Assembly: GCF_022834715.1 (NCBI RefSeq)
Contig: NZ_BQKC01000001.1
Coordinates: 1,152,501-1,216,500 of the forward strand
From: Granulimonas faecalis
Lineage (GTDB): Bacteria > Actinomycetota > Coriobacteriia > Coriobacteriales > Atopobiaceae
Length of the DNA: 64,000 nt
Reading direction: 5' to 3'
Part shown: piece by piece, positions 1-64,000 of the stretch
Layout of the letters: each line of letters opens with the position of its first letter
How positions within the stretch are numbered: the first letter of the stretch is position 1
Notes under the pieces: model-generated
Told to the model about the DNA's origin: nothing
Seen by the model: the letters and a program-made list of their open reading frames with translations, nothing else
The model's database searches: none
Translations under genes and position numbers: made by a program

Positions 1-17
1 CTCCACCACACGCAACA

Positions 18-46
18 GGGCGGCGGCCTCGGTCGCCGCCCTTTTT
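18..46 (+). terminator. Rho-independent terminator of an upstream gene
   Basis: An 8-bp perfect stem (GGGCGGCG with CGCCGCCC) encloses an 8-base loop and is followed by five T residues. It should end a plus-strand transcript that enters from outside the window, separating it from the dxs-like gene. Confidence 0.8.
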
Positions 47-186
47 CATGGCCCGACTACCGTTGGGCACCCTTTGTCGACCGGGGCGCCATGCGCAGAC
101 CGGCCCCGCCCCTGCGGTGGTTAAGCTGTAGGGCACGGGTATCTACAGGAGCGTAGCCACCGACCGAGCGAAGGAACCCCGAACCC

Positions 187-1923
187 ATGTATCTCGAGAC
201 CATCGACTCCCCCCGCGACCTCAAGGGCATGGGCGTCGCCGAGCTCGAGGCCCTGGCGGCCGAGATTCGAGACGCCCTCATGGTGCGGGCACGGACCCAC
301 GGAGGCCACCTCGGCCCCAACCTGGGCGTCGTCGAGCTCACGGTGGCGCTCCACCGGGTCTTCGACTCCCCCACCGACGCCATCGTGTTCGACGTGTCCC
401 ACCAGACCTACGCCCACAAGATGCTCACGGGCCGCAAGGAGGCCTTCCTCGACCCGGCCCACTACGACGACGTCTCGGGCTTCTCCAGCCCCTCCGAGTC
501 GGAGCACGACCCCTTCGTCCTGGGCCACACCTCCACGTCCGTGGGCCTGGCGGCCGGCATCTCGCGCGGTCGGGCCATGGCCGGGATGAAGGGCCACGTG
601 GTCGCCGTCATCGGCGACGGCTCCCTCTCGGGCGGCGAGGCCTTCGAGGGCCTCGACGTCGCCGGGGAGCTCTGCGACGACCTCGTGGTCGTCGTGAACG
701 ACAACGACATGTCCATCGCCGAGAACCACGGCTCGCTCTACGAGGAACTCCGCAGGCTCCGCGAGGCGGGCAGCGACGTCGAGCGCAACTTCTTCACGGA
801 CCTGGGCTTCTCTTACCGCTACATCGAGGACGGCAACTCCGTCGCCGCGCTCGTCCCGGCCCTCGAGGCGGCGCGCGACGCGTCGGGCCCACAGGTCGTG
901 CACGTCCACACCGAGAAGGGCCACGGCTTTGGCCCCGCGGTGGACGACCCCGAGACCTTCCACAACGTGGGCCCCCTCGAGGGGGGCGCCCACGGGGCCG
1001 CGCCCCTCGCCTGGAGCGACGTGACGACGGGGTACCTCAACCGCCGCATGGCGGCAGACCCGTCCACCATGACGGTGGTGGCGGCCACACCCACGGGCCT
1101 CGGCTTCACCCCCGCCATGCGTGCCGCGGCGGGGCGCCAGTTCGTCGACGTCGGCATCGCCGAGGCCACGGCGCTCACCTTCTCCGTCGGCCTCGCCTCG
1201 GCCGGCATGCGCCCCGTGGTGTGCCTCTACTCCACGTTCCTGGGGCGCGCCTACGACCAGGTGGTCCAGGAGCTCGGCGTCAACCGCGCCCACGCCGTGC
1301 TCATGGTCGACCGCGGGTCCGTCTACTCCATGACCGACGCCACGCACCTGGGGCTCGGCGACATCGCCATGCTCGGCGCCATCCCCCACGTCACCTACCT
1401 GGCACCGGCCACGGTCCCCGAGTTCGAGGCCATGATGAACTGGGCCCTCGACACGTGCGACGGCCCCGTGGCCGTGAAGGTGCCGGGCGGCGCCCCCGTG
1501 AAGAACGCGCTCCCCGACGTCGTCCGCGGCTCCCGCGTGGCGATCGTGGGCGCCGGCACGTTCTACCCCTGCGCCCTCGAGGCCGCGCGCATCGTGCGCG
1601 AGCGGTCCGGGATCGAGCCCACCGTACTGAACCCCCGCGTGGTCTCCGACGTCGACGCCGACCTCGCGGCGTTTCTCGCCGAGGGCCATGACGCGGTGAT
1701 CACGCTGGAGGACGGCTTTGCCGACGGCGGGTTCGGACAGAAGGTCGCCGCCGCCCTCGCCCCGCTGGGCGTCGCCGTGGTCGTGAGGGGCTTCCCCAAG
1801 GACGTCCCCGACCGCTACGACCCCGACACCCTCGTGGAGCAGGCGCGCATGACGCCGGAGCTCGTGGCCGAGGACGCCCTGGCCGCCCTCGGGGCCGCCG
1901 CGGAGCGCCGGGCGACCCGTTAG
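187..1923 (+). CDS. dxs: 1-deoxy-D-xylulose-5-phosphate synthase-like protein (short, divergent)
   Basis: Thiamine-diphosphate enzyme of 578 residues resembling Dxs, which condenses pyruvate and glyceraldehyde 3-phosphate at the entry of the MEP isoprenoid pathway. The ThDP motif is present (GDG at 143-145, Asn at 171), as are H41 (E. coli H49), the FHNV histidine, the catalytic Glu in IAE (E326) and the YSTF/RAYDQ segment. It is about 40 residues shorter than E. coli Dxs, mostly in the linker after the ThDP motif. By ungapped alignment E. coli D427 becomes T383 (an Asp follows at 384) and the phosphate-binding R478 becomes K431. Start: ATG with AAGGA 11 bases upstream. dxr and ispG lie on the opposite strand nearby, which supports an isoprenoid role. 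A Dxs paralogue with another donor or acceptor is possible. Confidence 0.75.
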   Translation: MYLETIDSPRDLKGMGVAELEALAAEIRDALMVRARTHGGHLGPNLGVVELTVALHRVFDSPTDAIVFDVSHQTYAHKMLTGRKEAFLDPAHYDDVSGFSSPSESEHDPFVLGHTSTSVGLAAGISRGRAMAGMKGHVVAVIGDGSLSGGEAFEGLDVAGELCDDLVVVVNDNDMSIAENHGSLYEELRRLREAGSDVERNFFTDLGFSYRYIEDGNSVAALVPALEAARDASGPQVVHVHTEKGHGFGPAVDDPETFHNVGPLEGGAHGAAPLAWSDVTTGYLNRRMAADPSTMTVVAATPTGLGFTPAMRAAAGRQFVDVGIAEATALTFSVGLASAGMRPVVCLYSTFLGRAYDQVVQELGVNRAHAVLMVDRGSVYSMTDATHLGLGDIAMLGAIPHVTYLAPATVPEFEAMMNWALDTCDGPVAVKVPGGAPVKNALPDVVRGSRVAIVGAGTFYPCALEAARIVRERSGIEPTVLNPRVVSDVDADLAAFLAEGHDAVITLEDGFADGGFGQKVAAALAPLGVAVVVRGFPKDVPDRYDPDTLVEQARMTPELVAEDALAALGAAAERRATR

Positions 1924-1950
1924 GCGCAGCCGGGCGACTTGTCTATGAAT

Positions 1951-2000
1951 GGGAGGGGGCGCCCCGACCGGCTTGAAGACCGGTCGGGGCGCCCCCTCCC
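1951..2000. terminator. 21-bp perfect inverted repeat, bidirectional terminator
   Basis: Two 21-base arms (1951-1971 and 1980-2000) are perfect reverse complements around an 8-base loop. The repeat lies between the converging dxs-like (+) and proS (-) genes. Neither side has a T-tract, so termination by the stem alone is inferred. Confidence 0.65.
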
Positions 2001-2029
2001 CCATGGAGGCCCGTCGGATGGTCCCGCGC

Positions 2030-3754
2030 CTAGCGCCTGCGGGCGATGACCTCGGAGCCCACCTCGACGACGACCTCGTCGATGGCCACCTCGCGGCGCT
2101 CGCCGGTGGCGCGGTCCTTGACCTCGCACATGCCCTTGGCCACGGCCTTCTTGCCGAGGATCACCTGGTAGGGCAGGCCGAGGAGGTCGGCGTCGTTGAA
2201 CTTCACGCCCGGGCGCTCCTTGCGGTCGTCGAGCAGCACCTGGACGCCGGCCTCCACGAGCTGGTCGGCCACCTGCTGGGCGGCGGGCCACACGAGGTCG
2301 TCCGCGGTGTCGAGGGCGACGACCTCGACCTCGAACGGCGCCACCGAGACCGGCCACACGATGCCGGAGTCGTCGTGGCACTGCTCGACCACGGCGGCGA
2401 GCGTGCGCGTCACGCCGATGCCGTAGCACCCCATCTGGAAGTACCGCTCCTTGCCGTCCCTGTCGAGGAACGTGGCCCCCATGGACCGGGAGTACTTGTC
2501 ACCGAGCTGGAAGATCTGGCCCATCTCGATGCCGCGGGCCGCCGCGAGCGGCTTGCCGCACACGGGGCAGGCGTCCGACGCCTTGGCGCTGGCGAGGTCC
2601 TCCCAGGCGTCCGGCTCGAAGTCGCGGCCTGGGCGGGCGCCCAGGTAGTGGCTCTCGGGGCGGTTGGCGCCCACGAGCCAGCTGAGGGAGCCGCGCAGGG
2701 AGACGTCGCAGACGCAGGAGACGCCCTCGGGGAGCCCCACGGGGCCGATGCAGCCCTTGAACAGGCCGAACGACTCGAGCTCCTCATCGCTCATGAGGTG
2801 GTAGCCGCCGAAGGCGTGGGACGCCTTGACCTCGTTGAGCTCGTGGTCGCCCGGGACGATGCACACCACGGGCCTCCCCTCGCCGTCCACGAGGGCCACG
2901 GCCTTGCGGCAGGCGGCCTCGGGGACGTCGAAGAGCCCGGCGAGCTCGGCGATGGTGTGGACGCCGGGCGTCTCCACGCACTCGAGCTCGTGGTCGTGGG
3001 TCTCGGGGCCGTCCTCGACGGAGATGACCACCGTGGCGGCCTCCTCGTCGGCGGCGTAGCCGCAGTCGGGGCAGTAGACGAGCGCCGCCTCCCCGGCCTC
3101 GGCGAGGGCCATGAACTCGATGGAGGTGGAGCCGCCGATCTGGCCGGAGTCGGCGGCCACCGGGAGGGCCTTGATGCCGCAGCGGTCGCAGACGCCGGAG
3201 TAGGCGTCGTACATCGTGTCGAAGGAGCGCTGCATGCCCTCGGCGTCGGCGTCGAAGGAGTAGCCGTCCTTCATGATGAACTCGCGGCCGCGCATGAGGC
3301 CGAAGCGCGGGCGCAGCTCGTCGCGGTACTTCTGCTGGATCTGGTAGAGGTTGACCGGCAGCTGCTTGTAGGAGCGGAGCTCGCCGCGCACGAGGTCGGT
3401 CATGGTCTCCTCGTGGGTGGGGCCGAGCACGAAGTCGCGGTCGTGGCGGTCGGAGAGGCGCATGAGCTCGGGGCCGTAGGCATCGTAGCGGCCGGACTCC
3501 TCCCAGAGCTCCGCCGGGGTGAGGATGGGCAGGAGGACCTCCTGGGCCCCGTGGGTGTCCATCTCGTCGCGGATGATGTCCTCGATCTTCTCGAGGGAGC
3601 GCCAGGCGAGCGGCAGGTACGAGTAGAGCCCGGCGGCGGTCTTGCGGATCATGCCGGCCCTCAGCAGGAGGCGATGGCTCGCGAGGTCCGCGTCGGCCGG
3701 GTCCTCCTTGAGGGTGGGTGCGTACAGCGAGCTCATGGTCTGGAACGTCTTCAC
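2030..3754 (-). CDS. proS: Prolyl-tRNA synthetase, bacterial type with editing insertion
   Basis: Class II synthetase that charges tRNA-Pro; 574 residues, the usual length of the E. coli-like form. Motif 2 is seen in the GPTHEET and RGREFIMKDGYSF segments, and motif 3 in MGCYGIGVTR near residue 445. The roughly 180 residues between motifs 2 and 3 are the YbaK-like insertion that hydrolyses mischarged Ala-tRNA-Pro in this family. The start is GTG at 3752-3754, 8 bases after a strong GGAGGAG; the in-frame ATG at 3736 lacks such a site. It is the last gene of the leftward block and follows ispG. Confidence 0.93.
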   Translation of the reverse strand: MKTFQTMSSLYAPTLKEDPADADLASHRLLLRAGMIRKTAAGLYSYLPLAWRSLEKIEDIIRDEMDTHGAQEVLLPILTPAELWEESGRYDAYGPELMRLSDRHDRDFVLGPTHEETMTDLVRGELRSYKQLPVNLYQIQQKYRDELRPRFGLMRGREFIMKDGYSFDADAEGMQRSFDTMYDAYSGVCDRCGIKALPVAADSGQIGGSTSIEFMALAEAGEAALVYCPDCGYAADEEAATVVISVEDGPETHDHELECVETPGVHTIAELAGLFDVPEAACRKAVALVDGEGRPVVCIVPGDHELNEVKASHAFGGYHLMSDEELESFGLFKGCIGPVGLPEGVSCVCDVSLRGSLSWLVGANRPESHYLGARPGRDFEPDAWEDLASAKASDACPVCGKPLAAARGIEMGQIFQLGDKYSRSMGATFLDRDGKERYFQMGCYGIGVTRTLAAVVEQCHDDSGIVWPVSVAPFEVEVVALDTADDLVWPAAQQVADQLVEAGVQVLLDDRKERPGVKFNDADLLGLPYQVILGKKAVAKGMCEVKDRATGERREVAIDEVVVEVGSEVIARRR

Positions 3755-3846
3755 GGTTTAGGCTCCTCCGGTCTGGTACGTGGTCGTGCGCCCGGTGATG
3801 TGGGCCTCCCCGCCCCGGGCGCGGGGACGGGCGGCCCGTGCGGCCC

Positions 3847-4974
3847 CTACGGGCGCGGGCCGTCGCCGTAGCGGCGGTCGATCTCCTCCATGAGGGCGTC
3901 GAGGAGGCGCCCCTCCGGGACGGACCCCAGCGACTCGCCGCCGGCGATGAGGAGGCCCTGGCCGTCGCCGCCGGCGATGCCGATGTCTGCGGCACGGGCC
4001 TCACCGGGCCCGTTGACCACGCAGCCCATGACGGCCACGGTGATGGGCGCCTCCACGCCCCGCAGCCGCTCCTCCACCTGCGACGCGAGACCCATGAGGT
4101 CGATGCGGCAGCGCCCGCACGTGGGGCACGAGACGATCTCGGGGCCGCGGCGGCGCAGGCCCACCGACTGCAGGATGTTCCAGGCGACGCGAACCTCCTC
4201 CTCCGGCGGCGCCGTGATGGAGACGCGCACGGTGTCGCCGATACCCTCGGAGAGGAGCACCCCCAGGGCCACGGAGTTCTTGACCGTGGCGGGCCCGAGG
4301 CCCCCCGCCTCGGTGACGCCGAGGTGCAGCGGCACGGTGGGGATGCGGGCCGAGAGCTCCCGGTTGGTGCGGATGGTGGAGGGCACCGAGTGCGTCTTGG
4401 CCGAGAGCACGATGTCGGGGAAGCCGCGCCCCTCGAAGTGCCGCACGAACGACAGGGCGCTCTCCACGAGCTTCTCGGGTTGCGTGAGGTCCTCGCGGGC
4501 GTCCACGGCCGGGTCGAGGGAACCGGCGTTCACGCCGATACGGATGGGGATGCCGGCCTCGCCCGCGGCGTCGATCACGGCGTCCACCTTGGCCCATGAC
4601 CCGATGTTGCCGGGGTTGATCCGCAGGGCAGAGGCCCCCCGGGCGCACGCCCCCAGGGCGAGCCGGTGGTCGAAGTGGATGTCGGCCACCACGGGCAGCG
4701 GGCTCTCGGCGCAGACCTCGCCGAAACCGTCGAGGGCGTCGGCCGACGGGACGGCGACACGAACTATCTCGCAGCCCTCCTCGGCGAGGGCCGCGACCTG
4801 GGCGAGCGTGGCGGCGGGGTCCTGGGTCGGGGTGCAGGTCATGGACTGGACGGCCACGGGGGCGCCGCCGCCCACGGCCACCGGGCCCACGTGGACCCGC
4901 CGGGTGAGGGTGCGGGGAAGGGGCCCCGGGGCGCCGTCACCCAGGAGCCCGGCCTCGCGCCGAAGGTCTTCCAT
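3847..4974 (-). CDS. ispG: 4-hydroxy-3-methylbut-2-en-1-yl diphosphate synthase (IspG/GcpE)
   Basis: Iron-sulfur enzyme of 375 residues that converts methylerythritol cyclodiphosphate to HMBPP, the penultimate MEP step. The three cluster ligands are visible as C283, C286 (SCPTC) and C318 (MGCVVNGPGE), with the catalytic Glu at 325; the N-terminal TIM barrel contains the DIHFDHRLAL stretch. ATG lies 6 bases after GGGAGG and 2 bases after the rseP stop, so it is probably coupled to rseP. The order dxr-rseP-ispG-proS is common in bacteria. No accessory domain is inserted. Confidence 0.95.
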   Translation of the reverse strand: MEDLRREAGLLGDGAPGPLPRTLTRRVHVGPVAVGGGAPVAVQSMTCTPTQDPAATLAQVAALAEEGCEIVRVAVPSADALDGFGEVCAESPLPVVADIHFDHRLALGACARGASALRINPGNIGSWAKVDAVIDAAGEAGIPIRIGVNAGSLDPAVDAREDLTQPEKLVESALSFVRHFEGRGFPDIVLSAKTHSVPSTIRTNRELSARIPTVPLHLGVTEAGGLGPATVKNSVALGVLLSEGIGDTVRVSITAPPEEEVRVAWNILQSVGLRRRGPEIVSCPTCGRCRIDLMGLASQVEERLRGVEAPITVAVMGCVVNGPGEARAADIGIAGGDGQGLLIAGGESLGSVPEGRLLDALMEEIDRRYGDGPRP

Positions 4975-4976
4975 GG

Positions 4977-6362
4977 TCAGCCTCCCAAGACGAAGCGGAC
5001 GATGTCCTGCCGGAGCAGGACGAAGAACAGGAGCATGAACAGGGCTATACCCACCATGGACACACCCTGCTGCACGCGCATGGAGACGGGGCGCCGGCGC
5101 ACGGCCTGGATGGCCTCGATCACGACCTTGCCGCCGTCCAGCGGCGGTATGGGCAGCAGGTTCATGAAGGCCAGGCTCAGGGACACCGCGGCCGCGAGCA
5201 GTGCGAACGACGCCATCCCCTGGCTCGCTGCCTCGCTGGCCATGACCGAGATGCCGACGACGGAGCTGGAGCTCTCGATGACCTCGCCGATGTGGGCGGG
5301 CTGGAGCAGCCTGAGGATGAACGAGGCGGTCGCCCCCACGTAGGAGAGGGCATAGGAGAGGGACTCGCCGATGCCGAGGCGCACGTTCTCCACCGTCCCC
5401 TGGATGCCGAGGGTCTCGGCGGGGCCGTCGAGGGCCACGCCCACGTCCACAGGCCTGCCGTCGCGCCTCACCGTGACCGTGAAGTCGGTGCCCTCGGAGA
5501 GGGCCTCCCGGACGGCCTCGACGGTCCCCTGCCAGGTGGAGACGGGGGTCCCGTCCACCGACACGAACTCGTCGCCGGCCTCGATGCCGGCCTGCTGGGC
5601 CAGGGACCCCTCGGTCACCGATCCCGCCACGGGGGCGTCGCCCACCATGGGGACGCCCGCGAGGGTGAGCACCGCCACGACGAGCAGGATCCCGCAGACG
5701 AGGTTCACGGCAACGCCGCTCACGAGGACGAAGGTGCGGCCCCAGAACCCGTGGGCAAGGTAGGTGTGGGAGCGCTCGGCGGCGAGGAAGGCCTCGGGGC
5801 CCTCCCCGAGGGCGTGGGGCTCGCCCTGGGCCGTGGTGCCGGGCAGCGAGAAGTCGTGGCCGCGGTCGTACTTGGTGAGGAGCGACGGGTCGCGCTCCAA
5901 GGTCTCGAAGGACGAGGGCCACGTGGAATCCGTGGGCCTCTCGCCGAGGTCGGGGTCGTAGTACGGGGCCACGGAGCCCCAATCGGCGAGGGTGGCCAGC
6001 GCCTCGACGGCCTCCTCGGCCGTGCAGCCGGCGTCGGCGGCCACCTGGTCCACCGTGGCGCGACCGTGGGCCGCCACCGAGGCGAGGGCGCCGGCGAGGT
6101 GCGGGCTCGACGCGCCGTCCATGCCGCAGACCATGGTATAGCCGCCCAGCAGCAGGGGCGTGGCGCCGTAGACGGTGCCGTAGCGGCGCGACTCCCATGC
6201 GAGGCGGAACCGGCAGGGCATGCCGAGGAAGAACTCGCGCACGCGGATGCCGAGGACACGGGCCGCGAGGAAGTGACCGCCCTCATGGACGAAGACGAGG
6301 ACCGAGAGGAGCACGAGGCCCCAGAGGATAGCGGAGACCGCCCCGCCGAGCCCGGCTAGCAC
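4977..6362 (-). CDS. rseP: RIP metalloprotease RseP (site-2 protease) with enlarged cytoplasmic insertion
   Basis: Intramembrane zinc protease of 461 residues that cleaves anti-sigma factors or signal-peptide remnants in the membrane. Membrane segment 1 carries HEGGH at 26-30; a PDZ domain lies at about 235-310; the last helices carry NLLPIPPLDGG with the third zinc ligand. Start is GTG at 6360-6362, overlapping the dxr stop (GTGCTAG), with GAGG six bases upstream. Between LLLGGY (71-75) and the second membrane helix (from about 208) there are about 120 extra residues, where E. coli RseP has only about 25. Residues 88-130 look like a small helical or winged-helix unit. Its substrate cannot be told from context. 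Confidence 0.9.
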   Translation of the reverse strand: MLAGLGGAVSAILWGLVLLSVLVFVHEGGHFLAARVLGIRVREFFLGMPCRFRLAWESRRYGTVYGATPLLLGGYTMVCGMDGASSPHLAGALASVAAHGRATVDQVAADAGCTAEEAVEALATLADWGSVAPYYDPDLGERPTDSTWPSSFETLERDPSLLTKYDRGHDFSLPGTTAQGEPHALGEGPEAFLAAERSHTYLAHGFWGRTFVLVSGVAVNLVCGILLVVAVLTLAGVPMVGDAPVAGSVTEGSLAQQAGIEAGDEFVSVDGTPVSTWQGTVEAVREALSEGTDFTVTVRRDGRPVDVGVALDGPAETLGIQGTVENVRLGIGESLSYALSYVGATASFILRLLQPAHIGEVIESSSSVVGISVMASEAASQGMASFALLAAAVSLSLAFMNLLPIPPLDGGKVVIEAIQAVRRRPVSMRVQQGVSMVGIALFMLLFFVLLRQDIVRFVLGG

Positions 6363-7555
6363 GACAGCCTCGAGACCGCCTGGGCCGCCTTGGCGCGGGC
6401 ACGGGCGTCGACCTCGGCCACCTGGGCGAGCGACTCCACCGGCTCGGGCACGGTGGCGTCCATGACCGCGGAGACCACCTCGGCGATGGCGAGGAAGCCC
6501 AGGCGCCCGTCGCGGAATGCCTGGTTGGCCACCTCGTTGGCGGCGTTCATGGCACAGGGCAGCGTGCCGCCGACCCGCCCCGCCTGAAGTGCCAGGGCCA
6601 GGCAGCGGAACGTCTCCGTGTCGGGGGCGCCGAATGTGAGCTCCCCCGCCGTCCGCCAGTCCACGGGCTCGCAGGGCGCGTCCCAACGGTGCGGGTAGCT
6701 GAAGGCGTACTGGATGGGGATCCGCATGTCGGAGGGGCCGAGTTGCGCGACGGTGGAGCCGTCCGCGAACTCCACCATGGAGTGGATCTTGCTCTGGGGG
6801 TGCACGAGGACCTCCACGGCGTCCACGGGGACGTCGAAGAGGTGGTGGGCCTCGATGACCTCGAGGCCCTTGTTCATGAGGGTCGCGGAGTCCACGGTGA
6901 TCTTGGGGCCCATGGCCCAGGTGGGGTGGCCGAGCGCCTCCTCGGGGGTCACCGACGCGAGGCTCTCGCGGGTGCGCCCGAGGAAGGGGCCGCCGGAGCA
7001 CGTGAGCCAGATGCGCCGGAGCTCGCGTTCGCGGCCTCCCACCAGGCACTGGTAGATGGCCGAGTGCTCGGAGTCCACCGGTATGAGGCGGCCGGGCTCG
7101 GCCATGGGCATGAGGAGGTCGCCGGCGGCCACGAGGGCCTCCTTGTTGGCGCAGGCGAGCACCTTGCGCGCGGCCAGGGCGGCGTGGGCGGCGTGGATGC
7201 CGGCCTCCCCCACCACTGCCACGAGGACGCAGTCCACGTCGTTCAGGGAGGCGAGCTCCATGACCCCCTCGTCGCCGAGGAACAGGCCGCAGCCAGACGG
7301 CAGGCCGTCGAGGACGCCGTCGTCGCCGTAGGAGCGGTCGGCCACGGCCACGGCCGAGGGACGGAACTCCCGGGCCAAGGCCACGAGCTCCGCGGTGCTG
7401 CCGTACACAGAGAGCGCCGTCACCTCCACGCGTTCCGGGTGCTGCCTCGCGACGTCGAGGGCCTGTCGGCCGATGGAGCCCGTGCAGCCCAGGACGGCCA
7501 CACGCAGTGGCGTGGGGCGGGGCGGCGAGGGCGCGCGGTCCTCGAAGATGTTCAT
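6356..7555 (-). CDS. dxr: 1-deoxy-D-xylulose 5-phosphate reductoisomerase
   Basis: NADPH-dependent enzyme of 399 residues making methylerythritol 4-phosphate, the second MEP step. The N-terminal Rossmann motif is LGCTGSIGRQA (22-32); the active-site segments NKEALV and PVDSEHSAIYQCL carry the metal- and substrate-binding residues, followed by MGPKITVDSATLMNKGLE. ATG overlaps the cdsA stop as ATGA. Length and motifs are ordinary. Confidence 0.96.
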   Translation of the reverse strand: MNIFEDRAPSPPRPTPLRVAVLGCTGSIGRQALDVARQHPERVEVTALSVYGSTAELVALAREFRPSAVAVADRSYGDDGVLDGLPSGCGLFLGDEGVMELASLNDVDCVLVAVVGEAGIHAAHAALAARKVLACANKEALVAAGDLLMPMAEPGRLIPVDSEHSAIYQCLVGGRERELRRIWLTCSGGPFLGRTRESLASVTPEEALGHPTWAMGPKITVDSATLMNKGLEVIEAHHLFDVPVDAVEVLVHPQSKIHSMVEFADGSTVAQLGPSDMRIPIQYAFSYPHRWDAPCEPVDWRTAGELTFGAPDTETFRCLALALQAGRVGGTLPCAMNAANEVANQAFRDGRLGFLAIAEVVSAVMDATVPEPVESLAQVAEVDARARAKAAQAVSRLSC

Positions 7556-8502
7556 AGGAGCCCTCCAAGCCTGAGGATGAAGAAGGCCGTCATGGAGCCG
7601 AAGAGGATGGAGTCGGTGCGGTCGAGCATGCCGCCGTGACCCGGCAGGAAGTTGCCGGAGTCCTTGACACCCGCGGCGCGCTTGAGGCGCGACTCGAAGA
7701 GGTCGCCGATGACGCCCACGGCGCCCACGCAGACGCCGCCGAGCAGTGCGAGGGGCAGCGTGACGCAGGGCAGTCCCACGACCCACATGATCAGCCACAC
7801 GAAGACGGAGCCGACCATGCCGCCGGCAAAGCCCTCCCAGGTCTTGTGGGGGCTGATCTTGGGCACCATCTTGTGCCGCCCGAAGCGCTGGCCCACGAAG
7901 TACGCCGCGGCGTCGCTCATCCAGATGGACGAGATCACGCCGAAGGTGAGCAGGGCCGCCACGGGCATGGGCTGGCTCGGGATGTCTATGACGCGGACGT
8001 ACATGACGGAGCTCAGCAGGAACCCCGTGTAGACCGGGCCGAGCACCGTGATGGCGGCGTCGCTGATGGAGGCGCGGGCGGTCCAGACGAACCACACCCC
8101 GCAGGAGAGGACCAGAAGCGAGAAGACAACCATGAGGGCCACGTCGGGCAGAAGCGGGCACACGACGAAGGCCACGGCCGCCGTGAGCCCGATGAGCTCG
8201 TTGGGCATGCGTCCGAGCATGCGGGCGATGCGGAAGAACTCCGAGCAGCAGAGCCAGGCCATGGCGCAGAAGAGCACGGCGCAGGGCACCGGCCCCCAGA
8301 AGATGCACACGAGCACGGTGACGCTGTAGAAGAGGCCCGAGAGCGTGCGCGTGAGCAGCTTCTCGGTGCCGGAACGCACCCGGGAGCTGCGGGTTCCGCC
8401 CTCGAGACGGAGCTCCTCGCGCTCGTCGCGCTTCCTTTCGTACTTGTCCATGGGCCTCTCGAGCCCCTGTGGGCCGCGGTTGTGTTTGGAGTCGTCGCTC
8501 AC
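7552..8502 (-). CDS. cdsA: Phosphatidate cytidylyltransferase
   Basis: Integral membrane enzyme of 316 residues that makes CDP-diacylglycerol from phosphatidate and CTP. A charged N-terminal cytoplasmic stretch of about 55 residues precedes some eight hydrophobic segments. The family signature is seen near the C-terminus: SRLKRAAGVKDSGNFLPGHG followed by GMLDRTDS. Start is GTG, overlapping the uppS stop as GTGA. It is encoded with uppS and dxr, the standard envelope-lipid arrangement. Confidence 0.95.
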   Translation of the reverse strand: MSDDSKHNRGPQGLERPMDKYERKRDEREELRLEGGTRSSRVRSGTEKLLTRTLSGLFYSVTVLVCIFWGPVPCAVLFCAMAWLCCSEFFRIARMLGRMPNELIGLTAAVAFVVCPLLPDVALMVVFSLLVLSCGVWFVWTARASISDAAITVLGPVYTGFLLSSVMYVRVIDIPSQPMPVAALLTFGVISSIWMSDAAAYFVGQRFGRHKMVPKISPHKTWEGFAGGMVGSVFVWLIMWVVGLPCVTLPLALLGGVCVGAVGVIGDLFESRLKRAAGVKDSGNFLPGHGGMLDRTDSILFGSMTAFFILRLGGLL

Positions 8503-9284
8503 CCTTGGACCACTCCCCCGAACCGGCGCTCGCGCCCTTGGAACGACGCGACGGCGCGCAGGAGCTCCCAGCGGTCGAAGTCCGGCCAGAGCACGGGAGT
8601 CACGTAGAACTCGGCGTAGGCGAGCTGCCAGAGGAGGAAGTTGGAGAGCCTGAGCTCGCCCGAGGTGCGGATGAGGAGCTCGGGGTCGGACAGACCGGCC
8701 GTGTAGAGCCGCTCCGCCACGGCGAACTCGTCCACCGATCCGGGGTCCATCCTACCGGCGGCGACGTCGGCCGCCACGAGCCGGCAGGCCCGGGCGATCT
8801 CGGCCCGGGAGCCGTAGTTCACGGCGAGGGCGAGCACCATGCCGGTATGGGACGCCGTCTTGGCGAGGCCCTCCTCAAAGACCTCCCGGGTCTCCCGGGG
8901 CAGTGCCTCGAGGTCGCCGAGGAAGACGAGGCGCACGTTCTCCTGGACGAAGAGCGGCAGCTCGTTCACCAACGTGGTCGCGAACAGGTGCATGAGCATG
9001 TCCACCTCGCGCTGCGGGCGCTTCCAGTTCTCCGTGGAGAAGGCATAGGCGGACAGCGCGTCGATCCCCAGGCGCACGCACGTGGTGATGGTCTCGCGGA
9101 GGGAGTCCACACCGGCCATGTGGCCGTAGGGGCGCTCCATGCCGCGGGCCTCGGCCCAACGGCCGTTGCCGTCCATGATGATGGAGATATGGGACGGCAG
9201 GCGCGCCATGTCGACGTCGGCGAGGGAGACGTCACCGGGACCGTCGGCGAAATGACGCGCCAGCGCGTCTGCGTCGTATCGCAA
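8499..9284 (-). CDS. uppS: Undecaprenyl (polyprenyl) diphosphate synthase
   Basis: Cis-prenyltransferase that elongates farnesyl diphosphate to the lipid carrier used in peptidoglycan synthesis. The catalytic Asp is D38 in IIMDGNGRWAE; the family's FSTENWKRP and RTSGELRLSNFLLWQLAY segments are present. The start chosen is TTG at 9284, one base after the frr TAG and 9 bases after GGAG, giving 261 residues; an ATG at residue 26 (MARLPSH) would give a more typical N-terminus and is the alternative. Confidence 0.93.
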   Translation of the reverse strand: MRYDADALARHFADGPGDVSLADVDMARLPSHISIIMDGNGRWAEARGMERPYGHMAGVDSLRETITTCVRLGIDALSAYAFSTENWKRPQREVDMLMHLFATTLVNELPLFVQENVRLVFLGDLEALPRETREVFEEGLAKTASHTGMVLALAVNYGSRAEIARACRLVAADVAAGRMDPGSVDEFAVAERLYTAGLSDPELLIRTSGELRLSNFLLWQLAYAEFYVTPVLWPDFDRWELLRAVASFQGRERRFGGVVQG

Positions 9285-9285
9285 C

Positions 9286-9830
9286 CTAGATCTCCATTAC
9301 CTCGGCCTCTTTGGCCTTCAGCGCCTCGTCGATCTTCTTGATGTAGGAGTCGGTGAGCTTCTGGACCTCGGCATGCTCGCGGCGGACGTCGTCCTCGGAG
9401 TTCTCCTCCTCGCGCTCGATCTTGCCGTTGGCGTCGCGGCGGACGTTGCGCACTGCCACGCGGGCCTCCTCGGCGTAGCCCTTGCAGTCCTTGACGAGCT
9501 CGCGGCGGCGCTCCTCGGTGGGGGCCGGGAAGGGCAGGCGGATGGAGGAGCCGTCGTTGGACGGGTTGATACCGAGGTCGGAGTTGCGGATGGCCTTCTC
9601 GATGGCGTTGAGCACCGACTTGTCCCAGGGCTCGACGAGCAGCATGGTGGCCTCGGGGACCTTCACGCCGGCGAGCTGGGTGACCGGGGTCTCCACGCCG
9701 TAGTAGTCGACCTTGATGGCGTCGAGCACGTGGGGGTTGGCGCGGCCGGTGCGGACCTTGGAGAAGTTGGCCTTGAGGGTGTCGAGGCACTTCTCCATCT
9801 TGCTCTTTGCGTTGTTGATGGTATCGCTCA

Positions 9831-9831
<1 letters not shown>
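9286..9831 (-). CDS. frr: Ribosome recycling factor
   Basis: Cytoplasmic factor of 181 residues that, with EF-G, splits post-termination ribosomes. The whole length matches the family, including KVRTGRANP near the N-terminus and the GINPSNDGSSIRLPFPAPTEERR stretch (split here by residue limit: GINPSNDG, then IRLPFP, PTEERR). ATG overlaps the pyrH stop as TGATG. It lies in the conserved rpsB-tsf-pyrH-frr order. Confidence 0.97.
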
Positions 9832-10648
<817 letters not shown>

Positions 10649-10671
10649 AGAGAGCCGGATTTGCCCTCGGC

Positions 10672-11544
10672 CTACTCGCCGAAGGAGAAGCGGTCGAAGG
10701 CGACGATGGAGATGCTGTCGTCGCACTCCTTGGAGACCTTCTCGCCGAGGGAGCGGATGGTCTGGTCGGAGTCCTTGATGAAGACCTGCTCGGTGAGCAC
10801 GTTCTCCTTGTAGAACTTGTTGAGGCGACCCTCGGCCATGCGCTCCTGGATGGCCTCGGGCTTGCCGGACTCGGCGGCCTGGGCCTTGTAGATCGCGACC
10901 TCGTGCTCGACGGTCTCGGCCGGGACGTCCTCGATGCGGGCGGCCACGGGCTGGGCGGCGGCCACCTGCATGGCGACGTCGTGGGCGTAGGCCTTGAAGG
11001 CGTCGTTCTCGGCGGTGGCGGGCTTGGAGAAGGCGAACTCCACGAGCACGCCGAGCTTGCCGCCGTGGACGTAGCTGGAGAGGGCGCCGTCCTGGACGGA
11101 GCGCACGACGAAGCGGGCGATCTTCATGTTCTCGCCCATGGTGTGGATGAGCTCGGTGAGCGCGGAGTCCACGGTGTCTGCGCCCTCGAAGGGCAGGGCC
11201 TTGAGCGCCTCGACGTCGGCCGGGGCGTTGTCGGCGACGACCTCGGCGAGCTTGGTGGCGAAGCCGGTGAACTTGGGGTTGGTGCCCACGAAGTCGGTCT
11301 CGCAAGAGACCTCAACGAGGGCGCCCTTGTGGCCGTCGGCGGTGACGAAGGCGCCCACGGTGCCCTCGTTGGTGTCGCGGCCGGCCTTCTTGACGGCCTT
11401 GGCGATGCCCATGGTGCGGAGGACGTCGACGGCCTTCTCGAGGTCGCCCTCGGCCTCGACGAGGGCCTTCTTGCACTCCATCATGGGCGAGTCGGTCATC
11501 TCGCGGAGCTGCTTGACCATCTGGGCGGTGATCTTGGTGGCCAT
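10672..11544 (-). CDS. tsf: Elongation factor Ts
   Basis: Nucleotide exchange factor for EF-Tu, 290 residues. The N-terminal UBA-like domain begins ITAQMVKQLREMTDSPMMEC, the family signature; the SCETDFV segment follows at about residue 75. ATG at 11542-11544 has AGAGG four bases before it; an upstream in-frame start would add five residues and has no better site. It lies 52 bases after rpsB, the usual pairing. Confidence 0.96.
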   Translation of the reverse strand: MATKITAQMVKQLREMTDSPMMECKKALVEAEGDLEKAVDVLRTMGIAKAVKKAGRDTNEGTVGAFVTADGHKGALVEVSCETDFVGTNPKFTGFATKLAEVVADNAPADVEALKALPFEGADTVDSALTELIHTMGENMKIARFVVRSVQDGALSSYVHGGKLGVLVEFAFSKPATAENDAFKAYAHDVAMQVAAAQPVAARIEDVPAETVEHEVAIYKAQAAESGKPEAIQERMAEGRLNKFYKENVLTEQVFIKDSDQTIRSLGEKVSKECDDSISIVAFDRFSFGE

Positions 11545-11596
11545 GGAACCTCTTCTCATTGGCTGGGTGCCGGCTGCGCCGGCGCGGACGGGTGGG

Positions 11597-12454
11597 TTAG
11601 CGGGCGACCTTGTCGTCGGTCTCGGCGGTGGTCACCGACTCGACGGTCCGGCCGTCCACGGAGACGGCGGCCTTGGCGTCGGAGACCTCGGGCTGCACGT
11701 CGAGGATCTGGTTCTCCACGGCGTCGGTGACGGCGGGGGTTCCGGCCATCTCCTCGGCAGAGATCTGCTCGCGGCCGTTGCCGGCGAGCACCGCGTCGGC
11801 GATGAGCTCGCACATGAGGGAGACGGAGCGGATGGCGTCGTCGTTGGCGGGGATGCCGTAGTCCACGACGTCGGGGTCGGAGTTGGTGTCGAGGAGGGCG
11901 ACCACGGGGATCTTCAGGCGACGGGCCTCGCGGATGGCGATCTCCTCGCGCTTGGTGTCGACCACGAAGAGCGCCTGGGGCAGGGCCTTCATCTCACGGA
12001 CGCCGCCGAGGTTCTTGGTGAGCTTCTCGAGCTCCTTGGTGAGCACGGACTGCTCCTTCTTGGGGAGGAGCGCCATGCGGCCGTCCTCCTGCATGGCCTC
12101 GAGCTCGGTCATGCGCTCGATGCGGGAGCGCATGGTCACGAAGTTCGTGAGCACGCCGCCCAGCCAGCGGTTGTTGATGTAGGGCATGCCGCAGCGCTCG
12201 GCCTGGGCGGCCACGGGCTCCTGGGCCTGCTTCTTGGTGCCCACGAAGAGCACGGTGCCGCCCTTGGCGGTGAGGTTCTTGAGGAAGGTGTAGGCCTTGT
12301 CGGCGTCGACGATGGTCTGCTTGAGGTCGAGGATGTAGATGCCGTTGCGCTCGCCGAAGATGTAGGGCTTCATCTTGGGGTTCCAGCGGCGGGTCTGGTG
12401 GCCGTAGTGGCAGCCGGCGTCGAGCAGGGTCTTGATGTTGATCTTGACAGCCAT
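11597..12454 (-). CDS. rpsB: 30S ribosomal protein S2
   Basis: Small-subunit protein, 285 residues. Typical segments are [42 protein letters not shown] and [18 protein letters not shown]. The C-terminal 45 residues form an acidic, low-complexity tail that some high-GC S2 proteins have. ATG follows AAGGAG with five bases between. A leader of about 140 bases with a hairpin precedes it. Confidence 0.97.
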
Positions 12455-12502
12455 GGTTCTCCTTCGGTTGTTCCTCCGCGTGACGTCGTCCCCGGCCAGC
12501 CA

Positions 12503-12596
12503 CCCGGACCCTGGCTTGTAGGTCCGGGCACCGCGGCTGCCGAGTGGCCACGCGTGTGTCTTCTCCTGTGCTTTTGCACAGCAAGACCACAGTATA
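12503..12596 (-). promoter_or_regulatory. rpsB promoter -10 and leader hairpin
   Basis: On the minus strand a TATACT (12591-12596) matches a -10 box; I see no good -35. The transcript leader carries an 8-bp stem (12503-12510 with 12521-12528, 10-base loop). S2 leaders bind S2 for autoregulation in some bacteria, so this stem is a possible site, by inference only. Confidence 0.45.
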
Positions 12597-12673
12597 GGCA
12601 CGGAGGCCCCCCGGCGCCACCCCCAGTTCAGGACCGGCCCTTCTCTACCGGGACCCCACAAAAGCGCCGCGGC

Positions 12674-13582
12674 TCACCGCCCGGACCGGGGATGGGCCTG
12701 GAGCGAGGCCTCCTTGAGGCGGTCCACCGACAGGTGCGTGTAGACCTGGGTGGTGGAGATGGAGGCGTGCCCGAGGAGCTCCTGGACGCTCCTGAGGTCG
12801 GCGCCGCCCGAGAGCAGCTCGGTGGCGAAGGTGTGCCGCATGGCGTGGGGCGTCACGGAGGAGGGCAGGCCGGCGAGGGCGGCGAGGCGCTCGAAGCGCA
12901 CGCGCAGGGCGTCGGCCCCCATGGGGTTGCCGCGGCTGGAGAGGAACAGGGCGTCGGAGGCGTGCGCCGCCCGCGCGGCGAGGGCGGGCCGGCCGTCGCG
13001 GAGGTAGGCCCCCACGGCGCGGCAGGCGGCCGGGTAGAGCGGGACGAGCCGCTCCTTGGAGCCCTTGCCGAAGAGCCGGACGCCCCCGGCCCCGAGGTCG
13101 ACGTCGCCCACCGAGAGGTGCGCCACCTCGGCGATGCGCGCGCCTGACGCGTACATGAGCTCGGCCTGCGCGCGGTCCCTGAGACCCTCGGGGGTCGAGG
13201 TGTCCGCGGCGGCGATGAGGGCGGATGCCTGGTCGTCGTCGAGCACCTCGGGGAGGGGCCGCCCGGTCCTGGGCGACGACGCGGCCGCGGCCACGTTGCC
13301 CTCGACGACGCCCTCCCTCCCGAGCCAGTCGTAGAAGGTCCGGAGCGCCGAGAGCCGCCTCGAGACCGTGCGCCCCGCGTAGCGGGCCCGCCGGAGCTCC
13401 CCGAGGTAGGCGCGGACGTCCGAGGGGCCGAGCGCCGCCGGGTCGGTGCCGGTGCGGTCGCACCACGAGAGAAAGCCCTCGAGGTCGCAGCGGTAGGAGC
13501 GCACCGTGTTGGGCGAGAGGTTCCTCACCGTGGCGAGGAAGTGCAGGAAGTCCCCCAGCCTCCCCTCCCAGCCCGCGCTCAC
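12674..13582 (-). CDS. xerC: Tyrosine recombinase of the XerC/XerD family
   Basis: Site-specific recombinase of 302 residues. The N-terminal SAM-like core-binding domain (about 5-95) is followed by the catalytic domain with all family residues: R149 (ASGARI), K173 (GKGSKER), H246 and R249 (HAMRH), H272 (LGHASIS) and nucleophile Y281. GTG start overlaps the trmFO stop as GTGA. Linkage to trmFO and dprA resembles the Bacillus xerC (codV) neighbourhood, so chromosome-dimer resolution is the best guess; XerC and XerD cannot be told apart from sequence alone. It is not next to any mobile element. Confidence 0.88.
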   Translation of the reverse strand: MSAGWEGRLGDFLHFLATVRNLSPNTVRSYRCDLEGFLSWCDRTGTDPAALGPSDVRAYLGELRRARYAGRTVSRRLSALRTFYDWLGREGVVEGNVAAAASSPRTGRPLPEVLDDDQASALIAAADTSTPEGLRDRAQAELMYASGARIAEVAHLSVGDVDLGAGGVRLFGKGSKERLVPLYPAACRAVGAYLRDGRPALAARAAHASDALFLSSRGNPMGADALRVRFERLAALAGLPSSVTPHAMRHTFATELLSGGADLRSVQELLGHASISTTQVYTHLSVDRLKEASLQAHPRSGR

Positions 13583-14922
13583 GGCCGCGCCGCCCCGGGG
13601 AACAGGTCGGGGCGCCCGGCGACCCAGGCGTCGAGGTCCGCCCGCGCCCGCGCGGCATAGGCGGCGTAGCGCTCGCGCTTCTTGCGCCGTGGCCCATCGA
13701 GGGGCGGCACGAGGCCGAAGTTCACGTGCATGGGCTGGTAGTCGACCGTGGCCGGGTCCGTGGCGTAGGCCACGAGCGAGCCGAGGGCGCCCGTGCGGGG
13801 CAGGTCGACGGCCGGGGCCCCCGCGAGGTCGGCGTAGGTGTTGAGGGCCGCCAGGAGCCCCGACGCCACGGCCTCCACGTAGCCCTCGGTCCCGCAGATC
13901 TGGCCGGCGAAGCGCACCCGGGTGCCGGGCACGCGGAAGGTGCGGTCCAGGGCCCGGGGCGCGTCGATGAAGGTGTTGCGGTGCATGACGCCGTAGCGGA
14001 AGAACTCGGCGTTCTCGAGCCCCGGCACCATGGAGAAGACGCGGCGCTGCTCGGGCCAGGCGAGGTTCGTCTGGAAGCCCACGAGGTTGTAGGCGCTCCG
14101 CTCGGCGTTCTCGGCGCGCAGCTGGAGGGCCGCCCAGGGGCGCGAGCCCGTGCGCGGGTCCACGAGACCCACGGGCTTCATGGCACCGTAGCGCAGCGAG
14201 TCCACGCCGGTGCGGGCCACCTCCTCGGCCGGCTGGCAGGCCCGGAAGAGGTCGCGCTGCTCGAAGTCCTTCTGCACGACGCGCCTCGCACCCACGAGGG
14301 CCTCCACGAAGGCCTCGTACTCACCGCGGTCCAGGGGGCAGTTGAGGTAGTCGCCCTCCCCCTCCGCGCCGTAGCGCGACTGCGTGAAGACCACGGACCG
14401 GTCGATGGTGGAGGCGTCGACGATGGGGGCCGCCGCGTCGAAGAACGAGAGCGAGCCCGGGGTCCCGTGGGCCTCCAGAAGGTCGGAGACCGCGGAGAAG
14501 AGCGCGTCGGAGCAGAGCGGCCCCGCGGCCACCACCACGGGGCCGTCGGGGATGAACGTCGCCTCCTCGCGGACGAGCTCGATGAGCGGCTCGGACCCCA
14601 CGGCCTCGGTGACCGAGCGGGAGAAGGCGGCCCTGTCCACGGCCAGGGCGCCGCCGGCGGGCACGGCGCACGCCTCCGCCAGGGGCAGGAGGCGCGAGCC
14701 CAGGGTGTGGAGCTCGCCCTTGAGGATGCCCGCGGCGCTCTCGGGGTTCGTCGACTTGAGGGAGTTGGAACACACGAGCTCGGCGAGGCCGTCGGTGTGG
14801 TGCGCCGGGGCGTCCCCGCCGGGGCGCTGCTCCACGAGGCGGACCGGGACGCCGCGGGCCGTCAGGGCCAGGGCGCACTCGCTGCCCGCCAGACCGCCGC
14901 CGATCACGGTGACCTTCTCCAC
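13579..14922 (-). CDS. trmFO: Methylenetetrahydrofolate-tRNA (uracil-5-)-methyltransferase TrmFO
   Basis: Flavoprotein of 447 residues that makes m5U54 in the tRNA T-loop using methylenetetrahydrofolate. The FAD-binding motif GGGLAGSE opens the protein, and CSNSLKS (about residues 50-56) and YGVMHRNTF are family segments. Start is GTG at 14920-14922, four bases after a GGAGGGGG site; earlier in-frame codons would run into the dprA coding region without a ribosome binding site. Confidence 0.94.
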   Translation of the reverse strand: MEKVTVIGGGLAGSECALALTARGVPVRLVEQRPGGDAPAHHTDGLAELVCSNSLKSTNPESAAGILKGELHTLGSRLLPLAEACAVPAGGALAVDRAAFSRSVTEAVGSEPLIELVREEATFIPDGPVVVAAGPLCSDALFSAVSDLLEAHGTPGSLSFFDAAAPIVDASTIDRSVVFTQSRYGAEGEGDYLNCPLDRGEYEAFVEALVGARRVVQKDFEQRDLFRACQPAEEVARTGVDSLRYGAMKPVGLVDPRTGSRPWAALQLRAENAERSAYNLVGFQTNLAWPEQRRVFSMVPGLENAEFFRYGVMHRNTFIDAPRALDRTFRVPGTRVRFAGQICGTEGYVEAVASGLLAALNTYADLAGAPAVDLPRTGALGSLVAYATDPATVDYQPMHVNFGLVPPLDGPRRKKRERYAAYAARARADLDAWVAGRPDLFPGAARP

Positions 14923-14989
14923 GTGTCCCCCTCCCCGGGCGCTCCGCCCCCCCGTTCCGCCGTCGTCCAAGCATACCCCGTACCGCCCC

Positions 14990-15877
14990 TCAGACCTCGT
15001 CGAGAAGCGCCGCCTCCGTGGGGCTGTAGCGGCCGTCGGGCAGCCTGCGGACGAGTCCCTCCGCCTCGTAGTCGGCGAGGAGGCGCATGACCTCGAGCAC
15101 ACCCTTCCCGAGGGCCGCCGCCAGGTCGTCCGGCCGCATGGCCTGGCCCACGAGGGCCGAGTAGAGCCTGCCCCGGTCCTTGGCCGTGCGCATGCGAGGG
15201 CTCCTCAGGACCCCGTAGTCCATGGAGATGGACATCTCCAGCGACTCCTCGTCCACGATCATGGTGGCCCCCTGGGAGATGAGCAGGTTGGTGCCCCTCG
15301 ACGACGGCGAGAACATGGATCCCGGCGCGGCGTAGACCGTGCGCCCGAGCTCCACGGCGGCGTCGGCCGTGGAGAAGGTGCCGGAGGGCAGCCCGGCCTC
15401 GGTCACCACGAGCACGGGCGAGAGGGCGGCGATGAGGCGGTTCCTCCTCGGAAAGGTCCACCGGCTCGGCCCGGTCCCCCAGGGGGCGAGGGCGACGACC
15501 GCCCCTCCCTGGGCGGTCGCCCCCTCGAAGACGTCGCGGCTGCTCGCAGGGTACACGAGGTCGGCCCCGGTGCCGGCGCACACCACGGTGCGGCCGCCCG
15601 CCGCGAGCGCCGCCCGCGCCGCGGCGGCGTCCACCCCCATGGCCCCGCCGGACACCACCGTGAGCCCGGCCTCGGCGGCCACGCGGCCCGCCAGCGAGGC
15701 CACGGCCAGGCCGTAGGGCGTCCCGCGTCGGGCCCCCACCACCGATATGCAGGGCGTCGAGAGCACGGAGGGGTCGCCGCGGCCGTAGATGCGGTCGATG
15801 CCGGACCCCTCCCCCACCAGGGGCGGCCACAGATCGTCGCCGGGAACGAGCTCGAACCCCGCCGTCATGTCGGCCAT
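14990..15877 (-). CDS. dprA: DNA processing protein DprA (Smf)
   Basis: Binds incoming single-stranded DNA in natural transformation and loads RecA. The 295-residue protein has the DprA Rossmann-like core: VGARRGTPYG, VSGGAMGVDAAAARAAL, and PRRNRLIAALS with the TFSTADAAVELGR segment. The last 65 residues form a small winged-helix domain, as in many DprA proteins. ATG at 15875 is one base after the comM stop. Together with comM and yraN it suggests, but does not prove, DNA uptake capacity; no comEA/comEC is in the window. Confidence 0.94.
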   Translation of the reverse strand: MADMTAGFELVPGDDLWPPLVGEGSGIDRIYGRGDPSVLSTPCISVVGARRGTPYGLAVASLAGRVAAEAGLTVVSGGAMGVDAAAARAALAAGGRTVVCAGTGADLVYPASSRDVFEGATAQGGAVVALAPWGTGPSRWTFPRRNRLIAALSPVLVVTEAGLPSGTFSTADAAVELGRTVYAAPGSMFSPSSRGTNLLISQGATMIVDEESLEMSISMDYGVLRSPRMRTAKDRGRLYSALVGQAMRPDDLAAALGKGVLEVMRLLADYEAEGLVRRLPDGRYSPTEAALLDEV

Positions 15878-15878
15878 G

Positions 15879-17384
15879 TCAGGCCACCTCCCTCTGACGC
15901 CAGAGCGAGGCCTCGGCGACGTGCCGCGCCGTGACCGCCCGGCTCTCCTCGATGTCGGCCACGGTGCGCGCCACCCGTGCGATCCGCGTGACGGCGCGGC
16001 CGCCGAGCGACGCGGTGCGGGCGAGGAGGTCGAGGCGCCCGGACGCCGCCTCGTCGAGCCCGAGGGACGACACGGGGCCGTCGCCCACGCCCTGGGAGCG
16101 GCGCCAGGAGGCGAACTCCCGGGCCGCCAGCACCTGGTCGCGCATCTCGGCCGAGCCCATGCCCTCCTCGCCGCGGATGATGGAGCCCGGCCTCGGCCTC
16201 GCGACGTCGCACACGATGTCGATGCGGTCCATGAGGGGGCCGCCCACCCGGGCCTGGTAGCGCTGCACCTGGGCCGCCGAGCACGTGCACTCCCGGCCGC
16301 GGTCCCCCAGGTGCCCGCAGGGGCACGGGTTGGCCGCGGCCACGAGCTGGAAGTCGGCCGGGAACCGGTAGGTGCCGTCGGCCCGCACGAGCACCACGCG
16401 CTTGTCCTCCAGCGGCTGCCGCAGGGTCTGGAGCACGTTGCCGGCGAACTCCGGGAGCTCGTCGAGGAAGAGCACCCCGCAGTGGGCGAGCGACACCTCG
16501 CCTGGCCCCACCGGGCGGCCCCCGCCCACGAGCCCGGCGCACGACACCGTGTGGTGCGGCGCGCGGAACGGCCGCTCGCCGGCGAGGATGCCGGAGGCGT
16601 CGAGGCCCGCCGCCGAGTGGATCACGGCCGCCTCGATGAGCTCCTCCCCCTCCAGGGGCGGCAGGACGGTGGCCATGCGCCGGGCGACCATGGTCTTGCC
16701 GGTCCCCGGCGGCCCCACCATAAGCATGCCGTGGCCGCCGGCCGCCGCCACGACGCAGGCCCTCTTCACCGCCTCCTGGTCCACCACGTCGGAGAAGTCG
16801 ACGGCCTCCTGGGGCCCCGGGCGCACGGCGTCGGGTACCGGGGCCCCGGCCGCCGCCTCGGCGAGGGCGCCCATGCCCTGCTTGAGCCGGGAGAGGCACG
16901 GGACGGGCACCGGCGGGGCGCCGATGGGCGCCCGGGCCGCCTCCCCCGGGGCCCCGGCGAGGACGAGACCCTGCTCGGCGGCGAGCTTCTGGAACGCGAT
17001 GGCCCCCGGCACCGGGGAGACCTCCCCGGTGAGCCCGAGCTCCCCCACGAGGAGGTAACCGTCGAGCCCCTCCCTCGGCACCTGGGAGGCCGCGGCCAGG
17101 ATGGCGGCCGCTATGGGCAGGTCGAGCCCGGTCCCGGCCTTGCGGACGTCCGCCGGGGCGAGGTTCACCGTCACGCTCATGCGCGGGAGCGAGAACCCGC
17201 TCGCCCGGAAGGCGCACCGCACGCGGCTCCGGGCCTCGAGCACCGCCTTGTCGGCCATGCCGATGATGTTGATGCCGGGAATGCCGCCCGCGAGGTCCAC
17301 CTCCACGTCCACGGGCACGGCCTCGGCGCCGCGGAGCACCGCCGTGTGGACCGACGCCCCGTGGCGGCTCACTGGCCGTCCCAT
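15879..17384 (-). CDS. comM: ComM/YifB family Mg-chelatase-like AAA+ ATPase
   Basis: AAA+ helicase family protein that in Vibrio promotes branch migration during transformation. It has 501 residues: an N-terminal Lon-protease-like domain (about 10-170), Walker A GPPGTGKT at 224-231, a FLDELPEF Walker B region, and the zinc-like NPCPCGHLGDRGRECTC segment. The start chosen is ATG at 17384, overlapping yraN by 16 bases; a GTG at 17372 overlapping the yraN stop as GTGA is an equally good choice. Confidence 0.92.
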   Translation of the reverse strand: MGRPVSRHGASVHTAVLRGAEAVPVDVEVDLAGGIPGINIIGMADKAVLEARSRVRCAFRASGFSLPRMSVTVNLAPADVRKAGTGLDLPIAAAILAAASQVPREGLDGYLLVGELGLTGEVSPVPGAIAFQKLAAEQGLVLAGAPGEAARAPIGAPPVPVPCLSRLKQGMGALAEAAAGAPVPDAVRPGPQEAVDFSDVVDQEAVKRACVVAAAGGHGMLMVGPPGTGKTMVARRMATVLPPLEGEELIEAAVIHSAAGLDASGILAGERPFRAPHHTVSCAGLVGGGRPVGPGEVSLAHCGVLFLDELPEFAGNVLQTLRQPLEDKRVVLVRADGTYRFPADFQLVAAANPCPCGHLGDRGRECTCSAAQVQRYQARVGGPLMDRIDIVCDVARPRPGSIIRGEEGMGSAEMRDQVLAAREFASWRRSQGVGDGPVSSLGLDEAASGRLDLLARTASLGGRAVTRIARVARTVADIEESRAVTARHVAEASLWRQREVA

Positions 17385-17887
17385 GCGAAGGCCCCCACCA
17401 GGTGGCGGAGGCGGGCCATCCGCTCCTGGACGATGTTGATGGCGATCACGTCGAAGCGCACGGAGTCCACCTCCGGGTGCTCCGAGAGGTAGTAGAGGGC
17501 TATCCTCCGGTACCTCGCGCGCTTGCGCCGGTCGACGGCGAGCTCGGGCATGGGCTCCTCGGGGGCGTCGATGGCCAGGCGGCACTTCACCTCCACGAGC
17601 ACCACGCACCCGCGCTCCTCGGCAGCCACGATGTCCGCCTCGCCGCCCGGGCACACCCAGTTGAGGTCGCGGATCTCGAGCCCGCGACGCACGAGGTAGA
17701 CCTGGGCGAGGTGCTCGCCCTCGGCCCCGAGCTCGCGCTCCGTGTACTCCCGCACGGACTTCTGGGGGCGCGGGTAGGCGTCCCAGGGCGGCACCGACGT
17801 GTCGGCGGCCACGCCCTGGTCCACGACCACCGCCTCGTCAGCCCCCGACGCCCCCGTGACCTCCATGACCCCCCTGACGTCCTCCAT
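17369..17887 (-). CDS. yraN: YraN family (UPF0102) endonuclease-like protein
   Basis: Small nuclease-fold protein of 172 residues with the family core: GEHLAQVYLVRRG, LNWVCPGGEADIVA, then LVEVKCR, the pattern of restriction-endonuclease-like active sites (GEADI...EVK). Its exact role is unknown in bacteria; it is often next to rnhB and comM. A 45-residue N-terminal extension precedes the core. ATG at 17885-17887 has AGGAGG five bases upstream. The 222 bases upstream hold phased repeats, see the separate entry. Confidence 0.9.
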   Translation of the reverse strand: MEDVRGVMEVTGASGADEAVVVDQGVAADTSVPPWDAYPRPQKSVREYTERELGAEGEHLAQVYLVRRGLEIRDLNWVCPGGEADIVAAEERGCVVLVEVKCRLAIDAPEEPMPELAVDRRKRARYRRIALYYLSEHPEVDSVRFDVIAINIVQERMARLRHLVGAFAWDGQ

Positions 17888-17940
17888 GGCTTCCTCCTCG
17901 TGTCTGGGACCCGCTGGACGGGCACCATGGTGGAAGGCGG

Positions 17941-17995
17941 CCCCGACCGGTTCCCGACCGGTACCCGACGGCTGCCCGACACGGCCCCGACCGCC
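17941..17995. repeat. Five tandem 11-bp repeats, consensus nCCCGACCGGt
   Basis: Five adjacent units of exactly 11 bases begin at 17941, 17952, 17963, 17974 and 17985. Every unit shares CCCGAC at the same offset, and the first two are identical except for one base. They lie 53 bases upstream of the yraN start codon in the yraN-rnhB gap. Spacing of about one helical turn suggests a set of binding sites on one face of the DNA, by inference. Confidence 0.75.
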
Positions 17996-18004
17996 GACGG
18001 TCGG
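17987..18004. repeat. Short inverted repeat beside the 11-bp array
   Basis: CCGACCG and CGGTCGG form a 7-bp stem around a 4-base loop at the end of the repeat array. It lacks a T-run, so I read it as part of the regulatory region rather than a terminator. Confidence 0.5.
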
Positions 18005-18021
18005 AAACCGGGGGACACAGG

Positions 18022-18049
18022 AAAGGCCCCCGGCAACGGCGGGGGCCTT
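18022..18049 (-). terminator. Terminator after rnhB
   Basis: A 10-bp stem (18023-18032 with 18040-18049) with a 7-base loop is followed on the minus strand by TT and then T CC; the stem itself ends in AA/TT pairs. It lies 60 bases beyond the rnhB stop. Confidence 0.7.
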
Positions 18050-18109
18050 CATCAAGGTTCGGTTCTCCTCCGGAGGATGGGGCGACGGGCGCCCAGGGGC
18101 CCTCGCCGC

Positions 18110-18865
18110 TCAGTCCACAAAACGGCCACAGAACGAGGCCCGGTGCTCGGGGGTCAGCCCCAGGGAGCGGATGGCGGCGATGTGGGACGCCGAGCCGTAC
18201 CCCTTGTTGGACGCGAACCCGTACCCAGGGTACGCGGCGTCGAGCTCCACCATCCGCCGGTCGCGGGCCACCTTGGCCACGATGGAGGCGCAGGCGATGG
18301 ACGCGACCCTGCCGTCACCGCCCACGAGGCAGCGCTCCCGGGGGTGCGCGTGGACGGGGTTGCCGTCGATGAGCACGGCGTCGGGCTCCACGCCGCAGGC
18401 GGAGACCGCCTCCCCCATGGCGCGGCGAAGGCAGGCGGACATGCCGTGGGCGTCGATATCCGCGGGCGGCACCCAGACGAGGGACACGGCCGTCGCGACC
18501 TCACGGATGCGGGCGTCGAGCCGCTCCCTCGCGGCCGGCGACAGCCGCTTGGAGTCGTCGATGCCCCACACTATGGGCTCCGGCGGGAGCACCACGGCCC
18601 CCACGACGAGGGGGCCGGCCAGGGGCCCGCGCCCCACCTCGTCCACCCCCACGGCCAGGCCGCCCTCGGCGAGCCCGTCCATGGTGCGGTAGAGCCCCGC
18701 CACACGCTCGCGGTCGGCCCGCTCCCGCTCGAGGCGGCGGCGGGCCCGGGCGACGGCGGAGGCCACCGTGGCGCGGGGGTCGTCGGAGCTGGCCTCGATG
18801 AGCGCCTCGAGCCCCTCCAGGGGGGCCTCCCTGAGCGCCCGGGCGACGGCGGAGGCGGGTTCCAT
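18110..18865 (-). CDS. rnhB: Ribonuclease HII
   Basis: Removes RNA from RNA-DNA hybrids and misincorporated ribonucleotides. The catalytic acidic residues are in GVDEVGRGPLAGPL (D75, E76), with DSKRLS, SIACASIVAKVARDR and a YGSASHIAAI segment downstream. It has 251 residues, with a 70-residue N-terminal helical extension like that of Bacillus RNase HII. ATG at 18865 follows GAAGGGAG; a farther upstream start at 18889 has no site. Confidence 0.94.
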   Translation of the reverse strand: MEPASAVARALREAPLEGLEALIEASSDDPRATVASAVARARRRLERERADRERVAGLYRTMDGLAEGGLAVGVDEVGRGPLAGPLVVGAVVLPPEPIVWGIDDSKRLSPAARERLDARIREVATAVSLVWVPPADIDAHGMSACLRRAMGEAVSACGVEPDAVLIDGNPVHAHPRERCLVGGDGRVASIACASIVAKVARDRRMVELDAAYPGYGFASNKGYGSASHIAAIRSLGLTPEHRASFCGRFVD

Positions 18866-18889
18866 GGCACGCTCCCTTCTGGTGCGCAC

Positions 18890-18920
18890 AAAAAACGCGC
18901 CCGCTCGGGGCGGGCGCGTT
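18890..18920 (-). terminator. Terminator after rplS
   Basis: An 11-bp perfect stem (18894-18904 with 18910-18920) and 5-base loop are followed on the minus strand by a run of T residues. It lies 20 bases after the rplS stop, between rplS and rnhB. Confidence 0.9.
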
Positions 18921-18940
18921 CGGGTGCGGGTGTCTGCGGC

Positions 18941-19282
18941 CTAGCGCTTCTCGCGGATGCGGGCGGCCTTGCCCACGCGGTCGCGCAGGTAGTAGAGCTT
19001 GGCGCGGTGGACGTCGCCGTGACGGACGACCTCCAGCTTGGCGATCTTGGGGCTGTAGAGCGGGAACGTGCGCTCGACGCCCACGCCGAAGGAGATCTTG
19101 CGGACGGTGAAGGTCTCGCGGGCGCCCTCGCCGGACATGCGGATGACGTCGCCCTGGAAGACCTGGACGCGCTCGCGGTCGCCCTCCTTGATGCGGTAGT
19201 GCACCTTCACGTTGTCGCCCGGGATGACCGTGGGGATGTCCTCGCGGATCTGCTGGCGCTCGATGGCACGAATGTAATCCAT
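18941..19282 (-). CDS. rplS: 50S ribosomal protein L19
   Basis: Large-subunit protein at the 30S interface, 113 residues, full length. The family segments [27 protein letters not shown] and FPLYSPKI are clear. ATG follows GGAAGAGG. It is the first gene of the leftward block and has its own terminator, so it may be made mainly as a single-gene transcript. Confidence 0.97.
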
Positions 19283-19535
19283 GGTTCCTCTTCCTAGAGG
19301 TGCCGCCGCGCTGCGGCCGACACATAGCTTTGCACACGAACGAACATGGTAGCGGTGGAGTCAATCCCGCACAAGGGACGGACGTCGATTCACGGGAGGT
19401 CCAAAGAAGCGGCCCCACTGTCCCTCTATGGGAAAAGAAAAGAAATGGGAAGATTCAGCCACTAGCTGATGAATAGGACTCGCAACTTGTGCATCATCAT
19501 ATATAACATCCGGTGAAGGGAAACGTGGGGTCGCC
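19283..19535. other. AT-richer divergent intergenic region
   Basis: These 253 bases separate rplS (-) from the HTH gene (+) and are clearly less GC-rich than the genes, with an A-rich patch near 19430-19450. The rplS promoter must lie here; a TTGACT on the minus strand (19359-19364) has no convincing -10 at the right distance. Confidence 0.55.
19500..19507 (+). promoter_or_regulatory. Possible -10 of the HTH gene
   Basis: TATATAAC lies 29 bases upstream of the ATG in an AT-rich patch. No good -35 box stands at 16-18 bases, so an activator or an unusual promoter is possible. Confidence 0.35.
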
Positions 19536-19943
19536 ATGGGAACCGAACACTTGACCAAGCTCGCTGGCATCTCTCTCGAGAAGGCTCTCGCAAGACCCTT
19601 CTCGCAGGAGACCTTGGTGTCTTGGCTCAAGTCCACGCTGGAGTCCCGCCGGTGCACCCGCATCGAGGCCATCAGGGCGTCGAAGCTCAACTCGACCTTC
19701 GGCTACCAGATCATCGCCGGGTCGCGCCACGCCTCCCGGGACAAGCTGCTGCAGCTGGCGTTCGGGCTCGAGCTCTCCCCCGAGGAGGCCAGCCACATGC
19801 TCGTCTTGGGCGGCCACGCCCCGCTCATGGCCGACAACCGGCGCGACACGGTGATCGCCTGGTGCCTCGCCAACGGGCGCGGGCTCGAGGAGACCGACGA
19901 CATCCTCTGGAACCACGGCGAGAGCACGGTGGCCGACCGCTGA
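19536..19943 (+). CDS. Small helix-turn-helix (XRE-like) protein
   Basis: A 135-residue protein with a central helix-turn-helix: SKLNSTFGYQIIAGSRHASR followed by DKLLQLAFGLELS. The following part (SHMLVLGG, NRRDTVIAWCL, GLEETDDIL) matches, from memory, a family of small XRE-type proteins often found next to serine/threonine kinases in Firmicutes. No kinase is seen here; the neighbours are rplS (divergent) and ppdK (convergent). No membrane segment. ATG has GGGG five bases upstream. A DNA-binding regulator is likely, but its target is unknown. Confidence 0.7.
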   Translation: MGTEHLTKLAGISLEKALARPFSQETLVSWLKSTLESRRCTRIEAIRASKLNSTFGYQIIAGSRHASRDKLLQLAFGLELSPEEASHMLVLGGHAPLMADNRRDTVIAWCLANGRGLEETDDILWNHGESTVADR

Positions 19944-20041
19944 GCGTCGCGCCCCGGGACGTCGGCACCTCCCGCAGGTACCCGCACCGACCGCGGCCGC
20001 CGACCGCCCGCGTCCTCGTTCTCAAACCGCCCGCCATGGAC

Positions 20042-20078
20042 AAGGCGGCCGCCCCGGTCTTCCGGGACGGCCGCCTTT
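20042..20078. terminator. Bidirectional terminator between the HTH gene and ppdK
   Basis: A 10-bp stem (20042-20051 with 20068-20077), extended by further CCGG pairing inside, ends in TTT on the plus strand. It serves the converging HTH (+) and ppdK (-) genes. Confidence 0.8.
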
Positions 20079-20106
20079 CAGCTGCCGGTATGGGTACGGG
20101 AGGGGC

Positions 20107-22869
<2,763 letters not shown>

Positions 22870-22911
22870 AAATCTCCCTTTTGCTTGCGGCGCACGGGAT
22901 GCGCCTCTCTC

Positions 22912-22927
22912 GCGCCCCGAAGGGCGC
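22912..22927 (-). promoter_or_regulatory. UUCG-loop hairpin in the ppdK leader
   Basis: On the minus strand a 6-bp GCGCCC/GGGCGC stem with a TTCG loop lies 43 bases before the ppdK ATG. An AT-rich TATATG stretch lies farther upstream in the same gap, so ppdK may have its own promoter besides read-through from the regulator gene. Confidence 0.45.
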
Positions 22928-22998
22928 CTCGTGCCGATACATATATCAGTATCCAACCAAAACCGGCGAAGGTTGTCCACCGGTGAATGGCCAAGGAC

Positions 22999-23913
22999 CT
23001 ACTCGGAGCCCTGGGCCTCCCGCTCCCGGGCGGCGTACTCGGCGCGGATGCGCTTGAGCTCCTCGATCTGGGCGATGATCTCGTTGGCGGTCTCCTCGAC
23101 GGCCTTCCCGCTGGTGTTGATGATCATGCAGCCCAGGTGGCGCATGAGCTTGCGGGCCTCGGCCTGCTCGGCCACCACCTCGGCGGGGTCGGCGTAGGAG
23201 GCAGCGTAGTCGGACGCCCCGTCCTTGGACAGGCGGCGCGTGCGGATGGAGACGAGGGTGTCGGTGGTGGACATGAGCCCGAAGATGCGGGCCGGGTCCA
23301 CCTCCTCGAGCTCGATGGGGGGCTCGACGCCGAGGGCCAGGGGCACGTTGCCCACCTTGTATCCCATGAACGCGAGGTACATGGACAGCGGCGTCTTGGA
23401 GGTGCGGGAGACGCCGATGAGCACGATGTCGGCCTTGGGCAGGTCCTGCGGGTTGCGTCCGTCGTCGTGCTCGACGAAGAACTCCATGGCGTCGATGCGG
23501 CGGAAGTAGCGGTCGTCGGCCTCGTGGTTGATGCCGGGGATGCCCACGGGCTCCTTGCCGGTGAGCGACGAGAGGATGGCGATGCCCGGGCCGAGCAGGT
23601 CGACCGACGGGATCTCGCGCTCGTCGAGCTCGCGGCGCACCTCGCGACGGAGGTCGGGGTCGACGATGGTGTGGAACACGGCACTGGGGTGCTCCGCGCT
23701 CTCCGGGTCGAGGGAGTCGAAGTACTCCCTCACCTGCCTGAGCGCCTGGAGCTTGGGAAGGCGTCGGATACGCACCGAGCCGAGGGGAAACTGCGCCGCG
23801 GCCGCGGTGACCACGCTCGACGCCGTCTCCCCCAGGGAGTCGGAGATGACGTGGATGACCGCGCAGTCGGGCGCGTAGTCGATGGCCTCCCCTTCGAAAC
23901 TGTACTTAGCCAA
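22999..23913 (-). CDS. Pyruvate, phosphate dikinase regulatory protein (DUF299, kinase/pyrophosphorylase)
   Basis: Bifunctional enzyme that inactivates PPDK by ADP-dependent phosphorylation of its active-site Thr and reactivates it by phosphate-dependent removal. The 304 residues show the family opening HVISDSLGETA and the P-loop-like GVSRTSKT at 167-174, followed by PLSMYLAFMGYKVGNVPL. The start is TTG (23911-23913), strongly supported by AAGGAGG five bases upstream; no ATG is near. It lies upstream of ppdK on the same strand, 129 bases apart, which makes PPDK the expected partner rather than PEP synthase. Confidence 0.94.
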   Translation of the reverse strand: MAKYSFEGEAIDYAPDCAVIHVISDSLGETASSVVTAAAAQFPLGSVRIRRLPKLQALRQVREYFDSLDPESAEHPSAVFHTIVDPDLRREVRRELDEREIPSVDLLGPGIAILSSLTGKEPVGIPGINHEADDRYFRRIDAMEFFVEHDDGRNPQDLPKADIVLIGVSRTSKTPLSMYLAFMGYKVGNVPLALGVEPPIELEEVDPARIFGLMSTTDTLVSIRTRRLSKDGASDYAASYADPAEVVAEQAEARKLMRHLGCMIINTSGKAVEETANEIIAQIEELKRIRAEYAAREREAQGSE

Positions 23914-23970
23914 GGGACCTCCTTGCGAGGAGTCTGTCGTTGACGGGCCTTGGCAATTTTACAAGTAACT

Positions 23971-24007
23971 AAAGGCCGCCTGCAACGCTTGGGAGCAGGC
24001 GGCCTTT
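23971..24007 (-). terminator. Terminator after glyS
   Basis: A 13-bp perfect stem (23971-23983 with 23995-24007) and 11-base loop lie 26 bases past the glyS stop. The minus strand continues with only short T stretches; the plus strand has TTTT, so it can act both ways. Confidence 0.8.
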
Positions 24008-24032
24008 TCAAAATAACAAGGGAGTTGGTTGC

Positions 24033-26117
24033 CTAACGACCCCTTCCCAAGGCGCCGAAGTCGGCCACACCGGAGAATACGGCGGCGAAGCGGTTGAGGA
24101 GCCGCAGGCGGTTCTCCCTCACGGCCGGGTCGTCGTCCATGACCATGACCTCGTCGAAGAAGCCGTCGATGGGGCCCCTGAGGGCGCCGAGGGCGGCCAG
24201 GGCGCCCTCGTAGTCGCCGGAGGCCAGGGCGGCGGACACGGCGGCCTGGCCGTTCACACAGGCGTCCAGGAGGCGCCTCTCCGCGTCGCCGAGGCCGCTC
24301 TCGTCCACGTCGCAGCCGAGGTCGGCGTCGGCGAGGTTGGCGGCGCGGGCGTAGGCCCCCGCGAGGGCCTCGAACAGCTCGGGGTCCTCCACCTGGGCCC
24401 GCTCCAGGGCCCGGGCGCGCTGGAAGAACTCGGCCGGGTCGATCACCGAGGCGGCGGAGACCGCGGCCACGGTGTCGGGGCCGATGCCCTCGTCCTTGGC
24501 CATGGTGGCCAGGCGCCCGAGGAAGAACTCCCTCACCCTCTGGGCGACGGCGCCGTGGTCGAAGGAGAGTCCCTGGTCCGCATAGGCGTCGAGGGAGGCA
24601 TCGATGAGGTCGGAGAGGCTCGCCTGGGGCATGTCCTCGAGCATGTGGATGACGCCGATGGCGCTGCGGCGCTGGGCGAAGGGGTCCGAGGATCCCGTGG
24701 GCGGCTCGTCGATGGCGAACATGCCGCAGATGGTGTCGAGCTTGTCGGCCACGGCGACGGCCCGCGCGACGAGGCCCTCAGGGAGCTCGTCGCCGGCGAA
24801 GCGCGGGCGGTAGTGCTGGGCCACGGCGCTGGAGACCTCGTCGGGCTCACCGGCCGCCTGGGCGTAGTAGCCGCCCATGACGCCCTGCTGGCTCGTGAAC
24901 TCCACGACGGCCTGGGTGACGAGGTCGGCCTTGGCGAGGTGCGCGGCGCGGCGGGCGTGGTCCCGCTGCTCCTCGGTGCCGCCGGCCTCGGAGACCACCG
25001 CGGGGGCGAGGGCCACCATGCGGGCGGCCTTCTGGCCCATGGTGCCGAGGCGCTCCTGGAAGGTCACGGTCTCGAGCCTGGGCAGGTAGTCCTCGAGGGG
25101 GTGTTTGAGGTCCTCCTCGAAGAAAAACTTGGCGTCGTCGAGGCGGGCGCGCACCACGCGCTCGTTGCCGTCCACCACGGTCTCGGAGCAGGCCGGGTCG
25201 CCGTTGCCCACGACGATGAAGGCCCGGGTGAGGTTGCCGTCGCCGTCGTACGTGGGGAAGTAGCGCTGGTGGGACAGCATGGACTCGCAGATGATCTCGT
25301 GGGGGACCGAGAGGAACTCCTCGTCGAAGCGGCCCACCAGGACCGTGGGCCACTCGCAGAGGTTGACCACCTCGTCGAAGACGCGGGCCGGGGTGTCCAC
25401 GGTGACGCCGAACTCGGACTCCACGGCGGCGATGCCCTCGCGGATGCGGGCGGCGCGCTCCTCGTGGCCGAGGACGCGGGCGTCCTCGAGCACGGCCTCG
25501 TAGGCGGAGGGCTCGGGCACGACGTGCTCACCGGGGGCCAGCACGCGGTGGCCGCGGGTGGTGCGGCCGGAGGTGACGTCGGCGTAGGAGACGTCGAGCA
25601 CCTCGTCGCCGAAGAGGGCGCAGATCCAGCGCACGGGCCGGCCGTAGCGCTCGTGGGTTGAGCCCCAGCGCTGGCTGCGGGGCCAGTCGAGACCGGCGAT
25701 GACGCGCTCGCAGAGGGGCGCGAGGATCTGCTCGGCGGGCACGGCGGGCTCGTCCACCTCGGCGAAGACGTAGTCCTTGCCGCCGTCCCCGCGAACCACG
25801 AGGTCGGCGGGGTCCACGCCCTTGCCGCGGGCGAAGCCGACGGCCGCCTTGGTGGGGTTGCCGTCGGCGTCGAACGCGATGGCGGCCGCCGGGCCGCGCA
25901 TGACGGAGTGGGCGGCCTCGGTGGCGCAGGCGACGTCGGCCACGAGCACGGCGAGGCGCCGGGGGGTGGAGACGACGCGGACCCCGCCGTGGGCGAGCCC
26001 GGCGTCGTCGAGGCCGGCCTCGACGAGCCTCGCAAGCTGGGCGGCGGCACGGTCGAGGGGCGCGCTCGGCAGCTCCTCGGAGCCGATCTCGAGCAGGAAG
26101 TCCTTGGTCTGGGTCAT
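24033..26117 (-). CDS. glyS: Glycyl-tRNA synthetase beta subunit
   Basis: tRNA-binding subunit of the alpha2beta2 glycyl-tRNA synthetase, 694 residues. Typical segments: FLLEIGSEELP at the start, VRWICALFG, DKLDTICGMFAI (HD-like region) and a C-terminal anticodon-binding DALR-like domain ending in RLRLLNRFAAVFS. Start taken as ATG at 26117, seven bases after the glyQ stop, with AAGGAGG about 12 bases before; the TTG at 26129 sits directly on that site and is unlikely. Confidence 0.95.
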   Translation of the reverse strand: MTQTKDFLLEIGSEELPSAPLDRAAAQLARLVEAGLDDAGLAHGGVRVVSTPRRLAVLVADVACATEAAHSVMRGPAAAIAFDADGNPTKAAVGFARGKGVDPADLVVRGDGGKDYVFAEVDEPAVPAEQILAPLCERVIAGLDWPRSQRWGSTHERYGRPVRWICALFGDEVLDVSYADVTSGRTTRGHRVLAPGEHVVPEPSAYEAVLEDARVLGHEERAARIREGIAAVESEFGVTVDTPARVFDEVVNLCEWPTVLVGRFDEEFLSVPHEIICESMLSHQRYFPTYDGDGNLTRAFIVVGNGDPACSETVVDGNERVVRARLDDAKFFFEEDLKHPLEDYLPRLETVTFQERLGTMGQKAARMVALAPAVVSEAGGTEEQRDHARRAAHLAKADLVTQAVVEFTSQQGVMGGYYAQAAGEPDEVSSAVAQHYRPRFAGDELPEGLVARAVAVADKLDTICGMFAIDEPPTGSSDPFAQRRSAIGVIHMLEDMPQASLSDLIDASLDAYADQGLSFDHGAVAQRVREFFLGRLATMAKDEGIGPDTVAAVSAASVIDPAEFFQRARALERAQVEDPELFEALAGAYARAANLADADLGCDVDESGLGDAERRLLDACVNGQAAVSAALASGDYEGALAALGALRGPIDGFFDEVMVMDDDPAVRENRLRLLNRFAAVFSGVADFGALGRGR

Positions 26118-26121
26118 GGGC

Positions 26122-27009
26122 TTACTCAACCTCCTTGGAGGCCACGCAGGCGAGGTAGCACTCGCACGCCGCCTTGGCGAGGGTGCGGACGCGCAGGATG
26201 TAGTTGGTGCGCTCGGTGGCGGACAGGGCGCCGCGGCTGTCGAGCAGGTTGAAGGCGTGGCTGCACTTGAGCACGCAGTCGTAGCCCGGGAGCGGCAGCC
26301 CGGCCTCGAGGCAGCGGCGGCACTCGCGCTCGTAGTCGTCGAACTTCTGGCGCATCATGGGGACGTCGGCGACCTCGAAGTTGTAGGCGGAGAACTCGCG
26401 CTCGTTCTCGAGGAAGACGTCGCCGTAGGTCATGGGCGTGCCGTCGGGCAGGTAGCTCCACACGAGGTCGTACACGGAGTCGACGCCCTGGGCGTACATG
26501 GCGATGCGCTCGAGACCGTAGGTGATCTCCACGGGCACCGGGTCGCACTCGATGCCGCCCACCTGCTGGAAGTAGGTGAACTGCGTGACCTCCATGCCGT
26601 TGAGCCACACCTCCCAGCCGAGGCCCCAGGCGCCCAGCGTGGGGCTCTCCCAGTCGTCCTCGACGAAGCGCACGTCATGCTTGGCCGGGTCGAGGCCGAT
26701 GGCCTCGAGGCTGCCGAGGTAGAGCTCCTGCGCGTTGGCGGGGCTGGGCTTGATGAGCACCTGGAACTGGTAGTAGTGCTGCATGCGGTTGGGGTTCTCG
26801 CCGTAGCGGCCGTCGGCGGGGCGGCGGCAGGGCTGCGGGTAGCAGCAGGCCCAGGGGGCGGGGCCGAGGGAGCGGAGCAACGTCGCCGTGTGGAAGGTGC
26901 CGGCCCCGACCTCAGAGTCGTAGGGCTGCATCACGGTGCAGCCGCAACCGGCCCAGTAGTGCTCCAGGGCCAGGATCATGGCCTGGAACGTCAGTGCGTC
27001 CTTGTGCAT
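26122..27009 (-). CDS. glyQ: Glycyl-tRNA synthetase alpha subunit
   Basis: Catalytic class II subunit forming glycyl-adenylate and charging tRNA-Gly; 295 residues, full length. It starts [19 protein letters not shown] and has the [11 protein letters not shown] and [12 protein letters not shown] segments of the family. The two-subunit form is rare among actinobacteria, most of which have the single-chain enzyme, and is a useful taxonomic marker. A TAGTAT resembling a -10 lies at 27053-27058 on the minus strand. Confidence 0.96.
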
Positions 27010-27091
27010 AGGCTTCGTTCCCCTCGGGTGCGTGCGGTCATGGCGGCTTCCAATACTAGCCCTTCGGGGACCGCCGGTGAGGGGGAGCCGC

Positions 27092-27676
27092 CTAGCCCAG
27101 GAGCGCCACGTCGTTGAGGGGCCAGAAGATGAACCAGGCCTTGGAGGTCACCGAGTCGCGGCGGATGGGCCCGAAGTAGCGGGAGTCGAGGGAGTTGGTG
27201 CGGTTGTCGCCCATGACCCAGTACTCGTCCTCCCCTAAGGTGAGCGGGTAGGAGACGTCGCCGTCGAGGAAGGCGGCGTGGCGCCCCTCGATGGGCTCGG
27301 TGGGCTTCCCCCCGGTGTAGGGCTCGTCGAGCCGCTCGCCGTCGACGTAGACGGCACCGTCGCGGATGTCGACGGTCTGGCCGGGGGTGGCGATGACGCG
27401 CTTGATGAGCGTCGTGGAGGGCTGCTCGGGGTCGTGGAAGGTGACGACGTCGCCGGCGGCGGGCCCGGAGCCGAGGTAGCTGACCTTCTCCCCCAGCACG
27501 CGGTCGCCCACCTGGATGGTGTCGACCATGGACTCCGTGGGGATCTCGAAGGGCTCGGCGACGTAGGCCCGCACGAAGACGGCCACGGCCACCGCCACGG
27601 CGACCACGGCCACCCACTCGACGACGTCCCGGAGGCGGGACGGGCCCTTTCTCCCAGCGGAACCGGTACCTGCCAT
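27092..27676 (-). CDS. lepB: Signal peptidase I
   Basis: Membrane serine protease that removes signal peptides, 194 residues. One N-terminal transmembrane helix (about 19-37) is followed by the catalytic S49 in IPTESM and K92 in [10 protein letters not shown], then the [15 protein letters not shown] box. ATG at 27674-27676 follows GAGGAGG by five bases, better than the upstream ATG at 27716. It lies 35 bases after trmD. Confidence 0.95.
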
Positions 27677-27711
27677 GGCTGCCTCCTCGACCTCGACTCG
27701 TTCCATCGACT

Positions 27712-28443
27712 TTACCCGGACAGGAGCCCCGACTCCACGAGGAAGGCGCGCTCCTCGTCGGTGATGGGCGCGGAGGCGAGGAGGTCGGGGCGTCGGCGGG
27801 CGGTGCGCACGAGGGCGTCGCGCCTGCGCCAGGCGTCCACCCGGGCGTGGTCGCCCGAGAGGAGCACCCCCGGCACGTCCATGCCCTCGAACGACGCGGG
27901 CCGGGTGTACTGGGCGTACTCGAGGAGCCCGTCCGAGAACGACTCCTCCTGAGCCGACCGCTCGTCGCCGAGGGCGCCGGGGAGCAGCCTCACCACGGCG
28001 TCGGTGACGGCCATGCAGGCGAGCTCCCCGCCCGTGAGGACGTAGTCGCCCAAAGAGAGCACGTCGTCGGCCAGGGTGTAGCAGCGCTCGTCCATGCCCT
28101 CGTAGCGGCCGCAGACGAAGAGCAGGCGCTCCTCGGCCGCGAGCTCGCGGGCCACGTCCTCGGTGAAGGTGCGGCCGGCGGGCGAGAAGAACACCGTGCG
28201 GGGCGCCGCCCCCTCCCCCGCCAGCTCGCGGACGCACTCGAAGACGGGCGCGGGCTTCATGAGCATGCCCGGCCCCCCGCCGAAGGGCGCGTCGTCCACG
28301 GTGCGGTGGCGGTCGTGGGTCCAACGGCGCAGGTCGTGGGCCCGGAACTCGAAGACCCCGGCGCGCCGGGCGCGGCCCAGGATCGAGGCGTCCATGTAGG
28401 GGCCGAACACCTCGGGGACCACCGAGACGGCATCCACGATCAT
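27712..28443 (-). CDS. trmD: tRNA (guanine-N1-)-methyltransferase
   Basis: SPOUT-class enzyme making m1G37 in tRNA, 243 residues. The knot region shows VCGRYEGMDERC and SLGDYVLTGGELACM, the SAM-binding family hallmarks; FGGGPGMLMKPAP is also present. ATG overlaps the rimM stop as ATGA, the usual rpsP-rimM-trmD coupling. Confidence 0.96.
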   Translation of the reverse strand: MIVDAVSVVPEVFGPYMDASILGRARRAGVFEFRAHDLRRWTHDRHRTVDDAPFGGGPGMLMKPAPVFECVRELAGEGAAPRTVFFSPAGRTFTEDVARELAAEERLLFVCGRYEGMDERCYTLADDVLSLGDYVLTGGELACMAVTDAVVRLLPGALGDERSAQEESFSDGLLEYAQYTRPASFEGMDVPGVLLSGDHARVDAWRRRDALVRTARRRPDLLASAPITDEERAFLVESGLLSG

Positions 28444-28970
28444 CGCGGCACCCCCTCCCCTCCCTCGGGCACGATGCCGCGGGGCAGCTCCATGACCACG
28501 CGGTCGGGCGACACCGAGACGATGAAGCCGTCCACCACGGGGACGAGGAGCTCGCCGTAGGGGCCGCGGACCTCCCAGACGTCGTTGGCGGGGCCGCGCA
28601 TTACCGCGGAGACGGTCCCGAGCGGGCCGCGGGCGGCGTCTGCGACCTCGATGCCCACGATGGCGGCGGGGTCGTGGACGAGGAGGTCTTCTGGGAGGTC
28701 GGCCTCGTCCACGAGCAGGTAGCGGCCACAGAGCTCCTCGGACGCGCCGAGCGAGTCCACGCCGGCGAGACGCACGGCCTGGCCCGACCCGCCGTCGCGG
28801 ACCGACTCGACCTCGGTGACGCGGGCGCCGTGCAGGGTGGGCGGCACGACGTGGACCGTGATGCCGGGCCTCAGAAGAAAGGGAAGACCGTCCACGGGTG
28901 CGCAGACGATCTCCCCCTTGGCCCCGCGCGCCTTGGCGACGGAGCAGACGATGCGATACCGGGAGGCCAT
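28440..28970 (-). CDS. rimM: Ribosome maturation factor RimM
   Basis: 16S processing factor that binds S19 during 30S assembly, 176 residues. The N-terminal beta-barrel opens with IVCSVAKARGAKGEIV, and the C-terminal PRC-like domain holds VWEVRGPYGELLVPVVDGFI. ATG lies four bases after the khpA stop. Sequence is more divergent than its neighbours, but length and position agree. Confidence 0.93.
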   Translation of the reverse strand: MASRYRIVCSVAKARGAKGEIVCAPVDGLPFLLRPGITVHVVPPTLHGARVTEVESVRDGGSGQAVRLAGVDSLGASEELCGRYLLVDEADLPEDLLVHDPAAIVGIEVADAARGPLGTVSAVMRGPANDVWEVRGPYGELLVPVVDGFIVSVSPDRVVMELPRGIVPEGGEGVPR

Positions 28971-28974
28971 GGGT

Positions 28975-29262
28975 CTAGCCCAGCACCTCGACGTCGACCG
29001 CAGTGCCCACGCGGGCGCCGAGGGCGCGGGCGAGGGTGCGGATGGCCTTGATGGTGCGGCCGCGGCGGCCGATGACCTTGCCGGCGTCGTCGGGGGCGCA
29101 GGTGACCTCGATGAGGGTGCCCTCCATGGCGTCGGTCACATCGAGGGACACGGCGTCGATGTCGTCCACGAGGCCGCAGACCACGAGCTCGACGAGGTCG
29201 GCGACGCGGTCGGACGGCATCTCGTCGGGCAGCCGGACGTCCTGGCTCTCGGTGTCGGCCAT
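28975..29262 (-). CDS. khpA: KH-domain RNA-binding protein KhpA
   Basis: A 95-residue single KH-domain protein with the GKVIGRRGRTIKAIRTL loop at 62-78. In Firmicutes and related bacteria KhpA works with KhpB (EloR/Jag) to regulate RNA and cell elongation. It is one base after rpsP, the standard rpsP-khpA-rimM-trmD order. khpB is not in the window. Confidence 0.93.
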   Translation of the reverse strand: MADTESQDVRLPDEMPSDRVADLVELVVCGLVDDIDAVSLDVTDAMEGTLIEVTCAPDDAGKVIGRRGRTIKAIRTLARALGARVGTAVDVEVLG

Positions 29263-29263
29263 G

Positions 29264-29611
29264 CTACTCGGCGTCCTCGGCAGCGGCAGCGGCGGCCTCC
29301 TCGGCGGCTACGCGGTCCTTCTCGATCTGCTTCTTGGACTTCTTGACCTTCTTCTCGGGCGCGGGCTTGTCACCCTCGCGCACGATCTCGATGAGGGAGG
29401 CGACCTTGTCGCTCGGCTTGGCGCCCTTGGCGATCCACGCGTCGACCTTGTCGAGGTCGATCTCGATCACATGGGGATGGGTGAGCGGGTTGTAGATGCC
29501 GACCTGCTCGATGAAGCGGCCGTCGCGGGGCATGCGCTCGTCGGCGACGACGACGCGGTAGAACGGGCGCTTCTTGGCACCGTGACGGGCCAGACGGATC
29601 TTGACTGCCAA
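29264..29611 (-). CDS. rpsP: 30S ribosomal protein S16
   Basis: Small-subunit protein, 115 residues. The N-terminal 75 residues are ordinary S16 ([27 protein letters not shown]). A 35-residue lysine- and alanine-rich tail follows, as in several actinobacteria. The start is TTG at 29609-29611 with GAGGAG five bases before; no ATG stands near. Confidence 0.95.
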
Positions 29612-29933
29612 TGGGACTCCTCTAGACGAATGCGCCCTGGCCGGGCCATGGGGCGCAAACCACACAAAAGCGTCGATAATCATAGAACATGGCGGCCTGG
29701 CGTGAAACCCCCGCTTTTGGCGCTCGCCACACTTTTCCCACGGTGCGGCCCCGGGAGCCCGACCGACGTGGCTCGAATTGTATCGAATGCGTGAGAATCC
29801 CGATGCTTGAAAAGAAGTCGCCGATCGTGGTGTCTCATTTTCAGATGATGGGTACACGGTTGAAGACACAGCAAGAAGCACGTGCGACCGCACCGTGATT
29901 CCCGGGCGCAAGGGTCCAGAGCAAGGAGGAGCG
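29612..29933. other. Divergent intergenic region between rpsP and the response regulator
   Basis: These 322 bases hold no gene I can support. The rpsP half contains a leader hairpin (29632-29656) and a -10 box; the response-regulator half is AT-richer with TTGAAA at 29807-29812 and TTGAAG at 29860-29865 but no matching -10 at normal distance. Confidence 0.6.
29632..29684 (-). promoter_or_regulatory. rpsP operon -10 box and leader hairpin
   Basis: On the minus strand TATGAT (29679-29684) matches the -10 consensus in five of six bases; the hexamer 17 bases upstream (TTTCAC) is a poor -35. The leader then folds into GCGCCC/GGGCGC plus TGGC/GCCA (29632-29656) just before the S16 ribosome binding site. 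Confidence 0.5.
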
Positions 29934-30608
29934 ATGAACATCCTGGTTGTCGAAGACGAGAAGAACCTCAACGACGCCATGTGCCACGTCCTGACGGAGG
30001 ACGGCTGCCACGCGAAGGCCGCATACGACGGCAAGGCCGGCTACGAGCTCGCGAAGACCGGCGAGTACGACGTCGTGGTCCTCGACGTCATGCTCCCCGA
30101 GATGGACGGCTTCGAGGTCGTGCACCAGCTGCGTCGCGACGGCGTGGCCACCCCCGTCATCATCGTGACCGCCAAGACCTCCACCACCGACAAGATCGAG
30201 GGACTCGACTGCGGCGCGGACGACTACATGACCAAGCCCATCGACACCGACGAGCTGCTCGCCCGCATCCGCGCCCTCTCCCGCCGCAAGGGCGAGGTGC
30301 CCATCGACGAGATGAAGTTCGGCGACCTGGCCCTCGACCTCCACACCCACGACCTGCGCTGCAACGGCCGCGACGTGCACCTCTCCCAGAAGGAGTTCGA
30401 GGTCATGCGCATGCTCATGAGCTCCACGGGCCGCGTGGTCTCCAAGCACGACCTCCTCGCCTCCATCTGGGGCACCGAGGGCGACACCAGCGAGAACTCC
30501 GCCGAGGCCTACATCTCCTTCCTGCGCAAGAAACTTTCCCACCTGCACTCCGAGGTGCAGATCACGACCCTGCGCATGCTCGGCTACCGCCTGGAGGAGC
30601 TCGGCTAG
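29934..30608 (+). CDS. OmpR/PhoB-family response regulator
   Basis: DNA-binding response regulator of 224 residues. The receiver domain (1-120) has the acidic pair E7/D8, phospho-acceptor D51 ([12 protein letters not shown]), T79 region (IIVTAKTS) and a Lys in [13 protein letters not shown]. The C-terminal winged helix (about 125-222) shows [13 protein letters not shown] and [11 protein letters not shown] follows AAGGAGG. The histidine kinase follows on the same strand after a strong hairpin. The signal and regulon are unknown. Confidence 0.93.
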
Positions 30609-30636
30609 GCCCCGTACAGCCCAGACCGGCGCACCC

Positions 30637-30677
30637 GAGGCGCCCCGCACCGGCCGGTGCGGGGCGCCTCCCCTTTT
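30637..30677 (+). terminator. 34-bp palindrome with T-run between regulator and kinase
   Basis: A perfect 17-bp palindrome arm pair (30637-30653 with 30654-30670) is followed by CCC and TTTT. It can end most transcripts after the regulator, giving more regulator than kinase. As a perfect palindrome it might also be a protein binding site. Confidence 0.8.
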
Positions 30678-30741
30678 GGGCCCGGGTCTGCAGACGCTAT
30701 GATGGGGGCGGTCGGTCGTACGGGGGAAGCGCAGGGATTCC

Positions 30742-31998
30742 ATGCTCGAGAGGCTCCAACGCAACTTCATGGTGCTCACCATGACCCTGCTCGCCCTGGT
30801 CCTCTTCGGCGCCTTCGCCGTCTCCTACACCACCACCCAGCAGCAGCTCGGCCAGTTCGTGATGGCGTCGCTCGACCGCGTCCTCGACACCACCACCCCC
30901 ATGCGCCCCTACATCGGCGTGCTCGCGGCCTCGGGCGACGGCGACCGCCACGGCTACGGCCAGATGGCCGTCTACTGGATCGACATCGACAGGGAGACCG
31001 GCCGCATCGTCGGCAACGACACGGCGGCCATCATCGGCCCCAAGGCCGTCTCGGCCGCCCTGTCGGCGAGCGACGCCTCCGACGGGGAGACGGGCTACCT
31101 CCCCGACTTCGACATCGTGTGGAAGCGCGGCGCCACCCCCTCCGGCGAGCGCATCGCCGTCGCCAACACCACCGGCATCGGCCAGGCACTCTCCAACCAG
31201 CTCTACGTGAACATCGCCGTGGGCGTGGCGGGCCTCTCGGTCATCGCGCTCGTCATGTGGCACATCTCCCGTTGGATCGTGCGGCCCGTACGCCTCTCCT
31301 GGGAGGCCCAGCGCCAGTTCACGGCCGACGCCTCCCACGAGCTCAAGACCCCGCTGGCCGTCATCCTCGCCAACACCCACATCCTCAAGGGCGACCTCGA
31401 CCGCATCCCTGAGGACGACCGCCGCTGGGTGGAGTCCACCGATATGGAGGCCGAGCGCATGAAGGAGCTCGTCACGAGCCTCCTCGAGCTCTCCCGCGCC
31501 GACGAGGACCGCTTCAACAGAGGGTCGGTCTACCACATGGAGGACTGCGACCTCTCCGAGCTCGTGAGCGGCATGACCATGCAGTTCGACGTCGTGGCCT
31601 TCGAGAGCGGCCACATGATCTCGGAGGACATCCAGGGCGGCGTCCACGTGAAGGCGGACCCGGGCTTCATCGAGAAGGTCGTGAAGATCCTGCTCGACAA
31701 CGCCGTGAAGTACTCCACGCGCGGCGACACCGTGGACGTGTCCCTCAAGGTGAACGCCAAGCGGCGCCAGGCCGTCTTCTCAGTGCGCAACTACGGCGAC
31801 ACCCTCTCCCCCGCCGACATCGAGCACATCTTCGACCGCTTCTACCGCACCGACAGGGCGCGCAGCCGCGCCACCGGCGGGTTCGGCCTCGGCCTGCCCA
31901 TCGCCAAGGCCATCGTCGACGGCCACGACGGCTCCATCTCGTGCACGAGCACGGACGAGGACGGCACCACGTTCTCGTTCTCGCTGCCCATGGCGTGA
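30742..31998 (+). CDS. Sensor histidine kinase
   Basis: Membrane kinase of 418 residues. Transmembrane helices at about 9-28 and 155-176 flank a 125-residue extracytoplasmic sensor domain. The HisKA domain has the phospho-acceptor H199 in FTADASHELKTPLAVI; the ATPase domain has the N box (LLDNAVKY), a G1-like NYGDTLSP region (Asp-Thr in place of the usual DxGxG), an F box and GGFGLGLPIAKAI. HAMP is short or absent: only about 12 residues lie between TM2 and the dimerisation helix. It presumably phosphorylates the preceding regulator. ATG has AGGG eight bases before it. dinB follows two bases after its stop. Confidence 0.92.
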   Translation: MLERLQRNFMVLTMTLLALVLFGAFAVSYTTTQQQLGQFVMASLDRVLDTTTPMRPYIGVLAASGDGDRHGYGQMAVYWIDIDRETGRIVGNDTAAIIGPKAVSAALSASDASDGETGYLPDFDIVWKRGATPSGERIAVANTTGIGQALSNQLYVNIAVGVAGLSVIALVMWHISRWIVRPVRLSWEAQRQFTADASHELKTPLAVILANTHILKGDLDRIPEDDRRWVESTDMEAERMKELVTSLLELSRADEDRFNRGSVYHMEDCDLSELVSGMTMQFDVVAFESGHMISEDIQGGVHVKADPGFIEKVVKILLDNAVKYSTRGDTVDVSLKVNAKRRQAVFSVRNYGDTLSPADIEHIFDRFYRTDRARSRATGGFGLGLPIAKAIVDGHDGSISCTSTDEDGTTFSFSLPMA

Positions 31999-32000
31999 CC

Positions 32001-33299
32001 ATGGGACCCGACGCCGGCCGCCCCCACGAGCTCGAGGCGATCCCCTGGAAGGGGCCCGCCGTGGGCCTACTGGACCTCGACGCCTTCTTCGCCTCCGTGG
32101 AGCAGCTCGACCACCCCGAGTGGCGCGGCAGGCCCGTCATCGTGGGCGGCAGTGCCGGTAGGCGCGGCGTGGTGTCGACGGCGAGCTACGAGGCGCGCGC
32201 CTACGGCGTTCACTCGGCCATGCCGAGTGCCCAGGCGCAGCGGCTGTGCCCCCAGGCGATCTGGACCCGCGGGAGGTTCGACCGCTACCGCGAGATGAGC
32301 CGCAGGGTGATGGACATCCTGCTGGCCGAGACGCCCCTCGTGGAGCAGGTGTCCATCGACGAGGCTTTCTTCGACGTGACGCCGGGCCGCTTCTCGCGCG
32401 AGCACCCCGTGGCCGTCTGCCGCCGGGTGCGGGACGCCGTGGCGGCGCTGGGGGTGACGTGCTCCATCGGGCTCTCCACGTCCAAGACCGTGGCCAAGAT
32501 CGCGTCGGACAAGGAGAAGCCCCGCGGCCTCACGGTGGTGCCGCCCGGGACCGAGGCGCTCTTCCTCCGGGACCTCCCCGTGCGCGACATGAGCGGCGTG
32601 GGCCCCGCGACCGAACGGACCCTCCTGTCCCACGGCATCCGCACGCTGGGCGAGCTCGCCGCCGGCGACCCGGCCGAGATGGCCCGGCTCCTGGGCGTGG
32701 CGGGGCCCGCCCTTGTCGAGCGAGCGGCGGGCCGCGAGCACTCCCCCGTCCGCGCGGCCGACGACGCCGAGGAGCCCAAGTCGGTGAGCAACGAGCGGAC
32801 GTTCGCCCGCGACCTCACGCAGGCGGCCGACGTGGAGGCGGCCGTGCTCTCGGTGGCGGCCAAGGTGGGCACCCGCCTGCGCTCCAAGGGGCTCGCGGGG
32901 TCGGAGGTGACCCTCAAGCTGAGGTTCGACTTCGAGCACGGCCGCACGGCCCAGCGCCGGCTGGCGGCTCCCACCGACGACGAGTCGGTCTTCGGCCGCG
33001 CCGCGCTCGACCTCCTCCACGAGGTGTGGCGCCCCGGCGTGGCCGTACGGCTCGTGGGTGTGGGCGTCTCGCGCTTCGGCGAGGCCGCCGCCCCCGAGCA
33101 GCCCACGCTCTTCCCCGACGCCATGCTGGGCGGCGACGGGGACGGGCGCGACGGAGGCTCCCCCGCGCCCAAGGGGCGCAGGGAGCTCAGCGTGGCCCTC
33201 GACGAGCTGCGGGAGCGGTTCGGCGCCGGCGCGGTCTCCTACGGGCGCGACCTCCGCCTCAAGGACGAGACGAGCGACACGGTGCCCATGAACAAGTGA
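32001..33299 (+). CDS. dinB: DNA polymerase IV (Y-family)
   Basis: Translesion polymerase of 432 residues. Catalytic acidic residues are D25 in LLDLDAFF and D120/E121 in SIDEAFFD; a helix-hairpin-helix (VRDMSGVGPATERTLLSHG) and little-finger domain follow. QPTLF near residue 375 fits a beta-clamp binding motif. The last 45 residues are an extra tail. ATG two bases after the kinase stop suggests cotranscription with the two-component system, which is an unusual arrangement. Confidence 0.94.
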   Translation: MGPDAGRPHELEAIPWKGPAVGLLDLDAFFASVEQLDHPEWRGRPVIVGGSAGRRGVVSTASYEARAYGVHSAMPSAQAQRLCPQAIWTRGRFDRYREMSRRVMDILLAETPLVEQVSIDEAFFDVTPGRFSREHPVAVCRRVRDAVAALGVTCSIGLSTSKTVAKIASDKEKPRGLTVVPPGTEALFLRDLPVRDMSGVGPATERTLLSHGIRTLGELAAGDPAEMARLLGVAGPALVERAAGREHSPVRAADDAEEPKSVSNERTFARDLTQAADVEAAVLSVAAKVGTRLRSKGLAGSEVTLKLRFDFEHGRTAQRRLAAPTDDESVFGRAALDLLHEVWRPGVAVRLVGVGVSRFGEAAAPEQPTLFPDAMLGGDGDGRDGGSPAPKGRRELSVALDELRERFGAGAVSYGRDLRLKDETSDTVPMNK

Positions 33300-33309
33300 C
33301 GCCGCCGGC

Positions 33310-33654
33310 TCAGATCTCGATGCGCGGGGCGTCGGCCCAGAGGTTCTCGATCCGGTAGAAGGCGCGCTGCTCGGGCTTGAAGACGTGCACCACCACGGGG
33401 CCGTAGTCGATGAGGACCCAGGACATGCCGTCCCTGCCCTCCACGGAGAGCGGCTTGACGCCGCACCCGGTGCGAACAGCCTCCTCCACGGCGTCCATGA
33501 CGGCGTGGGCCTGGGGGTTGTTGGCGACGGTGGCGACGACGATGCAGTCGCACACGTCGCTCTTGCCGGTGACGTCGATGACGGCGACGTCCTGGGCCTT
33601 CTTGGAGTCGGCGGCCTCGGCGGCCGTGCGGGCGATCTCTTGGGGCGTGCTCAT
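33310..33654 (-). CDS. rsfS: Ribosomal silencing factor RsfS
   Basis: Binds L14 and blocks subunit joining under starvation; 114 residues. The family core is seen in DVAVIDVTGKSDVCDCIVVA and LIDYGPVVVHVF. ATG overlaps the yqeK stop as ATGA. It is the last gene of the chain obgE-proB-proA-nadD-yqeK-rsfS; its end faces the dinB end 10 bases away, with no visible terminator between. Confidence 0.94.
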   Translation of the reverse strand: MSTPQEIARTAAEAADSKKAQDVAVIDVTGKSDVCDCIVVATVANNPQAHAVMDAVEEAVRTGCGVKPLSVEGRDGMSWVLIDYGPVVVHVFKPEQRAFYRIENLWADAPRIEI

Positions 33655-34316
33655 CGGTGGGTCGCGTCCTTTCCTGTGACGAGTTCGTTGTAGATGTCGA
33701 TGGTACCGGGATAGAGGTAGCGGCGGGTCTGGACCACGTAGGCCACCCCGTCGCAGAAGCAGGTGCGGTAGAGGTCGTCGAGAGTCGCCTCGCCCACCAT
33801 GGCGCGCTGGGCGTCGAGCGGCCCCTTGGAGCCGCGCAGGGGCTCGATGCCGTCGGCAACGAAGAGCACCTCGTCGAGCGGCGCCATGTCCCGGGCCCCC
33901 GTGGTGTGGCGCGCCACGGCGCGGAGCACCCCCGGTGACAACCACGGGTAGCGCCCCGGCAGCGTCCTGGAGGCAAGCAGGCCGTGGATGAGGGGGCGCA
34001 CGAGGTCCAGGGGCACGCCGAGGTCGATGCCCGCCTCCTCGGCCGGGCCCACCAGCTCGGCGTCGGGGCGCGCCTTCTCCCAGTCGTGCAGGATGCCGGC
34101 CACCCGGGCGTCGAAGGTGTCGACGCCGTAGGCGGTGGCGAGGGCCTCGGCCGTGCGGCCCACGGACAGCGAGTGGGCGAGCCGCCCCGGGCGGTGGGCG
34201 AGACGGTCGGAGAGGTCGGCCTCCAGCCCCTCCACGGTGCGGGCTTGGGCGCCGGACAGGGTCGAGGGCGCCTCGAGCAGGGCCTCGAAGCGCGAGGTGT
34301 CGGGCGCGGCGCTCAC
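33651..34316 (-). CDS. yqeK: HD-domain bis(5'-nucleosyl)-tetraphosphatase YqeK
   Basis: Predicted Ap4A hydrolase of 221 residues with an HD metal site: RLAHSLSVG, ILHDWEKARP, IHGLLAS and ARHTTGARDM supply the His/Asp ligands. YqeK in Bacillus cleaves Ap4A symmetrically. GTG start overlaps the nadD stop as GTGA; the nadD-yqeK-rsfS order is conserved in Firmicutes. An N-terminal 40-residue extension is present. Confidence 0.92.
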   Translation of the reverse strand: MSAAPDTSRFEALLEAPSTLSGAQARTVEGLEADLSDRLAHRPGRLAHSLSVGRTAEALATAYGVDTFDARVAGILHDWEKARPDAELVGPAEEAGIDLGVPLDLVRPLIHGLLASRTLPGRYPWLSPGVLRAVARHTTGARDMAPLDEVLFVADGIEPLRGSKGPLDAQRAMVGEATLDDLYRTCFCDGVAYVVQTRRYLYPGTIDIYNELVTGKDATHR

Positions 34317-35008
34317 GACTCCCTCCCCTGGCCGCCGACGGACTCCCCCGTCACGGCCTCCCAGCCGTAGAGGCCGCGCTTCTCGATGTAGCCGACCACG
34401 GAGTCGGGCGTGAGGTAGCGCAGCGACTGCCCGGCCGCCCGGCGGCGGCGCAGGTAGGAGGAGCTGATGGCGAGGGCGGGAACCTCGAGGTAGAACACCT
34501 GGAAGCCGAGGCCCGAGGCCTCGATGGCGCGGCGCGCCCGCTCGAGGTCGTACCCAGGGCGCGTGACGCCCACGAGCGTGGCGAGGGACGCGATGCGGGC
34601 GGCGTCGTGCCAGTGCACGATGTCGATGATGGCGTCGGCGCCGGTGACGAAGAAGAGCTCGACGTTGTCCGGGTAGGCGGCGCGGAGCTCCTCGAGGGTG
34701 TCGGCGGTGTAGGTGACGCCGGGCCGCTCCACCTCGAGGCGCGAGGCCTCGAAGACGGGGTTGTCGGCCGTGGCGAGCAGCGTCATGGCGAACCGGTCCT
34801 CCGCAGCCGACACGGGCCGGTCCTGCTTGAAGGCGGGGCTGCCGGCGGGCATGAAGAGCACCACGTCGAGGTCGAGGTCGCCGGCCACCTGCTCGGCGGC
34901 CACGAGGTGCCCGTTGTGGATGGGGTCGAACGTGCCGCCCATCACGCCGAGCCGGTAGGTGCGGGCCGGGTCGTCGCCGAGGCGCGGGAGCCCCTCCCAG
35001 GCGCTCAC
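34313..35008 (-). CDS. nadD: Nicotinate-nucleotide adenylyltransferase
   Basis: Makes deamido-NAD from nicotinate mononucleotide and ATP, 231 residues. The nucleotidyltransferase motifs are GGTFDPIHNGHL and ISSSYLRRR. Start is GTG overlapping the proA stop as GTGA; about 20 residues precede the usual start of the fold. It belongs to the proBA-nadD-yqeK-rsfS chain. Confidence 0.95.
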   Translation of the reverse strand: MSAWEGLPRLGDDPARTYRLGVMGGTFDPIHNGHLVAAEQVAGDLDLDVVLFMPAGSPAFKQDRPVSAAEDRFAMTLLATADNPVFEASRLEVERPGVTYTADTLEELRAAYPDNVELFFVTGADAIIDIVHWHDAARIASLATLVGVTRPGYDLERARRAIEASGLGFQVFYLEVPALAISSSYLRRRRAAGQSLRYLTPDSVVGYIEKRGLYGWEAVTGESVGGQGRES

Positions 35009-36270
35009 CCGCGCACCTGCCCGTCGCCCCTGAGGACGTACTTGGTGGACGTGAGCGCCGAGGCGCCCATGGGCCCGCGCACGTGGAGCTTCTGGGTGGA
35101 GATGCCGATCTCCGCCCCGAGGCCGAACATGCCGCCGTCGGTGAAGCGGGTGGACGCGTTGACGTACACCGCCGCCGCGTCCACGCCGGCGAGGAAGCGC
35201 TCGGACGCGCGGTAGCTCTCGGTCACGATGCACTCGGAGTGGCCGGTGCCGTAGCGGTTCACGTGGGCAACGGCCTCGTCGACGCCGTCGACGAGCCTCA
35301 CGCTCATGGCGAGGTCGAGGTACTCGCGGCCCCAGTCGTCCTCGGAGGCCTCGGCCATCTCGATGCCGGCCGCGCGGCAGACGTCGCGCGCCCCCTCGTC
35401 GCCCACGAGGGCGACACCGCGCTCAGCGAGGGCGCGGCACACGCCGGGCAGCAGCCGGTCGGCGGCGGCGCGGTCCACGAGGAGCGACTCCGCCGCATTG
35501 CAGACGCCGGGGCGGCTCGTCTTGGCGTTGACGACGATGGCCTCGGCCATGGCGGCGTCGGCGCTCCCATCGAGGTAGATGTGGCAGTTACCCGTGCCGG
35601 TCTCGATGACGGGGACCGTGGACTCCTCCACGCAGGTGCGGATGAGCGAGGCGCCGCCGCGGGGGATGAGCACATCCACGAGGCCCGTGGCGTGCATGAG
35701 GTCGACGGACGAGGAGCGCTCGGTGGACTCCACGTAGCGCACGACGTCGGGCGAGAGGCCCGTCGAGGCGATGCCGCGGCGCGCCGCGGCGGCCATGGCG
35801 GCGCAGGTCTCCATGGCGGCCGAGCCGCCCCTGAGTACGCAGGCGTTGCCCGAGCGCAGGCAGAGGGCGATGGAGTCGGCCGTCACGTTGGGGCGCGCCT
35901 CGTAGATGATGGCCACGACGCCGAGGGGCACCGAGACCTCGGTGAGGGAGATGCCGCTCGCGAGCACGCGGCCCCCCTCGACGGCGCCGAGCGGGTCCTC
36001 CTGGGCCGCCACCTCCGCCATGGCGGAGGTCACCTGGGCGAGGCGGTCGCGGTCGAGCAGGAGGCGGTCTAGCAGCGGGCCGGGCATGCCGGCCTCGCGC
36101 CCGCGGGCCATGTCGCGGGCGTTGGCCTCGCAGACGGCGTCGGCCTCGGCGTCGATAGCCGCGGCGGCCGCCAGGATGGCGGCGGTGCGGGTCTCGGCGG
36201 GGGCGGCGGCGAGGGCGGGTGCGGCGGCCTTGGCGGCCCTGGCGCAGCGGGTGGCGTTTGACTCGGTCAT
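35005..36270 (-). CDS. proA: Gamma-glutamyl phosphate reductase
   Basis: NADPH-dependent enzyme of proline synthesis making glutamate semialdehyde, 421 residues. The aldehyde-dehydrogenase fold shows YEARPNVTADS, the catalytic Cys in SRPGVCNAAES, and the FGLGAEIGISTQK stretch. ATG at 36268-36270 follows GAGAGG. proB lies 23 bases upstream. proC is not in the window. Confidence 0.96.
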   Translation of the reverse strand: MTESNATRCARAAKAAAPALAAAPAETRTAAILAAAAAIDAEADAVCEANARDMARGREAGMPGPLLDRLLLDRDRLAQVTSAMAEVAAQEDPLGAVEGGRVLASGISLTEVSVPLGVVAIIYEARPNVTADSIALCLRSGNACVLRGGSAAMETCAAMAAAARRGIASTGLSPDVVRYVESTERSSSVDLMHATGLVDVLIPRGGASLIRTCVEESTVPVIETGTGNCHIYLDGSADAAMAEAIVVNAKTSRPGVCNAAESLLVDRAAADRLLPGVCRALAERGVALVGDEGARDVCRAAGIEMAEASEDDWGREYLDLAMSVRLVDGVDEAVAHVNRYGTGHSECIVTESYRASERFLAGVDAAAVYVNASTRFTDGGMFGLGAEIGISTQKLHVRGPMGASALTSTKYVLRGDGQVRG

Positions 36271-36293
36271 GGTCGGACCTCTCGGTGGAAGGG

Positions 36294-38878
<2,585 letters not shown>

Positions 38879-39133
38879 TTAGGCCTCGACGGGGCGCACG
38901 TGCACCTTGTGCTTGGCGCCCTTCGTGAACTCGACCACGCCGTCGGCGAGGGCGAACAGGGTGTCGTCGCGGCCGATGCCCACGTTCTCGCCGGGGTGGA
39001 TGTGGGTGCCGCGCTGGCGCACGATGATCTGGCCGGTCTTGATGGCCTGGCCGCCGAAGATCTTGGTGCCGAGTCGCTGGGCGTTGGAGTCGCGGCCGTT
39101 GCGGGACGAGCCGAGGCCTTTCTTGTGTGCCAT
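38879..39133 (-). CDS. rpmA: 50S ribosomal protein L27
   Basis: Large-subunit protein near the peptidyl transferase centre, 84 residues, full length. It starts [16 protein letters not shown] without the N-terminal extension that needs cleavage in many Firmicutes. Follows rplU by 38 bases. Confidence 0.97.
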
Positions 39134-39171
39134 GGTGAAAACCTGCCTAACTCTTGAATCCGGGTTCTGGT

Positions 39172-39516
39172 CTACTCGGCGGTGGAAGCCGACTCGGGGG
39201 CAGAGGCCTCACCGGGGATCTCGGTGACCTCGATGCGGGTGAGGTTCTGGCGGTGGCCCTTGGTGCGCTGGTAACGCTTGCGCTTGTGGAACTTGAAGAC
39301 CATCTCCTTGGGGGCCTTGTGCTGGTCGACGACCTTGGCGGTGACCTTCTGGCCGGCGAGCGCGGCCGGGTCGACGGTGGTGGCAGCGCCGTCGTTGAGC
39401 AGCAGGACGTCGAGCTGGACCTGCTCGCCAGGCTGCGCGTCGAGCTTCTCGACGTCGAGGACGTCGCCCTTGGCAACCTTATACTGCTTGCCACCTGTGG
39501 AAACGATTGCGTACAT
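39172..39516 (-). CDS. rplU: 50S ribosomal protein L21
   Basis: Large-subunit protein, 114 residues. The start [14 protein letters not shown] and the [13 protein letters not shown] segment are typical. ATG follows GAAGGG. A consensus-like promoter stands 43 bases upstream. Confidence 0.97.
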
Positions 39517-39558
39517 GTGATCGAACCCTTCATTGCGAGGTGAGTGCAACAATTGTCC

Positions 39559-39587
39559 ATGATAGACCGCCGGCGCACAAGCGTCAA
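39559..39587 (-). promoter_or_regulatory. Promoter of rplU-rpmA
   Basis: On the minus strand TTGACG (39582-39587) and TATCAT (39559-39564) are spaced by exactly 17 bases, the best vegetative sigma-factor match in the window. The -10 lies 43 bases before the rplU ATG. Confidence 0.8.
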
Positions 39588-39696
39588 CGAGGCCCAACGG
39601 TCTCCCGGATGTCGCCGCAACGGGCCCGCTCCAAGGCCGCCGTGGAGGCTCCCCTGAAGCCGGCTATCCTAGTCATAGTAGACCGAGCGGCGCCCA

Positions 39697-40398
39697 TTAC
39701 AAGGCTTCCACAAGAGAGCCATCTTCCTCCTCGTGCCACTGACCCAACCGGAAGACGTCCACCCCGTCCAGGGAGCGCCCCTCCAGGGCCGGGGCGGCGA
39801 AGGCCGACCGGACCAGGACCTCGGGCCTCAGGGCGCCCTCGTTGGACGAGCGCGTGCGGACCGTGAGCTCCACGCCGCCGTCGACGTCGCGCGCGTCGAA
39901 CCCCACGAGGGTGCGGCCGAGGTCCACCCGCTTCTCCTTGCGGCCCCTCAGGTAGGTGAGCTCCCCCGCCCGGGCGAGGGCTGCCACGGCCGCGGACACC
40001 TCGTCGGCGGTGGCGTCCGTGGCGAGCGAGAGGCGCCACGAGGCGCGGTCGAGCCACGCACCGAGGGCCGGCGAGCGCGGGTAGACGTAGGCGGCCCGCA
40101 CGGGGGCGAGGTCGGCCGGGAGCGCCGCCGCGAGGCGCGCCAGGGCCTCCTCGGGCGGCACGTAGGAGCCCAGGGTGAGGTCGAGGTACTCGCTCGCCGA
40201 GGCCGCGCCCAGGGGCAGGGCGGCCGAGAAGGCGCACCTCATGCGGGGCGAGAAGCCCTGGGTCACGCAGAAGGGCAGGCGGGCCCGGCGCACGGCGCGC
40301 TCGAGGGCGCGCATGACGTCGAGGTGCCCGAGGAAGCGCAGCCGCCCCTCCTTGCGGTAGTGGACCCTCAGCAGGAACCGCTCGTTCTCGGCCATCAT
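39697..40398 (-). CDS. Radical SAM-linked protein (DUF2344, TIGR03936 type)
   Basis: A 233-residue protein beginning FLLRVHYRKEGRLRFLGHLD and followed by FSPRMRCAFSAALPLG, the hallmark of DUF2344. No Cys cluster and no membrane helix. It overlaps the upstream radical SAM gene as ATGA. In other bacteria the two are adjacent or fused, so they act together. The reaction is unknown; position next to rplU and possible links to RNase G/E genes suggest RNA or ribosome modification, by inference. Confidence 0.88.
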   Translation of the reverse strand: MMAENERFLLRVHYRKEGRLRFLGHLDVMRALERAVRRARLPFCVTQGFSPRMRCAFSAALPLGAASASEYLDLTLGSYVPPEEALARLAAALPADLAPVRAAYVYPRSPALGAWLDRASWRLSLATDATADEVSAAVAALARAGELTYLRGRKEKRVDLGRTLVGFDARDVDGGVELTVRTRSSNEGALRPEVLVRSAFAAPALEGRSLDGVDVFRLGQWHEEEDGSLVEAL

Positions 40399-42269
40399 CG
40401 CTCACCCGCCAACACGTTCTCGACGCCCAGCGTGGGACAGATGCCGCAGCCCGTGCAGCTCTCCCGCGTGCAGTCGCCGGTGGTCTTTCCCTGCAGGGCA
40501 CGCCGCCACTCCCGCTTGAGGAAGCCCTTGGACACGCCCGGGCTCGCGTGGTCCCACGGCAGCCGGGCGTCCAGGGGGAGCTCCTCCGTCGCTGTGACGG
40601 CGAGGTCGATGTCCAGCTCCCCGGCGGCGTCGCACCAGCCGTCGAAGCGGAACCGGTCGGTCCAAGCATCGAACCGGCAGCCGCGGCGCCACGCGCCGTA
40701 GATGAGGTCGAACCCCTCGCGGCCCATCTTGGAGAGGGCCGCCTCGAGCATCGAGGTGTCGGCATCGTGGTAGCTCACGCGCACGGCACGGTCGGACACC
40801 GTCTCGAGGAGAAGGGCCTGGCGGCGCCGCACCTCCTCGATGGGAAGCTGCCCGCACCACTGGAACGGGGTGTGGGCCTTAGGCACGAAGACAGCCACCG
40901 ACACGGAGACCGACAGGGAGCCGCGGCGGCCCTTGGGCACGATCTCGCGCCCGATGGCCAGGACCCTCTCGGCCAGGCGAGGGATGGCGCGGATGTCGTC
41001 GTCGGTCTCGGTGGGCAGGCCCATCATGAAGTAGAGCTTCATGCGCTGCCAGCCGTTCTCGAAGGCGTTGCGGGCGGCGCGCTCGAGGTCCTCCTCGGTC
41101 ACGTTCTTGTTGATGACGTCGCGCAGGCGCTGGCTCCCGGCCTCGGGGGCGAAGGTGAGGCCGCCGCGCTTGGCGCCGGAGACCTCGAGGGCCATCTCTA
41201 CGCCGAAGGAGTCGAGCCGCTGCGACGGGATGGAGACGCGCACGGCCTCGTCCTCGAAGCACCGGTTGAGGCGGTGGAGAATCCGGGCGCACTGCGAGTG
41301 GTCCGTGGTGGAGAGGCTCATGAGCGAGACCTCGTCGTAGCCCGTCCGTGCGAGGCCCTCCACGCAGGCGGCCACGACGTCGTCGGCGTCGCGCTCGCGC
41401 ACGGGGCGGTAGGTGATGCCGGCCTGGCAGAAGCGGCAGCCGCGGGCGCAGCCGCGGAGCACCTCGACGCTCAGGCGGTCCTGGACCGTCTCGAGGGAGG
41501 GGACTATGGTGCCGGCGCAAGGGTCCGACGCGCGGAAGTCGTCGGCCACGCGGCGGAGCACCACCTCGGGAGCGCCGGAGCCCTCCTTGGGCACCACGTA
41601 GCCGAACCGCGTGCCCTCGCCGTCGCGACGCACCTCGTAGGCGCTCGGCACGTAGGTGCCCGGCACGTCCACGAGCGAGGCCACGATCTGCGCGCGGGGG
41701 AGCCCGGCCTCGCGACCCGCCTTGACCGCCTCGGCCACCTCGACGATGTGCTCCTCCCCCTCCCCCAGCAGGAAGGCGTCGAACATGGGGGCGAGGGGCT
41801 CGGGGTTCCAGATGCCAGGGCCGCCGGCCACGACGATGGCTTCGTCCTCGGCGCGGTCGCAGGCGCGCACGGGGATGCGGGCGAGGTCGAGGGCCTCCAC
41901 GACGTTGGTGCCCGCGAGCTCGTGGGCGATGGAGACGCCCACCATGCCGAAGGACGCCACGGGGGACGCGCTCTCCAGGGAGAGCAGCGGCACGCCCGCA
42001 GCGCGCATGGCGTCGGCCATGTCGGGCCACGGGAGGTAGCAGCGCTCGCAGGAGAGGCCCGGTGTGCGGTTGAGGGCGCGGTAGAGGATGGCCACGCCGA
42101 GGTTGGGCACGCCGATCTCGTAGACGTCCGGGAACACCATGCACACGTGGAAGGCGTCCTCGTCGGGCTCCGTGGAGCCCCACTCGTGGCCGAGATAGCG
42201 CGCCGGCTTCTCCACCTTGGGCAGGAGCGGGGCGATCTCGTCGAATCGGTTCTCTCTGGGCAGGGACAC
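40395..42269 (-). CDS. Radical SAM protein with B12-binding-like N-terminus (TIGR03960 type)
   Basis: A 624-residue enzyme. Residues 40-200 resemble a cobalamin-binding-like domain (FPDVYEIGVPNLGVAILYR, VVAGGPGIWNPEP). The radical SAM core has the CxxxCxxC cluster in RGCARGCRFCQAG near residue 280, then the FMMGLPTETDDD segment. The C-terminus has a ferredoxin-like CxxxxCxxCxxC (CTRESCTGCGIC). GTG start follows AGGAG by four bases. Substrate unknown; it is paired with the DUF2344 protein. Confidence 0.9.
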   Translation of the reverse strand: MSLPRENRFDEIAPLLPKVEKPARYLGHEWGSTEPDEDAFHVCMVFPDVYEIGVPNLGVAILYRALNRTPGLSCERCYLPWPDMADAMRAAGVPLLSLESASPVASFGMVGVSIAHELAGTNVVEALDLARIPVRACDRAEDEAIVVAGGPGIWNPEPLAPMFDAFLLGEGEEHIVEVAEAVKAGREAGLPRAQIVASLVDVPGTYVPSAYEVRRDGEGTRFGYVVPKEGSGAPEVVLRRVADDFRASDPCAGTIVPSLETVQDRLSVEVLRGCARGCRFCQAGITYRPVRERDADDVVAACVEGLARTGYDEVSLMSLSTTDHSQCARILHRLNRCFEDEAVRVSIPSQRLDSFGVEMALEVSGAKRGGLTFAPEAGSQRLRDVINKNVTEEDLERAARNAFENGWQRMKLYFMMGLPTETDDDIRAIPRLAERVLAIGREIVPKGRRGSLSVSVSVAVFVPKAHTPFQWCGQLPIEEVRRRQALLLETVSDRAVRVSYHDADTSMLEAALSKMGREGFDLIYGAWRRGCRFDAWTDRFRFDGWCDAAGELDIDLAVTATEELPLDARLPWDHASPGVSKGFLKREWRRALQGKTTGDCTRESCTGCGICPTLGVENVLAGER

Positions 42270-42276
42270 GGCTCTC

Positions 42277-43329
42277 CTATCGACCGGCGCCGGCGTTGCC
42301 GCCGACCTCGAACCAGCTGCGGCCCGACGGGGCCTGGACCACGTCGACCACGTCCACGGGCACGACGGAGCGCGTACCGGGCTCAGTGTAGAGCGCGCCC
42401 GGCTCCACCTCCACGATGGCGCCCGTGAGCGCCGCGGCGCGGTCGGCCGCGGCGCGGGCGGCCTCCCCCACGCGGTCGCGCACCCACGCGGCGCGGCGGT
42501 CGAACTCCTCGGCCTCCTCGAAACGCCAGATGACGGCCTGGCCCGTGAGCCAGGTGCCGAGCCAGCCCACGCCCCCCTTGACGGCCCAGGCCCCCTTGGG
42601 CAGGAGCCGGGAGCCGCGGCGGGCGACGGCGCGCATGGCCATGCCGCCGAGGACCACGAGCAGAAGCTCAGGGACGCGGGCGGCGCCGGTGGGCGCACCG
42701 TACATGGAGGCGATCCTCATGACCATGGACGACTCCGTGGCGCACATCACGGGGAAGTCCGCGCCCCTGACGAACTCCACGGCCCCCACGCCGGCGTTGG
42801 CCGCCGCGCAGGAGAGCACCTCTTCCTCGGCGAGCGGGCGCCGGCAGAAGGGGAAGTTGGCCGCGACGGCCCAGGCCTTGTCGGTGGCACGGGAGAGCCA
42901 CTCGCCGAACCCCCTGACGGCCCGGCCCGCGTCCGCGTCCGCCACCGAGCCGACCGGGGCGCCCCCCACCAGGCCCACCTCGGGCACGGCGGAGGCGCCG
43001 CGACCCACGAGGCACACCGGGACGCCGGCCTTGGCCCAGCCGCGGGCGGCGCCGGCGGCCAGTGGGGCATCGTCGCCACACACGATCACGCAGGCGTCCG
43101 CCTCGGGGTTCACCACCACGGGGGCGCCGTGGACGAGCCGGCCCACATGGACCATGCCGTGGGGCGTCTCGGGAACGAGGGCCGCCTTGAGCGCGGCCAC
43201 GGTGTCCGCCGGGGCACCGCCCACGAGCTCCACGGCGAGGCGCACCGGCGCGTCGGTGGCGGCCGTCGCGTCGCGGCCGGCGTCGAGGACTTCCTTGAGG
43301 CTGGAGAACGTCGAGGCTGGGTTGGCCAT
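42277..43329 (-). CDS. DUF697-like protein of unknown function
   Basis: A 350-residue protein. The N-terminal 150 residues look like a nucleotide-binding or Rossmann-like region of short alternating hydrophobic strands (VRLAVELVGG, ACVIVCGDD, PVCLVGRG). The C-terminal part (about 155-275) resembles DUF697/YcjF membrane-associated proteins: AAANAGVGAVEFVRGADFPV, YGAPTGAARVPELLLVVLGG, AVKGGVGWLGTWLTG. It lies between rodA and the radical SAM gene. Function unknown; an envelope role is possible from context. Confidence 0.65.
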   Translation of the reverse strand: MANPASTFSSLKEVLDAGRDATAATDAPVRLAVELVGGAPADTVAALKAALVPETPHGMVHVGRLVHGAPVVVNPEADACVIVCGDDAPLAAGAARGWAKAGVPVCLVGRGASAVPEVGLVGGAPVGSVADADAGRAVRGFGEWLSRATDKAWAVAANFPFCRRPLAEEEVLSCAAANAGVGAVEFVRGADFPVMCATESSMVMRIASMYGAPTGAARVPELLLVVLGGMAMRAVARRGSRLLPKGAWAVKGGVGWLGTWLTGQAVIWRFEEAEEFDRRAAWVRDRVGEAARAAADRAAALTGAIVEVEPGALYTEPGTRSVVPVDVVDVVQAPSGRSWFEVGGNAGAGR

Positions 43330-43405
43330 GGGACCTCCTAGTAAGGCGCCGCGGGGGCGCTCGGGGACGGGGAAGATGCTAACGCGGGCGCGGTCGCCGG
43401 ACGTC

Positions 43406-44650
43406 CTAGGCGGACTTCACCCGGTGGCGCCACACCGATTGGACCATACCCACGGCGGTGAGCTGGACCACCATGGAGGACGCGCCGTAGCTGATGAAGG
43501 GCAGCGGGATGCCCGTGATGGGCATGATGCCCAGGCACATGCCCACGTTCTCGAGGAGCTGGAACGACCACATGGCCACGACGCCCACAAGGACGAGCTT
43601 GGCGAAGGGCGCCTCGATCTTGAGGGCGAGGCCCACCGCGGCGAAGCAGAGCCAGCCGAAGAGCAGGAGCAGGATCACGGACCCCACGAAGCCGAACTCC
43701 TCGGCGAGCAGGGCGAAGACGAAGTCCGTGTGCGCCTCGGGGAGGAACCCCTGCCCGGCCTGGGAGGCGTGGCCGATGCCCTTGCCGAGGAACCCGCCGG
43801 AGCCCACGGCGATCTTGGCCTGCTGGAGGTTGTAGCCGTCGCCGGAGGGGTCCACCGACGGGTCGACGAACACGATGAGGCGCTTGAGCTGGTACTCCTT
43901 GAGGATGTCGGGCATCCCCGGCGTGAGCGACGAGAAGATGGCCAGGGCGCACACCACCACGATGAGCACGATGGTGGGGATGACCCACTCCTTCCTGGCG
44001 CCCGCGCAGATGATGATGGCGGCCCCGGACACCAGCACGATGAGCGACGACCCGAGGTCCTGGGTGAGGAGCAGCACGAAGGGGACGAGCAGCATGCCGC
44101 AGAGGCGGCAGTACTCGGAGAACGACTTGATGCGCCCGTTGTACTGCGCCGCGAGCCCGGCCATGAGGTAGATGGTCACGAGCTTCATGATCTCGGACGG
44201 CTGCAGGCGCAGGCCTACGCCCGGCACCTGGATCCAGCCGGTCATGCCCTTGGCCTCGTAGCCGAGGCCGGGGACCATAGGCAACGCGAACAGCACGACG
44301 TCTGCCACCAGGAGCACCGTCGTGTAGTTGGCGAGGTCGCGGTAGTCGTAGCGCCAGACGAGGGCCGCCGCGACGAGGCCGATGGCCACGCCGAGGAGCT
44401 GGCGGGGCAGCGAGGCGTCGGCGATGGTGAGCGACGCCGACCAGACGACGAGGAGGCCGTAGGCCACGAGCAGGACGGCCGGGAGGAGCACCGGGAGGTA
44501 GAGCTCCGACAGCACGCCCCTGCCCCGCGGCATGCGGGCCTTCGCGCCGCCCGGGCGCTTGCCAGCGCTGCCGCCGAACAGGGTGGAGACGACCTCGGAG
44601 AAGCCGGGGTCCCGGACGCCGGTGGAGCGGCGCGCAGCATGCCTTGCCAT
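43406..44650 (-). CDS. rodA: SEDS peptidoglycan glycosyltransferase RodA
   Basis: Membrane glycosyltransferase of 414 residues that polymerises lipid II in the elongation machinery with PBP2. About ten hydrophobic segments follow a 45-residue cytoplasmic N-terminus. Family residues include LLTQDLGSSLIVL, GHASQAGQGFLPEAHTDFVFA and LPFISYGASSM. ATG follows GGGGAGGG. mrdA precedes it by 10 bases, which identifies it as RodA rather than FtsW. Confidence 0.94.
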   Translation of the reverse strand: MARHAARRSTGVRDPGFSEVVSTLFGGSAGKRPGGAKARMPRGRGVLSELYLPVLLPAVLLVAYGLLVVWSASLTIADASLPRQLLGVAIGLVAAALVWRYDYRDLANYTTVLLVADVVLFALPMVPGLGYEAKGMTGWIQVPGVGLRLQPSEIMKLVTIYLMAGLAAQYNGRIKSFSEYCRLCGMLLVPFVLLLTQDLGSSLIVLVSGAAIIICAGARKEWVIPTIVLIVVVCALAIFSSLTPGMPDILKEYQLKRLIVFVDPSVDPSGDGYNLQQAKIAVGSGGFLGKGIGHASQAGQGFLPEAHTDFVFALLAEEFGFVGSVILLLLFGWLCFAAVGLALKIEAPFAKLVLVGVVAMWSFQLLENVGMCLGIMPITGIPLPFISYGASSMVVQLTAVGMVQSVWRHRVKSA

Positions 44651-44660
44651 GGTCCCTCCC

Positions 44661-46688
44661 CTACCGTGCGCTGCTCGACGAGTCCGCGGTGGACTGGTCG
44701 GGCACGTCGTAGATGCCGCCGAACGTGTCTCGGACGGCGTACATGGTGCTCGTGGAGCCGAAGCCGCCCTCCTCGAGCATGGCGCAGACCACGTACTTGG
44801 GGTCGTCGGCCGGCGCGTAGGCGCAGAACCACGCCGTGGGGTCCTTGCCGGCCTTCTCGCCCGTGCCGGTCTTGCCGGCCACCTTCACCGGGAGGCTCGT
44901 GAAATGCGAGGTGACGGCCTCGTCCTCCTCGTAGATCACGCCCTGCAGGGCATCGTGGATGAGCGCCATGTACTCGTCCTTCTCCTCCACCTCGTTGATT
45001 TTCTCGACCTTGTAGTCGGCCACGGTGCCGGAACCCTCTTTGGAGGTCACCGACTTGAGCACGTGGGGACGCCACATGACGCCGTCGTTGGCGATGGCCA
45101 TGTAGATGCAGGCCATCTGGAGCGGGGTCACGAGGATGTCGCCCTGGCCGATGGCGAGGTTGGTGGTGTCACCGCCCCTCCAGGTGCGGTCCTCCTCGGG
45201 ATAGGAGGAGAAGTAGTTCCACTTCCAGTCGGCCGTGGGGACGCGGCCCTCGGCCTCGCCGGGGAGGTCGACGCCGGTCTTCTTGCCGAGGCCCCAGCGG
45301 CTGTAGGTGTCCTGGAGGCCCTCCTTGTTGTCGGACTCGAAGAACGCCTTGCCGATCTCGTAGAACACGGTGTCGCAGGAGTACACGATGCCGTTGCGCA
45401 GGTCGATGATGCCGTGGCCGTCATGGTCCCAGCAGTACTGGCCGTAGGCACTGCCGAAGCCCGTCCAGAAGCCCGTGCAGTCGTAGGTGGTCGAGGCGTC
45501 GGCGATGCCGTTGTTGAGCGCGGCGAGGGCGGAAAGCGGCTTGATGGTGGACGCCGAGGCGTAGGTGCCCGAGACGGCGCGGTCCATGAGCGGGTAGCCC
45601 GACGCCTCGGAGGAGAGCGCCTCCCAGTCGGCGTTGGAGATGCCGCCCACGAAGATGGAGGGGTCGAACTCCGGGTAGCTGGCCATGGCCAGGATCTCGC
45701 CGTTGGTGCAGTCGAGCACCACGACGCAGCCGGCCGTGGCCTTGTTCTGGAGCGCCTTGGCCTTGGAGATGGCGTGCTGCAGGCCGTCCTCGGCGGCCTG
45801 CTGGATCTTGGCGTCGATGGTGAGGACGACGTCGCTACCGGCCTCGGCGGGCACCGAGGTGGAGTAGCCCGTGACGTCGCCGTCGGCGTCCACGAACACC
45901 TTCTGCTCGCCGCGGACGCCCTGGAGCACGCTCTCGTACTGGTACTCCACGCCGGCCTGGCCCGTGATGTCGCCCGACTCGTAGGCGATGCCGTCCTCGG
46001 AGTCCTTGGAGGCCTCGAGCTGGTCGGCCGTGACGGTGCCGGTGTAGCCGAGCACGTGCGCCGCGAGCTTGCCGTGGGGGTAGTGGCGCTGGGTGCGCTG
46101 CTCCACGGTGACGCCTGGGAAGAGGTCGGGGTGCTCCTCGAGGTAGGCCACGATGCGGCGGGAGACGTCCACGGCCACGGTGCGGCTGCTCTGGGCGCCC
46201 TCGGTGGTGTCCTGGATGTTCCGCTTCACGGCCATGCGGGGCATGCCGAGGAGGTTGCCGAGGAGCTGGAGCTCCCGCTCGTCGTCGGCGACGTCGGCCT
46301 GGGCCACCACCGTGAGCGACGGACGGTTCGTGACGAGCTCCTCGCCGTTGCGGTCGAGGATGCGCCCGCGCGGGGCAGCCGTGGTGATGGTGCGCGTGCG
46401 GTTGCGCTCGGCCTGGCTCGTGTACTCGTCGTTGGACATGAGCTGCATCGACCACACGCGGGCGAGCAGGACCGCCACGACACCGCCGGAGAACAGGCCG
46501 AGGCCGCGGAGCCGCGTCTTGAAGCCCGTCTCGGGCGAAGTGTCGTTCCCGCCGGCCGCACGGGGCGTCTGGCCGCCGATGTCCACGGTGAAGCGGCCGC
46601 CGTGGGCATGGACCACCAGGACGACGGCCACGACGGCAACCACGACGATGACGGCGCAGATTATGAGGACGACGGTAGCGAAATCCAT
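44661..46688 (-). CDS. mrdA: Penicillin-binding protein 2 (class B transpeptidase)
   Basis: Cross-links peptidoglycan in the elongasome; 675 residues. The pedestal domain starts near 100 with RGRILDRNGEELVTNRPSL. The transpeptidase motifs are SxxK at S380-K383 (STIK), SCD at 437-439 in place of SxN, and KTG at 606-608. Unlike typical PBP2 it has two hydrophobic N-terminal segments, about 5-27 and 64-80. Start is ATG at 46688, 20 bases after mreD. It works with RodA, encoded directly downstream. Confidence 0.94.
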   Translation of the reverse strand: MDFATVVLIICAVIVVVAVVAVVLVVHAHGGRFTVDIGGQTPRAAGGNDTSPETGFKTRLRGLGLFSGGVVAVLLARVWSMQLMSNDEYTSQAERNRTRTITTAAPRGRILDRNGEELVTNRPSLTVVAQADVADDERELQLLGNLLGMPRMAVKRNIQDTTEGAQSSRTVAVDVSRRIVAYLEEHPDLFPGVTVEQRTQRHYPHGKLAAHVLGYTGTVTADQLEASKDSEDGIAYESGDITGQAGVEYQYESVLQGVRGEQKVFVDADGDVTGYSTSVPAEAGSDVVLTIDAKIQQAAEDGLQHAISKAKALQNKATAGCVVVLDCTNGEILAMASYPEFDPSIFVGGISNADWEALSSEASGYPLMDRAVSGTYASASTIKPLSALAALNNGIADASTTYDCTGFWTGFGSAYGQYCWDHDGHGIIDLRNGIVYSCDTVFYEIGKAFFESDNKEGLQDTYSRWGLGKKTGVDLPGEAEGRVPTADWKWNYFSSYPEEDRTWRGGDTTNLAIGQGDILVTPLQMACIYMAIANDGVMWRPHVLKSVTSKEGSGTVADYKVEKINEVEEKDEYMALIHDALQGVIYEEDEAVTSHFTSLPVKVAGKTGTGEKAGKDPTAWFCAYAPADDPKYVVCAMLEEGGFGSTSTMYAVRDTFGGIYDVPDQSTADSSSSAR

Positions 46689-46708
46689 CTATCTCCCCCC
46701 GACGGGTC

Positions 46709-47272
46709 CTAGAGCCCCTTGATCCGGTAGGACCCCTTGCGGGTCCTACCGCTCTTCTTCTTCCCGAGCTGGGGCCCCGACGACCCGGTCCGCGAGAGGA
46801 GGAACACGAAGGGCAGGAAGACAACGCAATCGAGGAGCGTCGAGGGGAGCCAGCGGAGGAAGACGACGTCCACGAAAGAACCCTGCTGGGACGTGAGCGC
46901 GAGGCACAGCTGGTAAGCGAGCTCGACGGCGGCCGCCGAGACGAAAAACAGGCGGCAGGCCCCGGCCATGTCGTCGGCCAGGCGGTCGCGGTCCTCGGCC
47001 CCGAGGAAGAACGACGAGAGGGTGAGCAGGAACGCCATGGCGCCCACCGGGCCCGAGGTCATGAGGTCGAAGAGCAGGCCGGCGCCGAACGAGCAGAGCA
47101 CACCGTAGGTCCCGCCGAAGGAGAGGGCCACGCAGCCCGCGAATATGAGCATGAAGTCGATGCGGCCGCCAGCGACGGCGATGTTGGGACCGAGGGCGGC
47201 CTCGAGCACGAAGCACACGCAGAACAGGAGGAGCACCACACGGCGGCGCTGGTTGGAGTCGTTGACGATCAC
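46709..47272 (-). CDS. mreD: Rod shape-determining protein MreD
   Basis: Small integral membrane protein of the elongasome, 187 residues, with about five hydrophobic segments (for example VVLLLFCVCFVLEAALGP and FLLTLSSFFLG) and a basic C-terminus (KKKSGRTRKGS). The start is taken as GTG at 47272, ten bases after GGAGG; the TTG at 47281 overlaps the mreC stop as TTGA but sits almost on the ribosome binding site. Confidence 0.9.
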   Translation of the reverse strand: MIVNDSNQRRRVVLLLFCVCFVLEAALGPNIAVAGGRIDFMLIFAGCVALSFGGTYGVLCSFGAGLLFDLMTSGPVGAMAFLLTLSSFFLGAEDRDRLADDMAGACRLFFVSAAAVELAYQLCLALTSQQGSFVDVVFLRWLPSTLLDCVVFLPFVFLLSRTGSSGPQLGKKKSGRTRKGSYRIKGL

Positions 47273-47277
47273 GGCGC

Positions 47278-48342
47278 TCAACCCTCCCCTTGTCCGTCGG
47301 GGGCGGGGGCGTCGGAGCCGTCCGCGCCCTGGCCGTCCGCGGTCTGGCCGTCACCGTCGCCGTCCGACCCCGAGCCCGCCGTCTGGGCGCCGTCGCCCTG
47401 CTGGGACTGCTGGGTCTGGTCCTGCCGTGCGGGGGCCTTCCCCTCCTCCTGGGCGTCGGCGGCGGCCGTCTCCTCGGCCGTGGCCGTCTGCTCCTGGGTG
47501 AGCGACGTGATGACGAGCACCTCCTCGAGGTTGGACGTGAGCGCGGCGGGCTGCACGAGGATCTCGTAGTAGAGCGCGCCGGAGGGACGCTCGGCGCTCG
47601 TGACGGTGCCGAGCAGCAGGCCCTTGGGATAGACGCCGCCGAGGCCGCTCGTGACGACGAGGTCGCCCACCTCCACGGCCTGGTCCGTGCGCACGAGGGT
47701 GAGCCTGAGCATGTCGGTCCCCTGGCCCACGAGCTGGCCCTGGGCGCGACTCGACTGCACCATGGCCGAGACGCCGGAACGCTCGTCGGTGATGAGGCGC
47801 ACCTGCGACGTGGTGGGTCCCACGGAGCTGATCTGGCCGATGACTCCGTAGGAGTCGGTCACGGGCATGCCGACGGCGAGCCCCTGGGACGAACCCTTGT
47901 CGATGGTGATGGTGGACGTGAGAGAGTCCACGGCCCCCGACACCACGCGCGCGCCCGTGGACTCGAGGCGGTAGGTGTTCTGGAGCTCGAGGAGCCGCTC
48001 GAGGCGGTCGGCCGCAAGGCTCGATTCCTTGAGCTGGGCGTTCTCGGCCTTGAGACGCTCGTTCTCCTCCTTGAGCTCGGAGAGGGAGCCCTGGTCGGCC
48101 GTAAGGTTGCTGGCGAGGTTGGAGAGCCCCGAGAACGGCGAGCTCACCACGGCGCCCGCGTAGCGGAAGGGCAGGCACACGGTCTGCACGGCCCCCTTCA
48201 CGACGGAGAGGGGGCCGGTGCCGGGGTCGTTGGCCGAGAACGTGAACATGACCGCAGAGGCGGCGAGCAGCAGGACGAGCACCCGGACGCGGGACGAGGG
48301 GCCCCGCTTGAGCCCCGGGACGCCCATGGAGGGAGAGGGCAC
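47278..48342 (-). CDS. mreC: Rod shape-determining protein MreC
   Basis: Bitopic elongasome scaffold of 354 residues: a transmembrane helix at about 19-37, a coiled coil (about 85-120, LKEENERLKAENAQLKE), and the beta-barrel MreC domain to about 275. A further 75-residue tail of Gln, Asp, Gly and Ser follows and is not part of the usual family. GTG start lies 9 bases after the mreB stop, preceded by GTAGGCGG. Confidence 0.93.
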   Translation of the reverse strand: MPSPSMGVPGLKRGPSSRVRVLVLLLAASAVMFTFSANDPGTGPLSVVKGAVQTVCLPFRYAGAVVSSPFSGLSNLASNLTADQGSLSELKEENERLKAENAQLKESSLAADRLERLLELQNTYRLESTGARVVSGAVDSLTSTITIDKGSSQGLAVGMPVTDSYGVIGQISSVGPTTSQVRLITDERSGVSAMVQSSRAQGQLVGQGTDMLRLTLVRTDQAVEVGDLVVTSGLGGVYPKGLLLGTVTSAERPSGALYYEILVQPAALTSNLEEVLVITSLTQEQTATAEETAAADAQEEGKAPARQDQTQQSQQGDGAQTAGSGSDGDGDGQTADGQGADGSDAPAPDGQGEG

Positions 48343-48351
48343 GGCGACCGC

Positions 48352-49395
48352 CTACTGGCCCGAGGTCTGGACGAAGCCGCCGGACAGCGCGTTGGCCTCG
48401 AGGACCTTGGCGCAGCCGTTGACGACGTTCTCGAGCGCCGTGGGACTCACGTTCACGGGCACGCCGGTCTCCTCGCGCAGGCGCTGGTCGAGGCCGCGGA
48501 GCATGCCTCCGCCGCCCGTGAGCATGATGCCGTAGTACATGAGGTCGCTCGCGAGGTCGGGCGGGGTGACGTCGAGGGCGTCCTTGACCGCCTTCGTGAC
48601 CTCGTCGAGGGGCCGGTTGAGCGCCCGTCGGATCTCCTCCGACTCGATGCGGACCGTCTTGGGCAGGCCGTTCATGACGTCGCGGCCGTTGACCTCGACG
48701 TCGAGCTCCTCCTTGAGCGGGGCGGCGGAGCCCACCTTGATCTTGATGTCCTCCGCCGTGCGCTCGCCGATGGACAGGTTGTAGGCGTTGCGCACGTGCT
48801 CGAGGATGGTCTGGTCGAACTCGTCGCCGGCGGTGCGGATGGACTGCGAGACGACGATGCCGCCCATGGCGATGACGGCCACCTCGGTGGTGCCGCCGCC
48901 GATGTCCACGACCATGGAGCCCGTGGGGTCCTCGATGGGAAGGTCGGCGCCGATGGCGGCGGCCATGGGCTCCTCGATGAGGTAGGCCTGGCGGGCGCCC
49001 GCCTGGATGGTGGCCTCGAAGACGGCGCGCTTCTCCACCGAGGTGACACCCGAGGGCACGCACACGACCACGCGGGGACGCGGCGACCAGGGGTAGCGGC
49101 GCTCGCGGGCTTTCTCGATGAAGTAGCGCAACATGACCTCGGTGACGTCGAAGTCCGCGATGACGCCGTCCTTCAGGGGCCGGATGGCGGTGATGGAGCC
49201 TGGGGTGCGGCCCACCATGCGCTTGGCGTCGACGCCCACGGCGAGGACGCGCTCCTCGTTGCGGTCGATGGCCACCACGGAAGGCTCGTTGAGGACGATG
49301 CCCTCGCCGCGGACGGCCACCAGGGTGTTGGCCGTTCCGAGGTCGATGGCGAGGTCACCGCCGTATTCGCCGAATAGGTTGTCGAAGAGCGACAT
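48352..49395 (-). CDS. mreB: Rod shape-determining protein MreB
   Basis: Actin-like ATPase filament that organises lateral wall synthesis, 347 residues, full length. Actin-fold motifs: LAIDLGTANTLV (phosphate 1), VVDIGGGTTEVAVIA (phosphate 2) and LTGGGGMLRGLD (adenosine). First of the mreB-mreC-mreD-mrdA-rodA genes. Its presence predicts a rod or ovoid shape with lateral growth. Confidence 0.96.
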   Translation of the reverse strand: MSLFDNLFGEYGGDLAIDLGTANTLVAVRGEGIVLNEPSVVAIDRNEERVLAVGVDAKRMVGRTPGSITAIRPLKDGVIADFDVTEVMLRYFIEKARERRYPWSPRPRVVVCVPSGVTSVEKRAVFEATIQAGARQAYLIEEPMAAAIGADLPIEDPTGSMVVDIGGGTTEVAVIAMGGIVVSQSIRTAGDEFDQTILEHVRNAYNLSIGERTAEDIKIKVGSAAPLKEELDVEVNGRDVMNGLPKTVRIESEEIRRALNRPLDEVTKAVKDALDVTPPDLASDLMYYGIMLTGGGGMLRGLDQRLREETGVPVNVSPTALENVVNGCAKVLEANALSGGFVQTSGQ

Positions 49396-49476
49396 GGCAC
49401 CATTCTTTCGGGAGGGCCCTTGCGGGCGCGGGTCAAAGACGGGTCGGCGGGGCGCGGCCCCGCGGGGTTCACGGGC

Positions 49477-50895
49477 TTACTGGGCGGAGGAGGGGTCGGT
49501 GACGGGGGTGCCGTCGGTCGAGGTGGGGTCGGGCGTGGCGGCGCCGGCGTCCATGCCGGCGTCGGACGGCACGGTGCCCGATGTGGACGGCGTGCCGGTG
49601 CCGGCGTTGGAGGAGGAGTCGAAGGCCAGCTGGACGTCGGTCACCTTCCAGCCGATGCCCTCGCGGGCGAGCGTGACGGTGTAGGCCTGGCTGCCGCCCT
49701 CGGGGAGGGCCGCGGTGCAGCTCACCGTGGAGGAGTCGGCCGAGCGGTCGACGCCGTCGACGGTCACCGTGGCGCCGGACGGGAGGATGGCCTCGATGGC
49801 CGCGCGCTGGTCCTCGGACACCGAGGGGGCGATGTAGGCCGAGGTGTCGGTGCCGTCGGTCTTGGCGTAGAAGAGGTCGGCCACGACGTCCTCCTGGGTG
49901 GGCCAGCCGTAGCCTCGCCAGTAGGCGAAGCCGAGGGCCGCGGCGGCCACCACGAGCACCACAACGACGCAGACGAGCACCTTCACGCCGGTACGCTTCT
50001 TCTTGCGGCGCACCTTGCTCTCCTTCTTCTCGGCCTCGACGATGTCCTGCTCGGAGATGGAGAAGAAGCCGGTGTCCTCGGGCGACGGGATGAACTCGCC
50101 GGACTTGCCGAGCGGGTCGAGCGGGTCGAAGGAGCCGGATCCGCCGTAGCCGGCGGCGGCGAGCATGGCGTCGGTCTCGCCGCCCTTCTGGCCGGTGAGG
50201 GCCGCGACGGCGTTCTGGGCGGCGGTGAAGGAGGCCTGCTGGGCCGGGTTGAGGCTGTAGGTGCCGTCCGCTGTGGCGTGGTTGAAGGCGTCGAGGGCCT
50301 CCTGCATGCGGCTGGCGGCCACGAAGGCCTCGCCCAGCTGGGCGTAGACCGCGGCCTGGGAGCCGGTGGACGACGAGAAGTCCAGGGCCGTGCGGTAGGC
50401 CTCCACGGCGTCGATGGGACGGCCGAGCTCCATGAAGCAGCGGCCGAGGGCCACGAGGGACACCGCGGGGTCGGGGTTGTTCTCGTCGATGGCGGCGGCG
50501 CGATAGGCGGCGCCGGCCTCGCGCATCTGACCCTCGTGCTCGTAGACCTTGGCGAGGGCCATCTGGGTCTTGTACCTGTTGGTGTAGGAGGGGTCGGCCA
50601 GGGCGGCGTTGAGGGCCTGCACGGCCCCCACGTCGTCGCCGGAGGCCGCGAGGGCGCGGCCGAGGTTGGTGTTGAGGGCGCCGACCTTGCCGTAGGAGCG
50701 GTCGCGCAGGGCGAGGCGGTAGGCCTCGGCGGCCTCGCGGTAGCGGCCGAGCTTCATGAGGGCGTTGCCGCGCATGTGGTCCGCCGCGGCGTAGACCTCC
50801 CCCGGGTTGGTCGCCGCCCCGAGCAGGGTGGCCGCCGTCGAGTAGTCGCCGTTCATGTACGCGGCGCGGCCGCTCTGGAATGCTTGTTGATCCAC
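49477..50895 (-). CDS. TPR-repeat membrane protein of unknown function
   Basis: A 472-residue protein. Residues 1-235 are tetratricopeptide repeats (for example RGNALMKLGRYREAAEAYRL near 42-61 and ALGRCFMELGRPIDAVEAYR near 149-168). A linker with basic KVRRKKKR precedes one transmembrane helix (303-325). The 145-residue outer part is a small folded domain with a DUF4878-like look (DGVDRSADSSTVSCT, GWKVTDVQLAF) and a Thr/Ser/Pro tail. GTG follows GGGAGGAT. It lies upstream of mreB; no function is known. Confidence 0.85.
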   Translation of the reverse strand: MDQQAFQSGRAAYMNGDYSTAATLLGAATNPGEVYAAADHMRGNALMKLGRYREAAEAYRLALRDRSYGKVGALNTNLGRALAASGDDVGAVQALNAALADPSYTNRYKTQMALAKVYEHEGQMREAGAAYRAAAIDENNPDPAVSLVALGRCFMELGRPIDAVEAYRTALDFSSSTGSQAAVYAQLGEAFVAASRMQEALDAFNHATADGTYSLNPAQQASFTAAQNAVAALTGQKGGETDAMLAAAGYGGSGSFDPLDPLGKSGEFIPSPEDTGFFSISEQDIVEAEKKESKVRRKKKRTGVKVLVCVVVVLVVAAAALGFAYWRGYGWPTQEDVVADLFYAKTDGTDTSAYIAPSVSEDQRAAIEAILPSGATVTVDGVDRSADSSTVSCTAALPEGGSQAYTVTLAREGIGWKVTDVQLAFDSSSNAGTGTPSTSGTVPSDAGMDAGAATPDPTSTDGTPVTDPSSAQ

Positions 50896-50937
50896 TGTGG
50901 ATCCTCCCTGGTGTGGTGGTGCTGCGTGTGACGGAGG

Positions 50938-51486
50938 CTACGCGGCCGGGTTGCCGTGGCTGATGGTGACCGACTCGATGACGTCGCCGGCGCGGAGGCT
51001 GTGGGCGACGTCGAGCCCCTCCTCGGTGACGCCGAATACCGTGTACCCGGAATCGAGGAAATGCTGTGGCCCCAGGCAGAGGTAGAACTGCGACCCCGCG
51101 GAGTCGGGCATGGCGGAGCGGGCCATGGCGATGGCGCCGTCGACGTGGCTGTTCCTCGGGTTGACGTCGTACTCGTGGCGGATGCACCAGCCGGGGCCGC
51201 CCGTGCCGGGGACGCCGGCGGGGCCGGGGATGCCGGCCGCGACGTCGGAGGGGTCCATGTCGCGGGTGATGGGGTCGCCCCCCTGGATGACGAAGCCCGG
51301 CTCATAGCGGTGGAACTTGACCCCGTCGTAGAAACCGGACTCGGCGAGCTCACAGAAGTTGCCCACGGTGACGGGGGCGCCCAGGCCGTCGAGCTCGACG
51401 ACGACGGTCCCCTTGTTGGTGACGATGGTGGCGTACTCGTCCCCCACCGGGACGTACTCGGGCGTGTGCAGCGGGTCAATGGGCAT
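50938..51486 (-). CDS. Cyclophilin-type peptidyl-prolyl isomerase
   Basis: Cytoplasmic proline isomerase of 182 residues without signal peptide. Family segments: FHRYEPGFVIQGGDP (catalytic Arg in HR, then QGGD), IAMARSAMPDSAGSQFYLCL and a YTVFGVTEEG turn. ATG has GGAGG six bases upstream. Some family core residues differ, but activity is likely. Confidence 0.92.
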   Translation of the reverse strand: MPIDPLHTPEYVPVGDEYATIVTNKGTVVVELDGLGAPVTVGNFCELAESGFYDGVKFHRYEPGFVIQGGDPITRDMDPSDVAAGIPGPAGVPGTGGPGWCIRHEYDVNPRNSHVDGAIAMARSAMPDSAGSQFYLCLGPQHFLDSGYTVFGVTEEGLDVAHSLRAGDVIESVTISHGNPAA

Positions 51487-51521
51487 GGGGGTCCTCCTCC
51501 GAGACCGAGGGTATCCGCAGA

Positions 51522-51527
51522 ATTTTA
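51522..51527 (-). promoter_or_regulatory. Possible -10 of the cyclophilin gene
   Basis: TAAAAT on the minus strand, 36 bases before the ATG, in an otherwise GC-rich stretch. The -35 hexamer 17 bases upstream (CTGTGA) matches only three bases. Confidence 0.4.
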
Positions 51528-51571
51528 CCAACCGATCGCACCGTTCACAGGAACGGCATCGACGGGCGCGC

Positions 51572-52558
51572 TCAGGAGGAGGACCCGTCGGCGGGCGCCT
51601 GGATCGAGAAAGACGAGTAGGCCTGCTTGAACAGGGACCCGAACGAGGACGCCTCGCCGCGCACGGACGAGAGGACCTCCTCGCGCGCCGAGGAGGGGTC
51701 GGGGGCGGAGGCCGCCTCGCTCCACGCCGACGAGACGATGTCGGAGCGGTTGCGGAGCCAGTTGCCCATCTTGAGCAGCTCCTCGCGCTCGTCCTCATAG
51801 GTGCCGCTCGTGGTGTCGACGCCCTGGATGTCGGAGATGCAGTTCGAGATCTCCACGCCGAGCGTAGCCGCCCGCCTCTGGCCCTCCTGACGCTCCTGGG
51901 CCGTGCCGGAGAAGCCCTTCTCCTCGAGCTCCGACACCGAGTCGTCCAGGCGCCCGGAGAGGTCGCCCAGGGCGGTGTAGGCATTCGAGAGCCCCTCGTA
52001 GGTGGTCTCGTCGCCGGACTTCACGGTGTCGGAGCCGGATCCCTTGGAGTCCTGGCCCTTGAGGGTGTCCACGGTGCCGGGGAAGCCCGCCTGGGAGGTG
52101 TCCGCCGGCGCGGTGGCGCGGATGCTGAAGGCGTCGGGGTCCCACGGGTGGGCGATGAGCAGCACGGCCCCGCCCACGACGGCCACGCAGGCCGCGGCCG
52201 CGACGAAGACCGCCCGGAGCCTCACGGGGTGCTCGCGCAGGTAGGGATCGCGGAGGTCCTTCTCGGACGGCACGGCCGACTCGAACCGCGGGAGCTCGTT
52301 GGTGGCGTCCGGGGCGGCGGGGTCGTCGCCCACGGTGGCCTGCACCCGCCGGCCGCGCTTGGGGGCCGGGCGCGACTCGACCCACATGCCGCACTTGGGG
52401 CAGTTGGTCGACCCCTCGGGGACGAGGGCGCCGCAGCTGGGGCAGTAGGAGCCGGTGAGCCTGGGAAGCGACGCCGTGAGGTCGAGCTCCGCATGGCAGG
52501 CCGGACAGACGACGGCGTCGTCGGCCACGATCGAGCCGCAGTGGGGGCATTTCTTCAC
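51572..52558 (-). CDS. Double zinc-ribbon membrane protein of unknown function
   Basis: A 328-residue protein with two N-terminal zinc ribbons (Cys at 4, 7, 18, 21 and at 39, 42, 53, 56), a basic and acidic linker, one transmembrane helix (about 114-135) and a 190-residue helical outer domain. The ribbons are cytoplasmic by the positive-inside rule. Start is GTG at 52556-52558 with GGAGG seven bases before; a GTG two codons earlier is possible. It lies between acnA and the cyclophilin gene. I do not recognise the outer domain. Confidence 0.85.
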   Translation of the reverse strand: MKKCPHCGSIVADDAVVCPACHAELDLTASLPRLTGSYCPSCGALVPEGSTNCPKCGMWVESRPAPKRGRRVQATVGDDPAAPDATNELPRFESAVPSEKDLRDPYLREHPVRLRAVFVAAAACVAVVGGAVLLIAHPWDPDAFSIRATAPADTSQAGFPGTVDTLKGQDSKGSGSDTVKSGDETTYEGLSNAYTALGDLSGRLDDSVSELEEKGFSGTAQERQEGQRRAATLGVEISNCISDIQGVDTTSGTYEDEREELLKMGNWLRNRSDIVSSAWSEAASAPDPSSAREEVLSSVRGEASSFGSLFKQAYSSFSIQAPADGSSS

Positions 52559-52580
52559 GGGCACACCTCCGTTGTGAACG

Positions 52581-55248
<2,668 letters not shown>

Positions 55249-55262
<14 letters not shown>

Positions 55263-57666
55263 GCTCTCTCTCCTCAAGGTAGCTCGCGAAGCTCACGTAG
55301 GGACCGCGGCCGCTGTCCGTGGCCTCCCCACCTTTTTTATAGAGCACCGCGAACAGGGCGCACCCTGCGGCGGAGGCGAGGACAAGGAACGGCAACATCG
55401 CCCCTGAGAACGGAGCCACCTCGAAGAAGGGGCCGAACGCCGTGATGCCGAGCACCGTGGCCGCGGCCATGGTCGCGAGCAGTGTGCGGCGCAGGGCGTT
55501 GAGCGGGCGCGACACGGCGTAGATGAGCGCCACGCCGAGAACCGCCACAACGCACGTGGCCACGGTGGAGACCTGGGCGTCGTCGAACCCGAGGGCGCCG
55601 CGGGCCAGGACCAAAGCGCCGAGGCCGAGCACGATGCCGGCGCTGGCCGGCACCGACCGTGAGAGCACGTTGGCGAGGAAGCTCCCCCTCACCCGGTCGC
55701 GGTTGGGCTCGAGGGCGAGCACAAGGCTCGGGATGCCCGTGAGGGTGACCGAGACGAGCGTGAGCTGGATCGGCAGCAGCGGATAGGGCGGGAAGAGGAC
55801 GCAGAGCAGACCCACGGCCATGGAGAAGACCGTCTTCACGAGGAAGAGCGAGGCCGATCGCTGGAGGTTGTTGATGGAGCGCCGGCCCTCGTCCACCACG
55901 TGGGGCATGGAGGCGAAGTCGTTGTCCACGAGGACGATCTCGGCCACGGCGCGGGCGGCGTCGGAGCCCGAGGCCATGGCCACGGAGCAGTCGGCCTCTC
56001 GGAGGGCCAGCACGTCGTTCACGCCGTCGCCGGTCATGGCCACGGTGCGGCCCTGCCGCTGGAGGGCGCGCACGAGGCCGCGCTTCTGCTGCGGCGTCAC
56101 GCGGCCGAACACCCGGTACCGGGCGGCGGCGTCCTCGACCTCCTCAGGGGTGCGCAGCGTCGTGGCGTCCACCCACGAGCCGGCGTCGGGCACTCCGGCC
56201 TCCGCAGCGATGGCCGACACCGTGCGCGGGTCGTCGCCCGAGATGACGTTGAGGCGCACGCCCTGCTCCCGGAAGAACGCCAGGGTCTCGGGGGCTGAGG
56301 GGCGGACCTCGTCGGCCACGGCGGCGAGGGCCAGGAGGCGCGGCGCGCCCACGGGGCGGTCGTCGCCGTCGAAGCCGTCCACGGCGCACACGGCCAGCAC
56401 GCGGGCCGTGGCCGGGAAGCCCGCGACCACCGGGGCGGCACCGGCCGGCGCGCCGTCGGGGAACAGGAACTGGAGCGCGCCCACCGCGTAGGCGCCGCCC
56501 GCGGTGACGCAGCCGGAGTACTTGCGCTCGCTCGAGAAGGGCACGGCGCGCACGGCGGGCTCGGCGGCGACGCCCTCGCCCTCGAGGTACGAGAGGAAGG
56601 CACGGGCAGTCTCGTTGGCGTCGCCGGCGTTGGCGCCCATGACGGCGGCGAGGGCCGAGAGGGCCGCCTCCCGGGTCCCCCCCACCGGGACGAGCTCGCG
56701 CACGGTCATGGCGCCGGAGGTGATGGTGCCGGTCTTGTCCAGGCAGAGGACGTCCACCCGCGCCAGGGCCTCGATGCAGTAGAGCTGCTGCACGAGCACG
56801 TTCCGCTCGGCGAGGCGCACCGTGGCCACGGCGAGCACCGTGGACGTGAGCAGGATGAGCCCCTGGGGGATCATGCCCACGACGGCGGCCACGGTGGTGA
56901 GCACGGAGGACGACCAGCCGCCCCCCGCGAGGTAGGAGCGCAGAAACAGCGCCAGGCCCACGGGGACGAGCACGCAGGTGCCCAGGCGCACGATGAAACG
57001 CAGGGTGGCCATGATCTGGGAGTTCACCGGCTTGGCCGTCTTGGCCTCGGCGCCGATGCGGGCGGCGAAGGAGTCCGGGCCCACGGCCGTGGCCTGGGCG
57101 CAGACGGAGCCCGACACGACGAAGGAGCCCGAGAGCAGCGTGTCGCCGGGTGCCTTGGCCTGGGGCCTCGACTCGCCGGTGAGCAACGACTCGTTGACGA
57201 GGCACGAGCCCTCGCGCACGAGGCAGTCGCAGGGGACCTGGGCCCCGTGGGCGAGGAGCACGAGGTCGCCCAGGACGACATCGTCGGCCGGGACCTCTAC
57301 CTCCCTGCCCTCCCGGCGCACCCGCACGGGCCGGGCGGCGAGGATGGTGAGGCGGTCGAGCGCCCGCTTGCTGCGGAGCTCCTGGAAGATGCCGATGGCG
57401 GCGTTCGCGGCCACCACGAACAGGAAGAGCATGTTGCGGTAGGAGCCCGTCGTGAAGACGAGGGCCGCGAGCGCCACGTTGACGGCGTTGAAGAGCGTGC
57501 ACAGGTTGGAGCGCACGATGTCTGCCGTGGAGCGCGTCCCGGCGGAGGTGTCGCGGTTGCCCCGCCCCTCCGCGAGCTCCCGGGCGGCCCGGACGTCCGT
57601 GAGGCCGCCGGCCGGTGTGGGGTCGGCGGGGGGCGCGACGCCCCCCGCGGGTCGTTCTTCTGTCAC
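55249..57666 (-). CDS. P-type cation-translocating ATPase
   Basis: Membrane ATPase of 805 residues. The actuator domain has SLLTGES, the phosphorylation site is D310 in CLDKTGTITS, and the hinge is TGDGVNDVLALREADCSVAM. The M4 segment reads GMIPQGLILL with Q268 where many P2-type pumps have a Glu that binds the cation. A single-chain pump with no N-terminal heavy-metal domain; the ion is unknown, with calcium, magnesium or manganese possible. GTG start with a weak AAG site. acnA overlaps its 3' end. Confidence 0.9.
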
Positions 57667-57700
57667 CTTGCGTCTCCTCTCGGCGCCTCGGGCGATACGG

Positions 57701-57734
57701 AAAAGGCCGGGACCCGCTCGCGCAGACCCCGGCC
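57701..57734 (-). terminator. Terminator after tRNA-Arg
   Basis: A 7-bp GGCCGGG/CCCGGCC stem with a long loop, followed on the minus strand by TTTT, 12 bases beyond the CCA end of the tRNA. Confidence 0.8.
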
Positions 57735-57745
57735 CTAGATGCAGG

Positions 57746-57822
57746 TGGTGCCGACTGTGGGGCTCGAACCCACGACCTTTCGCTCCGGAGGCGAACGCTC
57801 TGATCCACTGAGCTAAGTCGGC
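57746..57822 (-). tRNA. tRNA-Arg (anticodon CCG)
   Basis: The minus strand folds as a cloverleaf: 7-bp acceptor (GCCGACT with AGTCGGC), D-stem GCTC/GAGC, anticodon stem TTCGC/GCGAA around CTCCGGA (anticodon CCG, reads CGG), and T-arm GTGGG/CCCAC with TTCGAGC. The 3' CCA is encoded. It is flanked by its own -10 box and a terminator. Confidence 0.93.
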
Positions 57823-57833
57823 GTGCGCCCATC

Positions 57834-57839
57834 ACTATA
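57834..57839 (-). promoter_or_regulatory. -10 box of the tRNA-Arg
   Basis: TATAGT on the minus strand, 11 bases before the tRNA 5' end. No good -35 is seen. Confidence 0.5.
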
Positions 57840-58009
57840 ACAGACATCGGCGCCCCCCGGCGCGAAGGGTGCCCAGAGCCGCCGCGGACACCCTCTGCGA
57901 TGTAAACGCCCCGCTACGCGCCGCGTCCCCGGCTGTGGCGGCCCGCCCGGTTGTGGTAGGTTTGCTCGGATTGACCAAAACTGAAAGTCATCGAGAAGGA
58001 GGCGCCTTG

Positions 58010-59029
58010 ATGATTGCCGTAGTCAGGCAGAGCGCGACCCAGGACCAGCTCGACCACTTCGTCTCGTGGCTGGAGTCCAAGGGTTTCTCGACCAACGTGA
58101 GCCGGGGCAGCAACGAGACCGTGGTGGGCCTCATCGGCGACACCACCACCATCGACCCGTTCCTGCTCGAGTCCATGGACATCATCGAGCACGTGACCCG
58201 CGTCTCCGAGCCCTTCAAGCAGGCCAACCGCAAGTTCCACCCCGCCGACACCGTGGTGGACTGCGGCCACGGCGTCCTTATCGGCGGCGGCAGCTTCCAG
58301 GTCATGGCCGGCCCCTGCTCCGTGGAGGGGGACAACCTGCTCGCCATCGCCCGCGAGGTCAAGGAGGCCGGCGCCACCATGCTCCGCGGCGGCGCCTTCA
58401 AGCCGCGCACCTCCCCCTACGCCAACCAAGGCATGGGCGCCGAGGGCCTGCGCCTGCTCCACGAGGCCGGCACCGAGCTCGGCATGCCCGTGGTGACCGA
58501 GATCATGGACGCCCGCGACGTCCAGCTTTTCGAGGACATGGAGGTCGACGTCCTCCAGGTGGGCGCCCGCAACATGCAGAACTTCACGCTCCTCAAGGAG
58601 CTCGGCAAGCTGCGCCGCCCCGTCCTGCTCAAGCGCGGCATGAGCGCCACCATCGACGAGTGGCTCATGAGCGCCGAGTACATCATGGCCGGCGGCAACG
58701 AGAACGTCGTCCTCTGCGAGCGCGGCGTGCGCACGTTCGAGACCCGCACGCGCAACACCTTCGACACCAACGCCATCGCCGTGGCCCACCACCTGTCGCA
58801 CCTGCCCGTGGTGGGCGACCCCAGCCACGCCACCGGCTACACCCGCTACGTGGTGTCGGCCGCCCTCGCTGCCACGGCCGCGGGCGCCGACGGCCTCGAG
58901 ATCGAGGTCCACGACCGCCCGGAGCACGCCTGGTCCGACGGCGCCCAGGCCCTCACCCCCAAGCAGTTCAGGAACGCCATGCGCCGCATCGAGCTCGTGC
59001 GCCAGGCCGTGACCATGGAGGACGAGTGA
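58010..59029 (+). CDS. aroF: 3-deoxy-7-phosphoheptulonate synthase (DAHP synthase, class I-beta)
   Basis: First step of the shikimate pathway: PEP plus erythrose 4-phosphate gives DAHP. The 339 residues have an N-terminal ferredoxin-like/ACT domain (1-70), usual for regulated class I-beta enzymes, and a TIM barrel with MAGPCSVE, RGGAFKPRTSPY, LLKRGMSATIDE and VVGDPSHATGY. ATG at 58010 follows AAGGAGG. Allosteric feedback by tyrosine or phenylalanine is typical for such domains. First gene of the aromatic operon. Confidence 0.95.
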   Translation: MIAVVRQSATQDQLDHFVSWLESKGFSTNVSRGSNETVVGLIGDTTTIDPFLLESMDIIEHVTRVSEPFKQANRKFHPADTVVDCGHGVLIGGGSFQVMAGPCSVEGDNLLAIAREVKEAGATMLRGGAFKPRTSPYANQGMGAEGLRLLHEAGTELGMPVVTEIMDARDVQLFEDMEVDVLQVGARNMQNFTLLKELGKLRRPVLLKRGMSATIDEWLMSAEYIMAGGNENVVLCERGVRTFETRTRNTFDTNAIAVAHHLSHLPVVGDPSHATGYTRYVVSAALAATAAGADGLEIEVHDRPEHAWSDGAQALTPKQFRNAMRRIELVRQAVTMEDE

Positions 59030-59889
59030 CGGCCACGGGGACCGTGGTGCCCGGCCGCGTGGGGGTCGTGGGCCTCGGGCTCATCGGAGGCTCCTTCGCC
59101 CGGGCCCTCCACCGCGGGGGCACCGAGGTCCTGGCCTGGAACCGCACCCGCTCCATCTACGAGCTCGCCCGCGTGGAGACCGTCGACGGCGAGCTCGAGG
59201 GCGACGCCGTGGGCACCTGCGAGCTCATCGTGCTCACCACCTACCCGGCCCACTCCGTCGCGTGGCTCGAGGAGCACGCCCGCCTCGTCTCGCCCGACGC
59301 CGTGGTCATCGACGCCTGCGGCGTCAAGCGCGGCCCCTGCGGGCGCTGCCTGGCCGTCGCCCGGGAGCACGGCTTCGCCTTCGTGGGCGCGCACCCCATG
59401 GCCGGCACCCAGTACTCGGGCTTCGCCCACGCGCGCGCCGACCTCTTCGAGGGCGCCCCACTCGTGCTCTGCCCGCCCCCGGGCGACCCGGTGGAGAACC
59501 TGGCACTCCTCGACCGCGTGGCCGGCCTGCTCGCCCCCTGCGGGTTCGGGTCGGTCACCGTGGCCACGCCCGAGGAGCACGACGGGGAGATCGCCCACAC
59601 CTCGCAGCTCGCCCACGTGGTGAGCAGCGCCTACGTCAAGAGTCCCCGGGCCGCCAGCCGCAAGGGGTTCTCGGCGGGGTCGTGGCGCGACCTCACCCGC
59701 GTGGCCTCGCTGAACGCCCCCATGTGGTCCGAGCTGTTCCTCGCCAACGCCGACAACCTCGTGGACGAGATCGACCTGATCGTGGGGCATCTGACCGAGT
59801 ACCGCGACGCCATCGCGGCGGGCGACCGCGAGGCCCTGGAGGCCCTGCTCGAGGAGGGCAACCGCGCCAAGGAGGAGGCGGACCGATGA
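59026..59889 (+). CDS. tyrA: Prephenate dehydrogenase
   Basis: NAD-dependent tyrosine-branch enzyme, 287 residues. The Rossmann motif GLGLIGGSFARAL is near the N-terminus; IDACGVKRG, FVGAHPMAGTQYSG and IAHTSQLAHVVSSA line the active site (the HPMAG His is catalytic in the family). GTG overlaps the aroF stop as GTGA. No C-terminal ACT domain, so tyrosine control may rest on AroF. Confidence 0.92.
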   Translation: MTATGTVVPGRVGVVGLGLIGGSFARALHRGGTEVLAWNRTRSIYELARVETVDGELEGDAVGTCELIVLTTYPAHSVAWLEEHARLVSPDAVVIDACGVKRGPCGRCLAVAREHGFAFVGAHPMAGTQYSGFAHARADLFEGAPLVLCPPPGDPVENLALLDRVAGLLAPCGFGSVTVATPEEHDGEIAHTSQLAHVVSSAYVKSPRAASRKGFSAGSWRDLTRVASLNAPMWSELFLANADNLVDEIDLIVGHLTEYRDAIAAGDREALEALLEEGNRAKEEADR

Positions 59890-60974
59890 GCGAGACCCGC
59901 ACCGTCCACGTGAGCGCTCCGTCGCGCCCCTACGACGTCACCGTGGGCGTGGGGCTGCTGCCACGCGTGGGGGCCGTGTGCCGCGACGCCTGCGGCGGCG
60001 ACACGGCCTTCGTGGTGACCGACTCCAACGTGGGGCCGCTCTACGGCGACGCCGTGGAGCGGTCGCTCGCCGAGGCCGGCTACGGCACCGCCCGCTTCAC
60101 CTTCCCCGCCGGCGAGGCCTCCAAGAACCCCGCCACGCTCTTCTCCTGCCTCGGGGCCATGGCCGACGCCGGGTGCACCCGAGACACCACGGTGGTGGCC
60201 CTCGGCGGCGGCGTCACCGGCGACCTCGCCGGCCTGGCCGCGGCCCTCTACATGCGGGGCTGCCCCGTGGTGCAGGTGCCGACGAGCCTGCTGGCCATGG
60301 TGGACTCCTCCGTCGGCGGCAAGACGGCCGTCGACCTCCCCCAGGGAAAGAACCTCGTGGGCGCCTTCTGGCAGCCCTGGGCCGTGGTGGCCGACGTCGC
60401 CTGCCTCGAGACCGTGCCCGGGGACCTGCTGCTCGACTCCGTGGGCGAGGTCGTGAAGCACGGCGTCCTGGCAGACCCGGAGCTGTTCGGGGAGGTCACC
60501 TCCTCCCCCGTCACGGCGCGTCCGCTCGACCTCGACCGCCTGGCCGCCGTGGTGGCCCGCAACGTGGAGATCAAGCGCGACGTCGTGGACGCCGACGAGC
60601 GCGAGCGCGGCCTGCGCCAGACGCTCAACCTGGGGCACACCGCCGGCCACGCCATCGAGGCCGCCAGCGGCTTCTCCCTGGGCCACGGCTCCTCCGTGGC
60701 CTGCGGGCTCGCCGTGGTGGCCCGGGGTTGCGCCGCCGAGGGGCTCACGGACCCGGCCGTGGCCGACGCCATCGTCGCCGGGATCGAGGCCTGCGGGCTG
60801 CCCGTGACCTGCGACGCGTCGGTGGACGAGGTCCTCGCCCTCTCCCGCTCCGACAAGAAGCGCCACGGCGACACCGTGAACCTCGTTGTGCCCGTGGCCG
60901 TCGGCAGGGCCGAGGTCGTTCCCATGCCCTTCGAGCGCTACGCCGCCGTCGTGCGGCGGGGCATGGGGGGCTGA
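59886..60974 (+). CDS. aroB: 3-dehydroquinate synthase
   Basis: NAD- and zinc-dependent cyclisation of DAHP to dehydroquinate, 362 residues. GGGVTGDLAGLAAALYMRG and LLAMVDSSVGGKTAVD are family signatures; metal ligands lie in GEVVKHGVL and LNLGHTAGHAIE. ATG overlaps the tyrA stop as ATGA. No shikimate kinase is fused to it. Confidence 0.95.
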   Translation: MSETRTVHVSAPSRPYDVTVGVGLLPRVGAVCRDACGGDTAFVVTDSNVGPLYGDAVERSLAEAGYGTARFTFPAGEASKNPATLFSCLGAMADAGCTRDTTVVALGGGVTGDLAGLAAALYMRGCPVVQVPTSLLAMVDSSVGGKTAVDLPQGKNLVGAFWQPWAVVADVACLETVPGDLLLDSVGEVVKHGVLADPELFGEVTSSPVTARPLDLDRLAAVVARNVEIKRDVVDADERERGLRQTLNLGHTAGHAIEAASGFSLGHGSSVACGLAVVARGCAAEGLTDPAVADAIVAGIEACGLPVTCDASVDEVLALSRSDKKRHGDTVNLVVPVAVGRAEVVPMPFERYAAVVRRGMGG

Positions 60975-60977
60975 GCC

Positions 60978-62261
60978 GTGGACCTCGTCGTCGGACCGGG
61001 CCCGCTCCAGGGCGGTGTGCACGCGCCCTCGAGCAAGTCCGTCGCCCACCGCGCCCTCGTCTGCGCGGCCGCGTCGTCCGCGCCCACGTTCGTGGAGTGC
61101 ACGGACACCTCCCAGGACATCGACGCCACGGCCCGGTGCCTCGCCGCCCTCGGGGCGTCCGTCGAGGCTGTGCCGGGCCGCGGGTTCTCCGTCTCCCCCG
61201 TCCCCGACGCCGTGACGGGGCCCGTGACACTCGACTGCGGCGAGTCGGGGTCCACCCTTCGCTTCATGGTCCCCTTCGCGGCGGCCCTCGGCGCCGACGC
61301 CACGTTCGTGGGCGCCCGCCGGCTCCTCGAGCGCCCCATGGCGCCCCTCGAGGACGCCCTGGCCGCCCACGGCGTCTCCGTGTCCCGCGGCGACGGGCGC
61401 CTGCGCGCCACCGGGCGCATGACCCAGGGCACGTACGCCATGCCGGGCGACGTCAGCTCGCAGTTCGTCTCGGGCATCCTCATGGCCTCCCCCCTCGTGG
61501 GGGGGCCGGTGTCCGTGGACGTCTCCGGCCCCGTGGCGTCCGCCCCCTACATCGCGCTCACCGCCTCGGTCATGGCGGGCTTCGGCCGCCCGGTCTCCGC
61601 CGAGGGCCGCGCCGCCGGCACCGTCTACGCCGCCGACGGCACCGGCCGGCTCGTGGCGCCGGGCGGCACCGTGGAGGTGGAGGGCGACTGGTCCAACGCC
61701 GCGTTCTGGCTCGTGGCGGGGGCCTTGGGCTCCGAGGTCGCCGTCACCGGCGTCGACCGCACGAGCGCCCAGGGGGACCGCGCCGTCACGGCGGCCCTGG
61801 CCCTCCTCGGCGCCTCGGTCTCCCAGGGCGCCCGGTGGGCCTCCGCCTCCGTGGGCGAGCCGCGCGCCGCCACCCTCGACGTCGAGCAGACCCCCGACCT
61901 CGTGCCGCCCCTGGCCGTGGCCGCCGCGCTCGCCCCGGGAACGTCCCGCATCACAGGCACGGCCCGGCTCCGCATCAAGGAGTCCGACCGGGTGGCCACT
62001 GTCGCCGCATGCCTCCGGGCCGTGGGCGCCGACGTCTCCGTGGAGGGCGACGACATCCTCGTCCACGGCGGCGCGCCCCTCCCGGGCGGCGCCGTGGACG
62101 CCGCCAACGACCACCGCATCGCCATGATGGCCGCCGTGGCGGCCACGCGCTGCGAGGGGCCCGTGACCATCAGGGGGGCCGAGTGCGTGGCCAAGAGCTA
62201 CCCCCGGTTCTTCGACGACTACGCCGCCCTCGGCGGCACCGTGAGGGAGGTGCGCCCGTGA
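60978..62261 (+). CDS. aroA: 3-phosphoshikimate 1-carboxyvinyltransferase (EPSP synthase)
   Basis: Adds the enolpyruvyl group of PEP to shikimate 3-phosphate, 427 residues. Substrate motifs: SSKSVAHRALVCAAAS, CGESGSTLRFMVP, and RIKESDRVATV. GTG start lies three bases after the aroB stop. The class I or II type cannot be assigned by eye with certainty. Confidence 0.95.
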   Translation: MDLVVGPGPLQGGVHAPSSKSVAHRALVCAAASSAPTFVECTDTSQDIDATARCLAALGASVEAVPGRGFSVSPVPDAVTGPVTLDCGESGSTLRFMVPFAAALGADATFVGARRLLERPMAPLEDALAAHGVSVSRGDGRLRATGRMTQGTYAMPGDVSSQFVSGILMASPLVGGPVSVDVSGPVASAPYIALTASVMAGFGRPVSAEGRAAGTVYAADGTGRLVAPGGTVEVEGDWSNAAFWLVAGALGSEVAVTGVDRTSAQGDRAVTAALALLGASVSQGARWASASVGEPRAATLDVEQTPDLVPPLAVAAALAPGTSRITGTARLRIKESDRVATVAACLRAVGADVSVEGDDILVHGGAPLPGGAVDAANDHRIAMMAAVAATRCEGPVTIRGAECVAKSYPRFFDDYAALGGTVREVRP

Positions 62262-63394
62262 GCTCCACCATCGGCACCTCGGTGCGCTGCACCGTCTTCG
62301 GCCAGTCCCACTCCGAGGCCATCGGCTGCGTCGTCGAGGGACTGCCCGCCGGCTTCCGACCCGACATGGGGCGCCTCGCGCGCTTCATGGCCCGCAGGGC
62401 CCCCGGCCGCGACCCGTGGTCCACGCCGCGCAGGGAGGCCGACGCCCCGCGCATCGTCTCGGGCCTCAACCCCGACGGCGAGACCTGCGGAGCGCCCCTC
62501 TGCGCCATCGTCGCGAACACGAACACCCGCAGCTCCGACTACGAGGAGCTCCGGCGCGTGCCGCGCCCCGGCCATGCCGACTGGCCCGTCCAGGTGCGCT
62601 GGGAGGGGTTCCAGGACGTCGCCGGCGGCGGCCACTTCTCCGGCCGCCTCACCGCCCCCCTCTGCGTCGCCGGCGGCATCTGCCTCCAGATGCTCGAGGG
62701 GCGCGGCGTCTCCGTGGCCGCCCACCTCGCCGAGGTCGCGGGCGTGGCCGACGAGCCCCTCGTCTACCGCCTCGACGCCCCGGGCGCGGAGGCCGCCCTC
62801 CGGGCCCAGATGGCCGCCCTCGCCGACGCCGCCTTCCCCGTCCTCGACGCCGAGGCGGGCGAGGCCATGAGGGCGGCCGTCGAGGAGGCGCGGGCGGGCC
62901 TCGACTCCGTGGGCGGCGTCGTGGAGTGCGTGGCCACGGGCCTGCCCGCCGGCGTGGGCTCGCCCATGTTCGACGGCGTCGAGAACCTCCTCGCCCGGGC
63001 GCTCTTCGGCATCCCGGCCGTCAAGGGCGTGGAGTTCGGCAGCGGGTTCCGGGCCGCCTCCATGCGCGGCAGCGAGCACAACGACCCCTACGTCCCAGGC
63101 GCCCGCGGCCCCCAGCCCGCCAAGAACGACGCCGGCGGCATCCTCGGCGGCCTCACCACGGGCGCGCCGCTGCGCGTGGCCGTGGCCGTCAAGCCCACGT
63201 CCTCCATCGGGCGCCCCCAGCGCTCGGTCGACGTCGCGACGGGCGAGGCGGCCGAGCTCCGCGTCAGGGGGCGTCACGACCCCTGCATCGCCCCCCGGGC
63301 CGTCCCCGTGGTCGAGGCCGTCTGCGCCCTCGTCCTCATGGACGCCCTCGTCACGTTCTCCCCCCGCGACGCCGTCTGGCGCCCCGGCAACTGA
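62258..63394 (+). CDS. aroC: Chorismate synthase
   Basis: FMN-dependent trans-elimination of EPSP to chorismate, 378 residues. Family signatures: GQSHSEAIGCVVEGLPAG at the N-terminus and SEHNDPY with KNDAGGILGGLTTGAPL toward the C-terminus. GTG overlaps the aroA stop as GTGA. Flavin reduction must come from a separate reductase. Confidence 0.96.
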   Translation: MSSTIGTSVRCTVFGQSHSEAIGCVVEGLPAGFRPDMGRLARFMARRAPGRDPWSTPRREADAPRIVSGLNPDGETCGAPLCAIVANTNTRSSDYEELRRVPRPGHADWPVQVRWEGFQDVAGGGHFSGRLTAPLCVAGGICLQMLEGRGVSVAAHLAEVAGVADEPLVYRLDAPGAEAALRAQMAALADAAFPVLDAEAGEAMRAAVEEARAGLDSVGGVVECVATGLPAGVGSPMFDGVENLLARALFGIPAVKGVEFGSGFRAASMRGSEHNDPYVPGARGPQPAKNDAGGILGGLTTGAPLRVAVAVKPTSSIGRPQRSVDVATGEAAELRVRGRHDPCIAPRAVPVVEAVCALVLMDALVTFSPRDAVWRPGN

Positions 63395-63420
63395 CCGTCA
63401 CCCACCGGAAGGAGACCCCC

Positions 63421-64000
63421 ATGGCAGACCTCTCCCAGATCCGCGAGCGCATCGACGCCGTCGACAGCCAGCTCCTCGACCTCTTCTCCCAGCGCATGGC
63501 GCTCACCGACGAGGTGGCCGCCTACAAGGCCGGGCGCGGCCTGCCCGTGCTCGACCGCGCCCGCGAACGCGCGAAGATCGCCGAGGTCTCCGAGGCGGCC
63601 CCCGAGGGCGTCCGCGACTATGCCGTGGTGCTCTTCAACCTCCTCATGGAGGTGTCGCGGGCCAACCAGTCCGCCTACGTCTCGGGCAACGCCGACCTCG
63701 TCGAGGCCATCGAGCGGGCGCGCCGCGACACCCCCGACCTCTTCCCCCGCACGGCCTTCGTGGCCTGCCAGGGCGTGGAGGGGGCCTACTCCCAGCTGGC
63801 GGCCGACAAGCTCTTCAAGCACGCCGACCTCTCGTTCTTCTCGACGTTCGAGGGCGTCTTCAAGGCCGTCGACCAGGGCTTCTGCCAGTACGGCGTGCTG
63901 CCGTTCGAGAACTCCACGGCCGGCACCGTCAACCAGGTCTACGACCTCATGGGCGCCTACGACTTCCACATCGTGCGGACCGTGCGCCTCAAGGTGGACC
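63421..64000 (+). CDS. pheA: Bifunctional chorismate mutase-prephenate dehydratase, N-terminal part
   Basis: The first 193 codons of PheA; the gene runs off the window edge, so the stop and the regulatory ACT domain are not seen. Residues 1-90 are an AroQ-type chorismate mutase (DLSQIRERIDAVDSQLLDLF, then a basic helix with DRARERAKI). From about 108 the prephenate dehydratase begins (CQGVEGAYSQLAADKLF, LPFENSTAGTVNQVYDLM). ATG follows AAGGAG by six bases. The phenylalanine branch completes this operon. Confidence 0.93.
   Translation, partial: MADLSQIRERIDAVDSQLLDLFSQRMALTDEVAAYKAGRGLPVLDRARERAKIAEVSEAAPEGVRDYAVVLFNLLMEVSRANQSAYVSGNADLVEAIERARRDTPDLFPRTAFVACQGVEGAYSQLAADKLFKHADLSFFSTFEGVFKAVDQGFCQYGVLPFENSTAGTVNQVYDLMGAYDFHIVRTVRLKVD

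Follow-up and report, generated by a model that had tools for sequence, protein, structure and literature searches.

A phased array of 11-bp direct repeats upstream of yraN-comM-dprA, a candidate competence operator in Coriobacteriales

The rnhB-yraN intergenic region

The window, the whole 64,000-nt stretch of Granulimonas faecalis DNA that was analyzed (genome G000 below), carries a yraN-comM-dprA operon preceded by rnhB, all on the minus strand (Table 1). A 222-bp gap (17888-18109) separates the rnhB stop at 18110 from the yraN ATG at 17887. Within this gap, GTCGGG (CCCGAC on the plus strand) is repeated five times at exact 11-bp steps between 17942 and 17991, with CCCGAC starting at 17942, 17953, 17964, 17975 and 17986 and no further copy anywhere in 17888-18109. 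Read on the minus strand, like the genes, the unit is GTCGGGNNNNN. The five 11-base units with CCCGAC at a constant offset that had been noted in a preliminary description are exact in the sequence. The 7-bp inverted repeat it had placed at the end of the array was also recognized by eye, as arms CCGACCG (17987-17993) and CGGTCGG (17998-18004), the outer arm repeating the unit core in inverted orientation.

Proceeding along the minus strand, the last unit is followed by the hexamer CACCAT, a Shine-Dalgarno-like stretch and the yraN ATG. No -35 element was found for CACCAT, and the promoter scan yielded no sigma-70 pair. The hairpin following rnhB, which a consensus terminator scan did not report, is terminator-like and may separate rnhB from the array promoter. 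Two co-directional genes downstream from dprA, which we take from their sequence to be trmFO-like and xerC-like, are inferred by position only to be members of the operon.

To gauge how unusual the array is, the gap was compared with first-order Markov copies of itself. Five identical 6-mers at exact 11-bp spacing occurred in none of 200,000 copies, the largest run at this spacing being four, seen once; when any spacing from 6 to 30 was allowed, four identical 6-mers were reached in 1 of 20,000 copies. Searching the window for three GTCRGR motifs at a pitch of 11, with up to 2 mismatches, returned three matches, all in the yraN array and all without mismatch, against a mean of 0.77 in shuffles of the window. 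Tandem Repeats Finder scored the array higher at period 22 (68) than at period 11 (53).

Table 1. Coordinates of the yraN region in the window and of array-associated genes in other loci.
Feature	Position	Strand	Remarks
rnhB, upstream gene	18110..18889	-	anchor for finding the gap in relatives
Terminator-like hairpin 3' of rnhB	18022..18050	-	RNA fold -21.4 kcal/mol, z -2.31
7-bp inverted repeat CCGACCG ccga CGGTCGG	17987..18004	.	upstream end of array; by eye
Operator array (putative)	17937..17991	-	five head-to-tail 11-bp units, 5' GTCGGGGCCGT GTCGGGCAGCC GTCGGGTACCG GTCGGGAACCG GTCGGGGCCGC 3'
-10-like hexamer CACCAT	17927..17932	-	15 nt after start of last array unit
Shine-Dalgarno-like GAGGAGGAAG of yraN	17890..17899	-	by eye
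yraN (UPF0102), first operon gene	17369..17887	-	Pfam UPF0102 1.5e-19
comM	15879..17387	-	Pfam Mg_chelatase 5.2e-85 and ChlI
dprA	14990..15877	-	Pfam DNA_processg_A 8.8e-52 and DprA_WH
ORF containing presumed trmFO-like gene	13579..15102	-	true start internal to ORF; next co-directional
Presumed xerC-like tyrosine recombinase	12674..13582	-	next co-directional
P0001 family copies, G000	L007:1552-2580, L027:1594-2616, L253:1728-2729, L026:375-1436 (-), L252		
Large secreted/surface proteins	G014 C1:1149820 (L242), G011 C52:34779 (L260), G039 C169:7517 (L261), G016 C1:1942973 (L395)		

Arrays elsewhere in the genome and the genes behind them

A BLAST search of the gap against its own genome identified a second place, upstream of rpsF-ssb-rpsR (84% identity, E 3.4e-5). 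Pattern searches located the unit at pitch 11 in several additional positions: between cinA and recA, before comEA-comEC, before cpaB, the first gene of a Tad/Flp pilus operon (cpaB, TadZ-like, CpaF ATPase), and before five genes of one putatively Vsr-like family (P0001). Thus, a genome-wide search, which the preliminary description had proposed, did reveal other arrays of the unit, and the notion that the feature is confined to the window was rejected, similar arrays being found in relatives as well (see below). One element precedes uptake, single-stranded DNA-handling and recombination genes in this genome, which is the pattern expected of a competence regulon.

Matches to three GTCRGR motifs, with up to 2 mismatches, were counted against the same pattern written backward. 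There were 25 matches versus 1 in G000, and in relatives 14 versus 2 (G014), 16 versus 4 (G011), 45 versus 3 (G039) and 7 versus 5 (G022); in five other genomes, three GNAAGM motifs gave 58 versus 7, summed. By our grouping, the 25 matches in G000 represent 16 places. Ten of these precede yraN, rpsF-ssb, recA, comEA-comEC, cpaB and the five family genes, all in the same orientation relative to the gene. Six places remain. At 1731550 there is no clear gene, a lipoprotein-like ORF stands behind C2:72095, three appear to lie in coding DNA (1741975, 1775726 and C2:144898), and the sixth is C2:44173.

In four of the five genomes searched with GTCRGR (G000, G014, G011 and G039, the fifth being G022), an array precedes a cpaB-type gene. 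In G039, an array also precedes comFC, for which the Pfam match of the piece is to a zinc-ribbon model only. Array-preceded genes in other genomes include AbiEi-like genes, surface proteins and members of the P0001 family, names that we presume from the sequence; several array sites precede genes without a known role in competence. AbiEi-like genes stand directly behind arrays in G005 (C4:99649, L365), G024 (C1:1434113, L361) and G033 (C42:45384, L396). Large secreted or surface proteins do so in four genomes (Table 1), some of them thioester-domain-like by eye.

The P0001 proteins vary fast and are present in several copies per genome, in G000 (where the L252 copy looks truncated) and also in G014, G022, G005, G016 and G003. 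Pfam and padloc returned nothing firm on them. Their alignment has 16 invariant columns, including E203, D249, E260 and H267, as well as Y261 and D276. A model of the C-terminal half (pLDDT 90) matched 3r3p (Z 8.5, rmsd 2.9, 96 aligned), 3hrl (Z 7.6) and 1vsr (Z 6.3); with Foldseek, E was only 0.36 and no match reached 0.001. A partial match of the N-terminal part to AbiEi (6y8q, Z 4.9) is not leaned upon. The invariant residues, acidic ones among them, and a possible fold of the Vsr/I-Bth0305I type in the C-terminal half suggest that the family may be a nuclease. In the family promoters L007, L252 and L243, the ATG follows the proposed -10 by only about 6-7 nt, so that the mRNA would be leaderless.

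Conservation of the pitch and of the -10 distance

By RecA similarity, G000 groups with Coriobacteriales (Parafannyhessea umbonata 86%, Collinsella sp. 83%) and probably belongs to Atopobiaceae. Four orthologous promoters (yraN, recA, rpsF and comEA) were collected from 29 relatives each, making 30 loci per search with the genome of the window; 7 to 9 further relatives per search lie outside the set. Mean self-identity at a lag of 11 exceeded expectation only in promoter windows, with z values of 4.4 and 4.8 for the yraN gap, 6.9 and 4.8 for recA, 3.4 for rpsF and 3.3 and 2.7 for comEA. Lags 10 and 13 showed no rise in these windows, and lag 12 rose only as it does in coding DNA. Outside the class, 66 loci from other bacteria had no excess at lag 11 upstream of recA (0.4%, z 1.2); an excess was present in 11 other Coriobacteriia from a named collection (5.8%, z 2.6), some of them possibly of the same species as genomes of our set.

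Contig-cut positions were corrected in the lag profiles; some rows have no distant windows at contig ends (n 27-29). The outgroup recA set was restricted to loci of at least 2900 bases, which removed 3 of 69. For single arrays, 120 regions of at least 120 bases were scored for a 4-unit array at z of at least 3. For coherence, an 11-column matrix was built from each array reaching this threshold (44 of the 120, own genome included) and scanned over the three remaining promoters, both in the same genome and in every other one, with shuffles of the targets as background.

Detection of single arrays in the relatives was modest. A 4-unit array reached the threshold in 11 of 29 relatives for yraN, in 12 for recA, 7 for rpsF and 10 for comEA, leaving 18 of the 29 rnhB-yraN gaps below it. 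The preliminary description had held a binding-site array to be unlikely if relatives kept no repeats in this gap or kept them at random spacing. As regards spacing the array withstands this check, lag 11 being enriched in the gap of the 29 relatives; CCCGAC itself is not kept, the unit being GTCAGA in G014, GCAAGC in G003 and G024, GGAAGA in G005, TGCGAC in G008 and TTAGAT-like in G010. Separately, the rnhB-yraN gap of G039 (L083) contains about 20 phased units, many of them alternating between GTCGGG and GTCAGG, which amounts to a 22-bp super-period.

Within a genome, the units resemble each other. Matrices scored a mean z of 5.19 over 109 same-genome pairs versus 0.95 over 3161 other-genome pairs (Mann-Whitney p 2.6e-40, a value that is only indicative since the pairs are not independent). 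The own genome ranked first of 30 in 58 of the 109 pairs and among the top three in 81; omitting the genome of the window, it ranked first in 47 of 97 and among the top three in 69. Coherence fails in G002, G029, G030 and G032 and is weak in G012 and G015. Judging from these scans, each genome has its own unit sequence, common to its own com promoters, several genomes failing to conform.

The position of the array relative to the promoter was analyzed in 48 arrays with z of at least 2.5, whose register was set by a G-N-N-R-G rule blind to the -10. Behind the last unit, YANNNT hexamers peaked at offset 15, with 16 occurrences; offset 16 had 3, and every other offset from 6 to 29 had 3 or fewer. 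TANNNT occurred 9 times at 15 and 3 times at 16. The remaining 32 of the 48 arrays lack a YANNNT at exactly +15. The -10-like hexamers in G000 are TACGCT for rpsF, TAGGCT for comEA and CACCAT for yraN, and TACCGT, TACGCT and CACACT for family genes. The recA array is ambiguous in this respect (TTCCAT at +15 or CATGGT at +18) and cpaB has no clear -10.

According to PMC10936776, the direct repeats of SARP promoters (AfsR and relatives, Streptomyces) have a spacing of 11 or 22 bp; the -10 lies 8 bp away from the 3' repeat, and the -35 is weak. The offset of 15 matches these promoters, because a 7-base core plus 8 makes 15, and this spacing, 11-bp direct repeats with the exact -10 offset, is that of the 16 arrays above. 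Judged by sequence, the arrangement of array and -10 is the geometry of a class-II activator, as reported for SARPs. It differs from SARP promoters in the number of units, 4-5 here and about 20 in G039, and in the genes served, which are competence rather than antibiotic genes.

A proposed competence operator and its candidate regulators

The array, its recurrence, the co-orientation, the 11-bp pitch, the unit shared within a genome and the favoured -10 spacing are all present in the sequence. We consider it highly probable that the array comprises the cooperative binding sites of a direct-repeat-binding activator of a natural-competence regulon; from the sequence, we infer protein binding, activation and a competence response. 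The preliminary description had conceived of a phased operator array controlling DNA uptake. Such an operator is much likelier than could be known then, because the unit recurs before ssb, recA, comEA-comEC and the Tad operon, and the lag-11 signal in relatives adds to this support. Each 11-bp unit would take one activator protomer, and several of these would line up head to tail along a single face of the DNA. With about 8-9 bp separating the end of the gene-proximal unit from a weak -10 hexamer, the bound protein would take the place of the -35 element and recruit RNA polymerase (class II activation). The activator would switch on DNA capture (Tad/Flp pilus, and comFC in one genome) and uptake (comEA-comEC), and with them the protection and recombination genes ssb, recA, dprA, comM and yraN. 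It is the combination of pilus, uptake and recombination genes that points to competence.

An OmpR-type winged helix (SARP or PhoB-like) would fit the geometry best, and no such protein could be tied to the array. The Pho box of E. coli (PhoB/OmpR) consists of tandem repeats at pitch 11 that replace the -35, and its CTGTCAT core resembles the GTCAGA and GTCGGG units. The present case differs in that the genes are for competence, not phosphate, and in that the unit drifts between genera whereas the helices of the universal OmpR-family proteins do not. The regulator was not found among the PF00486 proteins analyzed (12 in G000, 98 in 11 genomes). None of the 12 in G000 is SARP-like: a SARP has a BTAD following its OmpR-type DNA-binding domain, whereas in all 12 the domain is preceded by a stretch as long as a receiver and followed by no more than 9 residues. 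Upon grouping the 98, the L180 and L182 groups were present in 11 of 11 genomes and an L186-type group, which also holds a dissimilar G014 protein, in 10. Recognition helices in the universal groups are near-invariant across the 11 genomes although the units differ, and no ortholog whose helix changes with the unit was found among the 98 proteins. Scanning the response-regulator promoters for arrays of their own genome's unit gave three weak matches at 2 mismatches, none convincing. In the collected loci outside the response-regulator sets, the only other OmpR-type domains were the window's own and one outgroup match. These data suggest that the regulator either belongs to another family or is replaced between genera. 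In a separate observation, the promoter of one OmpR-family gene (L183, G000 C1:274293) has 11-bp spaced TTACG repeats of its own, a different unit, as if self-regulated.

Among OmpR-family proteins, a highly conserved orphan with a GlnR-like N-terminus (L191, G000 C1:1626616-1627233) is flanked by a glnQ-like ABC gene and an HtrA-like gene. That this near-universal protein (L182/L191) is the regulator, binding in PhoB-like fashion, strikes us as improbable. It shares 60-86% identity among 21 same-family relatives, is missing from G007 and G030, which also have no clear arrays, and carries a recognition helix, TRTVDVHIRRVRSK, that resembles PhoB's. However, this helix is invariant across genomes with strongly differing units (GTCGGG, GCAAGC, GGAAGA, TGCGAC), G036 lacks an ortholog despite its strong comEA array (z 9.6), and the protein's own promoter has no clear array. 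We attach the same low probability to a BldC/Xis-like regulator, a small wHTH protein polymerizing head to tail on direct repeats. According to PMC5859096, BldC binds in this way to phased repeats, variable in number, with one helical turn from each to the next, a mode that would accommodate arrays of 4 to about 20 units (G039); its sites, however, are 9-bp AT-rich units of different sequence (AATTNNNNC), at development genes.

A somewhat smaller chance still is given to a DNA-damage regulon, in which a second regulator, independent of LexA, would act through the array in response to stress, with recA, ssb, dprA and yraN as repair genes. Both recA and ssb are core repair genes. Downstream of the array, the recA region (L006) has a second promoter with TTGACA and what we take by eye to be a LexA-like box, GAACAGATGTTC; recA therefore seems to have both inputs, and the separate box speaks for this reading. 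Against it, arrays also precede uptake genes, namely those of the Tad pilus, comEA-comEC and comFC; recA and ssb were the sole repair genes behind the arrays examined; and the window's polymerase-IV-like gene has no array-like match upstream. SOS control was considered and rejected. The slipped repeat without function that the preliminary description had offered as the alternative can be set aside as extremely improbable: slippage or copying could, in principle, give a genome several arrays of like sequence, but slippage would not be expected to yield a single orientation and a favoured -10 distance, nor to place one pitch ahead of the same genes across many genera whose units differ.

Returning to a competence activator, we tentatively suggest, as a possibility short of even odds, that competence in Coriobacteriales is under a master activator that is none of the conserved OmpR-family response regulators and polymerizes head to tail on -10-adjacent 11-bp repeats. 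Its recognition sequence would change between genera together with the whole regulon, while pitch and -10 distance stay fixed. The regulon would comprise the Tad pilus, comEA-EC, comFC, ssb, recA, the dprA operon and the multiplying AbiEi-like/Vsr-like family.

In the competence regulons of Firmicutes (ComK, ComX/SigX, ComE), uptake and pilus genes, ssb, recA and dprA all answer to a single regulator, as proposed here; boxes, promoter class and pilus type differ, the pilus being of the Tad/Flp type in the present case. In Micrococcus luteus, also a member of the Actinomycetota, tad genes are required for transformation (PMC4322843) and a comEA/EC operon serves competence, control of which is described as little known (PMC4322843, PMC8467076); the portions of these reports at hand mention no 11-bp array. 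We found no competence promoter element for Coriobacteriia in the literature on competence genes or promoters of Coriobacteriia and Actinobacteria. The array is a likely switch for DNA uptake in a group where such a switch has not been described. It provides a concrete bait for the regulator, allows the regulon to be predicted in other genomes of the order and leads to the testable claim that bacteria of this order use a Tad pilus for DNA uptake. The array would also be a clear example from nature of an operator whose sequence drifts in concert throughout an entire regulon.
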